A stretch of 47,715 bases of DNA, taken from positions 1 to 47,715 of the forward strand of contig JAEEKI010000005.1 of NCBI GenBank assembly GCA_016282375.1, written 5' to 3'. The stretch comes from Caryophanales bacterium. Its GTDB lineage: Bacteria; Bacillota_I; Bacilli_A; RF39; UBA660. The notes beneath the pieces were generated by a model, which saw only the letters and a list, made by a program, of their open reading frames with translations, made no database searches and was not told the DNA's origin. The position numbers were made by a program, and so were the translations under genes. This document shows, piece by piece, positions 1 to 47,715 of this stretch (the stretch's first letter is position 1; the number at the start of each line of letters is the position of its first letter).

Positions 1-58
1 ATTTTAGATACCTTTTTGGATACCTTCCGCATGAGTATCTAAAAGGTATCTAGATACC
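1..58. repeat. Repeated GATACC motif block, left of the YunG-like gene
   Basis: The motif TTTTAGATACCTTTT starts at base 2, GGATACC follows at 19-25, its complement AGTATCTAAAA lies at 34-44, and a perfect 14-bp palindrome GGTATCTAGATACC lies at 45-58. The same TTTTAGATAC motif recurs twice at 701-721, on the other side of the first gene. The first 16 bases of the window match 700-715 exactly. This could be recombinase or regulator binding sites or the scar of an insertion. From 59 to 261 I see only AT-rich sequence and a -10 box (TATAAT, 239-244). Confidence 0.55.
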
Positions 59-261
59 CAAAAATATAGTTAAAATACAAAAAATTAGTACGGTTAAAAA
101 TTGCAATATTTCCTTTATTTATAAGGATTTTGTAGCGATTTATCTAATAAAAAAGATGAAATTGTGTCCAGTGCCAAAATGACATTGGTAATCAAGTTTA
201 AAACATTTATTTTTAAATAAAAATACGGAATATTATGTTATAATATTTTTACGAGGGTTTT

Positions 262-657
262 ATGGAAATAAGAGAACTGAAACAATTACTAATGCAATCT
301 TGGGATTTGGAAACGTGTTCACCAGGATTAAGAGATAAATGGAGTGAAGCAAATCCATCATTAGGACAATGTGCAATTACAGCTTTAATAGTAAATGATT
401 TCTTTGGTGGAAAAATTATGAGGTGCATGGCATCATCCGGAAGTCATTACTATAATATAATAGATGATGAACTTATTGATTTAACATTAGAACAATTTTT
501 AGGTGAAATTCCTCAATATGAAAATGGTGAAGAAAGAACAAGAGATTATTTATTAAGTAATGAAGATACTAAAAACAGATACTTGTTATTAAATAGAAAT
601 TTACAAGAAACTATTGAAGAAGATAAACTGGTAAAACAAAAGAAGAAAAAGTTATAA
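262..657 (+). CDS. YunG-like protein (stand-alone)
   Basis: A 131-residue soluble protein resembling the uncharacterised Bacillus YunG family. It shows the SLGQCAITALIVNDFFGG segment (about residues 33-50), the HYYNIID segment and the DLTLEQFLGE segment. It is clearly paralogous to the first ~125 residues of the larger fusion at 10706-11884. The start ATG has GAGGG (253-257) upstream and TATAAT at 239-244; the fusion gene has a very similar leader. The biochemical role of the family is unknown to me; the conserved Cys and His could suggest a papain-like or transglutaminase-type fold, but that is a guess. It is followed by two hairpins and flanked by repeated GATACC motifs, which suggests an acquired cassette. 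Confidence 0.7.
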   Translation: MEIRELKQLLMQSWDLETCSPGLRDKWSEANPSLGQCAITALIVNDFFGGKIMRCMASSGSHYYNIIDDELIDLTLEQFLGEIPQYENGEERTRDYLLSNEDTKNRYLLLNRNLQETIEEDKLVKQKKKKL

Positions 658-677
658 AAATTGCAATACAAAAAATA

Positions 678-704
678 TTCGAAAAACGCTAGTTTTCGAA
701 TTTT
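678..704 (+). terminator. Hairpin after YunG-like gene
   Basis: Stem TTCGAAAA (678-685) pairs with TTTTCGAA (693-700) across a 7-nt loop and is followed by TTTT. It is terminator-like for the gene ending at 657, but it abuts the repeated motif at 700 and could instead be part of a recombination site. Confidence 0.5.
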
Positions 705-728
705 AGATACCTTTTAGATACTCTAAAA
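700..728. repeat. Second copy of the GATAC motif block
   Basis: ATTTTAGATACCTTTT at 700-715 is identical to bases 1-16 of the window and runs into a second motif copy, TTTTAGATACT (712-722), followed by CTCTAAAA. Together with 1-58 it brackets the YunG-like gene. Confidence 0.5.
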
Positions 729-737
729 CACAATTTT

Positions 738-775
738 AAAAGACTATTTTGGGATGATTAAATAGTCTTTTTTAT
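738..775 (+). terminator. Rho-independent terminator
   Basis: A 12-bp stem AAAAGACTATTT (738-749) pairs with AAATAGTCTTTT (760-771) around a 10-nt loop and is followed by T-rich sequence. The rest of 776-886 is an AT-rich intergenic region leading to the Fic gene. Confidence 0.75.
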
Positions 776-886
776 ATTTTTAACGCCATAAAACGCACAA
801 GATAACATATAGAAAAACGTACAAGATGATTGACTGCTATTTTTTTGTATAGTATAATAATTATATAAAAAATGAGGTGATTATTT

Positions 887-1882
887 ATGGATAAATATAT
901 TCCACCATTTGATATAACTAATGTTATGTTAGACAGAATTTCTAGCATTATGAAAAAAATTGGTAAACTAGATAATTATAAAGATTTGGATAAGATGCCA
1001 ATACTCAGAAGAAATAATAGAATTAAGTCTATTCATTCATCTTTGGCTATTGAGGCAAACTCATTATCTTTTAATCAAGTGAAAGATATTATTGATGGTA
1101 AAACTGTAATTGGGCCTCAAGATGAAATACAAGAAGTAAAAAATGCTTATGAGGCATATAAGTTAATTAAAGAAGTGAATCAATATTCTATTAAAGATTT
1201 AAAAAGAGTTCATGGTGTAATGACTTATTTAACAGTGGATGAGTCAGGTGAGTTTAGAAAAGGTAATGAAGGAGTATTTGATGAAAATGGTAATTGTATT
1301 CATATGTGTCCACCTCCAGAGCAAGTAGATGGATTAATGAAACAATTATTCAAATGGATGGAAGATAATAATGGAAAAGTTCATCCTCTAATCTTATCAT
1401 CAGTATTTCATTATGAATTTGTTTTTATTCACCCATTTAAAGATGGAAATGGAAGAACAGCAAGATTATGGCAAAATGTACTACTATCAAATTGGGAAGA
1501 AATATTTGAATATGTACCAATTGAAACACAAATAAAGAAATATCAGGAAGAATATTATTCATCAATTGCGAATTGTGACCACAAAGGTGATTCTACTGAA
1601 TTTATTGAATTTATGTTAAAAATGATAGATGAAACACTAGATGATCTGATGAATAGCACAAGTGTACAAGCTTGTCATGTAAGTTCATATGTTAACAAAC
1701 TATTAGATATAATGGAACCTGGAGTTGCAATGACAACTACAGAATTAATGGAAAAATTAAATATGAAATCTCGTATATCATTTAGAGATAATTATTTAAC
1801 CCCAGCATTAGAAAATGGATTAATAAAAATGACTGTTCCTGATAAGCCAACAAGTAAAAATCAAATGTATTATAAAATTTAA
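887..1882 (+). CDS. Fic family protein (AMP-transferase type)
   Basis: 331 residues, a typical length for a Fic protein with a helical N-domain and a C-terminal winged-helix tail. The catalytic Fic motif HPFKDGNGR begins at His182. Fic enzymes with this motif usually transfer AMP from ATP to a hydroxyl of a target protein. An N-terminal inhibitory-helix motif is visible at SSLAIEAN; the position usually held by Gly is Ala here, while the inhibitory Glu is kept. The FRKGNEGVFDENG stretch is the usual target-docking flap. The C-terminal ~70 residues look like a winged helix. GAGGTGA precedes the ATG. It sits in an accessory stretch and no antitoxin gene is adjacent. The target is unknown. Confidence 0.9.
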   Translation: MDKYIPPFDITNVMLDRISSIMKKIGKLDNYKDLDKMPILRRNNRIKSIHSSLAIEANSLSFNQVKDIIDGKTVIGPQDEIQEVKNAYEAYKLIKEVNQYSIKDLKRVHGVMTYLTVDESGEFRKGNEGVFDENGNCIHMCPPPEQVDGLMKQLFKWMEDNNGKVHPLILSSVFHYEFVFIHPFKDGNGRTARLWQNVLLSNWEEIFEYVPIETQIKKYQEEYYSSIANCDHKGDSTEFIEFMLKMIDETLDDLMNSTSVQACHVSSYVNKLLDIMEPGVAMTTTELMEKLNMKSRISFRDNYLTPALENGLIKMTVPDKPTSKNQMYYKI

Positions 1883-1956
1883 ATATTTCTCTTTTTATTA
1901 TACAAATATCTCATTAAGAAAATGTGTGGTACAATATTATTGAAAGTGAGATGCCT

Positions 1957-2571
1957 ATGAAAAAGAAAAAAATAATATTAATTGTAGTACTAGTTATTAT
2001 TATCTTAATGTTAATACCAATACCTACTTACTGGAAAAATGGTGTTACAGAATATAAGGCTGTATTGTATAAATATACTACTGTTCACACACCAAGTGAT
2101 ATTTCATTTACTGGTTATGAAGATGGCTGGGAACTTAAAATATTGGGCTTTCGAGTTGGTGGAAATATCAATATCGATGAAAGATTAAATAATAATGAAA
2201 ATGCAGAACCAAGTGTTTATGGTAGTATTTTACTAGAAGTAAAAGAAGATACAAGAACATCTAAAGGAGCATCATTTATATTAAAAAATACTACAGATGA
2301 AGAATATGCTTATGGACCATCGTATACTATTGAAAGATATACTGATGGAAATTGGCAAGAACTTGATACATTAACAGGAGATCCATTATCATGGACTGCA
2401 ATAGTTTATACTATAAAGGCTAATGAAGAAAAAGAATTATTCATAGACTGGTCGATGGGATATGGTGAATTAAATAGTGGAACATATAGACTGGTCAAAA
2501 GTGATATAAGAAAGTCAAATAGTGCAGAATCAAGAACTTATACTTTATATGCAGAGTTTGATATTAAATGA
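1957..2571 (+). CDS. Membrane-anchored Ig-like domain protein
   Basis: About 204 residues from ATG 1957, chosen because GAAAGTGAG lies 6 nt upstream; ATG 1951 and GTG 1924 are in frame. One N-terminal hydrophobic segment after a lysine run (MKKKKIILIVV) acts as signal or anchor, with the rest outside the cell. Residues ~95-195 resemble a bacterial Ig-like domain (Big_14 type): an alternating pattern ending in WSMGYGELNSGTYRLVK, close to the family's YGxLxxGxYRivK signature. The gene ends in TGA and is followed by a terminator. Such domains occur in putative secreted or sensor lipoproteins; the function here is unknown. Confidence 0.7.
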   Translation: MKKKKIILIVVLVIIILMLIPIPTYWKNGVTEYKAVLYKYTTVHTPSDISFTGYEDGWELKILGFRVGGNINIDERLNNNENAEPSVYGSILLEVKEDTRTSKGASFILKNTTDEEYAYGPSYTIERYTDGNWQELDTLTGDPLSWTAIVYTIKANEEKELFIDWSMGYGELNSGTYRLVKSDIRKSNSAESRTYTLYAEFDIK

Positions 2572-2588
2572 TAACTGTTGTGGTAAGT

Positions 2589-2615
2589 AACTCGTAATAT
2601 AATTACGAGTTTTTT
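2589..2615 (+). terminator. Rho-independent terminator
   Basis: Stem AACTCGTAAT (2589-2598) pairs with ATTACGAGTT (2602-2611) across a 3-nt loop, followed by a run of T. Confidence 0.8.
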
Positions 2616-2669
2616 AGTTGTATGATTAATAACTGTGATATAATATAAAGCCTGTCGGGGGGTAATAAT

Positions 2670-4049
2670 ATGTTTGGACCAAAAGAATTAGATATTAGAA
2701 ATACATATAATCCTAATTTACAAGAAATACAGGAATCAGCTGAAAGAACATATGGGGAAGCCAATTCTTTTTTTCGAAAAGAAGAGTTATATTTAAAAGA
2801 CGTTGAAAGAAGGATCAATGCGGGGGAACTTACTTCCGAAAAAGATATTTATGATGAATGTCATGCTATAGCGTCCGATTTAGCTAAATGTTGTGAGATG
2901 TATCTAAAGGCATTATATATATTTGAACACAATATTCCAGGTACTAAAATAGATGAACTATGGGAAAAACTCAAAAATTCTGATTATAAAACCGATCAAA
3001 ATGGAAGATTAGTTTATATGACTATGTCAGGTGTAATAACATTTGCTAAATATGATGAAAATAACAATCCAATCACAGATGAAAATGGTAAAGTTATTTA
3101 TTTTGATAAAGATGGAAATATCTATAATGATAATAATCGTGGTGCTAAGATTAAACGTAATGGTCATCAATTGGACCGCTTAATCGAATTATTATCATCC
3201 GAGTCAAAATTATTATTAGAAACAAGATTATTATCCATTCCAATGAATTCCACAGAAAGTAATAGTTCTGTATCAGTATTAGATTTTCTATTAGAAAAAG
3301 GTGTGTTATATCCTGCTTACATGCTTTCTTCAACTGAATATAATGGGTGGTTGGAACAGCATAAAGCAACATTTGAAGAATCTCGATATTCTGGACAAAA
3401 ACAATATGATGTTAATGTGGAGTTTTTGTATCATTTAGCTACGCAAATTAGAGCTGTGGTTCAATTTAAGATGGATCCCCAAAATAGTCAAATATTTACG
3501 ATAACAGATGAAGATTTAGCAAAATTACCACTAGAAATGCAACAATTTGCCTCTTTTCATTCATCTTTATTATCAGATGAATTAATTAAGTTAATAGCCA
3601 ATGATGAAGAAATTCGCAATAAAATAGTTACTTTATTTACAGGTAAATATGTTTTGCCATCTTGGAAAGTTTCACCGGTAGTTTTTTGTAATATGGTTAA
3701 GCTAATGGATAGTAAAGAAATACTATATGTATCTTTTTTATGTTTTATGCTAAAAAATATGGACCCAATTACTGAAAGTAAACTTGATAACAAAACAGTG
3801 GATCTTGTGAAATTAATTAGGTTTTTGGGATTAAATCATAATTCCACGATGGAATTCTTTGTTCATTTAAAAGAAGTATTTGGCGATACTATAATATTAA
3901 ATAGCAAAAATGTTGAAAAATTAATTAGACTTTTGCGAAATAAAATGGCACATTGTATTAGCACCTATGATTCTATTAATGATACCATGAACTATAGTAT
4001 TGATACTACTGATATTAACACCATTAATAATGATACGTTAAAATTATAG
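2670..4049 (+). CDS. Unknown protein with HEPN-like features
   Basis: 459 residues, soluble, not recognised as a whole. Two features suggest HEPN-type helical bundles. The N-terminal part has a CCEMYLKALYIF helix and a later NGHQLDRLIELL helix, split by a hydrophilic insertion rich in Asp/Asn/Gly (about residues 110-165). The C-terminal part has LRNKMAH, which fits the HEPN ribonuclease motif R-x4-H (Arg423, His428). HEPN proteins are frequently RNases in toxin-antitoxin and phage-defence systems, but others are not catalytic. The start is preceded by GGGGGG. It lies in the accessory region with YunG and Fic, with no obvious partner gene. Confidence 0.5.
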   Translation: MFGPKELDIRNTYNPNLQEIQESAERTYGEANSFFRKEELYLKDVERRINAGELTSEKDIYDECHAIASDLAKCCEMYLKALYIFEHNIPGTKIDELWEKLKNSDYKTDQNGRLVYMTMSGVITFAKYDENNNPITDENGKVIYFDKDGNIYNDNNRGAKIKRNGHQLDRLIELLSSESKLLLETRLLSIPMNSTESNSSVSVLDFLLEKGVLYPAYMLSSTEYNGWLEQHKATFEESRYSGQKQYDVNVEFLYHLATQIRAVVQFKMDPQNSQIFTITDEDLAKLPLEMQQFASFHSSLLSDELIKLIANDEEIRNKIVTLFTGKYVLPSWKVSPVVFCNMVKLMDSKEILYVSFLCFMLKNMDPITESKLDNKTVDLVKLIRFLGLNHNSTMEFFVHLKEVFGDTIILNSKNVEKLIRLLRNKMAHCISTYDSINDTMNYSIDTTDINTINNDTLKL

Positions 4050-4099
4050 AAATTAGTAAATATATAAAAATCTATGCTATAATTTTAATCGGAGATGAT

Positions 4100-4828
4100 A
4101 TGTTGAAAAAAGTAGTATTAGTTACAGGAAGTTCATCAGGAATAGGTAGAGCAACAATTTTAAAGTTTGCTAAGGAAGGTTATGATGTTGTCATAAATTA
4201 TCATCATAATGAGGCATCAGCCAATGCTTTAAAAGAAATGGTAGAAAAACAATATAATATTGATGCAATGGTTATTAAAGCCGATGTATCATCCGAAGAT
4301 GAAGTAAAAACAATGATTAAAACGATTGTTGATAAGTATTCTAAATTGGATGTACTAGTTAACAATGCCGGAATCGTCTTTGATAGGTCTTTCGAAGAAA
4401 TAACTGTCGAAGAATTTAAAAGAACACTTGATGTGGATGTTTTAGGAACATTTATTGTATCTCGGGAAGCCTCAAAGTATATGCCAAATGGATCTGCTAT
4501 TGTTAATGTATCATCAACAAATGGAACCAAGACTATATCTCCAGAATGCTTAGATTATAATATTGCTAAAATAGGTGTTCAAAGTTTAACACGAGATTTA
4601 GCTTATCAATTTAGACCTAACATTCGAGTAAATGCTATAGCGCCGGGATGGGTTGATACAAAGATGAATAAAGACTTGCCAAAGGATTATATAGAATCTG
4701 AAAACGAAAAAATATATTTATCAAGATTTGCAAAACCCGAAGAAATAGCTAATACAATCTTCTTTTTAGCAAGTGAGGAAGCTAGTTATATAAATGGTGA
4801 AATCATCAATATTGATGGGGGATATTAA
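4100..4828 (+). CDS. SDR family oxidoreductase, FabG-like
   Basis: 242 residues, normal for classical short-chain dehydrogenases. The NAD(P)-binding motif TGSSSGIG is near residue 10, NNAG near residue 90, the catalytic Ser in NVSST near 138 and the active-site YNIAK (YxxxK) near 153. The C-terminus ends in NIDGGY, as in FabG-type ketoreductases. Substrate is unknown: it is not in a fatty-acid cluster, so a general ketoreductase is as likely as 3-oxoacyl-ACP reductase. Preceded by GGAGATGAT; a terminator follows at 4886. Confidence 0.85.
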   Translation: MLKKVVLVTGSSSGIGRATILKFAKEGYDVVINYHHNEASANALKEMVEKQYNIDAMVIKADVSSEDEVKTMIKTIVDKYSKLDVLVNNAGIVFDRSFEEITVEEFKRTLDVDVLGTFIVSREASKYMPNGSAIVNVSSTNGTKTISPECLDYNIAKIGVQSLTRDLAYQFRPNIRVNAIAPGWVDTKMNKDLPKDYIESENEKIYLSRFAKPEEIANTIFFLASEEASYINGEIINIDGGY

Positions 4829-4886
4829 ATACTTACCTGAAAAGCCTAAATATGCCTATTTTGCGAGAAAAGATGATAGTAAGTAA
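4815..4886 (+). other. Possible micro-ORF or gene remnant overlapping the SDR 3' end
   Basis: Another frame opens at ATG 4815 and runs 23 codons to TAA, with protein-like composition (PEKPKYAYFARKDDSK). There is no clear ribosome binding site. It may be the tail of a lost gene or chance. Confidence 0.25.
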
Positions 4887-4908
4887 AAAGTCCAGATGGG
4901 CTTTTTTT
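4886..4908 (+). terminator. Rho-independent terminator
   Basis: AAAAGTCC (4886-4893) pairs with GGGCTTTT (4898-4905, one G-U pair) around an AGAT loop, followed by T. Confidence 0.75.
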
Positions 4909-4941
4909 AATGAGCTTATTTACTTTTCTTCGTGACGGCAT

Positions 4942-4976
4942 TATAATAAGTATGAAAAGTATAACTTGTTATACTT
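4942..4976 (+). promoter_or_regulatory. Promoter with palindromic operator for the AbrB-ABC operon
   Basis: A -10 box TATAAT lies at 4942-4947. At the expected transcription start is a perfect inverted repeat AAGTATAAC-TT-GTTATACTT (4957-4976). Its position, just downstream of the -10 and just upstream of the ribosome binding site (AAGGAG, 4978-4983), suits a repressor site, plausibly for the AbrB-like protein encoded next. Confidence 0.6.
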
Positions 4977-4989
4977 AAAGGAGAAAAAT

Positions 4990-5193
4990 ATGAATGATAA
5001 GTTTGTTGGCATTGCTAAAGTAGGAGAAAAAGGCCAAATTGTTATACCTAAGGAAGCAAGAGAGATGTTTAATATTCATCCAGGTGATTCTGTGATTGTA
5101 TTATGTGATAAAGACAAGGGAATGGCTATCTTAAAAGCTGATGTTATCGAAGATTTAACGGATAAAGTATTTCCAAAGGACGATCAAAAATGA
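4990..5193 (+). CDS. AbrB/SpoVT-type transcriptional regulator
   Basis: 67 residues from ATG 4990 (AAGGAG seven bases upstream). The whole protein is a swapped-hairpin AbrB domain: VGEKGQIVIPKEAREMFNI followed by PGDSVIVL. Such proteins bind DNA as dimers and are often autorepressors or antitoxins. The stop overlaps the ATPase start (ATGA, 5190-5193), so it is translationally coupled to the ABC exporter and probably controls it through the palindrome at 4957-4976. Confidence 0.85.
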   Translation: MNDKFVGIAKVGEKGQIVIPKEAREMFNIHPGDSVIVLCDKDKGMAILKADVIEDLTDKVFPKDDQK

Positions 5194-5915
5194 TAGCAAT
5201 TAAAACAGATAAATTAACTAAGAAATATAAGGATAAATATGCAGTTAACGAAATAGACTTAAATATTAAACAAGGTGAATTATTTGCTCTTTTAGGAGTG
5301 AACGGTGCCGGAAAAACAACGACGATTAAAATGCTATCAGGATTAATTTTACCAACTTCAGGTGACATTCTTATCGAAGGCATGGATATGAAAAAAGATA
5401 TGTTTAAAATAAAAGAAATTTTAAATGTGTCACCACAAGAAACCGCCATAGCTCCCAATTTAACGGTTAAGGAAAATTTAGAATTTATGGCGGGGGTATA
5501 TCAAATTGATAACAAAAATGAAAAGATTGAAGAATTAGTCAAAAATTTTAAACTTGACGAAGTATTGAATAAAAAAGCCAAAACTTTATCTGGAGGTTGG
5601 CAAAGAAAAGTATCGATAGCTATTAGTTTGATTAATGACCCTAAAATTCTTTTTTTAGATGAACCAACTTTAGGTTTAGATGTTATAGCTCGCAAAGAAT
5701 TATGGAAGATAATTACTAGTTTAAAAGGTAAGAAAACAATTATCTTAACAACGCATTATATGGAAGAAGCTGAAAGCCTTTCTGACCGGATAGGCATAAT
5801 GTCTAATGGCAAGTTAGTAGATGTTGGTACTGCCAAAGAACTAATAAAAAAGACCAAAACAACCAGTTTTGAAGATGCCTTTATATCTATTGCTACCGGA
5901 GGTGAACTATCATGA
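5190..5915 (+). CDS. ABC transporter ATP-binding protein (export type)
   Basis: 241 residues. Walker A is GVNGAGKTTTIK (about residues 36-47), the signature motif is LSGGWQRK, Walker B is ILFLDEPT and the switch His lies in TTHYMEEAE. The short form, with GAGKTTT and ATP-binding followed by a CcmA/DrrA-like tail, is typical of the ATPase of ABC-2 type drug or natural-product exporters. Overlaps by four bases both the regulator upstream and the permease downstream, so all three form one operon. Confidence 0.92.
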   Translation: MIAIKTDKLTKKYKDKYAVNEIDLNIKQGELFALLGVNGAGKTTTIKMLSGLILPTSGDILIEGMDMKKDMFKIKEILNVSPQETAIAPNLTVKENLEFMAGVYQIDNKNEKIEELVKNFKLDEVLNKKAKTLSGGWQRKVSIAISLINDPKILFLDEPTLGLDVIARKELWKIITSLKGKKTIILTTHYMEEAESLSDRIGIMSNGKLVDVGTAKELIKKTKTTSFEDAFISIATGGELS

Positions 5916-6643
5916 GAATGCTAAATTTTGCTAAGAGAAATTTTAAAGAATTAATCCGTGATCCTCTTAGTTTAATCTTTGAAATAGCCTTACCATTATT
6001 CTTACTGTTTATATTTCAACAATTTAATATTCCTGCTGAGAATTATCGCTTAGAAAACTTTACTCCATCAATTATTTTGTTTGGTTTTTCGTTCATTACA
6101 TTATTTAGTGCTACGCTTATTTCTAAAGATCGTACTTCATCTTTTTTAATTAGATTAGGTACTTCACCAATGAAAGCAAAAGACTTTATTCTAGGATATA
6201 TTTTATCTTTATTACCAATTGTATTAATTCAAAATGTTTTGTTCTTTTTAACTGCTATTATTTTGGGATTAAAATTTAGTCTCAGTATTATTCCTACCAT
6301 TATGGTATCGATGATTATATCTATCTTTTTTATTTCTTTAGGCATATTAATTGGTAGCTTAGTTAGTGAAAAAGCTACCGGAGGGTTAGGCAGTATTGTT
6401 GTTCAATTAGTATGTTTTACAAGTGGTATGTATTTTCCTAAAGATGTCATCGGGGGTGTTTTTGCAATTATTTGCAAGCTACTGCCATTCGAGGCTTGTC
6501 TAAATATTATTCAAAGTGTATTACATAATGACTTTAGTAACTTAACGACTGTACATATTGTAGTCTTTTCTCTATATTTTGTATCTGTCATTATTCTATC
6601 AATCATTATTTTTCAAAAAAGAATGATTAGTGATAATAAATAA
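5912..6643 (+). CDS. ABC-2 type transporter permease
   Basis: 243 residues with six predicted membrane segments: one near residues 20-38, a pair around 50-110, and further ones near 125-150, 165-185 and 215-238. The arrangement and length match ABC-2 permeases partnering DrrA-like ATPases. The start overlaps the ATPase stop (ATGA). The substrate cannot be told from the sequence; multidrug or lipid export is usual. A terminator follows. Confidence 0.88.
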   Translation: MRMLNFAKRNFKELIRDPLSLIFEIALPLFLLFIFQQFNIPAENYRLENFTPSIILFGFSFITLFSATLISKDRTSSFLIRLGTSPMKAKDFILGYILSLLPIVLIQNVLFFLTAIILGLKFSLSIIPTIMVSMIISIFFISLGILIGSLVSEKATGGLGSIVVQLVCFTSGMYFPKDVIGGVFAIICKLLPFEACLNIIQSVLHNDFSNLTTVHIVVFSLYFVSVIILSIIIFQKRMISDNK

Positions 6644-6644
6644 A

Positions 6645-6676
6645 AAAATCTCAGGAGTAAAATCCTGATTTTTTAT
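6645..6676 (+). terminator. Terminator of the ABC exporter operon
   Basis: TCAGGA (6653-6658) pairs with TCCTGA (6665-6670); A-run before and T-run after. Confidence 0.75.
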
Positions 6677-6703
6677 GATATACTTATCTTAGGGTGAATA
6701 ACT

Positions 6704-7264
6704 ATGAAAAAGAAAAAAATTATTATCTATGCTTGCTTAATAGTTTTACTAAATATATTATCTTTTAGAAGTATTTATAATAAAAAAGAATTCTATATAA
6801 CAGATAATGAGTATCTTTACGATGAAGCTGTAGACTATTTAATAAAAAATGATACTAATCCCGAAAAAGTTAAAGAACGTTATAAAATGTTTATTGATTA
6901 TGAAGGGTTTGGCATTACTGAAAATAAAATGTATCACTATGTTTATATGTGGATAAATGAAGAGTCTTACTATGTTGAAGATAATAAAATTATCATCAGT
7001 TCTGGAAGTTCCATGGCTTATCGTTTTACATTTAATATAAATGATAAGAAAATAATTAGTTATGATATTCCTAAAGATGGAAGTGAATATACCTCTTCGA
7101 TTAAAAAAATGTTTCCAAGAGACATAGCAAATAAAGTTTTAAAGTATCAATATAATACTAATAAAATTGAAGAATCAGTTCATGAATATTACGCTGATTT
7201 AGAAGATCAAAATATATATAATTTAAGAAATGATAAATATGTTAAAATTGGAACATTAGAATAA
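6704..7264 (+). CDS. Hypothetical exported or membrane-anchored protein
   Basis: 186 residues with one N-terminal hydrophobic helix after a lysine cluster (MKKKKIIIYACLIVLLNILSF), probably a signal anchor; the remainder is hydrophilic, rich in Tyr, Asn and Lys, and should be extracytoplasmic. I do not recognise the family. It lies alone between the exporter terminator and the surface-protein gene. There is no lipobox and no cysteine pair in the mature part. Confidence 0.6.
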   Translation: MKKKKIIIYACLIVLLNILSFRSIYNKKEFYITDNEYLYDEAVDYLIKNDTNPEKVKERYKMFIDYEGFGITENKMYHYVYMWINEESYYVEDNKIIISSGSSMAYRFTFNINDKKIISYDIPKDGSEYTSSIKKMFPRDIANKVLKYQYNTNKIEESVHEYYADLEDQNIYNLRNDKYVKIGTLE

Positions 7265-7320
7265 AACATTATATTATTATTAATTGCATGCTATAATTAA
7301 TATATAAGATAGGAGTCCAT

Positions 7321-8442
7321 ATGAAAAGAAACAATATAATCTTATTAACAATAGCAATAATTACATTATTAGTAACAATAATCGGAGCAACATATGCATA
7401 CTTTGCAACAGGTAATATGAATATAACAAATGTAGCCAATGCCAATACCGTAACTGAAAGAAATAATATGGTGTTTGATACCCTAGGTGGAGGAATGCAA
7501 TTAAATATAACAGCAGCGAATATGGTGGAAGCTAAGCAAGGTAATGTAGCAGTTGAGAATAATACCACATTAACCGTTAATTTTACCGCCAATACTGATT
7601 ATAGTATGGTATGTACATATGATATTATCTATGAATGGACCTCAAGTGATAAATATACAGTGCATACTAGTGGTGTAACAGGTAATGAGTTTACTATTCA
7701 AGGAACATTGGCAAATAATGCACACGTATCACAAGGAACCAATAGTATAAGTAGTGAAACTGACCTTTCAACATTAACTTATGATAATTATAGTGCTGTC
7801 GTCGTAACAGGTGCTCAAATTGATGGAACAGGAAGTAGTACAAGTACAGCAGTATGGACATTAACAAGTAAGTTTTATAATGTCAATGCCGATCAAAGTA
7901 CATTATCAGGAAAAACATATGCTGGAAGATTTAAGGTAGCAAATGTATCATGTGTAGCAGGAGCAGCAAGTCCATCAGACTTAATAGGTTATTGGTTTGA
8001 TAGTACGACATGTACTTCTTATAATCCGTGTACACATCCAAATTATGGTGGAACATTACAAAGTAGTGGAGCAGCAACAAATCATAATGTATATATAAGC
8101 CAAGATAGTAGCAAGTATTATGCATGTGCAACAATCCAAGGCCATGAAATATGTTTAAGTCAACCATATACCCAATATGGATTAATTGACCATGCAATAA
8201 ATAGTAGTTTCACATCAGAGCAAAAAGCCAGTGCCAAACAAGCAATATATCAAGCATTTATCGATGCTGGAATAACAATAGATATAGACAATGATTGCGG
8301 CGCTAACGGCAGCTTCGCTAACTGCCATGTGGGCAAACTCTACTGTATTGTGATGAACGTAGGTTATGTCTTCTGTAACGATAGCGCTGCGAGCGAGACC
8401 TGTGGAGTCGACGCCTCTGGTCATGCCCGTTGTGAATCGTAG
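7321..8442 (+). CDS. SipW/TasA-type surface protein with Cys-rich, variable-looking C-terminus
   Basis: 373 residues. The N-terminus is a SipW-dependent type signal (hydrophobic helix ending ATYAYFATG). Residues ~1-215 are a close paralogue of the 225-residue protein at 35219: shared NITNVAN, NNMVF, TAANM, YSMVCTYDI.YEWTS and KFYNVNADQ..LSGK.Y stretches. Residues ~217-325 form an extra domain (SPSDLIGYWF.., YYACATIQGHEICL). From Cys326 the codon use and composition change sharply to GC-rich, with six cysteines at 326, 335, 342, 352, 361 and 371 in a C-x-V-x3-G-x-V-x-C-type ladder. That tail resembles a DGR variable region. Start has GGAG upstream. The role is probably surface display or binding of a changing ligand (inference). 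Confidence 0.75.
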   Translation: MKRNNIILLTIAIITLLVTIIGATYAYFATGNMNITNVANANTVTERNNMVFDTLGGGMQLNITAANMVEAKQGNVAVENNTTLTVNFTANTDYSMVCTYDIIYEWTSSDKYTVHTSGVTGNEFTIQGTLANNAHVSQGTNSISSETDLSTLTYDNYSAVVVTGAQIDGTGSSTSTAVWTLTSKFYNVNADQSTLSGKTYAGRFKVANVSCVAGAASPSDLIGYWFDSTTCTSYNPCTHPNYGGTLQSSGAATNHNVYISQDSSKYYACATIQGHEICLSQPYTQYGLIDHAINSSFTSEQKASAKQAIYQAFIDAGITIDIDNDCGANGSFANCHVGKLYCIVMNVGYVFCNDSAASETCGVDASGHARCES

Positions 8443-8485
8443 GGTGGCTAAGTCTAGTGTTTGGTTGTGTGGGCGGCCTTCTGAA
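8296..8485 (+). other. Candidate DGR variable region with IMH-like tail
   Basis: G+C jumps well above the flanking DNA at 8296 and stays high past the stop codon (8440-8442) to about 8485. The coding part alternates fixed positions (Cys, Val, Gly) with irregular ones whose codons (ATT, ATG, AAC, TAT, TTC, AGC, GCG, GAG, ACC) are consistent with mutated AAN codons. The noncoding tail contains GTGTGGGCGGCC, as expected for a GC-rich initiation-of-mutagenic-homing element. There is no template repeat or reverse transcriptase in the window, so the DGR core would be elsewhere. Confidence 0.5.
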
Positions 8486-8505
8486 CATCTTAATATCTTG
8501 AATCT

Positions 8506-8542
8506 AATTTTGCCGATAGGCAAAATTGAAGGCCTTTAGGCC
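8506..8542. other. Two hairpins downstream of the candidate variable region
   Basis: Perfect 9-bp stem AATTTTGCC/GGCAAAATT with a GATA tetraloop (8506-8527), then GGCC-TTTA-GGCC (8531-8542). Some DGR targets carry a short-stem, 4-nt-loop hairpin just after the variable region that aids homing. No long T-run follows, so a terminator role is less obvious. Confidence 0.55.
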
Positions 8543-8585
8543 GAATGTATGCGTAAGCGTAGTGTAGGCACAAAAAAATTCTATC

Positions 8586-8614
8586 TAGACATGAAATGGA
8601 ACCTATGTTACAAT
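8586..8614 (+). promoter_or_regulatory. Probable pyrBI promoter
   Basis: TAGACA (8586-8591), a 17-bp spacer and TACAAT (8609-8614). The start would lie about 12 nt before the pyrB ATG, leaving no room for a PyrR-type attenuator leader. Confidence 0.5.
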
Positions 8615-8632
8615 TTTGTGAAAGGATGGAAA

Positions 8633-9562
8633 ATGAGAGAGAAAAAGAAGAAAAATTTAATTGACATAAAAGATTTATCAGTCAAAGAAATTGATGACTT
8701 AATTAAAGTAGCTAATGATATCATTGAGCATAAGGAGAAGTATTCTCACAAATGTGATGGTAAAATATTAGCTACTTTATTTTTTGAGCCAAGTACAAGA
8801 ACAAGACTTAGTTTTGAATCAGCAATGTTACGTTTAGGAGGCAAAGTTTTAGGATTTTCTGATAGTGCTTCCTCATCGACAACGAAAGGTGAAACGCTTG
8901 CCGATACAGTATGTGTTGTAAGTGGTTACGCGGATATTATTGTAATGCGGCATCCGAAAGAAGGTGCACCAGTCGTTGCGTCAAAAAGAAGCTTAGTACC
9001 TATTATTAATGCTGGGGATGGTGGGCATAATCATCCAACGCAAACCCTAACTGATTTATTAACTATTAGTCGAGAAAAAGGAAGATTAGATAATCTGACA
9101 ATTGGTTTATGTGGCGACTTAAAGTTTGGTCGAACCATACATTCTTTGATTACAGCGATGTCTAGATATAAAAATATTAAGTTTATTCTAATATCACCAG
9201 ATGAATTAAAACTACCTGAATATGTTATTACTGAAGTATTAGAAAAAAATCATATTGAATATATTGAAACCAATAGTATGGAAGAATATATGAATGAGTT
9301 AGATGTTTTATACATGACAAGAGTACAAAAAGAAAGATTTTTAAATGAAGCCGAATATGTTCGTTTAAAAGACTATTATATTTTAGATAAAAGTAAATTA
9401 GAAACTGCAAAAGAAGATTTATGTATCTTACATCCCCTTCCAAGGGTAAATGAAATAAGTACAGAAATCGATGATGATAAAAGAGCAAAGTATTTTGAAC
9501 AAGCTTATAATGGTGTTTATATTCGGATGGCTCTTATCTTAAAACTATTGGAGGTCTTATAA
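8633..9562 (+). CDS. pyrB: Aspartate carbamoyltransferase, catalytic subunit
   Basis: 309 residues, usual for PyrB. It joins carbamoyl phosphate and aspartate, the first committed step of pyrimidine synthesis. The carbamoyl-phosphate motif S54-T-R-T-R58 (in [12 protein letters not shown]) and HPLPRVNEI near residue 265 are present, along with the aspartate-loop lysine region (STTKGET). ATG 8633 was chosen because AAAGGATGG lies just upstream and the upstream extension is unlike PyrB. Stop and pyrI start overlap (TAATG). The regulatory partner next door implies an allosteric class B holoenzyme. Confidence 0.95.
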
Positions 9563-9993
9563 TGGTTGTCGAAGCAATAAAAAATGGTTATGTAATTGAT
9601 CATATTACGGTAGGTAATGCAATTAAAATATATCATTTATTAGGTTTAGATAATATTGATTGTGAAGTAGCACTGATAAGCTATGTTAAAAGCAAAAAAA
9701 TGGGTCGGAAAGATTTATTAAAAATCGGCAAATTAATTGATATTGTCTTTGACAAAATAGCCGTTATTGATCCAGATATTACTATAAATATTGTTAAGAA
9801 TAGTAAGATAATTGAAAAGAAACAATTAGAAATACCTGAAAAACTAATAAATGTAGGAATTTGCAATAATCCAAGATGCATAACTTCTTCAGAAAGAAAC
9901 TTAGATCAAATATTTCATTTAGTGGATAGAAAAAATAAAATATATCGTTGTCACTATTGTGAAGCTATTTTAGAAAATAGTAAAATAGCATAA
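9562..9993 (+). CDS. pyrI: Aspartate carbamoyltransferase, regulatory subunit
   Basis: 143 residues. The N-terminal nucleotide-binding domain is followed by a zinc domain with Cys101, Cys106, Cys130 and Cys133, i.e. C-x4-C-x23-C-x2-C, exactly the PyrI spacing. PyrI binds CTP/ATP and modulates PyrB. The start codon overlaps the pyrB stop by one base, so the subunits are coupled. PyrI is common in enterobacteria, archaea and some Clostridia but absent from Bacillus-type pyrimidine operons, which makes this a useful lineage marker. Confidence 0.95.
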   Translation: MVVEAIKNGYVIDHITVGNAIKIYHLLGLDNIDCEVALISYVKSKKMGRKDLLKIGKLIDIVFDKIAVIDPDITINIVKNSKIIEKKQLEIPEKLINVGICNNPRCITSSERNLDQIFHLVDRKNKIYRCHYCEAILENSKIA

Positions 9994-10022
9994 AAAAAGG
10001 AAAATATTTATTTTCCTTTTTT
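9993..10022. terminator. Bidirectional terminator
   Basis: A 13-bp stem AAAAAAGGAAAAT (9993-10005) pairs with 10010-10022 around ATTT. It serves pyrI on the plus strand and the convergent gene ending at 10008 on the minus strand, whose stop lies inside the stem. Confidence 0.85.
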
Positions 10023-10592
10023 GTTTTTAGGTTGAACTTTAAGAATAACTACAAATAACACACAGCAATATCCAATAACTACATAATTTAGATAATAATT
10101 AATTCTAATTATTTGTCCTTCTTCACCAACAACGCCAGCATCAGTGGGATTCTTAGCATTATAGACGATATCTACAGTATTACCATAATTTTCTAATTCA
10201 GCATAAGTCCGACCGCGTACTGATCCTTGTTTAACATATTCTTGCCCATTTATAGTAAATTTATAAGTAATATCAAGGCGATAATAGGTTGTACTTCTAT
10301 TAGCATATTTTCCTAACTTTATTAAACCGTTATGTCTCATTTCTGAAGATGATAATCGAGGTGCTTCAGCCTTAGAAATAATATTTGCGGTTGTGTATTT
10401 AGCATTTTTAGGCATATAGAAAGGTTCGGGATGATCATTAAGCATTAATAATGAGAATACAGAAACAATTATCAATGCAATACAGGCTATTAATAAAACT
10501 TTTCTATCTTTTGTAGCCTTTCCATTTAAATATCGAAATGTACCTATCAAGTAAAAAACTAGAATGACACTTGAACCAATGATTCCTTCCAT
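10008..10592 (-). CDS. DUF3592-like membrane protein
   Basis: 194 residues: two hydrophobic helices at the N-terminus (about residues 5-20 and 32-50), an extracytoplasmic domain, and one helix near 165-185. The middle domain has the alternating pattern YRLDITYKFTINGQEYV, then GNTVDIVYNAKNPTDAG, typical of DUF3592 proteins (a YxYxVNGxxY strand pair followed by VxYNPxNP). Function unknown. AAGGAG precedes the ATG. Convergent with pyrBI; a single-gene unit. Confidence 0.65.
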   Translation of the reverse strand: MEGIIGSSVILVFYLIGTFRYLNGKATKDRKVLLIACIALIIVSVFSLLMLNDHPEPFYMPKNAKYTTANIISKAEAPRLSSSEMRHNGLIKLGKYANRSTTYYRLDITYKFTINGQEYVKQGSVRGRTYAELENYGNTVDIVYNAKNPTDAGVVGEEGQIIRINYYLNYVVIGYCCVLFVVILKVQPKNKKGK

Positions 10593-10705
10593 TTAATAAA
10601 CAACTCCTTTTAACTTATCTTGTTATTATAATAATAACATCATTATATAAAAAAGTCATTAAAGAATAATAATAAAATATGTTATAATGTAAACATGGAG
10701 GGTTT

Positions 10706-11884
10706 ATGGAAAAAGCAGAACTAAAACAATTATTAAGAGAATCATGGAGTAGAAGCACAAGTTCTCCAGAATGGCGTAGTAAATGGCGAAAAGATATTTG
10801 TTCTTTAGGACAAAGTGATATTACATCATTAATAGTTAATGAATATTTTGGTGGATTAATAATGTGTTGTAACACTTCACTGGGAGATCATTATTATAAT
10901 ATAATCGATGGGACAATTATTGATTTAACCGCCGATCAATTCTTAGGTGAAAGAGTTGTATACTTTAATGGTATTAGAAAAACAAGAGATGTTATCTTAA
11001 ATGATGAAGAGACTAAACAAAGATATTTATTATTGAAAGCCAGTTTATTTCAAGCTTTCGAAGAAAAAAGACAAAGAATACAAAATAAATTACAAATGGT
11101 AGATGAATCTAAAAGTGAAAGTGTTTTTATAAATACTAACTCAAAATTAGATACATTATATTATTTAAAGTATGATAATCTAAATATGGATGAAGAACTT
11201 GCAAAAATGGAATATTGTTCAAAAACTGAATTAGTTTTAGAACCTACGAATAAAAATTGTCTGTTTATTTTAGGGATGTTATTTGCTAATGGCATTAAAA
11301 TTAAGATTATTAATGAACAAGATCTATCATTTGATGAAACCAGCAAATCTTTTCCTACTATGGCTCATGTGTGGAGTCTTCTTGGAAATAATAACTTTCC
11401 ATCTCCTGATTATTCGAATGTTAAGACCGGTTTAGATAATCGCATTGAAAATATTAAAAGACTAGGAGTTACCCCAAGTAAGATTATTGACAATCCACTT
11501 GATAATAAAATATTTTTAATTTGTCCTGTTCGAAATGCGTCTGAAGAACAAAAACAATGGATAGAAAATTTAGTTAAACAAAAAACTGAAGAAGGGTATA
11601 TTATCCATGCTCCCCATTTACATACTAGACAAACTGATATGTTTGGCGGTTATGCAATTTGCAAACAAAATGCGGATGCTATGGCTTCTTCCAGTGAGGT
11701 AGATATGCTTTATGATTCATCTAGTACGGGAAGTGCTTTTGATTTAGGTGTAGCATATGCCTTACATAAACCATTAAAAGTTTTAAACGAAGAAGTATTA
11801 TCATCTAAAAATGATGATTTAATAACTATTGTTTGTTCTTGGCCATTTAATGAACCAGTAAAGTCACGACAAATGACTATTTAA
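10706..11884 (+). CDS. YunG domain fused to tandem nucleoside 2-deoxyribosyltransferase-like domains
   Basis: 392 residues with three parts. Residues 1-125 are a YunG-like domain paralogous to the protein at 262-657. Residues ~135-250 resemble a degenerate deoxyribosyltransferase unit: a first strand VFINTNSK, then ELVLEPTNKNCLFILGMLFANGIKIKI (Glu179) and the downstream KSFPTMAHVW. Residues ~266-375 form a fuller unit: NKIFLICPVRN (from 267), HAPHLHTRQTDMFGG, ICKQNADAM and TGSAFDLGVAYALHK. Such enzymes move or hydrolyse the base of deoxynucleosides. Leader GGAGGG and the -10 box resemble those of the YunG paralogue. Role: perhaps nucleotide salvage or damage; inferred only. Confidence 0.65.
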   Translation: MEKAELKQLLRESWSRSTSSPEWRSKWRKDICSLGQSDITSLIVNEYFGGLIMCCNTSLGDHYYNIIDGTIIDLTADQFLGERVVYFNGIRKTRDVILNDEETKQRYLLLKASLFQAFEEKRQRIQNKLQMVDESKSESVFINTNSKLDTLYYLKYDNLNMDEELAKMEYCSKTELVLEPTNKNCLFILGMLFANGIKIKIINEQDLSFDETSKSFPTMAHVWSLLGNNNFPSPDYSNVKTGLDNRIENIKRLGVTPSKIIDNPLDNKIFLICPVRNASEEQKQWIENLVKQKTEEGYIIHAPHLHTRQTDMFGGYAICKQNADAMASSSEVDMLYDSSSTGSAFDLGVAYALHKPLKVLNEEVLSSKNDDLITIVCSWPFNEPVKSRQMTI

Positions 11885-11907
11885 AGACTTATATAAGTCT
11901 TTTTTTG
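11883..11907 (+). terminator. Rho-independent terminator
   Basis: A perfect 20-bp palindrome AAAGACTTAT|ATAAGTCTTT (11883-11902), continuing into a T-run. Confidence 0.75.
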
Positions 11908-11937
11908 ATGTTATAATATATGATATAAGGAGAAAAT

Positions 11938-12426
11938 ATGAAAGAAGATGTAGTTGAAGCGACTGTAGAAATACCATTTCGTAGTCGTAATAAATATGAG
12001 ATTGATAAAAAAACCGGTAAGATAAAATTAGATAGAGTTTTATATTCAGCAATGGGATATCCAGCTGAGTATGGAACGATTGAAAAAACATTAGCTCCGG
12101 ACGGCGACCCATTAGATATTTTAATTTTAGCTACGGAACCAACTTATCCAGGCTGTATTGTTCCAGCACGGATTATAGGTTATTTAACTATGAATGATAA
12201 CGGTAAAGATGATTATAAATTAATTTCCGTGGTGGATAGTGATCCACGTTTTGCCAGTATTCAAGAGTTAAGTGATGTTTCTGAATTTACATTAAAAGAA
12301 ATTCATAACTTCTTTGAAAATTATAAAACCTTACAAAACATTGATGTGGTTGTTGGTGATTATCATTCAAAAGCTGAAGCTATTCAGTTACTAAAAGAAT
12401 GTCGTGATAATTATCGTGAAGAATAA
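11938..12426 (+). CDS. ppa: Inorganic pyrophosphatase, family I
   Basis: 162 residues. Hydrolyses PPi to phosphate in the cytoplasm. Metal-binding signature DGDPLDILI (about residues 59-67) and further metal-site aspartates in VVDSDPRF; the substrate motif RSRNKYEID near the start and YPAEYGTI are typical. Note that most Bacilli use the family II (PpaC) enzyme, so a family I enzyme is a mild lineage clue. AAGGAG precedes the ATG; the zinc-ribbon gene follows after three bases, so the two are probably cotranscribed. Confidence 0.93.
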   Translation: MKEDVVEATVEIPFRSRNKYEIDKKTGKIKLDRVLYSAMGYPAEYGTIEKTLAPDGDPLDILILATEPTYPGCIVPARIIGYLTMNDNGKDDYKLISVVDSDPRFASIQELSDVSEFTLKEIHNFFENYKTLQNIDVVVGDYHSKAEAIQLLKECRDNYREE

Positions 12427-12429
12427 AAT

Positions 12430-12621
12430 ATGCAAATAGACCGAACAGTTTTAAAAAAATTATGGAAAGGTGAACAAGTATTATGTCCCAAGTGTGAGAA
12501 AAGTTACTTAATTCCTCTTCATAAAAATAAGAAAGACTATAATGATTTTCAATGCCCAAATTGTAAGGAAGTATTTAGGACTCTTAATAGACTAAAACAA
12601 TTATTAAATAAGGATAAATAA
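12430..12621 (+). CDS. Small double-CxxC zinc-ribbon protein
   Basis: 63 residues with two CxxC pairs: CPKCEK near residue 19 and CPNCKE near 42, a treble-clef or ribbon zinc site. Family not identified; it begins three bases after ppa, and ATG 12430 has no strong own ribosome binding site, so translation is probably coupled. Role unknown: nucleic-acid binding or a structural zinc protein. Confidence 0.6.
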   Translation: MQIDRTVLKKLWKGEQVLCPKCEKSYLIPLHKNKKDYNDFQCPNCKEVFRTLNRLKQLLNKDK

Positions 12622-12642
12622 TATAATGATAAGGGAGTATAT

Positions 12643-13167
12643 ATGTTTTGGATTGGTATTGTTTTGATATGTGGTATAGGAACATTATTACATTTTACAT
12701 ATGAATTAAGTGAGCATAATAAAATGATTGCTGTCTTTTCGGCGGTTAATGAAAGTACTTGGGAACACGTTAAAATTGGTATGACTCCAACCTTTTTATG
12801 GAGCGTTTATGAAATATCTAAATATGGTTTTAATGGTCAGTTTATACTAGCTAAAAGCATGTGTTTATTAACTATTATTTTATTAATTCCTTTGTTATTT
12901 TATAGCTATACGCTTTTTACTAAAAAAGCTATTTTGTTTATTGATGTCATATGCTTTTATATAACTATTATTTGTTCACAATTTGTTTTTCAATATTTTA
13001 TTGGTTTGAATAGTATACCTAGCAGTCATGTTTATCTAGGTGTAATTCTTTTAATAATAGAAATTATTGCTTATTTTTCTTTATCATTTCATCCGTTTAA
13101 AAACTTTTTGTTCAAAGATCCTATTACTCATAAGTATGGTTTAGATGGCCATCACTATCATCATTAA
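12643..13167 (+). CDS. DUF6512-like polytopic membrane protein
   Basis: 174 residues with about five hydrophobic helices. The N-terminal region has GTLLHFTYELSEHN followed by VNESTWEHVKIGMTP, a signature I associate with the uncharacterised DUF6512 family. The C-terminus ends in a histidine-rich tail (DGHHYHH), which could bind metal. GGGAG precedes the ATG. Function unknown. Confidence 0.65.
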   Translation: MFWIGIVLICGIGTLLHFTYELSEHNKMIAVFSAVNESTWEHVKIGMTPTFLWSVYEISKYGFNGQFILAKSMCLLTIILLIPLLFYSYTLFTKKAILFIDVICFYITIICSQFVFQYFIGLNSIPSSHVYLGVILLIIEIIAYFSLSFHPFKNFLFKDPITHKYGLDGHHYHH

Positions 13168-13206
13168 TCGAAAATAATATTTTTTTCATGTTATAATACA
13201 TTTAGT

Positions 13207-13238
13207 TTTAAGTTTGATTTAAGATTAATGCTTATACT
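13207..13238 (+). promoter_or_regulatory. Tandem 11-bp repeat promoter of the two-component operon
   Basis: TTTAAGTTTGA (13207-13217) is followed directly by TTTAAGATTAA (13218-13228), then 4 bp later by TATACT (13233-13238). The repeats take the place of a -35 box, as in OmpR/PhoB-activated promoters. Same layout as 15190-15220 and 16460-16492, suggesting autoregulation by the response regulator that follows. Confidence 0.6.
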
Positions 13239-13258
13239 ATTAACTAGTGGTGAAAGAT

Positions 13259-13954
13259 ATGAAATTATTAATAATCGAAGATGAATACAATTTAGCTGAT
13301 GCCATAGCAAGCATGCTAAAAGCAAAAAAATATAGTGTTGAGATAGTAACAGATGGTGAAAAAGGACTAGAGGAAGCTTTAACTGGTATTTACGATTTAA
13401 TAATATTAGATGTTATGCTACCCCATAAAAATGGCTTTGAGATTTTAAAAGAACTACGTCAAGAACAAATTAATTCCAAAATATTAATGTTAACTGCTAA
13501 AAACACTCTTGATGATAAATTAGTAGGTTTTAATAATGGTGCTGATGATTATCTAACTAAACCTTTTCATATGGAAGAATTATTGGCTAGGGTTAATGTG
13601 CAGCTTCGTAAGAATAATAACAACTCTAATGATTACTTTGCATTAGGAGATATCATTTTAAATATTAATAGTATGGAATTAAGTCATAAGAATGAGGATC
13701 ACAAAGTTAAAATTATTGGTAAAGAATTCCAACTTTTAGAACTCTTAATGAATAATGCTAATCGGGTTATGGAAAAAGAACAAATCTTTGTGAAGATATG
13801 GGGTTATGATACAGAATGTGATATTAACACTTTAGAGGCCTATATATCTTTCATCCGTAAAAAACTAAAATTAATTAAATCAAAAATAAATTTAAAAGCA
13901 ATTAGAAATATTGGATATGTTCTGGAGGTAAGTGATGAAAAAACTAAGAAATAA
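13259..13954 (+). CDS. OmpR/PhoB-family response regulator
   Basis: 231 residues from ATG 13259 (GGTGAAAG upstream; GTG 13247 is in frame but less likely). Receiver domain: acidic pocket E7/D8, phosphoacceptor Asp51 (LIILDVMLP), Thr79 and Lys101 (TKPF). C-terminal winged-helix DNA-binding domain from about residue 125, with the KEFQLLELLMNN and IRNIGYVLE patterns. Overlaps the kinase gene by 20 bases. Likely recognises the tandem 11-bp repeats found before itself, before htrA and at 16460. With htrA adjacent it resembles CssR-type envelope-stress regulators. Confidence 0.92.
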   Translation: MKLLIIEDEYNLADAIASMLKAKKYSVEIVTDGEKGLEEALTGIYDLIILDVMLPHKNGFEILKELRQEQINSKILMLTAKNTLDDKLVGFNNGADDYLTKPFHMEELLARVNVQLRKNNNNSNDYFALGDIILNINSMELSHKNEDHKVKIIGKEFQLLELLMNNANRVMEKEQIFVKIWGYDTECDINTLEAYISFIRKKLKLIKSKINLKAIRNIGYVLEVSDEKTKK

Positions 13955-15164
13955 AGTCTTTGTAGTCATTTTCTCTTTATTAACGATTTTTACGATGATT
14001 ATTTTTGTCACCTTTTCTGTTCAAACATATTTAGAAAAACAAAAATCAGTCGAAGATGTTTTAACCAAGATGCCCAGGTCTATGGGAGCCATGTATTTTG
14101 ATATTATTGAACGAATCATGGAAAACGATAATTCTAGTCAAGATAATGCCAAGATTTATTTGGACTTTACAATCTATACGGTAGTATTAAATAGCAAACA
14201 AGAATATGCCGGGATAATTAATCATACTAGTAGTGAGGAAATTGATGAGATTAAAGTAAAACAAATCGCGGAATCCATTATTGCTAATCATAAGGATGAT
14301 ATTTATATTGGCAATCTATATACTAATAAATATGCTTATGCTTTTACACCCAATAACACATTAGTAATCATGGATAATACTAATCTTAATCATCAACTTA
14401 TTAATCAATTGCTCATCAATACAATCATATTTGCTATATGTGAAATAGTTATCTTTGGCTTTACGTATCTCATTACCAAATGGATAATAACGCCTGTTGC
14501 TAAGTCGTTTGAAAAGCAAAAAGTCTTTATTGCTGATGCTTCCCATGAGTTAAAAACGCCTTTATCGGTCATGATAGCAAGTGCAGATGCCTACTTCAAT
14601 GATAAAGATGAAAAATGGGTTAAGAATATGAAAAGTGAATCAGAAAGAATGATTAAATTAGTCACAGAATTATTAGATTTAGCTAAAACTGAACAAGAAC
14701 AAGATATAGTTCTCGAGGAAAATAATTTATCTGACATTATCGAGGGATCTATTTTAACATTTGAAAGCCTATTTTATGAAAGTAAGATTAAACTTGACTA
14801 TGATATAACTCCAGATATAAAGATGTTATGTAACGAAAGTCTAATAGTCGAGTTAATGAGTATTTTAATTGATAACGCCATTAAGCATTGTTCAGAAAAA
14901 GGTAAAGTCATTGTTAATTTATCCAAAAATAATAAACAAATCTTTTTAGAAGTCAAAAATAAAGGATTACCAATCAAAAAAGAAGATGAAGAAAAAATAT
15001 TTGAAAGATTTTATAAGGTTGATACTTCCCGAAATCGTAATTCTAATAATTATGGCTTAGGTTTAGCCATTGCTAAAAATATTGTGGAAAAACAAAATGG
15101 AAATATTTCTGCTCATTCTAGTGATGGATATACAACATTTAAAGTAGTATGGAATCAAAAATAA
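13935..15164 (+). CDS. Sensor histidine kinase
   Basis: 409 residues. Two membrane helices (about residues 8-30 and 155-180) frame a ~125-residue extracytoplasmic sensor domain. Then come a HisKA domain with phosphoacceptor His204 (ADASHELKTPLSV), and an HATPase_c domain with N-box SILIDNAIKHC, an F-box-type IFERFYKVD and G-box YGLGLAIAKNIVEKQNG. GGAGG lies before the ATG inside the regulator gene. A terminator follows the stop. With the regulator and HtrA it probably monitors envelope stress; the signal is unknown. Confidence 0.93.
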   Translation: MKKLRNKVFVVIFSLLTIFTMIIFVTFSVQTYLEKQKSVEDVLTKMPRSMGAMYFDIIERIMENDNSSQDNAKIYLDFTIYTVVLNSKQEYAGIINHTSSEEIDEIKVKQIAESIIANHKDDIYIGNLYTNKYAYAFTPNNTLVIMDNTNLNHQLINQLLINTIIFAICEIVIFGFTYLITKWIITPVAKSFEKQKVFIADASHELKTPLSVMIASADAYFNDKDEKWVKNMKSESERMIKLVTELLDLAKTEQEQDIVLEENNLSDIIEGSILTFESLFYESKIKLDYDITPDIKMLCNESLIVELMSILIDNAIKHCSEKGKVIVNLSKNNKQIFLEVKNKGLPIKKEDEEKIFERFYKVDTSRNRNSNNYGLGLAIAKNIVEKQNGNISAHSSDGYTTFKVVWNQK

Positions 15165-15183
15165 ATTTTTTGATTCTTTTTAT
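15152..15183 (+). terminator. Terminator of the two-component operon
   Basis: GAATCAAAAA (15152-15161) pairs with TTTTTGATTC (15167-15176) around TAAAT, which contains the kinase stop codon; a T-run follows. It separates the kinase from htrA. Confidence 0.75.
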
Positions 15184-15189
15184 TCTTTA

Positions 15190-15220
15190 TTTCAGTTTTG
15201 TTTCAGTTTTGTAATATAAT
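15190..15220 (+). promoter_or_regulatory. Tandem 11-bp repeat promoter of htrA
   Basis: Two identical copies of TTTCAGTTTTG (15190-15200 and 15201-15211), then 3 bp to TATAAT (15215-15220). The repeats occupy the -35 region, as expected for activation by an OmpR/PhoB-type regulator such as the one encoded at 13259. Confidence 0.65.
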
Positions 15221-15243
15221 ATTAATACTAGGAGATGAAGAAA

Positions 15244-16455
15244 ATGGAAAAAGAGAAAAAAACAATTGAGGTGAAGGAAAACAACGATAATAGCAAACTG
15301 TTTAAAATTATATTAATTGCTATTATTGCTCTCGTACTAGGTGTAGGAATATATACCTGGGGATCTAAGGAAGGTTTTGGTATACTATCTAAAGTTAGTA
15401 AGAGTAAAGAAAGTATTACATTAAAACATACGAATGCTGTAGGTGTGAAATCTGATGGCGTTTATATTACAGATGTATCAGACATTGTAGATGAAGTTAT
15501 GCCATCGATTGTCGCTATCACAAGTAAAACTGTTATTAATTCTGGTCAATTTGGTTTTTCCTTTTTTGGCAATGAAAACTATGTAACAGAGGGGGCTGGC
15601 TCTGGTGTTATTGTTGCTGAAAATAGTAATGAGATTTTTATTTTAACCAACTACCACGTTGTAGAAAATACTACCGAATTATCAGTTCAATTTATTGATG
15701 ACAAGAGCTATGATGCCACAGTTAAAGGTGTATCAGAACGAAAAGATATTGCTATTGTCGTAGTAGATAAAAAAAGTCTTGATAAAGATACTTTAAGTCA
15801 AATTAGAATTGCTACGATGGGAGATAGTGATGAACTAAAGGTTGGTAATGGTATTATTGCTATTGGTAATGCTTTAGGATATGGCCAATCTGTTACTACA
15901 GGTGTTGTCAGTGCCCTTAATAGAGAAGTATCTACAGATAATTATACGCAAGAAATGATTCAAATTGATGCCGCTATCAATGGAGGCAATAGTGGTGGTG
16001 CATTACTTAATAGTAAAGGTGAAGTCGTAGGAATAAACTCAGTTAAATATTCCTCTAATGGTTATTCAACAAGTGCTAGCATCGAGGGAATGGGGTTTGC
16101 TATACCAATAACTAACGTCGAAGAATTAATAGAAAAACTAATTAATGGTGAAAATGATACAGGTTCATTAACTATTGGCATCGAAGGCTATATGACTAAC
16201 TCAAGTTATATGGCTGGATACAATCTTCCTGAAGGATTTTATGTAACTGCCATTGTATCTGGTGGCAATGCTGAGAACTCTGAATTAGAAATAGGCAATA
16301 TTATTACAAAGATTGATGGCAATAAAGTTACCTCTCTTGAAGTCGTTCGAAAAGTATTAAATAAAAAAAATCAAGGTGATACCGTTACATTAACCGTTAA
16401 ATATGCAAGTCATAACGAATATAAAGAAAAAGAAATAACAATTACGTTAAATTAA
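15244..16455 (+). CDS. htrA: HtrA-type serine protease, membrane-anchored
   Basis: 403 residues from ATG 15244 (AGGAG 9 bases upstream; ATG 15235 is too close to it). A short Lys/Glu-rich cytoplasmic tail, one membrane helix (about residues 22-42), then a trypsin-like domain with His138 (LTNYHVV), Asp168 (KDIAIV) and Ser250 (GGNSGGAL), and one PDZ domain (about 310-395). This is the architecture of Gram-positive HtrA/DegP-like envelope quality-control proteases. Single gene with its own regulated promoter directly after the two-component operon. Confidence 0.95.
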   Translation: MEKEKKTIEVKENNDNSKLFKIILIAIIALVLGVGIYTWGSKEGFGILSKVSKSKESITLKHTNAVGVKSDGVYITDVSDIVDEVMPSIVAITSKTVINSGQFGFSFFGNENYVTEGAGSGVIVAENSNEIFILTNYHVVENTTELSVQFIDDKSYDATVKGVSERKDIAIVVVDKKSLDKDTLSQIRIATMGDSDELKVGNGIIAIGNALGYGQSVTTGVVSALNREVSTDNYTQEMIQIDAAINGGNSGGALLNSKGEVVGINSVKYSSNGYSTSASIEGMGFAIPITNVEELIEKLINGENDTGSLTIGIEGYMTNSSYMAGYNLPEGFYVTAIVSGGNAENSELEIGNIITKIDGNKVTSLEVVRKVLNKKNQGDTVTLTVKYASHNEYKEKEITITLN

Positions 16456-16459
16456 AAAA

Positions 16460-16492
16460 TTTCAGTTTGGTTTAAGGTTAATGATTTAGAAT
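16460..16492 (+). promoter_or_regulatory. Third tandem 11-bp repeat promoter
   Basis: TTTCAGTTTGG (16460-16470) then TTTAAGGTTAA (16471-16481), and 5 bp later TAGAAT (16487-16492). Same geometry as the promoters at 13207 and 15190. It points into an 88-nt stretch ending in a terminator, not directly into a gene. Confidence 0.55.
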
Positions 16493-16498
16493 GATTAT

Positions 16499-16586
16499 CA
16501 TAAAGGAGATGATAAATGAATATATAAACAAAAAAGGCAGAATGATTTCAAATGATTTTTCAAAGCAGGTTGCACCCTGCTTTTTT
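16499..16586 (+). ncRNA. Candidate regulated small RNA or micro-ORF transcript
   Basis: A transcript from the repeat-driven promoter would begin near 16499 and stop at the terminator at 16562-16586. It carries a strong AAGGAG (16503-16508) seven bases before ATG-AAT-ATA-TAA (16516-16527), a three-codon ORF. It could be a small regulatory RNA under the envelope-stress regulator, or a decayed gene. Confidence 0.35.
16562..16586 (+). terminator. Rho-independent terminator overlapping a promoter
   Basis: AAAGCAGG (16562-16569) pairs with CCTGCTTT (16576-16583) around TTGCAC, followed by T. The loop TTGCAC (16570-16575) also sits 16 bp before TATAAT (16592-16597), so it probably doubles as the -35 box of the next gene. 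Confidence 0.8.
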
Positions 16587-16616
16587 CGTGATATAATTAC
16601 ATGGGGAGTTGGTATT

Positions 16617-17738
16617 ATGAATAGTAGTATTGATATGAATGAAAAGAAACAAGCAATCGAAGCATATGGTAATGATCACCGCGAATCTATCATTGAAAAA
16701 TTAACTTTTTTACAAGGTGAATATACCAAATTAATTCGCCAAATTGAATTAAATATCCAGGTTTTACACCATGCTCAACCAGTCGTACAAAATGCTGCCA
16801 TAACAGTTAATAACAAACTAGTTGAAATAGAACGTTTATTTAAAAAAGTGGGTTTATCTTTATATGTTCAATATCATGAAGATGTAGATATGATAAGTAA
16901 TTCTATCGTTGGCGATGCAATTTTAGCAGATATCATTAGTAAGCTTATGGAAGCTAATGATAAATTAAAAAAGTACAGTGAACTATTATTTAAAATAGGC
17001 AATCAATTCAGTAATTATTATAATGGTATTTATAAAAATATTTTTAAAAGAATCTTTTTACTATATAATCCACTTGTTAATATTACTATAGAACTAACCA
17101 AAGAAGAACATCAACAACTAGATAGTTTTTTACAAAACTATAGCAAAGTAGAAAACGAAATATGGAATTATCATTTTGAAGATCACATAGTTGATTCCCT
17201 AGTTAATTCTATTGTATGTACACAAGAATTAAATAATCAAAAAATAACCTATAAATACACTGCAATGGATGTACCTTTACTAGTTGCAGAGTTTATTACT
17301 CCTATTTTAACGAAATTAGGTTTAGATAAATTAATTCCCCAATTACAAGAGAAATTAATTGAAAAGTATCGAGAGAATACAAATTTAGAGGGTATATCCC
17401 AAGATGAAATGTATTTGTATATTCCTGATTTTAGTCGACCAATTGAATATGTCGAAATGCCAACTATACTATATCAACAAGAAGGCACAGATAATCAACA
17501 AGAAGAAATAACTTATGATGAAATGTCTGAACGTCAATATCGTGTTGAATTAATTGAAGCCATTATCGCCGAAATGCATAGAGCTAATCTTTGCCCTGAT
17601 AACATCGAGGATATTATTCGTGAAAAATTGCATCACCAAAAAACGGAGGACTTAGAGTGCATGTTCTTTTCATTGGAGGATCAAAATAATAAAAATATAT
17701 CTGAAGATGAAACTAGAAAGCGTAAAAAACAGAAGTAG
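16617..17738 (+). CDS. Hypothetical soluble, mainly helical protein
   Basis: 373 residues from ATG 16617, which has GGGGAG eight bases upstream and its own promoter (TTGCAC/TATAAT); the longer in-frame ORF from 16491 would have to read through a terminator stem and is rejected. No signal peptide or membrane segment. Long amphipathic helices (about residues 20-75 and 125-160), an acidic low-complexity stretch (EGTDNQQEEITYDEM) near 310 and a basic C-terminal tail. I do not recognise a family. Single-gene unit closed by a terminator. Function unknown. Confidence 0.7.
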   Translation: MNSSIDMNEKKQAIEAYGNDHRESIIEKLTFLQGEYTKLIRQIELNIQVLHHAQPVVQNAAITVNNKLVEIERLFKKVGLSLYVQYHEDVDMISNSIVGDAILADIISKLMEANDKLKKYSELLFKIGNQFSNYYNGIYKNIFKRIFLLYNPLVNITIELTKEEHQQLDSFLQNYSKVENEIWNYHFEDHIVDSLVNSIVCTQELNNQKITYKYTAMDVPLLVAEFITPILTKLGLDKLIPQLQEKLIEKYRENTNLEGISQDEMYLYIPDFSRPIEYVEMPTILYQQEGTDNQQEEITYDEMSERQYRVELIEAIIAEMHRANLCPDNIEDIIREKLHHQKTEDLECMFFSLEDQNNKNISEDETRKRKKQK

Positions 17739-17750
17739 TCTGTTTTTTTT
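17724..17750 (+). terminator. Rho-independent terminator
   Basis: AAAAAACAGA (17724-17733) pairs with TCTGTTTTTT (17739-17748) around AGTAG, which overlaps the stop codon; T-run follows. Confidence 0.85.
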
Positions 17751-17793
17751 GTGAATCATAATTGTGTTATAATGATTAATATAAAGGAGTATT

Positions 17794-18339
17794 ATGAAAA
17801 AAGATTATATAGTTATTTTAATGCTTTTATACATTGTAATATTAGGAATAATTACGGGGTATAAGGATAAGGCTCGAGTTAATACTGGAATCGAACCTAA
17901 ATACACAATTAAGATTATTAATCAAGCAGGCAATAAAGTAACTTATTGGGGATTAGGCTATAAGATAATTAGATATGTTAGTGTTAGTCCCAAGGAATCT
18001 TTTTCCAGTAGTCCAGGGGTAAAATTTGGTAGTTGGTTCATGGAATATGAATTACCAGTTTACTGGGATATGAACGATTATGGTACTAAAGAGCCAAATT
18101 TTATTGCAACCATTATCGAAGTTACAGATGATACAATAATCGTAGAACCAGAAGAAGGGACGATTGAAAGAATGATGGGAAATCGTTTTAGCATGCAGAT
18201 TGTTAGACCAACATCGGGTATTATGGATTTCTATGTTCCAGGCAACAGAGTAAAAATATATTACAATGGTGTTTTGATTAGAAACTATCCTGTTCTAATC
18301 GAAGCATCAAGAATTGAATTATATGGAGGTACACAATAA
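17794..18339 (+). CDS. Membrane-anchored OB-fold-like protein (DUF3221-like)
   Basis: 181 residues. An N-terminal hydrophobic helix (about 5-22) is followed by an exported domain. Residues ~105-178 give the strand pattern FIATIIEVTDDTIIVEP ... GNRVKIYYNGVLIRNYPVLI, which recalls YobA/DUF3221 OB-fold domains. The earlier part is unassigned. AAGGAG before ATG; the stop overlaps the start of the next gene (TAATG), so the two are coupled. Function unknown. Confidence 0.55.
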   Translation: MKKDYIVILMLLYIVILGIITGYKDKARVNTGIEPKYTIKIINQAGNKVTYWGLGYKIIRYVSVSPKESFSSSPGVKFGSWFMEYELPVYWDMNDYGTKEPNFIATIIEVTDDTIIVEPEEGTIERMMGNRFSMQIVRPTSGIMDFYVPGNRVKIYYNGVLIRNYPVLIEASRIELYGGTQ

Positions 18340-18635
18340 TGGCAAGTACTAAGGACTATAAAGATTTTATAATTGCTCAATTATGTTTATTAGATAATAT
18401 AACTTGTCGGCCAATGATGGGGGAATATGTCCTTTATTATCAAGGCGTTGTTTTTGGGGGCATATATGATGATCGATTTTTGGTAAAAAGAGTGGATGGT
18501 AATAAACACTATCATATGGAGGAAGTCATTCCTTATAAGAATGCTAAACCTATGTATTTGGTAACTGATGTCGACAATATGGAACTATTAAGAGATATCG
18601 TTATAGATACTTATAATGGATTAAAAATTAAATAG
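18339..18635 (+). CDS. TfoX/Sxy N-terminal-domain protein
   Basis: 98 residues matching the stand-alone TfoX N-terminal domain: RPMMGEYVLYYQGVVFGGIYDDRFLVKR near residues 24-50 and a closing MYLVTDVDNMELLRDIV pattern. In proteobacteria TfoX controls competence, but isolated N-domains are widespread in Firmicutes without known function. Its start codon overlaps the preceding stop by one base. Confidence 0.8.
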   Translation: MASTKDYKDFIIAQLCLLDNITCRPMMGEYVLYYQGVVFGGIYDDRFLVKRVDGNKHYHMEEVIPYKNAKPMYLVTDVDNMELLRDIVIDTYNGLKIK

Positions 18636-18722
18636 TATATACATTTTACTGTGTCTAATTAGTAGTATTTGATTTTGTACATTATCATGGTATGTTACAA
18701 TAAAAATGGAGTTGATTAGGAT

Positions 18723-19898
18723 ATGAAAAAGATAATTATTCTTACATGCGGAATAGTATTAATTGTTATTGCTGCCATAATGGTTATTGCCTTTTGTTTA
18801 CCAAAGAAAGGTAATGGTATTGCTGATAAAGGTGGAGATGTTTTCGATACTAATATTGCTTCCGTTGTTACAATAGACATTAATCCAAGTATCAACATTA
18901 ATTTAAATAAAAATAATGAAGTAATAAGCGTAGTACCATTAAATGAAGATAGCAAAGTCGTTTTAGAAGGCATGGATTATGCTAATAAAAAAATTGATGA
19001 TGTTTTATCATCCATTATGGATAATTTACAAAATCACGATTATTTAAATGAGGAAAATGTTACTATTCTCATAAATATCGATTCTCAAAATAATAATTTA
19101 GTTAACATAGTGAAAGATAAAATTAATGCTGATTTAGAAGAAAAAAAGATTTCGGCTAATATAATTATGCAACAAGTACAAGAAACTGAAGAATTAAAAG
19201 AAATTGCCGAAAAGAATAATATTACCATATCTAAAGCATACTATATTCAAGAACAAATAAAAGATGATTTTAATTTGTCAATTGAAGATTTTAAAGACGT
19301 TTCTTTAAGTCAAATCGAAGAAAAGATTAACACTTATAAAGAAGAAGAGAACCAATCAAATCATCAAGAAAATAATATACCTAGTAACAGCGGTAACGCT
19401 AGTAATCATGGAAATGTTGGTGTTGGTGAAAAAAGTATGCAAGATTTATATGATGAAGGTTTTATGGAAGGACCCCAATTAAGTCAGATTTTCTGTTCTA
19501 AATATGGACTAAGTTGTGCAACTGGTTTTGGTGCTTTTGCCGTTACCGATCGAAGATGCAAATATAATTATGCTGATCAAGTGGAAGTGGTTGAAGATGG
19601 ATATATACATACTGCAATAATGTGTAATATGACTGGCGATATTTATGACTACAATAAAGAACAATTAATTGACATGTCTCAAGTAATTGGTGAAGATCGT
19701 GCATGGGAAATAGCCATTAATCATATTTTATCTACTCGAGGTTTTACAGCTGATGAAATAAATGATTATTCTAGGTATGTGTCTTTTTATTATCAAAATA
19801 CGGCTCCTAGTAATTATGTTTATTATGTTCATTTTACAACCAAAACGCAAGGTGAATATAACATAACGATGGATGCTATTTCTGGTGCGATTTTATAA
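18723..19898 (+). CDS. RsgI-like extracytoplasmic protein
   Basis: 391 residues. N-terminal membrane helix (residues 3-25), then a domain like the extracytoplasmic middle part of anti-sigma-I factors: VTIDINPSININLNKNNEVISVVPLN near residues 50-75. A Gln/Glu-rich helical linker and a low-complexity Asn/Ser/Gly segment (about 215-235) lead to a C-terminal PepSY-like region ending in YNITMDAISGAIL. The cytoplasmic sigma-binding domain of true RsgI is missing, so it is not an obvious anti-sigma factor. Four cysteines cluster between about residues 255 and 305. A shortened relative lies at 22193. Confidence 0.7.
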   Translation: MKKIIILTCGIVLIVIAAIMVIAFCLPKKGNGIADKGGDVFDTNIASVVTIDINPSININLNKNNEVISVVPLNEDSKVVLEGMDYANKKIDDVLSSIMDNLQNHDYLNEENVTILINIDSQNNNLVNIVKDKINADLEEKKISANIIMQQVQETEELKEIAEKNNITISKAYYIQEQIKDDFNLSIEDFKDVSLSQIEEKINTYKEEENQSNHQENNIPSNSGNASNHGNVGVGEKSMQDLYDEGFMEGPQLSQIFCSKYGLSCATGFGAFAVTDRRCKYNYADQVEVVEDGYIHTAIMCNMTGDIYDYNKEQLIDMSQVIGEDRAWEIAINHILSTRGFTADEINDYSRYVSFYYQNTAPSNYVYYVHFTTKTQGEYNITMDAISGAIL

Positions 19899-19907
19899 GA
19901 GGAGTTT

Positions 19908-20651
19908 ATGAACGAATATATTAATTTAGATGAAAAGAATATTGATAGTGAACATATATGTTGTGCTATTGGTGATCCTAAACATCAAGATGGTGTTGAT
20001 AAAAAGAAAGCATGGATAAAAAGTAAATTAAAAGATGGTCATGTGTTTCGTAAACTAAATGCTCGAGGAAAGATATTTATTGAATATGAACCAATTGAGA
20101 CTGCTTGGGTACCCATTAATGGTAAGAACTATGAATATATTTACTGCTTATGGGTAGCAGGTAGTTTCAAAGGAAAAGGTATTGGTAAAGAACTCTTGGA
20201 GTATGCTATTAATGATGCCAAACAAAAAAAGATGAGTGGTATTTGTACACTAGTATCTCAAAAAAAGAAACCTTTTATTGGTGAAAAGAAATTCTTTGAA
20301 CATTTTGGTTTTAAAGTAGTAGATTCTATAAATGATTATGAATTAATGGCCCTACAATTTGATGATAAACCTACGCCAAAGTTTAATGATAGTGCTCGTA
20401 AAATGACTATTGCCAATGATAATTTTACTATCTACTATACTAATGAATGCCCATATGTTGAATATGAAGTTAAAGAATTATCTGATTATGCCAAAGAAAA
20501 GAGTATTAAGTTGGATTTTATTAAAATAGATTCTTTAGAAAAGGCTAAAAATGCTCCATGTATTTTTAATAACTGGGCTAATTTTTATAAAGGTAAATTT
20601 ATCTCTAATACAATATTAAATGCAAATGCTTTAGAAAAATTATTGAAATAA
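19908..20651 (+). CDS. GNAT acetyltransferase with YoaP-like C-domain
   Basis: 247 residues. The N-terminal half is a GNAT fold; the acetyl-CoA loop is KGKGIGKELLEYA (about 88-100). The C-terminal third (from about residue 165) reads as a thioredoxin-like YoaP domain, with FTIYYTNECPYVEYEVKEL. Same two-domain layout as Bacillus YoaP. Acceptor unknown. Starts nine bases after the RsgI-like gene with GGAG in between, so probably cotranscribed. Confidence 0.8.
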   Translation: MNEYINLDEKNIDSEHICCAIGDPKHQDGVDKKKAWIKSKLKDGHVFRKLNARGKIFIEYEPIETAWVPINGKNYEYIYCLWVAGSFKGKGIGKELLEYAINDAKQKKMSGICTLVSQKKKPFIGEKKFFEHFGFKVVDSINDYELMALQFDDKPTPKFNDSARKMTIANDNFTIYYTNECPYVEYEVKELSDYAKEKSIKLDFIKIDSLEKAKNAPCIFNNWANFYKGKFISNTILNANALEKLLK

Positions 20652-20687
20652 CTACCATCTTATAATAAACTATAGGGGTGATTTTCG

Positions 20688-22127
20688 ATGAGAAAAAGCA
20701 TTAAGCGATTAATCATATTAACAGTTATTTTATTTATTGTTTCTTCAATAATTGTTTTAATTATGGGTCAAAAATACACTGTTAAGTTTAAAACTTGCGA
20801 TGATTGTCAATTAATTATTGATGAATCTGAAGGTAAAGTAGATGTCTTATCAGAAAAAACAAAAGATGGTTTTTATACTATAGTTTTAAAAAGTCAAAAA
20901 CCAGGCAAAGTTTTTCTTAATTATGGTAACGAAGAAACCGGTTCTAGTTTTTTACTATATATTCATAAAACAAGAATTATTACTGATAATACTTTTTTTG
21001 GAAAATCTACGATGTCAGAAGTTATTCCTATATCATTATCTATTATACTAATTTATATTATTTATATACTATTCAAAAGATATCAACAATGTAAAAATGA
21101 AAATTTATATCAATACAAAAATATAGCTTATTTAGGAATTATTATTTTTGTTTTAATTATAACTTTTATTACCATTATTTCTATTTTTAATTATCAAGGT
21201 TTATATGCTACAGTTAATAAAACAACTAATTCTGTTTCATTCGTATCTTTTATTCTATTTCCAATTGCTTTAATAACGTTTCCTTTAGTAACTATCAATA
21301 ATATTATTTTAGTAAAAAAGGAAGGAATGTCATTTAAAAATTTACTTGGTGTCTTTTTAGGACTGCTTCTTTGTACATCTACTTGGGTACCAGATATAGT
21401 TTATAATTTGTTGATGAAGTCACAAACAGTAGACATTTATAATTTAAATAGTATTGGACCATACTTATATAATTTTATTGAAACATTAGTATATCTTTCC
21501 ATTGCTTATTTAGAGTGTATTTTAATAGGAACAATTATTATTGCTATAAAGTCTGTTAAAAATAATGTTAGTTATGATAAAGATTATATGATAATATTGG
21601 GTTGTAAGATTCGTAAAGATGGATCACTAACTCCACTTTTAAAAGGTAGAGTGGATAAAGCAATTGAATTTCGAAATAAGCAATTAGAATTAACAAAAAA
21701 AGATTTGGTTTTTATTCCATCCGGAGGTAAAGGTGAAGACGAAGTTATTTCCGAAGCTGAGGCTATAAATAACTATTTAATACAAAATGGTATCAGTAAA
21801 AAACAAATTATTATCGAAGATAAGTCGACAAACACTTATGAGAATATTAAGAATTCTTATAGATTAATTAGTGATAAGAAAACTAATGTTGGAATTTCTA
21901 CGACTAATTATCACATATTAAGAGCAGGTTTAATTGCTACTGCTCAAGGCTATAAAGTAGAATGTATCGGTTCCAAAACTAAAGCATACTTTTGGGTTAA
22001 TGCTTTTATTAGAGAGTTTATTGGAACTTTATATTCAGAAAAAAAGAAACATTGTATTGTTTTTAGTTTAACAATTGTTTTAATAGTAATTATGATTGGT
22101 ATTACATATCTAGCAAATAATATTTAA
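20688..22127 (+). CDS. Polytopic membrane protein with YdcF/SanA (DUF218) domain
   Basis: 479 residues. An N-terminal helix, an extracytoplasmic β-rich segment (about 25-95), then five to six membrane helices up to about 295. Residues ~300-450 form a DUF218 domain: YMIILGCKIRKDGSLTPLL, PSGGKGEDEVISEAEAINNYL and KSTNTYENIKNS followed by STTNYHILRA, all typical YdcF/ElyC motifs. A final helix closes the protein. Proteins of this type act at the envelope, often linked to peptidoglycan precursors; the exact role is unknown. Confidence 0.85.
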   Translation: MRKSIKRLIILTVILFIVSSIIVLIMGQKYTVKFKTCDDCQLIIDESEGKVDVLSEKTKDGFYTIVLKSQKPGKVFLNYGNEETGSSFLLYIHKTRIITDNTFFGKSTMSEVIPISLSIILIYIIYILFKRYQQCKNENLYQYKNIAYLGIIIFVLIITFITIISIFNYQGLYATVNKTTNSVSFVSFILFPIALITFPLVTINNIILVKKEGMSFKNLLGVFLGLLLCTSTWVPDIVYNLLMKSQTVDIYNLNSIGPYLYNFIETLVYLSIAYLECILIGTIIIAIKSVKNNVSYDKDYMIILGCKIRKDGSLTPLLKGRVDKAIEFRNKQLELTKKDLVFIPSGGKGEDEVISEAEAINNYLIQNGISKKQIIIEDKSTNTYENIKNSYRLISDKKTNVGISTTNYHILRAGLIATAQGYKVECIGSKTKAYFWVNAFIREFIGTLYSEKKKHCIVFSLTIVLIVIMIGITYLANNI

Positions 22128-22164
22128 AGAATAAATTAATAAAAAGTAATTTGTTCTTTTTTTT
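22126..22164 (+). terminator. Rho-independent terminator
   Basis: AAAGAATAAATTA (22126-22138) pairs with TAATTTGTTCTTT (22147-22159) with one T-G pair, then a T-run. Confidence 0.75.
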
Positions 22165-22192
22165 ATTATGGTATAATTATCATAAGGAGTAT

Positions 22193-22453
22193 ATGAATAT
22201 GAATAAAAAAGTGTTATTAATGTCAATTATTCTGGCCATAGTTTTAGTGGTAACGATAGTTATTTTTACCTTAAAACCTCATAATAAGCCCAAAAGTAAT
22301 AATGGTAGTAACGAAGTCTTTGATAGTAAAGTTGTATCTAAATTTACGATGGATGTCAACCCTAGTTTAGAGATTTCTTTGAATAAGGATAACGTTGTTA
22401 TCGAAGTAAGACCTATAAATGGGGATAGCAAAAAATATTGTAGAAATTATTAG
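22193..22453 (+). pseudogene. Truncated RsgI-like paralogue
   Basis: 86 residues from ATG 22193 (AAGGAG upstream). A membrane helix and the FTMDVNPSLEISLNKDNVVIEVRPINGDSK segment align with residues ~45-80 of the protein at 18723; then the frame runs into a stop at an A6 run (22430s). The next frame continues as AKNIVEIIS before stopping too, so this is more than a simple frameshift: the ~300-residue remainder is gone. The promoter and ribosome site look intact, so a short membrane peptide may still be made. Confidence 0.6.
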
Positions 22454-22471
22454 TTAATAAAGGAGTAAAAA

Positions 22472-23176
22472 ATGGATAAGAAAATTGTTGTAATAAAGTG
22501 CTTTATAAGTGCATTAATTGGTTTACTAATTGGTTTTGTAATTTTTCAAAACAAAACAACTACTAGTTTAGAACCTCTTCCTGCTCCAGAAAAATCTGAA
22601 GGTTTAAGAGGTGTTTATGATATTGATAAAAATATAAATGAAAAAACGATAGACAATTATTTAGGTCGAAGTGATGTTGTTTATCGAGATGTTCGGATGC
22701 TTGAGGATACCGCTACTTGGGAAAATAAGGGTGGTGAAAGAGACTTAACAGGATTTGTTAAAGGCTTTGAAGTAATCCCTTATGCTTATTTAACTGAATT
22801 CCCTCAAGAGTATATCGATCAAAAGGCTAGTGAGAATGTATCAGGGTTGTATGAAGGAAGTACACTATTTAGACTTGATGAAGAAGGCAATTATATTGCA
22901 AATTATGAAGAATCTTTGTCTATTTTAGAATACATATTTCCTAAAGACAAAGTCATTTTCTTGATGTGCGGAGCAGGAGGTTATGCTAATTTCACAAAAC
23001 AAATGCTTGGTGCTCTAGGGTGGGATACAACCAAAATATATAATGTTGGTGGCTACTGGAATTATGAAGGTAAAAATGCTATTTCGACGAAAGTCGAAGG
23101 TTCTGACAAATGCGATTTTTCTAAAGTGCCATATCATAATATAGACTTTGATCGTTTAACACCAATAGAAGAGTAA
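22472..23176 (+). CDS. Membrane-anchored rhodanese-like protein
   Basis: 234 residues. One N-terminal helix (about 8-25), then an exported domain. The C-terminal part holds a rhodanese-type active loop CGAGGYA (in VIFLMCGAGGYANFTKQML) followed by GWDTTKIYNVGGYWNYEG, the usual rhodanese end. The catalytic Cys is kept. Rhodaneses carry sulfane sulfur; the extracytoplasmic place suggests redox or sulfur handling at the surface, but the substrate is unknown. AAAGGAG precedes the ATG, 18 bases after the truncated RsgI-like gene. Confidence 0.75.
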   Translation: MDKKIVVIKCFISALIGLLIGFVIFQNKTTTSLEPLPAPEKSEGLRGVYDIDKNINEKTIDNYLGRSDVVYRDVRMLEDTATWENKGGERDLTGFVKGFEVIPYAYLTEFPQEYIDQKASENVSGLYEGSTLFRLDEEGNYIANYEESLSILEYIFPKDKVIFLMCGAGGYANFTKQMLGALGWDTTKIYNVGGYWNYEGKNAISTKVEGSDKCDFSKVPYHNIDFDRLTPIEE

Positions 23177-23202
23177 TAACTATTTAAGTTATTACTTTTT
23201 TT
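23172..23202 (+). terminator. Rho-independent terminator
   Basis: AGTAATAACT (23172-23181) pairs with AGTTATTACT (23187-23196) around ATTTA; T-run follows. The stop codon lies in the stem. Confidence 0.8.
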
Positions 23203-23284
23203 ATGTTAAGTAATAAGAATTGTTCTTTTGTTAACCTTTATTTATTGTTATTAACTTGTTATAATAATAAATGGAGTTTGTAGT

Positions 23285-25528
23285 ATGGAGTTTGAAAAGA
23301 AGTCTTTAAAAGAAAAACAATATTATCAATATCTTGATGTAATAAGAATTCTTTCTTGTGTAGCTGTCTTTTTATATCACTTGGGATACTTACCAGGTGG
23401 TTTTTTAGCAGTTAATATCTTTTTTGTCTTAAGTGGCTATCTTGCTTACATATCCATGCATAGTAACCGCAAACAATCTATTAAAGATTATTATATTAAA
23501 CGTTTAAAAAGTATTTATTTACCTTTAGTAGTAGTGACCTTTCTATCTTTGTTTGCTATTTCTTTTTTACATAATTATAGCTGGCTAAATCTTAAACCCG
23601 AAACGTTCAGTGTCTTATTTGGTTATAATAATTTCTGGCAATTGGGAGCTAGTTTAAATTACTTTTCTCGTCATATAGATTCACCATTTATGCATTTATG
23701 GTATATATCTATTCTTTTACAATTTGACTTGGTCTTTCCTTTCTTATATAAATTATTTGAAACAGTCAAGAATAATGATAATAAAGAAAGCGAAATAATT
23801 GTAACTTTTTTAGTTATTGTGTTATCTTTCTTAGGTTTCTATTTCTTTAGCATTAAAGATGGCATGATGATGGCTTATTACAATACTTTGTTTAGAATTT
23901 TTGCTATTTTCTTTGGCATTTTTTTAGCAATCATACACTGTAATAATATTAATCTTCTGCCAGAAGAATTAAAAAAGAATAAACGTCCAATTTATATTTT
24001 TTGTTTCTATTCTGTGCTTTTATTAATAATGTTTATTAAGATTGACGCTGCTAATCGTTTATTTCAATTTTCCATGTTTGTTTCTTCCATTATCAGTTGT
24101 CGTTTAATTGATTATGCATGTTGTGTAAACAGTGATAATAAAAGTTGGGTAACAAATGTTATTAAGAAAATAGCAGCCTTAACATATTTAATATATTTAG
24201 TTCAATATCCCGTTATTTTTATGTTTCAATACACTTCAATGCCTATATTCGTCAAAACTATCTTAATTGTAATCATTACAATCTTGATTTCTATTGTCAT
24301 TAATTATGCCGTTAGCTTTGTTAATTATAAAAAAAGAGACATTAAAAAAATCTTTGTCTTTATGTTAATTGCTCTTCTTTGTGGTCACGGAATATATGTT
24401 TTCTTAGCTAGTCAAGATTATACTCAAGAGATGAAAGAACTTGAAAAACAACTTGATGCCAATCAAAAACTAATCGAAGCTAAGAAAGAGGCCTATGCTC
24501 AAAAATTAGAAGAACAAAGGCTAGAATTAGATTCTAAATTAGCATTAATTGAAGAAGATATTAATAATTTAGAATCTTTAGTTTCTGAGTTGCCAATTGT
24601 TGGTATAGGAGACTCAGTTATGCTAGGAGCTGTTAAAAACTTATATGAATTATTTCCTAATGGCTATTTTGATGCTCAAGTATCTCGTTCAACATGGACA
24701 GTAAATAGTTTATTACAGGAAATTGCCGCGAATAATATGTTAGGAGATCCGGTTGTTATTAATATGGGCGCTAATGGCGACTGTAGTGAAGCTTGTAAAG
24801 ATGCTATAATGGCTACGCTTGGTGATCGAAAAGTGTTTTGGCTTACGAATACCAATGATGAGACATTATATGTAAATGACACTCTTAAAGAATATGCCCA
24901 AAAGTATGACAATCTTTATATCCTAGATTGGTATGACATATCTTTAGGACATGATGATTATTTCTATGCTGATGGAATACATCTAACTATTCCGGGTAGA
25001 GCTGCCTATGCTCAAACTGTTTATGATGCAGTTTATAAAGTATATTATGAAGAATATACTCAAAAAACTGAGACTACGATTAAAGAATATGAAAACACTA
25101 TTAAAAATAAATATGAATTTTTTGGTAATGACTTATTACTAAGTTCATACCAATATATTATTAATGATTTTATTGATTCTAAATTTAATATTAATAGTTC
25201 ATATAATTATAATACTTTACGCGATGAGTTGATTTCTAGATATAAAGCATCCTCTTTATCAAGTAGAATTGTTTTAGTATTAGATAGTTCTTTTAGAATG
25301 ACAGAAAAACAATTTAAAGAATTAGCTTCTGCCTTGAAGGATACAAGTATTGTTTTAGTTTATCTTAATAAAGATTTTAATTATAACAAAGTTCAAACAA
25401 TTGACTTTAATAATGATATTATAGATAATAAGGATTATTTAATTAGTGATGCAGTTCACTTATCCGAAAAAGGTAGTAAAGCTTTAGGGGCAAAGATTAT
25501 TGAACAATTAAGAGATACGGAGGAATAA
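23285..25528 (+). CDS. OatA-like acyltransferase with two SGNH-type domains, the second degenerate
   Basis: 747 residues. Residues ~12-370 are an acyltransferase-3 domain with about ten membrane helices (early motif YHLGYLPGGFLAVNIFFVLSGYL). A coiled coil (about 380-435) leads to an SGNH hydrolase-like domain with GDS (Ser444), GANGDC and D563-x2-H566. This is the layout of peptidoglycan O-acetyltransferases such as OatA. An additional ~150 residues look like a second SGNH unit: it keeps D722-x2-H725 (SDAVHLSEKGSKALG) but has GNDL in place of GDS, so no nucleophile. The stop overlaps trmB (TAATG). Confidence 0.85.
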   Translation: MEFEKKSLKEKQYYQYLDVIRILSCVAVFLYHLGYLPGGFLAVNIFFVLSGYLAYISMHSNRKQSIKDYYIKRLKSIYLPLVVVTFLSLFAISFLHNYSWLNLKPETFSVLFGYNNFWQLGASLNYFSRHIDSPFMHLWYISILLQFDLVFPFLYKLFETVKNNDNKESEIIVTFLVIVLSFLGFYFFSIKDGMMMAYYNTLFRIFAIFFGIFLAIIHCNNINLLPEELKKNKRPIYIFCFYSVLLLIMFIKIDAANRLFQFSMFVSSIISCRLIDYACCVNSDNKSWVTNVIKKIAALTYLIYLVQYPVIFMFQYTSMPIFVKTILIVIITILISIVINYAVSFVNYKKRDIKKIFVFMLIALLCGHGIYVFLASQDYTQEMKELEKQLDANQKLIEAKKEAYAQKLEEQRLELDSKLALIEEDINNLESLVSELPIVGIGDSVMLGAVKNLYELFPNGYFDAQVSRSTWTVNSLLQEIAANNMLGDPVVINMGANGDCSEACKDAIMATLGDRKVFWLTNTNDETLYVNDTLKEYAQKYDNLYILDWYDISLGHDDYFYADGIHLTIPGRAAYAQTVYDAVYKVYYEEYTQKTETTIKEYENTIKNKYEFFGNDLLLSSYQYIINDFIDSKFNINSSYNYNTLRDELISRYKASSLSSRIVLVLDSSFRMTEKQFKELASALKDTSIVLVYLNKDFNYNKVQTIDFNNDIIDNKDYLISDAVHLSEKGSKALGAKIIEQLRDTEE

Positions 25529-26163
25529 TGGAATATAATAAAGTAAAAAACGCCGATTATATTTTAAATAGCAGTTCTTATGTTATTAAAAATGCTGAAA
25601 AACATAAGAATAAATGGAATGATTATTTTGGCAATAAAAATCCTATAGATATTGAATTAGGTATGGGACGTGGTGATTTTATTATCAACATGGCTTTAGA
25701 AAATCCAAATGTTAATTATATTGGCATTGAACTTAATGAATCACAAACAGCCACCGCTGCACAAAGAGTTGAGGGTAGAAAAATTAGCAATCTGCGTTTC
25801 ATTCAAATGGATGCTGCCAATCTTGATAAAGTATTTGGTAAGGAAGTTAGAATTATTTACCTAACTTTTTCAGAACCTTGGCCTAAAAAGATTGATGAGA
25901 AAAAAAGATTTACTCATATTAATTACTTAAAACTATACGACCGTATTTTTAAAAAAGACAAGCATATTATATTAAAAACGGATAATAAAGGTTTATTTGC
26001 TTATTCTTTAGAAACTTTATCCAATTATTGGTATACTTTTCGTAAGGTTAGTCTAGACTTACATAATGATGAGCGTAATATTCATAATATTATGACAGAT
26101 TTTGAGAAAAAGTATTATGAAGAAAAAAGACCAATTTATTATGTAGATGCCGTTTTTGAATAG
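25528..26163 (+). CDS. trmB: tRNA (guanine-N7-)-methyltransferase
   Basis: 211 residues. Methylates G46 in the tRNA variable loop using S-adenosylmethionine. The SAM pocket is IDIELGMGRGDFI with NYIGIELNES; the family's catalytic stretch appears as FSEPWPKKIDEKKRF (usually FSDPWPKKRHxKRR). Its ATG overlaps the stop of the acyltransferase gene, and prfB starts ten bases downstream, so the three are probably one transcript. Confidence 0.93.
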   Translation: MEYNKVKNADYILNSSSYVIKNAEKHKNKWNDYFGNKNPIDIELGMGRGDFIINMALENPNVNYIGIELNESQTATAAQRVEGRKISNLRFIQMDAANLDKVFGKEVRIIYLTFSEPWPKKIDEKKRFTHINYLKLYDRIFKKDKHIILKTDNKGLFAYSLETLSNYWYTFRKVSLDLHNDERNIHNIMTDFEKKYYEEKRPIYYVDAVFE

Positions 26164-26172
26164 GAGATTATC

Positions 26173-27220
26173 ATGGAAAAAAGCGATTTAGTAAATTTAA
26201 AAGTTAAAATTGATGATATTGGGAGGTCACTTTGACATTCCTACATTAAGTGAACAACTAAACTCTTTAAAAGAACAAACTACAGATCCAAACTTTTATA
26301 AAGATATCAAAAAAGCTAATGATATAAATTATCAAATTACGAATTTAGAAAAAAAGATTAGTTTATATACTTCTTTACGTGATCAAATTGATGCAAGTAT
26401 TGAATTGTTTGAATTATTTAGTGAGGAAGAATACCAAACCTTATTAAAAAAAGTCCAAGAACTAGAAATGGCTACTTTTTTAAGTGGGAAATATGATAGT
26501 TTAAATTGCTTTTTAGAAATACATGCTGGGGCAGGAGGTACGGAGGCTCAAGACTGGGTTAGCATGCTTTTGGATATGTATGAGAAATTTTGTGATAAGT
26601 ATTGTTATAAATATGAAGTGATTTCTTCACAAGATGGTGAAGAAGCAGGTTTAAAGTCTGTTTTAATTAAGATAAGTGGTGAAAATGCTTTTGGTTATTT
26701 AAAAGCCGAAAGTGGTGTTCATCGTTTAGTTCGAATCTCACCATTTGACTCTAACAAAAGGAGACATACATCATTTGCGTCCGTAACCGTTACTCCCGAA
26801 TTTGGTAAAGTCGATGACATTGAAATTGATGAAAAAGATTTAAAAATTGATGTTTTCCATTCCTCAGGGGCAGGTGGTCAATCTGTTAATACGAGTAACT
26901 CTGCTGTACGTATTACCCATCTACCTTCAAAAATCGTAGTTAGTGTTCAAAATGAGCGTAGTCAATTACGAAATAAAGAAATTGCTTTGGAAATTATTAA
27001 AAGTAAATTATATGCTTTAGAATTAGAAAAACGTGATGACGAAATCAAAGGTTTTAAGAAAGGCGATAGTATTAATTTTGGTAGTCAAATTCGTAGTTAT
27101 GTCTTAGAACCTTACAAATTAGTAAAGGATTTAAGAACTAATTATGAGAACAATAGTCCTGAAAAAATCTTGGGTGGAGAAATAAAAGAAATGCTAGAGT
27201 ATAACCTTAAAAATTTATAA
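26173..27220 (+). CDS. prfB: Peptide chain release factor 2, programmed +1 frameshift
   Basis: RF2 recognises UAA and UGA. Translation starts at ATG 26173 (GGAG upstream), reads 20 codons to CTT, and meets TGA at 26233-26235. The slip site is CTT-TGA-C with the internal Shine-Dalgarno-like GGGAGG at 26221-26226, the classic RF2 autoregulatory arrangement. After a +1 shift the frame continues as DIPTLSEQL to 27220, about 348 residues in all. Domain III carries SPF (anticodon-like) and GGQ (SSGAGGQSVNTS). Presence of this gene and stop shows that UGA is a stop codon in this organism. Confidence 0.96.
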
Positions 27221-27272
27221 CTTGCAAAATCTTTCTTTTCCAATATAATATAAGACAAATTTGGTGATGAAT

Positions 27273-28583
27273 ATGGATAAATCAGTTTGCTTTCTAGAAA
27301 ACACTTTGCAAGACAATGACACTGTTATTGTCGCTTGTTCGGCTGGTCCAGATTCTATGTGTTTATTATCTGTTGTACATCATCTTCATAAAAGAATAAA
27401 AGTTATTTGTGCACATGTTAATCATAAAGTACGCAAACAAAGTGATGAAGAATACTTGTTTTTAGAAAAGTATTGTCAAGAAAGAAGTATTATCTTCGAG
27501 GGAATGGAACTTAAAGAAACTATTAAAAATAATTTTGAAAGTGAAGCTCGTAGAATTAGATATCGCTTCTTTAATGATTTAAAAGAAAAGTATCATGCCA
27601 AATACATTATCACTGCCCATCATGGTGATGATTTAATTGAAACCATATTAATGCGTATATCTCGAGGCAGTAATGTTTCTGGTTATGCTGGATTAAAACT
27701 AATTGATAATGATTATTTACATCCTTTTCTTTATATTGATAAGGAAGAAATTTTTGCTTATTTAAAGCAAAATAATATTCCATATTACATTGACCAAACT
27801 AATTTAGAACTTGAACATACTCGCAACCGTTATCGTCATTTGGTTTTGAATTTCTTAAAGGAAGAGAATCCTAAAGTACATTTAAAATATTTGGCTTTTA
27901 GTAATAAATTATTAGAATATGATAATTTTATTAATCAATATATTAATGATCATCACTTGATTAAGAATGGCGAAATAGATATCAATAATTTACAAAATGA
28001 ATCGGATTTAATCATCAAAAAATGTTTAGAACTATTAATTAAAGATCTTCAGAAAAACGATTTATTAGATATTTCTGATCATAATATAGATTCAATGATG
28101 AAGATGATTAAATCACCAACAAGTAATAGTCAAATTAATTTAAACAACGGTTTTGTTGCTCAAAAGGAATATCAAAAGTTTCGTATTAAAAAAGAGGAAC
28201 ATTCTGAAATGATTAATGTCCAATTTAATGGGTTGTATGAAGATGATAATTGGTTAATTAAATTAGTAGATAACGAAGAAAACGATAATAATTATGTTAT
28301 AAGGTTATCCTTTCAAGATATCAAAGGGCCATTGATTATACGTTCAAGAGTTGATGGCGATAAAATGGAGGTAAAAAATTTAGGAACCAAAAAAGTCAAA
28401 GATATTTTTATTGATGCTAAGGTATCTAAATATGAGCGTAATACTTGGCCATTGATTTGCGATAGTAATAATGATATTTTAAGTATTCCTGGTTTGAAAA
28501 AAAGTAAATTTAGTAAAGACAAAACAGAAAATTATGATATAATACTTTTATGCGAAAGGAAGGTAAAAAATGAAAAATGCTAA
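27273..28583 (+). CDS. tilS: tRNA(Ile)-lysidine synthase
   Basis: About 436 residues from ATG 27273; ATG 27267 and earlier TTG/GTG are in frame. Ligates lysine to C34 of tRNA-Ile(CAU) so that it reads AUA. The PP-loop reads SAGPDSM (usually SGGxDS; Gly to Ala). Further family motifs: HVNHKVR, ARRIRYRFF and the HHGDDLIETILMRI helix. The C-terminal TilS domain ends in IPGLKKSKFSKDKT. It overlaps ftsH by 14 bases, the usual tilS-ftsH pairing in Firmicutes. Confidence 0.93.
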   Translation: MDKSVCFLENTLQDNDTVIVACSAGPDSMCLLSVVHHLHKRIKVICAHVNHKVRKQSDEEYLFLEKYCQERSIIFEGMELKETIKNNFESEARRIRYRFFNDLKEKYHAKYIITAHHGDDLIETILMRISRGSNVSGYAGLKLIDNDYLHPFLYIDKEEIFAYLKQNNIPYYIDQTNLELEHTRNRYRHLVLNFLKEENPKVHLKYLAFSNKLLEYDNFINQYINDHHLIKNGEIDINNLQNESDLIIKKCLELLIKDLQKNDLLDISDHNIDSMMKMIKSPTSNSQINLNNGFVAQKEYQKFRIKKEEHSEMINVQFNGLYEDDNWLIKLVDNEENDNNYVIRLSFQDIKGPLIIRSRVDGDKMEVKNLGTKKVKDIFIDAKVSKYERNTWPLICDSNNDILSIPGLKKSKFSKDKTENYDIILLCERKVKNEKC

Positions 28584-30549
28584 AAAGAATAGTACTGTAA
28601 GAAATTTCAGCCATTACATAGTTCTATTCGTTATAATAGGTATTATTTTAGTTATATTACAATTTCAAGGTAGTACTGTGCACACACTTACAACAGGCAA
28701 GTTACTAAGTAATTTAGCTCACAATGAAGTTACAGAAATCACAATTACTCCCAAAAGTGATGAATCAGTATACTATGTTGAAGGAAAATTAAAATCATAT
28801 TCTGATGAGGAATCCTTTAAAGCGTTAGTAGTAGAAGACGAAATATCTACGATAACTGACTATATAAGAATCAATAACATCAGTAAATACGATACCAAAA
28901 AGGATCCTGGAAGTTCCCAAATATTATATATTATTGTTAATGTTGCACCATTATTGATAATAGGAGTAGGTGCTTATTTCTTATTTATGAAACTTTCTTC
29001 ATCAAATAAAAATTCTATGGATTTTGGTCGTAGTAAAGCTAGATTATCTGATGATAATAATAAAAAAACATTTGACGATGTAGCTGGTTTAAAAGAAGAA
29101 AAAGAAGAAGTAAAAGAATTAATTGACTTTTTAAAGAACCCTAAAAAGTTTCAAAAACTAGGAGCTAGAATTCCTAAAGGGGTTTTACTAGTAGGTCCTC
29201 CGGGAACTGGTAAAACATTACTTGCTAAAGCCATCGCTGGTGAAGCAAACGTTCCATTTTATTATATAAGTGGTTCAGATTTCGTTGAATTATTTGTTGG
29301 TGTAGGAGCATCTAGAGTAAGAGACATGTTTAAAGAGGCTAAAAGAACAGCACCATGTTTAATCTTTATTGATGAAATCGATGCTGTTGGTCGTCAAAGA
29401 GGTACGGGTCTTGGCGGTGGCCATGATGAAAGAGAGCAAACATTAAACCAACTTTTAACAGAAATGGATGGTTTCGGAGCCAATGAAGGTATCATTATTA
29501 TTGCTGCTACTAATAGACCTGATGTTCTAGATCCAGCGTTATTACGTCCAGGGAGATTTGACCGTCAAGTAACGGTTAGCTTACCTGATTCTAATGAAAG
29601 AAAAGCTATTTTAAAAGTTCATGGTAAAAACAAGGTTTTAGGCGAAGACGTCAATTTTGATGCTCTTGCTGCTAGAACACCAGGATTTTCTGGCGCCGAC
29701 TTAGAAAATCTTTTAAATGAAGCCGCTCTTTTAGCAGTACGTCGTAATAAAGATGAAATCAATATGGATGAAATTGATGAAGCAACCGATAGAGTAATGC
29801 TTGGGCCTGCTAAAACAACACGTAAGATTACTGACAAAGAAAAGAAGTTAGTTAGTATACATGAAGCAGGACATGCTGTTATCGGTTTAAAACTTGAAGA
29901 TGCTGAAGTTGTTCATAAAATAACAATTATCCCTCGTGGTATGGCGGGTGGATATACCATGATGCTTCCTAAAGAAGAAAAAATTGCCATCATGACTAAG
30001 AATGAAATGATTGCTCGGATTACAGGTTTAATGGGTGGCCGTGTTAGTGAGGAACATTTCCTAAATGAAGTATCAACCGGCGCATCTGATGACTTTAAGA
30101 AAGCTACACGTTTAGCTAGAAGTATGGTTACTGAATATGGTATGAGTGAACTTGGTCCAACACAATATGAGGAACAAGGTAAAGATGTCTTCCTAGGAAG
30201 AGATTATACTAAAAATCGTGACTTTTCTGATCAAGTGGCTTTAGAAATTGATACAGCAACGAGAAAAATAATCGATGAGTGCTATAAAAACGCTCAAAAA
30301 ATAATTGCTGATAATGAAGGTCTTGTAATGTTGCTTAGCGATGCCTTAATGAAATATGAAACGCTTACTAAAGAACAAATTGATTCTATTGTTGAAACAG
30401 GCGTAATTGAACCACAAGAAGATGAAGTGGTTGTGGATGAATCATTCGAAGAATTAAAAGAGATTGCTAGACAAAAGAAGATAAAAGGTTATAATAAAAT
30501 GTCTAAAAAAGAACTAGAAAAAGCCATCGAAGAAAGTGAGGAAGAATAA
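28570..30549 (+). CDS. ftsH: ATP-dependent zinc metalloprotease FtsH
   Basis: 659 residues. Two membrane helices (about 15-33 and 117-138) around a small extracytoplasmic domain; AAA+ domain with Walker A GPPGTGKT, Walker [10 protein letters not shown] and the second region of homology [21 protein letters not shown]41 peptidase with zinc motif HEAGH. The tail ends in an acidic [18 protein letters not shown] stretch resembling a SAP-like motif. Degrades misfolded membrane proteins and unstable regulators. Overlaps tilS; the secG start lies two bases after its stop. Confidence 0.97.
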
Positions 30550-30550
30550 A

Positions 30551-30769
30551 ATGTTAGAAGTTATATTACTAATTGTATCAATATTACTTATTGCTATTGT
30601 TTTACTTCAAAGTGGTAAAGCCAGTAGTGCAGGTAGTGTTATTACAGGTGGAAATGATGCGTTATTTCAAAATATGAAAGAAAGAGGTTTAGAACTTGTT
30701 ATTAGTCGAGTAACTTTAGTTCTAGGAATCTTATTCTTTATCATTTCACTTATTTTATTCTTAAAGTAA
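30551..30769 (+). CDS. secG: Preprotein translocase subunit SecG
   Basis: 72 residues, two membrane helices (about 1-18 and 50-70) linked by the SecG loop LLQSGKASSAGSVITGGND. It is an accessory subunit of SecYEG. ATG 30551 was chosen since GAGG lies upstream and the longer ORF would add residues absent from SecG. Immediately after ftsH; followed by a terminator. Confidence 0.9.
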   Translation: MLEVILLIVSILLIAIVLLQSGKASSAGSVITGGNDALFQNMKERGLELVISRVTLVLGILFFIISLILFLK

Positions 30770-30780
30770 AAAATGTTAAG

Positions 30781-30802
30781 GCAACCAAAAGGTTGCTTTT
30801 TA
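30781..30802 (+). terminator. Terminator after secG
   Basis: GCAACC (30781-30786) pairs with GGTTGC (30791-30796) around AAAA, then T-run. Confidence 0.8.
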
Positions 30803-30804
30803 AA

Positions 30805-30833
30805 TTGAAAAAAAATATTCATTAATATATAAT
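30805..30833 (+). promoter_or_regulatory. Promoter predicted to give a leaderless mRNA
   Basis: TTGAAA (30805-30810), 17-bp spacer, TATAAT (30828-30833). The -10 box ends only six bases before the ATG at 30840, so the transcript should begin at or next to the start codon. There is no Shine-Dalgarno sequence. Confidence 0.6.
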
Positions 30834-30839
30834 AGAATT

Positions 30840-31352
30840 ATGAAAAATAATAAAGGATTCACATTAGTTGAAATGTTAGTAGTAATTACATTGATTGTAG
30901 TGTTAGGTGCTTCAGCAGGTTTAAGTGCTGATTTTTCGTTGAAAAAGGCTCGTAGAAACGAATATAAGAATACTTATTTTGATTTGTTTAGTGCCGTTGA
31001 TTTTTATTCTGAAATGCGTAGTTTTTCTTGTGCGGATATTTCCGTTGGCTGTGATGTGGAAATATCTCAATTAATTGACGTAGGCCTTGTAGATGAGAGT
31101 ATTCTTAGTAAGATAAATCCTATCTATAAAAAAGGAAACGTCTATTTTAAAAGTACTTCTGTTTTTAAAGTTAGGAAGAAAAATGGCCAAAAAGCAATTT
31201 GGTTTTCGTGTGTAGCCACTGATACAATTGATGGTAATTGTAATAAGGATGAATGTAAGATATCTAAAGATGGTATTTATAATGGCAATTCTTTTTCAGC
31301 AACTAATACTCTAGATTCTTTCCATAGTGATAATAACTGGGGGAAATGTTAA
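30840..31352 (+). CDS. Type IV prepilin-like protein (ComGC/type II pseudopilin type)
   Basis: 170 residues. N-terminus MKNNKGFTLVEMLVVITLI is a class III prepilin signal: cleavage expected between Gly6 and Phe7, with Glu at mature position 5. The mature part holds cysteine pairs (SCADISVGC near 58-66; C near 129, 138, 143; final Cys). No other pilus genes are adjacent; the partner assembly ATPase and prepilin peptidase must be elsewhere. Start codon lies on the predicted transcription start. The stop overlaps the rnr ATG (TAATG). Confidence 0.8.
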   Translation: MKNNKGFTLVEMLVVITLIVVLGASAGLSADFSLKKARRNEYKNTYFDLFSAVDFYSEMRSFSCADISVGCDVEISQLIDVGLVDESILSKINPIYKKGNVYFKSTSVFKVRKKNGQKAIWFSCVATDTIDGNCNKDECKISKDGIYNGNSFSATNTLDSFHSDNNWGKC

Positions 31353-33442
31353 TGAAAGAGTTGATACTATCTAAATTACAGGATCAGAAAAAGGCTTTAA
31401 CAGTTATTGAAATCAACAATTTATTAGGATTGTCTTCTGTAGAGGAATATCAAAGTCTTCAAAAAGAACTAAATGAATTAGTATCCGAAGGAAAGGTTCA
31501 TCGTACTAAAAAAGATAAATACGTTATGATGGATAATTGTTCTTCGCTTTTTTCAGGTATTGTTCATATTAACAAAAAGGGTAATGGTTTTGTCGATATT
31601 CACACTGGTGAAGATATCTTTGTAAGTAAAGAGAACTTAAATGGTGCTATTGACGGTGATTTAGTTGAAGTTGACGTTCAAAGTACCGAAGGCGTTATAG
31701 TTAACATTTTAAAACGTGATTTATCACTTGTGGTCGGAGAAATAGTCAGCAAGCATAATAAACTATCTTTTGAAATCGATGACAAGAAAAAAGATATTGC
31801 TATTGAAGTGACTGCATCATCTATCGCACACTGCGTCGAAGGTCATAAAGTATTAGTTAAGATAACAAAAGAATTAAAAAACAATTATTATTTAGGGGAA
31901 GTAATAAAGATTCTAGGTCATAAAAATGATCCAGGAGTAGATATTATGTCTATTGCTTGTGAACATAATATTATTATTGATTTTCCTGAAGCCGTTCTTA
32001 ACGAAGTTAAAACGTTACCTACTTCAGTAAGTGAAAAAGATATTAAGGATCGTCGTGACTTACGTAAAGAAGTTATCTTCACAATTGATGGAGATGATAC
32101 GAAAGATATCGATGATGCCATAAGTATTAAAAAAGTTAATAACAACTACCTTTTAGGAGTACATATAGCCGATGTTTCTTATTATGTTAAAGAAAAAAGT
32201 GCTTTATTTGAGAGTGCTTACGAAAGAGGAACCTCTTCTTATTTAGCTGATACAGTTATACCTATGTTACCCCATGAATTATCTAATGGCATTTGTTCAT
32301 TAAATGAAGGTGTAGACCGTCTTACGATATCTTGTGAGATGGAAATTAATCCAAGTGGTAAAGTAGTCAATCATGACATTTTCTTATCAGTAATTAATAG
32401 TAAGAAAAAGATGACATATAAAAACGTTAATTCTATTTTATATGATAAAGGTATTCCCAATGGTTATGAACCGTTTGTAGATGATTTAAAACTAATGCAG
32501 GAACTTGCTCATATATTACGCAAAACCAAAATTAATAAGGGATATATTGATTTTGGATTGGATGAAGCAAAGATAGTTCAAGATGAAAATGGTAAAGCCA
32601 TTGATGTTATCAAAAGAGAACAATTAGAAGGTGAAAAACTCATCGAAGACTTTATGATTGCTGCTAATGAAACAGTGGCTGAACATATCACTTATATGGA
32701 ACTTCCATTTGTTTATCGGGTACATGGTGAACCTAGTAGTGAAAAAATAACCGATTTTCAAAATTTAATAAAGATGATGGGATACAGTGTTAATATTGAT
32801 ACTAATAATATAACACCAAAAACTATGCAAGAATTATTAAATAAACTTAAAAATCACGATGATTTTGAAATACTTAGTGATATGCTTTTAAGAAGTATGA
32901 AAAAGGCTATCTATAGCACTAACAACATTGGCCATTTTGGCTTAGCTAGTAAAATGTATACTCACTTTACTTCACCTATTCGTCGATTTCCTGACTTGGT
33001 TGTACATACCTTACTACATAAATATTTGTTTGAATATCAAATAGAACGTGATACAATGGACTTCTATGGAGGCATTTTGCCGATGTATTGTGAAAAAGCC
33101 AGTGAAAAAGAGCAGGCTGCCATTGAAGCAGAAAGAGATGTTCTGGAAATGAAGATGGCTGAATATATGGAAAGTCATATCGGAGAAGTTTATAAAGGAA
33201 TTGTATCTGGTGTAACAAACTTTGGACTTTTTGTCCGATTACCAAATTTAATTGAAGGTTTAATCCATATTTCATCATTACCTGGTTTTTATACTTATAT
33301 ACCTGAACAATTATCACTAGTTAGTGCTAATAATTCTAAGTATACTATCGGGGATAAAGTTACAATCAAAGTTGTTAGTGCATCAAAAGCAAGCCGGACC
33401 ATAGATTTTGAACTAGATGGTGATAAAGATGGAAATAAATAA
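31352..33442 (+). CDS. rnr: Ribonuclease R
   Basis: 696 residues from ATG 31352, which overlaps the pilin stop and has GGGGG about eight bases upstream; ATG 31346 is possible. Order: winged helix (1-60), cold-shock domains (about 65-215), RNB catalytic domain with TIDGDDTKDIDDAI (the Asp cluster that binds metal) and FTSPIRRFPDLVVH, and a C-terminal S1 domain (about 610-680: GIVSGVTNFGLFVRL). A processive 3'-5' exoribonuclease that works with tmRNA-SmpB; smpB follows with a 14-base overlap. Confidence 0.95.
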   Translation: MKELILSKLQDQKKALTVIEINNLLGLSSVEEYQSLQKELNELVSEGKVHRTKKDKYVMMDNCSSLFSGIVHINKKGNGFVDIHTGEDIFVSKENLNGAIDGDLVEVDVQSTEGVIVNILKRDLSLVVGEIVSKHNKLSFEIDDKKKDIAIEVTASSIAHCVEGHKVLVKITKELKNNYYLGEVIKILGHKNDPGVDIMSIACEHNIIIDFPEAVLNEVKTLPTSVSEKDIKDRRDLRKEVIFTIDGDDTKDIDDAISIKKVNNNYLLGVHIADVSYYVKEKSALFESAYERGTSSYLADTVIPMLPHELSNGICSLNEGVDRLTISCEMEINPSGKVVNHDIFLSVINSKKKMTYKNVNSILYDKGIPNGYEPFVDDLKLMQELAHILRKTKINKGYIDFGLDEAKIVQDENGKAIDVIKREQLEGEKLIEDFMIAANETVAEHITYMELPFVYRVHGEPSSEKITDFQNLIKMMGYSVNIDTNNITPKTMQELLNKLKNHDDFEILSDMLLRSMKKAIYSTNNIGHFGLASKMYTHFTSPIRRFPDLVVHTLLHKYLFEYQIERDTMDFYGGILPMYCEKASEKEQAAIEAERDVLEMKMAEYMESHIGEVYKGIVSGVTNFGLFVRLPNLIEGLIHISSLPGFYTYIPEQLSLVSANNSKYTIGDKVTIKVVSASKASRTIDFELDGDKDGNK

Positions 33443-33860
33443 TAAAAAAGCATATTTTAATTACACAGTGGAAGATGAACTAGAAGCCGGGATTGTTTTA
33501 CAAGGAACAGAGATTAAATCAGTTCGTAAATCTTCGGTTAATATTAAGGATAGCTATATACGTATAAAAAATGATGAAGCGTTAATTATTAATATGTATA
33601 TTGCCAAATATGAAAACGGTTCAGTTTTTAATCACGATGAATATCGTGAAAGAAAATTATTACTTCATAAGAAAGAAATCCGTAAGTTAAAAGAAAAAAT
33701 AACTGTGGATGGCTATACATTAGTCCCATTAAAAGTGTATTTAAAAGATGGACACGCCAAAGTGTTAATTGGTGTATGTAAAGGTAAAAAAATATACGAT
33801 AAGCGTGATGCTATTAAGAAAAAAGATATCGAAAGAGAAACGCGAAAAGGTATCAGATAA
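33429..33860 (+). CDS. smpB: SsrA-binding protein SmpB
   Basis: 143 residues from ATG 33429 (GGTG upstream). Binds tmRNA and brings it to stalled ribosomes. Characteristic stretches: AYFNYTVEDELEAGIVLQGTEIKSVR at the start, NHDEYRERKLLLHKKEI in the middle and the basic tail KKIYDKRDAIKKKDIER. Follows rnr as in many Firmicutes. The tmRNA gene itself is not visible in the downstream sequence. Confidence 0.95.
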   Translation: MEINNKKAYFNYTVEDELEAGIVLQGTEIKSVRKSSVNIKDSYIRIKNDEALIINMYIAKYENGSVFNHDEYRERKLLLHKKEIRKLKEKITVDGYTLVPLKVYLKDGHAKVLIGVCKGKKIYDKRDAIKKKDIERETRKGIR

Positions 33861-33874
33861 GGAAGTAGGTGTGT

Positions 33875-34921
33875 ATGAAAAAGAAGATAATTATTATAGT
33901 TGTTTTAGTAGTGATTATTGCATCAATTAGTTGTGGATGCTTCTTTCTATTAAAAAGTGATAAAGGTAAACCCACTAATACTGATGGTGGCAAAGATGCA
34001 ACACCTGCTGCACCAGAACCAGGAGTAACAATTGTGGATTTGAAATCCAAAACGCGACCTTATGCCGTTATGATTAATAATTTAAATGAGGCAAGAAGAG
34101 TTCAATCAGGCTTAAGTCAATCATACATGGTTTATGAATTGCTGGCCGAGGGTGGTATTACTAGGTTCTTAGCTTTATTTAGAGATGCTGATGTTGAAAG
34201 AATTGGTTCAGTTCGAAGTGCTAGACACTATTACATTGATTATGTTTTAGAAAATGATGCAATCTTCGTTCACTGGGGTTGGTCTCCACAAGCACAAAGT
34301 GATATATCTTCTTTAGGCATTCAAAACATTCATGGATTAACATATGAAGGAACTTACTTTTATCGAGATAATCCACTAGGATTAGCTTATGAACATACGG
34401 GATTTACCAATACCGATTTATTAAATAAAGCCCGTACTAAATTAAAATATCCTAAAGATACAAACGAAGGGTTATTATTAGACTACAGTGCTAAATCTAT
34501 TGACTTAGATACATATGGTGATGCTTTTGATGCCAACAATATTCATATTGTTTATTCTAATTACAATACAGTATCCTATGAATATGATGAAAATCAAAAA
34601 CTATATAAGAGATATGCCAATGATCAAGAACATATAGACTATAATACTGGTAAGCAGTTGACAGCTAAGAACATTATTGCATACGCCTTAAGCTATGAGA
34701 GTATTGCTGGTGATACGAAGGGACGTCAAGAATTAAGAAATATTGGTGCTGGAACAGGATATTTCATCAGCGAAGGTAAGGCAACAAAGATTACTTGGGA
34801 AAAGAAAACTAGAGATAGCAAAACTGTTTACAAATTTGAAAATGGGGAACAACTAGTTGTGAATGATGGAAATACATACATTCAAATATATCCATTAAAT
34901 GGAGAATTGGAGATAAGTTAG
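33875..34921 (+). CDS. YerB-like lipoprotein (DUF3048)
   Basis: 348 residues from ATG 33875 (GTG 33869 in frame). Signal with a cysteine-containing end (SISCGCFF), plausibly a lipoprotein. The body matches DUF3048/YerB: RPYAVMINNLNEARRVQSGLSQSYMVYELLAEGGITRFLALF, then RIGSVRSARHYYIDY and a later AHIGG-like region replaced by VHWGWSPQAQ. In Bacillus YerB function is unclear. The next small gene begins on the base after its stop. Confidence 0.85.
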   Translation: MKKKIIIIVVLVVIIASISCGCFFLLKSDKGKPTNTDGGKDATPAAPEPGVTIVDLKSKTRPYAVMINNLNEARRVQSGLSQSYMVYELLAEGGITRFLALFRDADVERIGSVRSARHYYIDYVLENDAIFVHWGWSPQAQSDISSLGIQNIHGLTYEGTYFYRDNPLGLAYEHTGFTNTDLLNKARTKLKYPKDTNEGLLLDYSAKSIDLDTYGDAFDANNIHIVYSNYNTVSYEYDENQKLYKRYANDQEHIDYNTGKQLTAKNIIAYALSYESIAGDTKGRQELRNIGAGTGYFISEGKATKITWEKKTRDSKTVYKFENGEQLVVNDGNTYIQIYPLNGELEIS

Positions 34922-35134
34922 ATGGAAAAAATAATTGAATTTGCTGTTAATAATTGGTTAATTTTTACAATTGTCAGTGCAGTGTTACTATTAGCACTTA
35001 TAGGTTATTTAGCAGAAAATAAAAAGGGTAAGGATGTTAAAGTTAGAGTCAAAAAAGAAAAAAAGCCTAAGAAGGCCAAAAAGTCCAAAAAGGATGAAGC
35101 ACCTATGATGAACCCTCCAGGTAATCTACAATAA
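34922..35134 (+). CDS. Small membrane protein with Lys-rich tail
   Basis: 70 residues: one membrane helix (about 12-28) then a strongly basic, repetitive tail (KKEKKPKKAKKSKK) and a Pro-rich end. The gene abuts the YerB-like stop and has GGAG-like sequence within that gene's end, so the two should be coupled. The tail could bind nucleic acid or acidic polymers; no family recognised. Confidence 0.6.
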   Translation: MEKIIEFAVNNWLIFTIVSAVLLLALIGYLAENKKGKDVKVRVKKEKKPKKAKKSKKDEAPMMNPPGNLQ

Positions 35135-35218
35135 TTGTAATTATTTTTCTTAAATTTATCTTGCAATTATCTTATTTGCAATGTTATAATTATTTTGTAA
35201 GATAAGGAGTTAAATAGT

Positions 35219-35896
35219 ATGGACGAAAATCAAAAAAATGAAAATATGAACAGTAAAAACTTAGCGTTTATGGTTTTAGCAGTAATTGCTTTAGTTGCCA
35301 TTGTAGGTATGGCCACATATGCATACTTTTCAACCGGTACTTTAAATATTACTAATGTTGCTAATTTAAATGCTACATCAGAACAAAATAATATGGTATT
35401 TACCACTAGAGGCGGAAGTATGACATTAAATGTAACCGCTGCAAATATGGCACAAGCTGTAAATGGTACTATGGCTGCTAATAATACAACGACATTATAT
35501 GTTGATTTCCAAGCTAACACATCATATTCTATGGTATGTACATATGACATTCAATATGAATGGACAAGCACAGATCGTTATACAGCTCATACAGCTGGTG
35601 TATCTGCTAATGAGTTTACCATTCAAGCTACTATGACGACTGGTGCTAACGTTAATCAAGGAACGAATACTATCAGTACAGAAAAAGACTTAGCTACAGC
35701 CGTTGGCTCAACTAATCCAAAGAATGTTGTAACAGGAGCTAGAATTAGTAGTACTGGTACAACTACAACTACTGCAACATGGACAATACAAACTAAGTTT
35801 TATAACGTTAATGCTGATCAAACAGCTTTGTCAGGAAAACAATATGATGCTAAATTCTCGGTTAAAAATGTTTCGTGTACAAGCGGAACAGTATAA
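35219..35896 (+). CDS. SipW/TasA-type surface protein
   Basis: 225 residues. After a short hydrophilic start comes a SipW-dependent type signal (helix ending ATYAYFSTG), then one secreted β-rich domain very like residues 40-215 of the protein at 7321 (shared NITNVAN, NNMVF, TAANM, KFYNVNADQ). It ends at SCTSGTV, exactly where the other protein gains its extra domain and Cys-rich tail. Probably a fibre or matrix subunit of the TasA/CalY type. Own promoter (TTGCAA 35161, TATAAT 35185) and AAGGAG; terminator follows. Confidence 0.75.
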   Translation: MDENQKNENMNSKNLAFMVLAVIALVAIVGMATYAYFSTGTLNITNVANLNATSEQNNMVFTTRGGSMTLNVTAANMAQAVNGTMAANNTTTLYVDFQANTSYSMVCTYDIQYEWTSTDRYTAHTAGVSANEFTIQATMTTGANVNQGTNTISTEKDLATAVGSTNPKNVVTGARISSTGTTTTTATWTIQTKFYNVNADQTALSGKQYDAKFSVKNVSCTSGTV

Positions 35897-35905
35897 TGAA
35901 GTTTT

Positions 35906-35934
35906 AAAAACTGTTATGATATAACAGTTTTTTT
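35906..35934. terminator. Rho-independent terminator
   Basis: AAAAACTGTTAT (35906-35917) pairs with ATAACAGTTTTT (35921-35932) around GAT; T-run on the plus strand. Confidence 0.85.
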
Positions 35935-35940
35935 ATGCAA

Positions 35941-35968
35941 AAAAATAGAATCTTACGATTCCATTTTT
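35941..35968 (-). terminator. Terminator of the reverse-strand pair
   Basis: On the minus strand AAAAATGGAATC pairs with GATTCTATTTTT around a GTAA tetraloop (35941-35968, one G-U pair), then TT. The stop of the last minus-strand gene lies inside it. Confidence 0.75.
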
Positions 35969-36186
35969 CTTAAACAATCATTAAGTTCAATTATTTTTGC
36001 ATGTTCATTGCTAATCATTTTTAATAGATCAGCAATCTTGCGTTCTTCTTCGGCAATTTTCTCATCCAATTTTTTGTTTATTAAATCTATTGCTTGTCTA
36101 GTAACGTTGGGTGATAATTTGCTAAAATCTATATTATAATTGTCTTTAAAAAACTGATATGATTCTCTTACTTCCTTATTATTCAT
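35953..36186 (-). CDS. Small coiled-coil protein, unknown
   Basis: 77 residues from the ATG at 36186 (GGTGAG just upstream); ATG 36198 is in frame. A short N-terminal part (SYQFFKDNYNIDF) followed by a long heptad-like helix rich in Lys, Glu, Ile and Leu, so probably a coiled coil. Directly downstream of the 359-residue gene with a gap of under 20 bases; the pair forms a reverse-strand operon. Family not recognised. Confidence 0.6.
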   Translation of the reverse strand: MNNKEVRESYQFFKDNYNIDFSKLSPNVTRQAIDLINKKLDEKIAEEERKIADLLKMISNEHAKIIELNDCLRKMES

Positions 36187-36203
36187 ATTACTCACCATTG
36201 ATA

Positions 36204-37283
36204 TTAAAGATTCCGTTGAATTTCATCGTCAAGCTCTCTAAGTTGACACCTTAATTCTGATGCTTTACTTAATAGCATTAAATATTCTTTTTCTAACTTA
36301 TCCCTTTGATTGCGAAGATTTGTTAACCATTCACTCTTGGCTTGTAAAGTTCCTATAAGTTCTTGTGAGTTGTCATGTTCGTTATTCGTTAAATCGGTAA
36401 CATATGTTTCTGAAGAGGAGTCATCAGTAAGAGTAGTAGTTTGCATAGTGCTAGAATCAGAATTATACATATTAATTATATAATCATATTCTTCCTTTTT
36501 ACCTTCATAATCAGCAGTACTAAGAAGAATCCTTTGGATTTCTTGATGCACTAATCCCGTAAGTATATTAACAGTGCCTTTAAGTTCCATATTATATCTA
36601 TCCATATCCGTTGTGGCACGATAGAATGGTCCCATAATATTCTCATGGATTATTTCAGAATCTTTTAATAAAGTATGAATGACATCCATTAATTGATGTT
36701 TCAATTGAAATTTATCCGTTAATGATTCGTTTGGGGAAATGCCGAAATGTAATAAAATATCATCTGCTAATTCTGAAGCATCAATTTTTAATAAATCGTT
36801 AGATTCGCATGTAATAGTTAACAAATCAGTTATGTAGCTTTGAACCTTCTCATGTGTAGCTTGATTATAAATTTCTTTTAAAGTACCTATCTTCAATGAT
36901 GGGTTGACGGTTGTATAACGATAGTTTGGAATCATTAAACGTTTATCATGAGTTAAAGATTTAATTATAGCATTCTTCATGTGACTTATATTATCTTGAA
37001 TAGCATAATTATATTGGTCGAAGTCTTGAGCATTACTTTTCTTAGAACTAATATTCATTGATTCCTGGTTAAATAACATTTTTTGTCTCGTTTCAATAAA
37101 TGCTCTTATTTTTAGCAATGTTTCTTTTTCAAAATAGAAACCAGATGACTCAATCTCATTATCAAATCTTTTAACCAAACCCATTGGTGACATCATTAAG
37201 TAATTAAATTTACTCTTGGATGGTAGTATTTTATCCACTAAATCCACGATATCAAAGTAGTTTGCTGTTTTTCTTTCATCCAT
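36204..37283 (-). CDS. Hypothetical helical protein with C-terminal coiled coil
   Basis: 359 residues, no signal or membrane helix. Mostly helical; a Ser/Thr-rich linker (about residues 275-300, STMQTTTLTDDSSSET) separates a globular part from a C-terminal coiled coil (about 315-359). AAGGGTG lies upstream of the ATG. Its neighbour is also a coiled-coil protein, so the two could form a complex. I cannot place it in a family. Divergent from cdaA across a 177-bp spacer. Confidence 0.65.
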   Translation of the reverse strand: MDERKTANYFDIVDLVDKILPSKSKFNYLMMSPMGLVKRFDNEIESSGFYFEKETLLKIRAFIETRQKMLFNQESMNISSKKSNAQDFDQYNYAIQDNISHMKNAIIKSLTHDKRLMIPNYRYTTVNPSLKIGTLKEIYNQATHEKVQSYITDLLTITCESNDLLKIDASELADDILLHFGISPNESLTDKFQLKHQLMDVIHTLLKDSEIIHENIMGPFYRATTDMDRYNMELKGTVNILTGLVHQEIQRILLSTADYEGKKEEYDYIINMYNSDSSTMQTTTLTDDSSSETYVTDLTNNEHDNSQELIGTLQAKSEWLTNLRNQRDKLEKEYLMLLSKASELRCQLRELDDEIQRNL

Positions 37284-37460
37284 TCCAAATCACCCTTGAA
37301 GGTTATTTTAACATATGTGTTTGTAATTGGGTATATTTTTTTCAATTTTTAGATAATAATTAATATATTCAGATGATTTATTTTAATAATTCTACAATAG
37401 GCTTTTTATTTTTGGATTTTTTTGATATAATAAAGCAGACTAAAGGAGAGAGATAATAAA

Positions 37461-38285
37461 ATGAGTTTATCATATATTTGGTCAATAGTTACTAAAGTAA
37501 TTGATATTTGTATTTTATGGATTGTTTTTTACTATATCTTAAAAAATGTAAGAAACAACAATAAAATGTTATTAATAGTTAAAGGAACAATAATTGTCTT
37601 ATTAATAAAAATAATAAGCGATTTATTAAATTTAAATGCCGTTGGTGTTATTTTGGAATATGCCGTTGAGTGGGGACCACTTGCATTAATTGTTATATTT
37701 CAACCAGAAATTCGTAGTGTGTTAGAATCAATTGGTCGGACACAATTATTAGGAAGACACAAAGTTCTAACTATGGGTGAGAGAGAAAAAGTAGTTAATG
37801 AAATAATGCTTGCTGTCGAATGGTTTAAAAAGAATAATATTGGGGCATTAATCGTTATTGAAAGAGAAATTTCATTACAAGAATATATCGATAATTCTAC
37901 GAAGATTTACTCAAATATTAATTCTTATCTAATTGAAAATATTTTCTTTCCAAATTCACCCCTTCATGACGGTGGAATTATCATCCAAGGTGATCGAATT
38001 ACCTGTGCTGGTTCTGTTTTTAAAACCAGTATGAATCAAAGTCTATCTAAGAGACTAGGAACAAGACATAGAGCTGCTTTAGGCGTTTCTGAGGAAAGTG
38101 ATGCTATAGCATTAGTTGTATCAGAAGAAACGGGTAGAGCCTCTATTGCGGTTGATGGTGAGTTACATTATAACTTATCTAACGAAGAGTTTAGATCAAT
38201 GCTTTTAGAAGAATTAGGACCTAAATCAGATACTTTCTTCGCTTCGGATGAACGTATAGAAAGAGAGGCTGATGACGATGAGTAA
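37461..38285 (+). CDS. cdaA: Diadenylate cyclase CdaA
   Basis: 274 residues. Three N-terminal membrane helices, then the DisA_N domain that makes c-di-AMP from two ATP: HDGG with Asp170 and GTRHRAALG with Arg202-His203-Arg204. Length and layout match CdaA (DacA) of Firmicutes. GGAGAG precedes the ATG and TATAAT lies near 37425. The stop overlaps the start of the YbbR-domain gene, its usual regulator; glmM, commonly third in this operon, is absent here. Confidence 0.95.
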   Translation: MSLSYIWSIVTKVIDICILWIVFYYILKNVRNNNKMLLIVKGTIIVLLIKIISDLLNLNAVGVILEYAVEWGPLALIVIFQPEIRSVLESIGRTQLLGRHKVLTMGEREKVVNEIMLAVEWFKKNNIGALIVIEREISLQEYIDNSTKIYSNINSYLIENIFFPNSPLHDGGIIIQGDRITCAGSVFKTSMNQSLSKRLGTRHRAALGVSEESDAIALVVSEETGRASIAVDGELHYNLSNEEFRSMLLEELGPKSDTFFASDERIEREADDDE

Positions 38286-39630
38286 AATATTTAAAGCATT
38301 ATATCGAGTATTAGATAAACTTTTCATTGTACCTATTAGTAGAGTTGTATATAATACCCAAAATGTTATGAAACGTAATGGAAATTTAATAGATCGTCTT
38401 TTAAATAGACAACGGTTTTTAATATTTTTATCATTAGTTCTAGCTGTAGTATTCTTTCTGTTTATAGATAATAAAGTATTATTATTAGTTCAAAATAATG
38501 CCGAAGTAATTCAAAATGTTCCGGTAGAAGTGAAATATAACGAAGAAGCATATATTGTTGATGGCGTTCCTTCCACGGTAGATATAACAATTACTGGTCG
38601 GAAAAGTGATATTTATTTAGCTAAGCAACTAGGAGAATTTAAAGTATCATTAGATTTAAGTAAATATAGTGCATCAGATACACCTCATAAAGTATATTTT
38701 ACTTATTCTAAAAATATTGATAATTTAAATTATAAATTAGATCCATCTTATGTATCAGTCATTATTAAAAATAAAGTTAGTAGTGTATCTTCTGTATCTT
38801 ATGAATTAATCAATCAAGATAAATTAGATTCTAAATTAAGTGTAAAGAGTGTTGCGTTATCTAAATCTGAAGTAGTTGTCAAAGGAAGCCAATCTGCTCT
38901 TGATAAGATTGCTTGGATTAAAGCATTAATTGACTTAAGTAATACAGACCTTACAGAAGCAGGATCTTATGACATAGATAATGTAGCTTTAGTTGCTTAT
39001 GATAATCAAGGAAAAATATTAAACAATGTGGAAATCGTTCCAAGTACCTTAAGTGCTACGGTTGTATTAGACAGTTATTCAACCTCTATTCCAATTGTTG
39101 TAAAGACTACTGGTAAGTTAATTGCTGGAAAGAGTATTGCATCTATCCTAATTAACAATCAAAATGATTATTCAGTCACTGTTTATGGTAGTGAAGCGGA
39201 ATTAGCCGATTTAAAATCTATTCCTGTTACTATTAATGTTGATGGATTAGGATCAGACAATGCTAAGTCATTTAAGTATACATTAACTAAACCTAATGGT
39301 GTTCGTTATATGTCTGCTTCAACAGTAACGATTGCTTTAACATTTGGTGCAGAGCAACAAAAGACAGTAGAAATTAAGAATATTAACCCAACTAATTTAG
39401 GTAGTTCACTAAAAGCCAATATGATTTCGAATGAAAGTGTTTCTGTTATCTGCAAAGGCGTTTCATCAGTCATAGAGTCAGTTGAGTCTGCCGATATTAA
39501 TGCTTATGTAGATTTAACTGGTTTAGGTGTCGGAGATCACGAAGTTGAAGTTAAGATTGATAATAATAATCCAATGATAACATATGTTGTCTCATCTAAG
39601 ATTAAGGTTCGCATATCGAGTGCAAATTAA
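38278..39630 (+). CDS. YbbR-repeat protein (CdaR-like)
   Basis: 450 residues from ATG 38278 (ATG 38272 also in frame). A membrane helix at about residues 45-65 is followed by several YbbR repeats of ~85 residues, each with a PxxVxVTGxxxxL pattern (e.g. VPSTVDITITGRKSDI, LSKSEVVVKGSQSAL). CdaR binds and modulates CdaA at the membrane. Overlaps cdaA by eight bases, so the two are coupled. The N-terminal cytoplasmic part is longer than in Bacillus CdaR. Confidence 0.88.
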   Translation: MSKIFKALYRVLDKLFIVPISRVVYNTQNVMKRNGNLIDRLLNRQRFLIFLSLVLAVVFFLFIDNKVLLLVQNNAEVIQNVPVEVKYNEEAYIVDGVPSTVDITITGRKSDIYLAKQLGEFKVSLDLSKYSASDTPHKVYFTYSKNIDNLNYKLDPSYVSVIIKNKVSSVSSVSYELINQDKLDSKLSVKSVALSKSEVVVKGSQSALDKIAWIKALIDLSNTDLTEAGSYDIDNVALVAYDNQGKILNNVEIVPSTLSATVVLDSYSTSIPIVVKTTGKLIAGKSIASILINNQNDYSVTVYGSEAELADLKSIPVTINVDGLGSDNAKSFKYTLTKPNGVRYMSASTVTIALTFGAEQQKTVEIKNINPTNLGSSLKANMISNESVSVICKGVSSVIESVESADINAYVDLTGLGVGDHEVEVKIDNNNPMITYVVSSKIKVRISSAN

Positions 39631-39658
39631 AAAATAGCCTTCTTGTAAGGCTATTTTT
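39630..39658. terminator. Bidirectional terminator
   Basis: AAAAATAGCCTT (39630-39641) pairs with AAGGCTATTTTT (39647-39658) around CTTGT; serves the YbbR gene and the convergent DUF378 gene. Confidence 0.88.
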
Positions 39659-39857
39659 CATGCTCATCAAAATGTGTAAACAATACTCCAATATTAATAA
39701 GTCCGCATATACCAACAATAGCATATATAATCGAAGGCAGTACGGATTCAGTACCAAATAAGGATGCAACTAAATTAAAATCAAAGAAACCAATAAGCCC
39801 CCAGTTAATTGCTCCTACAATAGTAAATAATAGAGTAGTTTTTTGAAACGTTTCCAT
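39651..39857 (-). CDS. DUF378 small membrane protein
   Basis: 68 residues from the ATG at 39857 (AAAGGGTG upstream). Two membrane helices; TIVGAINWGLIGFFDFNLVASLFG and YAIVGICGLI are the DUF378 hallmarks. Function unknown. Single gene on the reverse strand, convergent with the cdaA operon. Confidence 0.88.
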   Translation of the reverse strand: METFQKTTLLFTIVGAINWGLIGFFDFNLVASLFGTESVLPSIIYAIVGICGLINIGVLFTHFDEHEK

Positions 39858-39959
39858 AATCACCCTTTCTACAATTTATTATTCGTTAAAATCAAAGATT
39901 TATACAGTAATATTTCTTATTGGTTCAAATATATTTAAAATAGAAAAGGAACGTGATTA

Positions 39960-40238
39960 ATGAAAAAATATTTAATACTTTTATTCTGTTTAGGAATACT
40001 AACAGCTTGTAAAGTTCAAAACAATACTAGTATTATTGATAATTTTGCTAATACTGTTAAAAAGAGTAAATCATATCGACTCTTAGGAACAATGGAAATT
40101 CAAAATGATGAAGTAATATATGAATATGATATAAATGTCACATATCTCAAAGATAATTATTATAATGTCGAGATGACTAATAAAAGCAATAATCAAATGC
40201 AAGTTATACTTCGTAATGATGACGGGCTGTATGTCTAA
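39960..40238 (+). pseudogene. 5' part of a YdcC/LolA-like lipoprotein gene split by an integrated element
   Basis: 92 codons, then TAA supplied by the element. Lipobox LTAC with lipid Cys17; the following text (NNQMQVILRNDDGLYV) is the front of a YdcC/GerS-type LolA-like protein. The natural continuation, ITPSLNKSYRF, begins at 44148 in the same frame. Joining 39960-40235 to 44148-44885 gives 337 residues, close to what I recall for YdcC. In the integrated state only a short lipopeptide is made. Conversely, excision would restore the gene. GGAACGTG lies before the ATG. Confidence 0.85.
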
Positions 40239-40256
40239 ACAACCAAAGGTATAAAT
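40239..40256 (+). repeat. Left att arm
   Basis: ACAACCAAAGGTATAAAT; near-perfect inverted copy of 44123-44140 (one mismatch). Half of the inferred attP dyad. Confidence 0.85.
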
Positions 40257-40262
40257 AATTTC

Positions 40263-40488
40263 TTATACTATCTATTCATAAATGGAATAGATAGTATAAA
40301 TAATATTCATAGCGATTATAGAAAAAAGAATAAAGATAATATATATTTTTATTCTTTTTTGTTGTAACTTTTAATTGAGGGGAGGGAAATCCCAAAAAAG
40401 ATATGTAAGACAAATAATATACTTTTTAATAAAAAAATCATAACAAATAAATTGTTATGATTAAACAATAAAATATGTATTATTGTTT
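40263..40488. other. Structured noncoding left end of the element
   Basis: Four successive hairpins: 15-bp stem 40263-40277/40285-40299; 13-bp stem 40322-40334/40348-40360 ending in a T-run (terminator-like); 11-bp stem 40436-40446/40452-40462; 9-bp stem 40463-40471/40480-40488. No ORF. It could be a terminator shielding cargo from host transcription, a small RNA, or a recombination accessory site. The GH13 promoter should lie between here and 40560. Confidence 0.55.
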
Positions 40489-40571
40489 ATATATTCCTTG
40501 ACCCAATCAATAAGAATACGTAAGTATAATACCATATTTTATTTAATTAATCCATAGGATAGGAGAAGAAA

Positions 40572-42329
40572 ATGAGGATTATACAATTCTTAAATTGGAA
40601 AATCGACAGTATTATTCCATATTTAAGTCAAGTTCAACAACAAGGTTTTGACACAATTCAAATAAGTCCAGTTCAACCATTTAAAAAAGTTGAAGGACAA
40701 GAATGGTGGGCAGTGTACCAACCATTAGATTTTAAAATTGGCAATGATTACGGCAACAAAGAAGATTTAAAAAGATTATGTGCAGAAGCAAAAAAATATA
40801 ATATTAAGGTGACTGTAGATGTTATAACTAACCATTTGGCTAATAATGGCGATAATCAACCACTAGTTCCAAATAAAAAAATTAATCCGGAAATTAGGGA
40901 TAATCCAGATTATTGGAAAAAACAACATAAAGTAGGCGATTTTATCTGTTATGAAGATGTTATCGAGGAAAGCATTGGCTTACCTGGATTAAATCTTAAG
41001 AATCCTGATTTACAAAAAAGAATTCTTAACTTCTTGGCAGAACTAAAAGATTGTGGAGTATCAGGTTTTCGATTTGATGCTGCCAAACATATTGGCTTAC
41101 CATCTGATGGGGTGAACTATTTTCAAGTTATCCATAATTTTTTAGAACAAAACCAATTATTCGCTTACGGAGAATTCTTAGATGGTCCAAGCGAACTAGA
41201 TGATTATTATCAAAAACTTCTTAATGAAAAGAAAAATGAACTAACAGATTATATGTATATTTTAACGCAAGAAGATAGCAAAGTGAAGGATTCATCCAAA
41301 AAGATTACTTATGTTGAATCGCATGATACATATTTAAACGGTTACGGAAGTACAAGGTATGATTCTACAGATGAAGTCATAGATAGATATACTAAGTTAA
41401 CTGAACAATATGAAAATACTTTGTTTTATGTCAGAGATAAAAAGCGCGGTCAAAGATTAAATACTAGTAATCCCGATAGATCAATATATGCTGATTTAAG
41501 TGGATTAACTGATATAAGAGTAAAACAAGCTAATCATAATTTAACTAAAAAAAGTATAGACATTCAAAGTGAAAAGAAAGAGAGTAGAGAAATGAACGAT
41601 AAAAACCCAATGACAAAATTACATGCTGAATTGTCAGAAAATTTTCATAATATATTAATTAATCAAGTAACAGAAAGTAGTACCATTGAAGATGATTTAC
41701 TAATAGCCTTTTATGATTACAAAGTACAATTGATATTAAAAGACTTATTAAACGCTAACGAATATGATGATTTTTCTTTAAGATGTACTTTATCAGATAT
41801 CTTTAATAAAAAGAAATCTTGGAAAGTTTCTGGAAGAACTTTTGAGACTTTTTTAGAAGAAGCCAAAGAAAGTATTAATAATGCTAGAATTAATCAAAAT
41901 AACATCTGTGGACATGACAATAATAATCCAAACATTGAATCAAAACATCCGAAAATCAAAGATAAAGATGACATTGCCAGAAAAGATAAATTAATGGTAA
42001 TGTATAAACAATTATGTGTATCATTACATAATACTATTGCTGATAATATAACCTATAATACACCTCCAAATGAAGCATTATCTTTAGTCCTTTTAGATTA
42101 TAAGATTACCCAAATATTAAATGATATACTAGGAGTTGTACCCCATGATGATCCATTAACAAATAATATTGTTGATGATTTATATGAGTCCAACAAAGAA
42201 AAATATCAAGACAGGGGTATTAGTAAGACTGACTTTTATATTCGCTTTTTAAACATTTTAAAAGCTAGATCAATTAACCATAATATTACTGATGGCATTG
42301 ATGTTAAAAAAAGACAACTTGTTAAATAG
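40572..42329 (+). CDS. GH13 alpha-amylase-type enzyme with tandem C-terminal helical repeats
   Basis: 585 residues, no signal peptide, so cytoplasmic. Residues ~1-265 form a GH13 barrel with all four conserved regions: DVITNH (I), GFRFDAAKH with nucleophile Asp169 (II), YGEFLDG with acid/base Glu201 (III) and VESHD with Asp252 (IV). The usual C-terminal β-domain is missing. Instead there are two related ~95-residue helical repeats (about 352-445 and 475-570): L..ELSENFHNILINQVT..LLIAFYDYKVQLILKDLL versus L..SLHNTIADNITYN..ALSLVLLDYKITQILNDIL. AGGAG precedes the ATG. Unusual cargo for a serine-integrase element; substrate unknown. Confidence 0.8.
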   Translation: MRIIQFLNWKIDSIIPYLSQVQQQGFDTIQISPVQPFKKVEGQEWWAVYQPLDFKIGNDYGNKEDLKRLCAEAKKYNIKVTVDVITNHLANNGDNQPLVPNKKINPEIRDNPDYWKKQHKVGDFICYEDVIEESIGLPGLNLKNPDLQKRILNFLAELKDCGVSGFRFDAAKHIGLPSDGVNYFQVIHNFLEQNQLFAYGEFLDGPSELDDYYQKLLNEKKNELTDYMYILTQEDSKVKDSSKKITYVESHDTYLNGYGSTRYDSTDEVIDRYTKLTEQYENTLFYVRDKKRGQRLNTSNPDRSIYADLSGLTDIRVKQANHNLTKKSIDIQSEKKESREMNDKNPMTKLHAELSENFHNILINQVTESSTIEDDLLIAFYDYKVQLILKDLLNANEYDDFSLRCTLSDIFNKKKSWKVSGRTFETFLEEAKESINNARINQNNICGHDNNNPNIESKHPKIKDKDDIARKDKLMVMYKQLCVSLHNTIADNITYNTPPNEALSLVLLDYKITQILNDILGVVPHDDPLTNNIVDDLYESNKEKYQDRGISKTDFYIRFLNILKARSINHNITDGIDVKKRQLVK

Positions 42330-42342
42330 ATTATTATATTAG

Positions 42343-42373
42343 AAAGGAATTGTTGAAAAACTTTTCCTTTTTT
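42343..42373 (+). terminator. Terminator after the GH13 gene
   Basis: AAAGGAA (42343-42349) pairs with TTCCTTT (42364-42370) across a 14-nt loop; T-run. Confidence 0.6.
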
Positions 42374-42425
42374 AATTTTAATATTTTTATTTTTACCATA
42401 ATATAATTTATTGGGTGAATATATC

Positions 42426-42536
42426 ATAAAACTAACAAAAAATTATGATGAACAAGGCGATTCATTACAAAGTATCATTGAACAATTTTTATTAACTTTT
42501 TATAGTTTTAAAATTTCAGAAAGGAATCAAAAATAA
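42426..42536 (+). other. Small ORF without ATG before the integrase
   Basis: An open frame of 36 codons plus stop begins at ATA 42426 (IKLTKNYDEQGDSLQSIIEQF...) with a -10-like TATAAT and GGGTGA (42413 region) placed as if for a start there; ATA would be one base from ATG. It resembles the short proteins often found just upstream of element recombinases and could be a directionality factor, or its decayed remnant. Confidence 0.35.
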
Positions 42537-42548
42537 GCAATTATTATC

Positions 42549-44123
42549 ATGATAAATAACGAAACATATAAAGTAGGTGTTTATTTAAGATTATCTTGCG
42601 AAGATGCAAAACAAAAAGAAAGCAGTAGTATAACTAATCAAAGAGATATTATCAATCAATATTTAACCAATCATAATTTATTATGTATTTCTGAATATGT
42701 TGATGATGGAGTAAGCGGCACGACCTTTGACCGTGAGGGATTTAACCAAATGATTAAGGATATTGAGTCACATAAAATTAACATGGTTATCACGAAAGAC
42801 TTATCTAGATTTGGTAGAAATGAAGGGCAACAATTAAGATATTTAGATTATTTTTACGAAAAAAATATTCGTTATGTAGCAATACTGGATAATGTCGATA
42901 CTGCTGATGAATCTAATATGTCAAATGAAATGATTCCCATTCAATGTTTCTTTAATGAAAAACACGTTCGAGATACTTCAAAAAAGATGCGAGCAAGTGT
43001 TTATAATAAAAGACAACAAGGTTTATTTTTAGGTAAAACAGCTCCATATGGTTATATTAAAAATCCTCATAATAAATATCAGTTATTAATAGATTCAGAA
43101 TCATCACAGGTTGTTCAAAGAATCTATTCCTTATTTATTAATGGAAAGAGTATTAGTGAAATATCCCGTATTCTTAGTTTTGAAAAGATACCTATTCCTA
43201 GTGAATATAAAAAATTAAAGGTAGGAAGAAAATCTACAGCCTATGGTATTTGGGATAATCGTACTATCAGTGATATTTTAACTTTACCAACTTATGCTGG
43301 CAATTTAACTCAAGGGCGAGCCAAAAAAATCAGTTATAAATCCAAAAAGGTTATTCGTACTAAAAAAGAAGATTGGATTATTTGCGAAGGAAAATGCCCA
43401 GCAATTATTAGTAATGAGACATTTGATATGGCGCAAAACATTTACCAGCATAATAAAAATAAGCATAAGCATTCCCAAGATTTATTATTAAAGGGCTTGG
43501 TATATTGTAAGGAATGCGGTCATACGATTGGTTTTAGATTACAAAAGATTAAAACTAAAAGTAAAGGTGAAATACTTAAAGGCTATGGTAATTGTAATTA
43601 TTGGAATAAACATAAACTTTATAATGTTTGTACTCCCCATAGTATTAAATATGATGAACTAGAACAGATAGTTATAAATGATATTCAAACCATATGTCGG
43701 AAACATTTGGATTTTAACGTATTAAAAAGTGTGTTTGAAAAAAACAATCCAACACAAAAAGTATTAAATGATTTAGAAAGCAAAGCCATTACTTTATCAA
43801 TGAATCTCAAAAACAGCAGTCAAAAACTCGAAGATTTATATAATGATAAACTTGAAAACATTATCGATATAGATATGTATCAAAAAATGGCGCAAAGAAT
43901 ATCAAGTGAAACGCTTTCTCAAAAACAAGCCTTAAAGGATATTAACAATCAAATATATAATATTAAAGAAAAACTAAAGCAAAATATTATTGATGACACT
44001 CTAATAAATGATTATTTACACTTAGAGAAACCAAGTGTTCAATTAGTTACCAGTCTTATTAAGCGAATAGATATTGATGAAGAGAAAAACATCAGTATTT
44101 TTTATAAGTTTCGATGTCCATAA
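42549..44123 (+). CDS. Large serine recombinase (integrase/resolvase)
   Basis: 524 residues. N-terminal resolvase domain with nucleophile Ser16 (GVYLRLS) and the ITKDLSRFGRN motif; a recombinase domain (PYGYIKNPHNKYQLLIDSES, then TISDILTLPTYAGNL); a zinc-ribbon with CKEC near residue 318 and later Cys/His (CTPH); and a coiled coil (about 415-490). These are the parts of transposon or phage-type large serine integrases. Its 3' end touches the right att arm. No good ribosome site close to ATG 42549, so translation may be weak or coupled to the small ORF before it. Confidence 0.93.
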   Translation: MINNETYKVGVYLRLSCEDAKQKESSSITNQRDIINQYLTNHNLLCISEYVDDGVSGTTFDREGFNQMIKDIESHKINMVITKDLSRFGRNEGQQLRYLDYFYEKNIRYVAILDNVDTADESNMSNEMIPIQCFFNEKHVRDTSKKMRASVYNKRQQGLFLGKTAPYGYIKNPHNKYQLLIDSESSQVVQRIYSLFINGKSISEISRILSFEKIPIPSEYKKLKVGRKSTAYGIWDNRTISDILTLPTYAGNLTQGRAKKISYKSKKVIRTKKEDWIICEGKCPAIISNETFDMAQNIYQHNKNKHKHSQDLLLKGLVYCKECGHTIGFRLQKIKTKSKGEILKGYGNCNYWNKHKLYNVCTPHSIKYDELEQIVINDIQTICRKHLDFNVLKSVFEKNNPTQKVLNDLESKAITLSMNLKNSSQKLEDLYNDKLENIIDIDMYQKMAQRISSETLSQKQALKDINNQIYNIKEKLKQNIIDDTLINDYLHLEKPSVQLVTSLIKRIDIDEEKNISIFYKFRCP

Positions 44124-44140
44124 TTTATATCTTTGGTTGT
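44123..44140 (+). repeat. Right att arm
   Basis: ATTTATATCTTTGGTTGT, inverted copy of 40239-40256 with one mismatch; followed by GAAGGTC and the host gene. It overlaps the integrase stop codon. Confidence 0.85.
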
Positions 44141-44147
44141 GAAGGTC

Positions 44148-44885
44148 ATTACCCCCTCCTTAAATAAGAGTTATCGCTTTGAAAGTAATTGGCCCAACAA
44201 TTCTTCACAAAGTTATATACTGGCTTCTTTAGTTAATGATGTTACAAAAGATAAAGATACAGTTGTAGAAAGTAAAAATAATCAATATGTTATTAAGTCA
44301 CTTGTAAATTATCCTAATAATAGTGATCTAAAATATCAAAAGATTTATCTAGATGAAAACTATCTTCCTAAGAAAGTTGAAGTCTATAGTAATAATGATA
44401 TTTTAAAAATAGTTGTTAAATTTAATGATGTGGATTTAAAAGCTAACTTAAAAAAAATCGATTTTGATCTAAAAAAATATATTACTGAAAAAGACTGTGA
44501 AAACGAAAATTGTGAAGATAAGAAAACTATTGGAACTTTGAAAAGTGCCATTTATCCCTTATATGTGCCAGCAAATACTTTTCTAAGTTCATCGGAAACT
44601 GTTAATAGTGAACTCGATAGCCGTATTATTTTAACATTTACTGGTGAAAAAAGTTTTGTATTAGTTGAAGAAACTGCAAAGGTAAATGATAATCTTGAAG
44701 TTGTACCTGTATATGGAGAACCAATCTTGCTAAACGACACCATAGGTGCTATTTCCAGTAATTCGATGTACTGGACTTCGAATGATATTGAGTATTACTT
44801 AGTAAGTGAAGATTTAACTGAATCTGAAATGGTCTTTGTGGCTACTTCACTAAACAATGCTAAATCAACTCTAGCAGAAAAATAA
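44148..44885 (+). pseudogene. 3' part of the split YdcC/LolA-like lipoprotein gene
   Basis: 245 codons beginning ITPSLNKSYRFESNWPNNSSQSYIL, the natural continuation of the fragment ending at 40235. The front half reads as the LolA-like fold and the rear (about from TIGTLKSAIYPLYVPANTF) as the C-terminal domain of YdcC-type proteins. A frame from TTG 44133 within the element could start translation, but without signal sequence or lipobox. No frameshift or stop has accumulated, so the disruption is recent or reversible. Confidence 0.85.
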
Positions 44886-44954
44886 TTATATAAAGTAAAT
44901 TTAATGTTGTACTAAGGGGTTAGTTTAGTATATAATACATTTATAGGTGGTAAT

Positions 44955-45515
44955 GTGGCAAAGTATACAATAAAAAACGAAAAAAATAAAAACAGTAAGA
45001 ATAAAAAGAAAAATCTACTTAAAGAACAAAGAGATGTTAATGATAATGAATTAGAGATTAAACATTTCTTTATCATTCTAGCAATTGTTATTGTTATTGC
45101 CTTGGGATTATATTTTATTTCTGAAGTAATTGTTAATAAAAGAGGCGATAATACAGTAAAAGCTACAGAAGATGGAAAAATCAATTATGATGTTGTATCT
45201 GTCGGAACTATTTTAAATAGACCATATAATGATTATTATGTTTTGGTATATAATTCAGAAGATACAAACGCCATTTATTATTCCAATCTCTATGGCAAGT
45301 ATAGTAGCAAAGAAGATGGACTAAAGATTTATTATTGTGATTTAAATAACTCACTTAATAGTTCTTATGTTGCTGAAGATGAGGAAGGTAACCCTTATGC
45401 AACGACAACTGAAGAATTCTCATTTGGTAAGATCACTCTTTTAAGAGTTAGTTATGGACGAGTAGTTAGTTATATGAATGATTTAGAAGAAATAGCTAAT
45501 ACTCTAAATAATTAA
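44955..45515 (+). CDS. Membrane-anchored protein, possibly thioredoxin-like fold
   Basis: 186 residues from GTG 44955 (GGTGG upstream). A very basic cytoplasmic start (NEKNKNSKNKKKN), a membrane helix (about 37-57), and an exported domain with YYVLVYNSEDTNAIYYSNLYGKY... KIYYCDLNN, reminiscent of a thioredoxin fold without a CxxC pair. Not assigned to a family. Terminator follows. Confidence 0.55.
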   Translation: MAKYTIKNEKNKNSKNKKKNLLKEQRDVNDNELEIKHFFIILAIVIVIALGLYFISEVIVNKRGDNTVKATEDGKINYDVVSVGTILNRPYNDYYVLVYNSEDTNAIYYSNLYGKYSSKEDGLKIYYCDLNNSLNSSYVAEDEEGNPYATTTEEFSFGKITLLRVSYGRVVSYMNDLEEIANTLNN

Positions 45516-45529
45516 CGTCAAAAAACTGT

Positions 45530-45558
45530 AAGAAAGGACCAAGTTCTTTCTTTTTTTT
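45530..45558 (+). terminator. Rho-independent terminator
   Basis: AAGAAAGGAC (45530-45539) pairs with GTTCTTTCTT (45543-45552, one G-U) around CAA; T-run. Confidence 0.85.
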
Positions 45559-45591
45559 GGACCGTTTGATACAATAGTAAAGGTGAAGGTT

Positions 45592-46773
45592 ATGAACAAA
45601 AAAGTATATAGCTTAATACATGTCATTATTATTATTGTCATAACAGCCATCATTTCGGGATTAACAACGGGTGTTTTATTGACCAAGAATTCCCTAACTA
45701 ATTTGGGTGTCGATTATGGATCGTTAATATCTGATGAAAACGTAAAAACGTTTTTAAATGCTTATGCAGAGGTTACAAACGATTATTATCAAGATGTTGA
45801 TAAAAAAGCAATCATTAATAGTGCCATTTCCGGAATGCTAGAATATTTAAATGAACCATATACAACATATTTAGATGATACCAATACGGACATTCTTTTT
45901 AATCAATTAAATGGAACATATACCGGTATAGGTATTTCCATCAGTGAAAATGTTATTGTTAGCACGGTTTTAAATTCACCAGCTGAAAAGGCTGGAATTC
46001 TAGCAGGAGACGTTTTGTATTCTATTAATGATATAAATGTTTCTGAAAAAGCAGCTAGTGAAATAACGGAAATTATTAAAAGTAGTGAAGGTGAAATAAA
46101 GCTAGTTGTTAAGAGAAATGAAGAGGCTCTTAATTTCAGTTTGAAAACCGAAGTATTAGACATGCCTATTACCGAATATAAGATGTTAGATGAAAATATT
46201 GGTTATTTACGAATGACTATTTTTGGTGACAGTTTAACTAGAGATGTTAGTGAATCCCTTAAAAGATTAGATAACCTAGAGATGAAAAAATTAATTATTG
46301 ATCTTAGAAATAATACTGGTGGTTATTTAGATAGAGCGTTTGAAGTATCTTCATTATTTCTTTCAAAAGGTAAAGTAGTTTACTCTTTACAAGATCGAAA
46401 CAATACCGTGGAGTATAAAGATGAGGATAACAATAGTACAAAATATCCTATCGTTGTCTTAGTTAATGAAGCTACAGCCTCTGCGGCGGAGATATTAACT
46501 GCGGCTTTAAAAGATAGCTACGGAGCTACTATCGTGGGGGCAAAAACATTTGGCAAAGGTAAAGTTCAACATACATATCGTTTAAATACAGGAGGTATGG
46601 TTAAATATACATCATCTAATTGGTTAAGACCAAATGGTGATTGCATTGACGGAGTAGGAATTACTCCGGATGTTGCTGTTGAAAACGAGTATACGTATGA
46701 TGAAGAAGGCGTAAATATTACGGGTGTTCTTGATCATCAATTAGATGAAGCTATAGAATTGCTTAGAAAATAA
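45592..46773 (+). CDS. S41 family C-terminal processing peptidase
   Basis: 393 residues from ATG 45592 (GTG 45583 in frame). Membrane helix (about 8-30), PDZ domain (about 105-185: GTYTGIGISI ... SPAEKAGILAGDVLYSIND) and a tail-specific protease domain with Ser297 (ATASAAE) and Lys322 (TFGKGKVQ), 25 residues apart as in CtpA. Acts outside the membrane on exported or envelope proteins. Terminator-like hairpin overlaps its end. Confidence 0.95.
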   Translation: MNKKVYSLIHVIIIIVITAIISGLTTGVLLTKNSLTNLGVDYGSLISDENVKTFLNAYAEVTNDYYQDVDKKAIINSAISGMLEYLNEPYTTYLDDTNTDILFNQLNGTYTGIGISISENVIVSTVLNSPAEKAGILAGDVLYSINDINVSEKAASEITEIIKSSEGEIKLVVKRNEEALNFSLKTEVLDMPITEYKMLDENIGYLRMTIFGDSLTRDVSESLKRLDNLEMKKLIIDLRNNTGGYLDRAFEVSSLFLSKGKVVYSLQDRNNTVEYKDEDNNSTKYPIVVLVNEATASAAEILTAALKDSYGATIVGAKTFGKGKVQHTYRLNTGGMVKYTSSNWLRPNGDCIDGVGITPDVAVENEYTYDEEGVNITGVLDHQLDEAIELLRK

Positions 46774-46786
46774 GCAATTTTAATTT
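46757..46786 (+). terminator. Terminator after the S41 gene
   Basis: AATTGCTTA (46757-46765) pairs with TAAGCAATT (46771-46779) around GAAAA, with a weak T-rich tail. The stop codon lies in the stem. Confidence 0.6.
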
Positions 46787-46828
46787 GCTTAAAATACGGG
46801 TTAATAATATAATGTTAAAGAGGTATTT

Positions 46829-47368
46829 ATGAAAAAAGGAGACAAACTAATAATTCATTGTTATAAACATAACGGTAAAATTGATCGAATAAGTGGTGAA
46901 GCAGTTGTTCTTGATGTTACAGATGATTACCTTGTTTGTGCTAATAATAAGGTTAAACTAACAGAGAACGATGGAAGATCACATCGTACCAAAGAAATAG
47001 CTATTTTATTTTTTTATAAAAATGAGTGGTTTAATATCTTAGCTCAATTAAAAAAGTATGGCTTATTCTATTATTGTAATATTGCTTCTCCATATACTAT
47101 GGATGGTAATATCATTAAATATATAGATTATGATCTAGATTTACGAATATTTCCAGATGGTTCTTTTAAAGTATTAGATAAAAATGAATATAAATATCAT
47201 AAAATGTCTATGAAGTATTCTGAGGAAATAGATATAATTGTCCAAGATGCACTAAATAGATTGATTAAAATGAAAGAAAATGGAGTTTTTCCATTCCAAA
47301 ATGATGTCATAGAAAAGTACTATGAATTGTATAAAGAGTTACTAGAAAGTGAAAATAATAGTAATTAA
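46829..47368 (+). CDS. ntdP: DUF402 nucleoside tri/diphosphate phosphatase
   Basis: 179 residues, matching the length of the YgaC/Ntdp family. FFYKNEWFNILAQLKKYGLFYYCNIASPY and YIDYDLDLRIFPDGSFKVLDKNEY carry the conserved aromatic and aspartate residues of DUF402 proteins that hydrolyse nucleoside di/triphosphates. GAGG precedes the ATG. Stand-alone gene just upstream of the rRNA operon. Confidence 0.8.
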   Translation: MKKGDKLIIHCYKHNGKIDRISGEAVVLDVTDDYLVCANNKVKLTENDGRSHRTKEIAILFFYKNEWFNILAQLKKYGLFYYCNIASPYTMDGNIIKYIDYDLDLRIFPDGSFKVLDKNEYKYHKMSMKYSEEIDIIVQDALNRLIKMKENGVFPFQNDVIEKYYELYKELLESENNSN

Positions 47369-47464
47369 TTGATTATTTAGAGCATAAAAATCACTAAAAA
47401 ACAGGCGTTTTGGGCTGAAAATATGTCAAAAAACAGTGTTTTTACAAAAAATTGATTTTTTTTG

Positions 47465-47493
47465 TTGACATTGTATCCTGGTTTTGGTATATT
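47465..47493 (+). promoter_or_regulatory. rRNA operon promoter
   Basis: TTGACA (47465-47470), 17-bp spacer, TATATT (47488-47493). From 47369 to 47464 there is only AT-rich sequence with short A/T-stem repeats; 47494-47606 is the 5' leader, including CTTTGAAAACTAAGTA, typical of Firmicutes rRNA leaders. Confidence 0.8.
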
Positions 47494-47606
47494 ATTCGTG
47501 CAACTTGCAAAAGACTAGTTGCGAATGATCTTTGAAAACTAAGTAAAAAGTCAATTTGAGTAGCTTTGATTAAATTTTCAAATATAAGATTTTTAAATAA
47601 ATCTTT

Positions 47607-47715
<109 letters not shown>

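What the first reader, a model, noticed from the sequence alone, without database searches (positions are those of the whole stretch)
8296..8485. Hypervariable-looking, GC-rich 3' end of a surface protein: likely remote DGR target
In an AT-rich gene the last ~48 codons abruptly become GC-rich, with six evenly spaced cysteines and irregular codons between them, and the GC-rich signal continues past the stop into an IMH-like tail (GTGTGGGCGGCC). The shorter paralogue at 35219 lacks this part. This is the layout of a diversity-generating retroelement variable region: a fixed scaffold with adenine-derived variation. No reverse transcriptase or template repeat is in the window, so the core would act in trans.
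Basis: partly seen in the sequence, partly recalled or inferred. Interest (0 to 1): 0.85.

Follow-up and report, generated by a model that had tools for sequence, protein, structure and literature searches.

The report
Hypermutated cysteine-rich surface protein tail
A small rumen-type bacterium carries about 18 scattered copies of a surface-protein ending that bears the fingerprint of a retroelement that rewrites only the template's adenines, on a cysteine-rich scaffold unlike the usual one, but the enzyme and template that would do it are not in the incomplete genome.

Summary
The last 48 codons of window 7321-8442 jump from about 33% to 54% GC and carry six cysteines; the paralogue at 35219 lacks them. 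It is one of about 40 related genes in a 1.08 Mb, 85%-complete genome. Eighteen have the same kind of end: hypervariable NNC codons, a GC-rich stretch past the stop, the conserved block CATCTTAATATCTTGAATCTAATTTTG, and usually a 9-bp hairpin with loop GATA/GACA/GAAA. The signature is that of adenine-directed mutagenesis. Codon positions 1 and 2 are saturated, position 3 is nearly fixed as C/T, and the variable columns are those where A is common. Homologous domains in the same genome without the downstream block are mostly AT-rich and lack the pattern. This fits variable regions of a diversity-generating retroelement (DGR). No reverse transcriptase, Avd or template repeat was found in the genome; genus relatives have DGR cores, but for a different, lectin-type target. 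The variable domain is predicted with high confidence (pLDDT 92) and matches no C-type lectin or other solved fold, unlike annotated DGR targets surveyed so far. Best reading: a many-target DGR family on a new scaffold, served in trans by a missing core or left behind by a lost one.

The parts
7321..8442 (+). Surface-protein gene (373 aa) carrying the hypervariable C-terminal end; one of about 40 paralogues in the genome
   Evidence: ORF and translation; paralogues by protein and DNA search
7321..7404 (+). N-terminal hydrophobic segment ending TYAYF, resembling a SipW-type (TasA/camelysin-like) signal peptide
   Evidence: Weak, below-cut-off NCBIfam match in the paralogue P0002 to TIGR04088; weak Foldseek hit of the full model to the TasA fibre 8aur; sequence inspection
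8062..8295 (+). Conserved first half of the C-terminal domain (beta hairpins plus long helix), shared by variable and non-variable paralogues
   Evidence: Alignments A2/A4; AF2 model pLDDT 92, pTM 0.84
8296..8458 (+). Variable region: six-cysteine beta-meander with NNC/NNT hypervariable codons; A-linked variation runs past the stop codon to about 8456
   Evidence: Column table, statistics, in-genome control set
8459..8486 (+). GC-rich, adenine-poor segment of at least 8 sequence types among copies; candidate IMH (initiation of mutagenic homing)
   Evidence: Alignment and tail list; IMH role inferred from known DGRs
8487..8512 (+). Nearly invariant target-side block ATCTTAATATCTTGAATCTAATTTTG
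   Evidence: Entropy near 0 in 19 sequences; present in all 18 own copies with the GC-rich end
8506..8527 (+). Perfect 9-bp inverted repeat AATTTTGCC-GATA-GGCAAAATT with 4-nt GRNA loop, about 18 bp after the variable repeat; candidate DGR target hairpin/cruciform
   Evidence: Inverted repeat scan, DNA folding z = -3.4 for 8487-8560; loop rule GRNA, 7-10 bp stem, 4-34 bp distance from PMC3240598
8528..8572 (+). Secondary repeat element (GGCCTTTAGGCCGAATG...GTGTAGGCACA) shared by some copies; other copies have a T-run here instead, so the hairpin may also end transcription
   Evidence: Alignment of copies
35219..35896 (+). Shorter paralogue: N-terminal half only, no variable end
   Evidence: Translation; match 57% over query residues 3-219

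Best explanation
The end of this gene is a variable region of the DGR type. A template copy rich in AAC codons is transcribed, copied by an error-prone reverse transcriptase that misreads only the template adenines, and the cDNA replaces the 3' end of the target gene up to the GC-rich IMH-like segment, just before a hairpin. About 18 dispersed genes in this genome share that target signal. Each displays a six-cysteine beta-meander domain on a secreted, TasA-like surface protein: the scaffold stays fixed while about 20 side chains are randomised, giving a repertoire of surface binding sites. Shown here: the family, the adenine-linked NNC pattern, its co-occurrence with the downstream block and hairpin, and the absence of any detectable RT or template in the 85% assembly. 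Inferred: that a reverse transcriptase did it, that template repeats exist in the missing 15% or on another replicon (or were lost), and that the proteins bind ligands at the cell surface. The stated confidence is for the DGR origin of the ends, whether the system is still live or not; the first rival below is the 'not live' version of it.
For: (1) In 19 aligned copies, the variable-region codons have mean entropy 0.93/0.96/0.65 at positions 1/2/3, against 0.40/0.40/0.81 just upstream. (2) Columns with entropy >=1 have A as commonest base in 30 of 58, against 5 of 83 low-entropy columns (P = 7e-10); upstream the same test gives P = 0.15. (3) Columns with >=25% A average 1.45 bits, others 0.58 (P = 1e-14). 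(4) In 23 hypervariable codons the third base is C in 260 of 430 cells, against 102 of 729 upstream (P = 8e-61); selection on amino acids alone would not fix silent bases in an AT-rich genome. (5) The A-linked variation goes on past the stop codon, 8440-8458 (P = 0.03, few columns). (6) All 16 complete ends with the downstream block are GC-rich; of 17 homologous ends classed as lacking the GC-rich tail, 15 have no block and most are AT-rich, and the two with a block look decayed. (7) The hairpin matches the published DGR target rule. (8) RTs with the [LIV]GxxxSQ signature, one with a weak bAvd match in the neighbouring ORF, occur in genus relatives, beside or near lectin-type targets with the same N-terminal half in G002. 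(9) A sister species, Tb.RUG.7, carries one such end with the same block.
Against: No RT (PF00078, relative's RT, phrog_1423), no bAvd and no template-like copy in the assembly. With at least 8 tail types several templates would be expected, and not one was seen. Non-adenine columns also vary, at about 16% minority cells in the main group, more than one live template would leave. The only RT found in the sister species belongs to a different, canonical DGR. No read-level variation could be checked.
Confidence: 0.85

Rival explanations
1. Relict (the 'not live' version of the best explanation): the ends were made by a DGR, but this lineage has lost the RT and templates, so the 18 genes are now a frozen repertoire reshuffled only by recombination.
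For: No core in the assembly; T. denticola strains keep 2-6 target genes with no RT or TR (PMC4891356); some copies look decayed (L101:5895-6197, L111); non-adenine divergence is appreciable; two gene ends share an identical core with different tails.
Against: Silent positions in the ends are better conserved between paralogues than silent positions just upstream (0.65 v 0.81 bits), which suggests repeated resetting from templates; 15% of the genome is unseen.
Confidence: 0.35
2. Gene-conversion or cassette system: variable ends are exchanged among about 18 expressed copies and silent cassettes by homologous recombination between the conserved upstream and downstream blocks, with no reverse transcription.
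For: Shared flanks on both sides, mosaic cores and tails (L008, L109), identical core in two genes.
Against: Recombination alone would not concentrate variation at A-linked first and second codon positions nor fix the third base as C/T; no silent cassettes without a gene were found.
Confidence: 0.08
3. Ordinary positive selection on a surface-exposed antigen domain after gene duplication.
For: Surface protein family with a conserved cysteine scaffold and variable residues between.
Against: Does not explain fixed silent bases, variation past the stop codon, the GC jump, or the coupling to a downstream DNA block and hairpin.
Confidence: 0.04

Closest known systems
Diversity-generating retroelement of Bordetella phage BPP-1 (Mtd target)
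   Same: C-terminal variable repeat with adenine-linked variation, GC-rich segment at its 3' end, then a hairpin with 4-nt GRNA loop (PMC3240598)
   Different: No RT, Avd or template in hand; many dispersed targets; cysteine-rich domain, no C-type lectin match
Treponema denticola TvpA-type DGRs
   Same: Several remote chromosomal surface-protein targets, and strains with targets but no RT/TR (PMC4891356)
   Different: 2-7 targets per strain with FGE-sulfatase/C-type lectin domain, against about 18 here on another domain
Thiohalocapsa PB-PSB1 multi-locus DGRs
   Same: Many targets in one genome, some best explained by action in trans (PMC10907252)
   Different: Nine loci and 15 targets with CLec domains, tied to conflict systems; cores present
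Genus-relative DGRs found here (G002:C1, G005:C9, G009:C39)
   Same: Target proteins share the N-terminal half with the window protein (G002); RT has the IGNM[ST]SQ motif, with a weak bAvd match in the neighbouring ORF of G002
   Different: Template and targets are of lectin type (..VRPVLYL); no cysteine-rich hypervariable end found

Membership tests
Diversity-generating retroelement (target side) | Variation confined to sites corresponding to template adenines | tested here: met
   Indirectly, without a template: A-linked, NNC-type column pattern; some non-A columns vary too
Diversity-generating retroelement (target side) | Variable repeat at the C-terminus ending in a GC-rich IMH | tested here: met
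   Position and GC-rich, A-poor segment 8459-8486; IMH function not tested
Diversity-generating retroelement (target side) | Hairpin/cruciform after the variable repeat (7-10 bp stem, GRNA loop) | tested here: met
   8506-8527, 9 bp, GATA; about 11 of 18 copies keep a GRNA loop, others TTTA-like or TATC
Diversity-generating retroelement (complete) | DGR reverse transcriptase in the same genome | tested here: inconclusive
   None by PF00078, a relative's RT or phrog_1423, but the assembly is 85% complete
Diversity-generating retroelement (complete) | Template repeat, near-identical except at adenines | tested here: inconclusive
   No gene-less copy in own genome, 386 family genomes (few candidates scored) or viral contigs
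Diversity-generating retroelement (complete) | Accessory protein Avd/bAvd | tested here: inconclusive
   None in own genome; usual but not universal in DGRs, and the assembly is incomplete
C-type lectin variable domain | CLec fold of the variable domain | tested here: not met
   Model pLDDT 92; no CLec among the 50 best listed PDB matches and no match at E <= 0.001; no Pfam or PDB sequence match
SipW-dependent / TasA-like secreted proteins | SipW-type signal peptide and TasA-like fibre domain | tested here: inconclusive
   TIGR04088 below cut-off in the paralogue; TasA 8aur E = 0.04

The most novel reading that the evidence does not exclude
A live, genome-wide DGR network of about 18 targets that diversifies a non-lectin, cysteine-rich beta-meander scaffold. 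The scaffold was recruited from a once non-variable domain of the same surface proteins (its AT-rich, non-variable form persists in the genome and in the relative RGIG7022) and is served in trans by several templates. It would give a commensal Bacilli lineage a variable surface repertoire.
Probability: 0.45. Interest if true: 0.85.

Novelty: new variant of a known kind. Interest (0 to 1): 0.74.

Why it matters
[quoted passage not shown] A cysteine-rich, non-lectin variable scaffold would show that the machinery can diversify other folds and give protein engineers a compact new one. About 18 dispersed targets in a 1.1 Mb genome would be among the densest arrays read of here (15 in Thiohalocapsa, up to 7 in T. 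denticola), and non-variable homologues in the same genome form a built-in control for how a DGR captures a new domain.

Tried and rejected
Template near C1:48685 (partial match): it proved to be a whole paralogous gene. The two viral-contig hits are chance matches in unrelated DNA. Searching phages, plasmids and viral contigs for the protein or its signals found nothing. The sister species' RT (L141) belongs to a canonical DGR with its own template and is not the missing core. No Rfam match in 7200-9000. A past-stop test over the whole of 8440-8485 was not significant because tail types differ. The first DNA alignment mixed strands and was redone with oriented copies.

Full report
1. The observation. 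The gene 7321-8442 encodes a 373-residue protein. Its last 48 codons are 54% GC against 33% just upstream, with six cysteines spaced 7-10 codons apart, and GC-richness runs on past the TAG to about 8485 before falling off. The paralogue at 35219 shares only the first half.

2. It is a family. The window is contig 9 of a 1,083,921-base assembly in 24 contigs, estimated 85% complete. DNA search finds 43 matches, of which about 20 include the GC-rich end. Protein search finds about 49 matches, some 40 with the C-terminal domain. Eighteen distinct own copies carry the conserved downstream block CATCTTAATATCTTGAATCTAATTTTG after a GC-rich end, and two more carry decayed versions. Several contigs end inside these repeats, which suggests that they broke the assembly.

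3. The variation is of the adenine-directed kind. In 19 aligned ends (18 own, one from a sister species) the pattern is codons NNC or NNT with positions 1 and 2 taking all four bases and position 3 nearly fixed. Mean entropies in the variable region are 0.93, 0.96 and 0.65 bits for positions 1, 2 and 3; just upstream they are 0.40, 0.40 and 0.81, the usual order. High-entropy columns have A as the commonest base far more often than low-entropy ones (P = 7e-10), with no such link upstream (P = 0.15). The implied template is rich in AAC codons, as in known DGR templates. In 23 hypervariable codons the third base is C in 60% of cells against 14% upstream (P = 8e-61). The P values treat columns and cells as independent, although the copies are related, so they are guides rather than exact probabilities. 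The A-linked variation goes on past the stop codon, where no amino-acid selection acts, though only 19 columns are available there (P = 0.03).

4. A built-in control. Sixteen complete ends with the downstream block have GC 0.47-0.59. Of 17 homologous ends classed as lacking the GC-rich tail, 15 have no block; most are AT-rich (0.30-0.42), with low C at third positions, and the exception with GC 0.49 still carries a block. So the pattern travels with a DNA signal downstream and not with the protein domain as such.

5. The target signal. After the stop comes a GC-rich, A-poor stretch (8459-8486) of at least eight sequence types, then the nearly invariant block, then a perfect 9-bp inverted repeat with loop GATA (8506-8527). 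Known phage DGR targets have a 7-10 bp stem, a 4-nt GRNA loop and 4-34 bp distance from the variable repeat (PMC3240598). GATA, GACA and GAAA fit; some copies have TTTA-like or inverted TATC loops, and in these the stem is often followed by a T-run, so a role in transcription termination is possible too. The stem here is less GC-rich than the published ones.

6. The missing core. No RT was found with the Pfam RVT_1 model at E <= 1, a relative's RT or the PHROG RT family; no bAvd; no gene-less template-like copy. In the genus, G002, G005 and G009 have RTs with IGNM[ST]SQ and YMDD-type motifs; the ORF upstream of the RT in G002 has a weak bAvd match, and a surface protein with the same N-terminal half lies upstream of it (G002:C1:3821-4456). 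Their template and targets are lectin-type. The sister species Tb.RUG.7 has one window-type end (L118) and one RT, the latter in a canonical DGR of its own. Given 85% completeness, the core may be unseen; it may also be lost, as in some T. denticola strains (PMC4891356). These two readings cannot be separated here.

7. The scaffold. AlphaFold2 gives the C-terminal domain pLDDT 92 and pTM 0.84: three beta strands, a long helix, then a six-strand meander that carries the variable residues. Foldseek finds no match at E <= 0.001 in the PDB or viral library and no lectin among the 50 best listed; no Pfam or PDB sequence match exists. A large published survey reports C-type lectin folds for annotated variable regions (PMC8144416). 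Whether the six cysteines pair is not shown. The alignment given to AlphaFold2 is of paralogues (20 sequences), so the model is confident but not independently checked.

8. What it most likely does. The N-terminus resembles SipW-type secreted, TasA-like proteins (weak evidence), so the variable domain is probably displayed outside the cell. A repertoire of binding surfaces against phages, host glycans or neighbours is the likely use, by analogy only.

Noticed in passing
L013:1-228, L015:2-229, L011:1501-1774, L109:1-230: Two genes with different upstream sequences share an identical variable core, and the matching contig starts lead into two different tail types. Either recent recombination between ends or an unresolved assembly repeat.
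   Followed up: partly
L038 (G002:C1:5580-9248): A relative has an Avd-like ORF, a DGR RT and, upstream, an AAC-rich lectin-type template (..SPNSGNANNVFNVNSTGNVNNNNANNTNGVRP..); other G002 genes (for example L069) have matching lectin-type ends.
   Followed up: partly
L141:760-1115 (G060:C29): Canonical DGR in Bacillales bacterium Tb.RUG.7: target end and template side by side; differences fall mostly at template adenines (17 of 23 over 118 bases, the rest near the 3' end).
   Followed up: yes
L146, L148, L149: Long paralogues join the same N-terminal half to leucine-rich-type repeats (SVTSIGDYAF...TSITIP), so this secreted N-terminus looks like a general carrier for different display domains.
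   Followed up: no
L115:4783-7071, L101:864-3122, L119: Some proteins carry both a lectin-type domain (..VRPVLYL) and the cysteine-rich domain; in L119 the latter is AT-rich and lacks the GC-rich end and block.
   Followed up: partly
window 8528-8572: A second repeat element (GGCCTTTAGGCCGAATG...GTGTAGGCACA) follows the hairpin in about half of the copies and is replaced by a T-run in the others.
   Followed up: no
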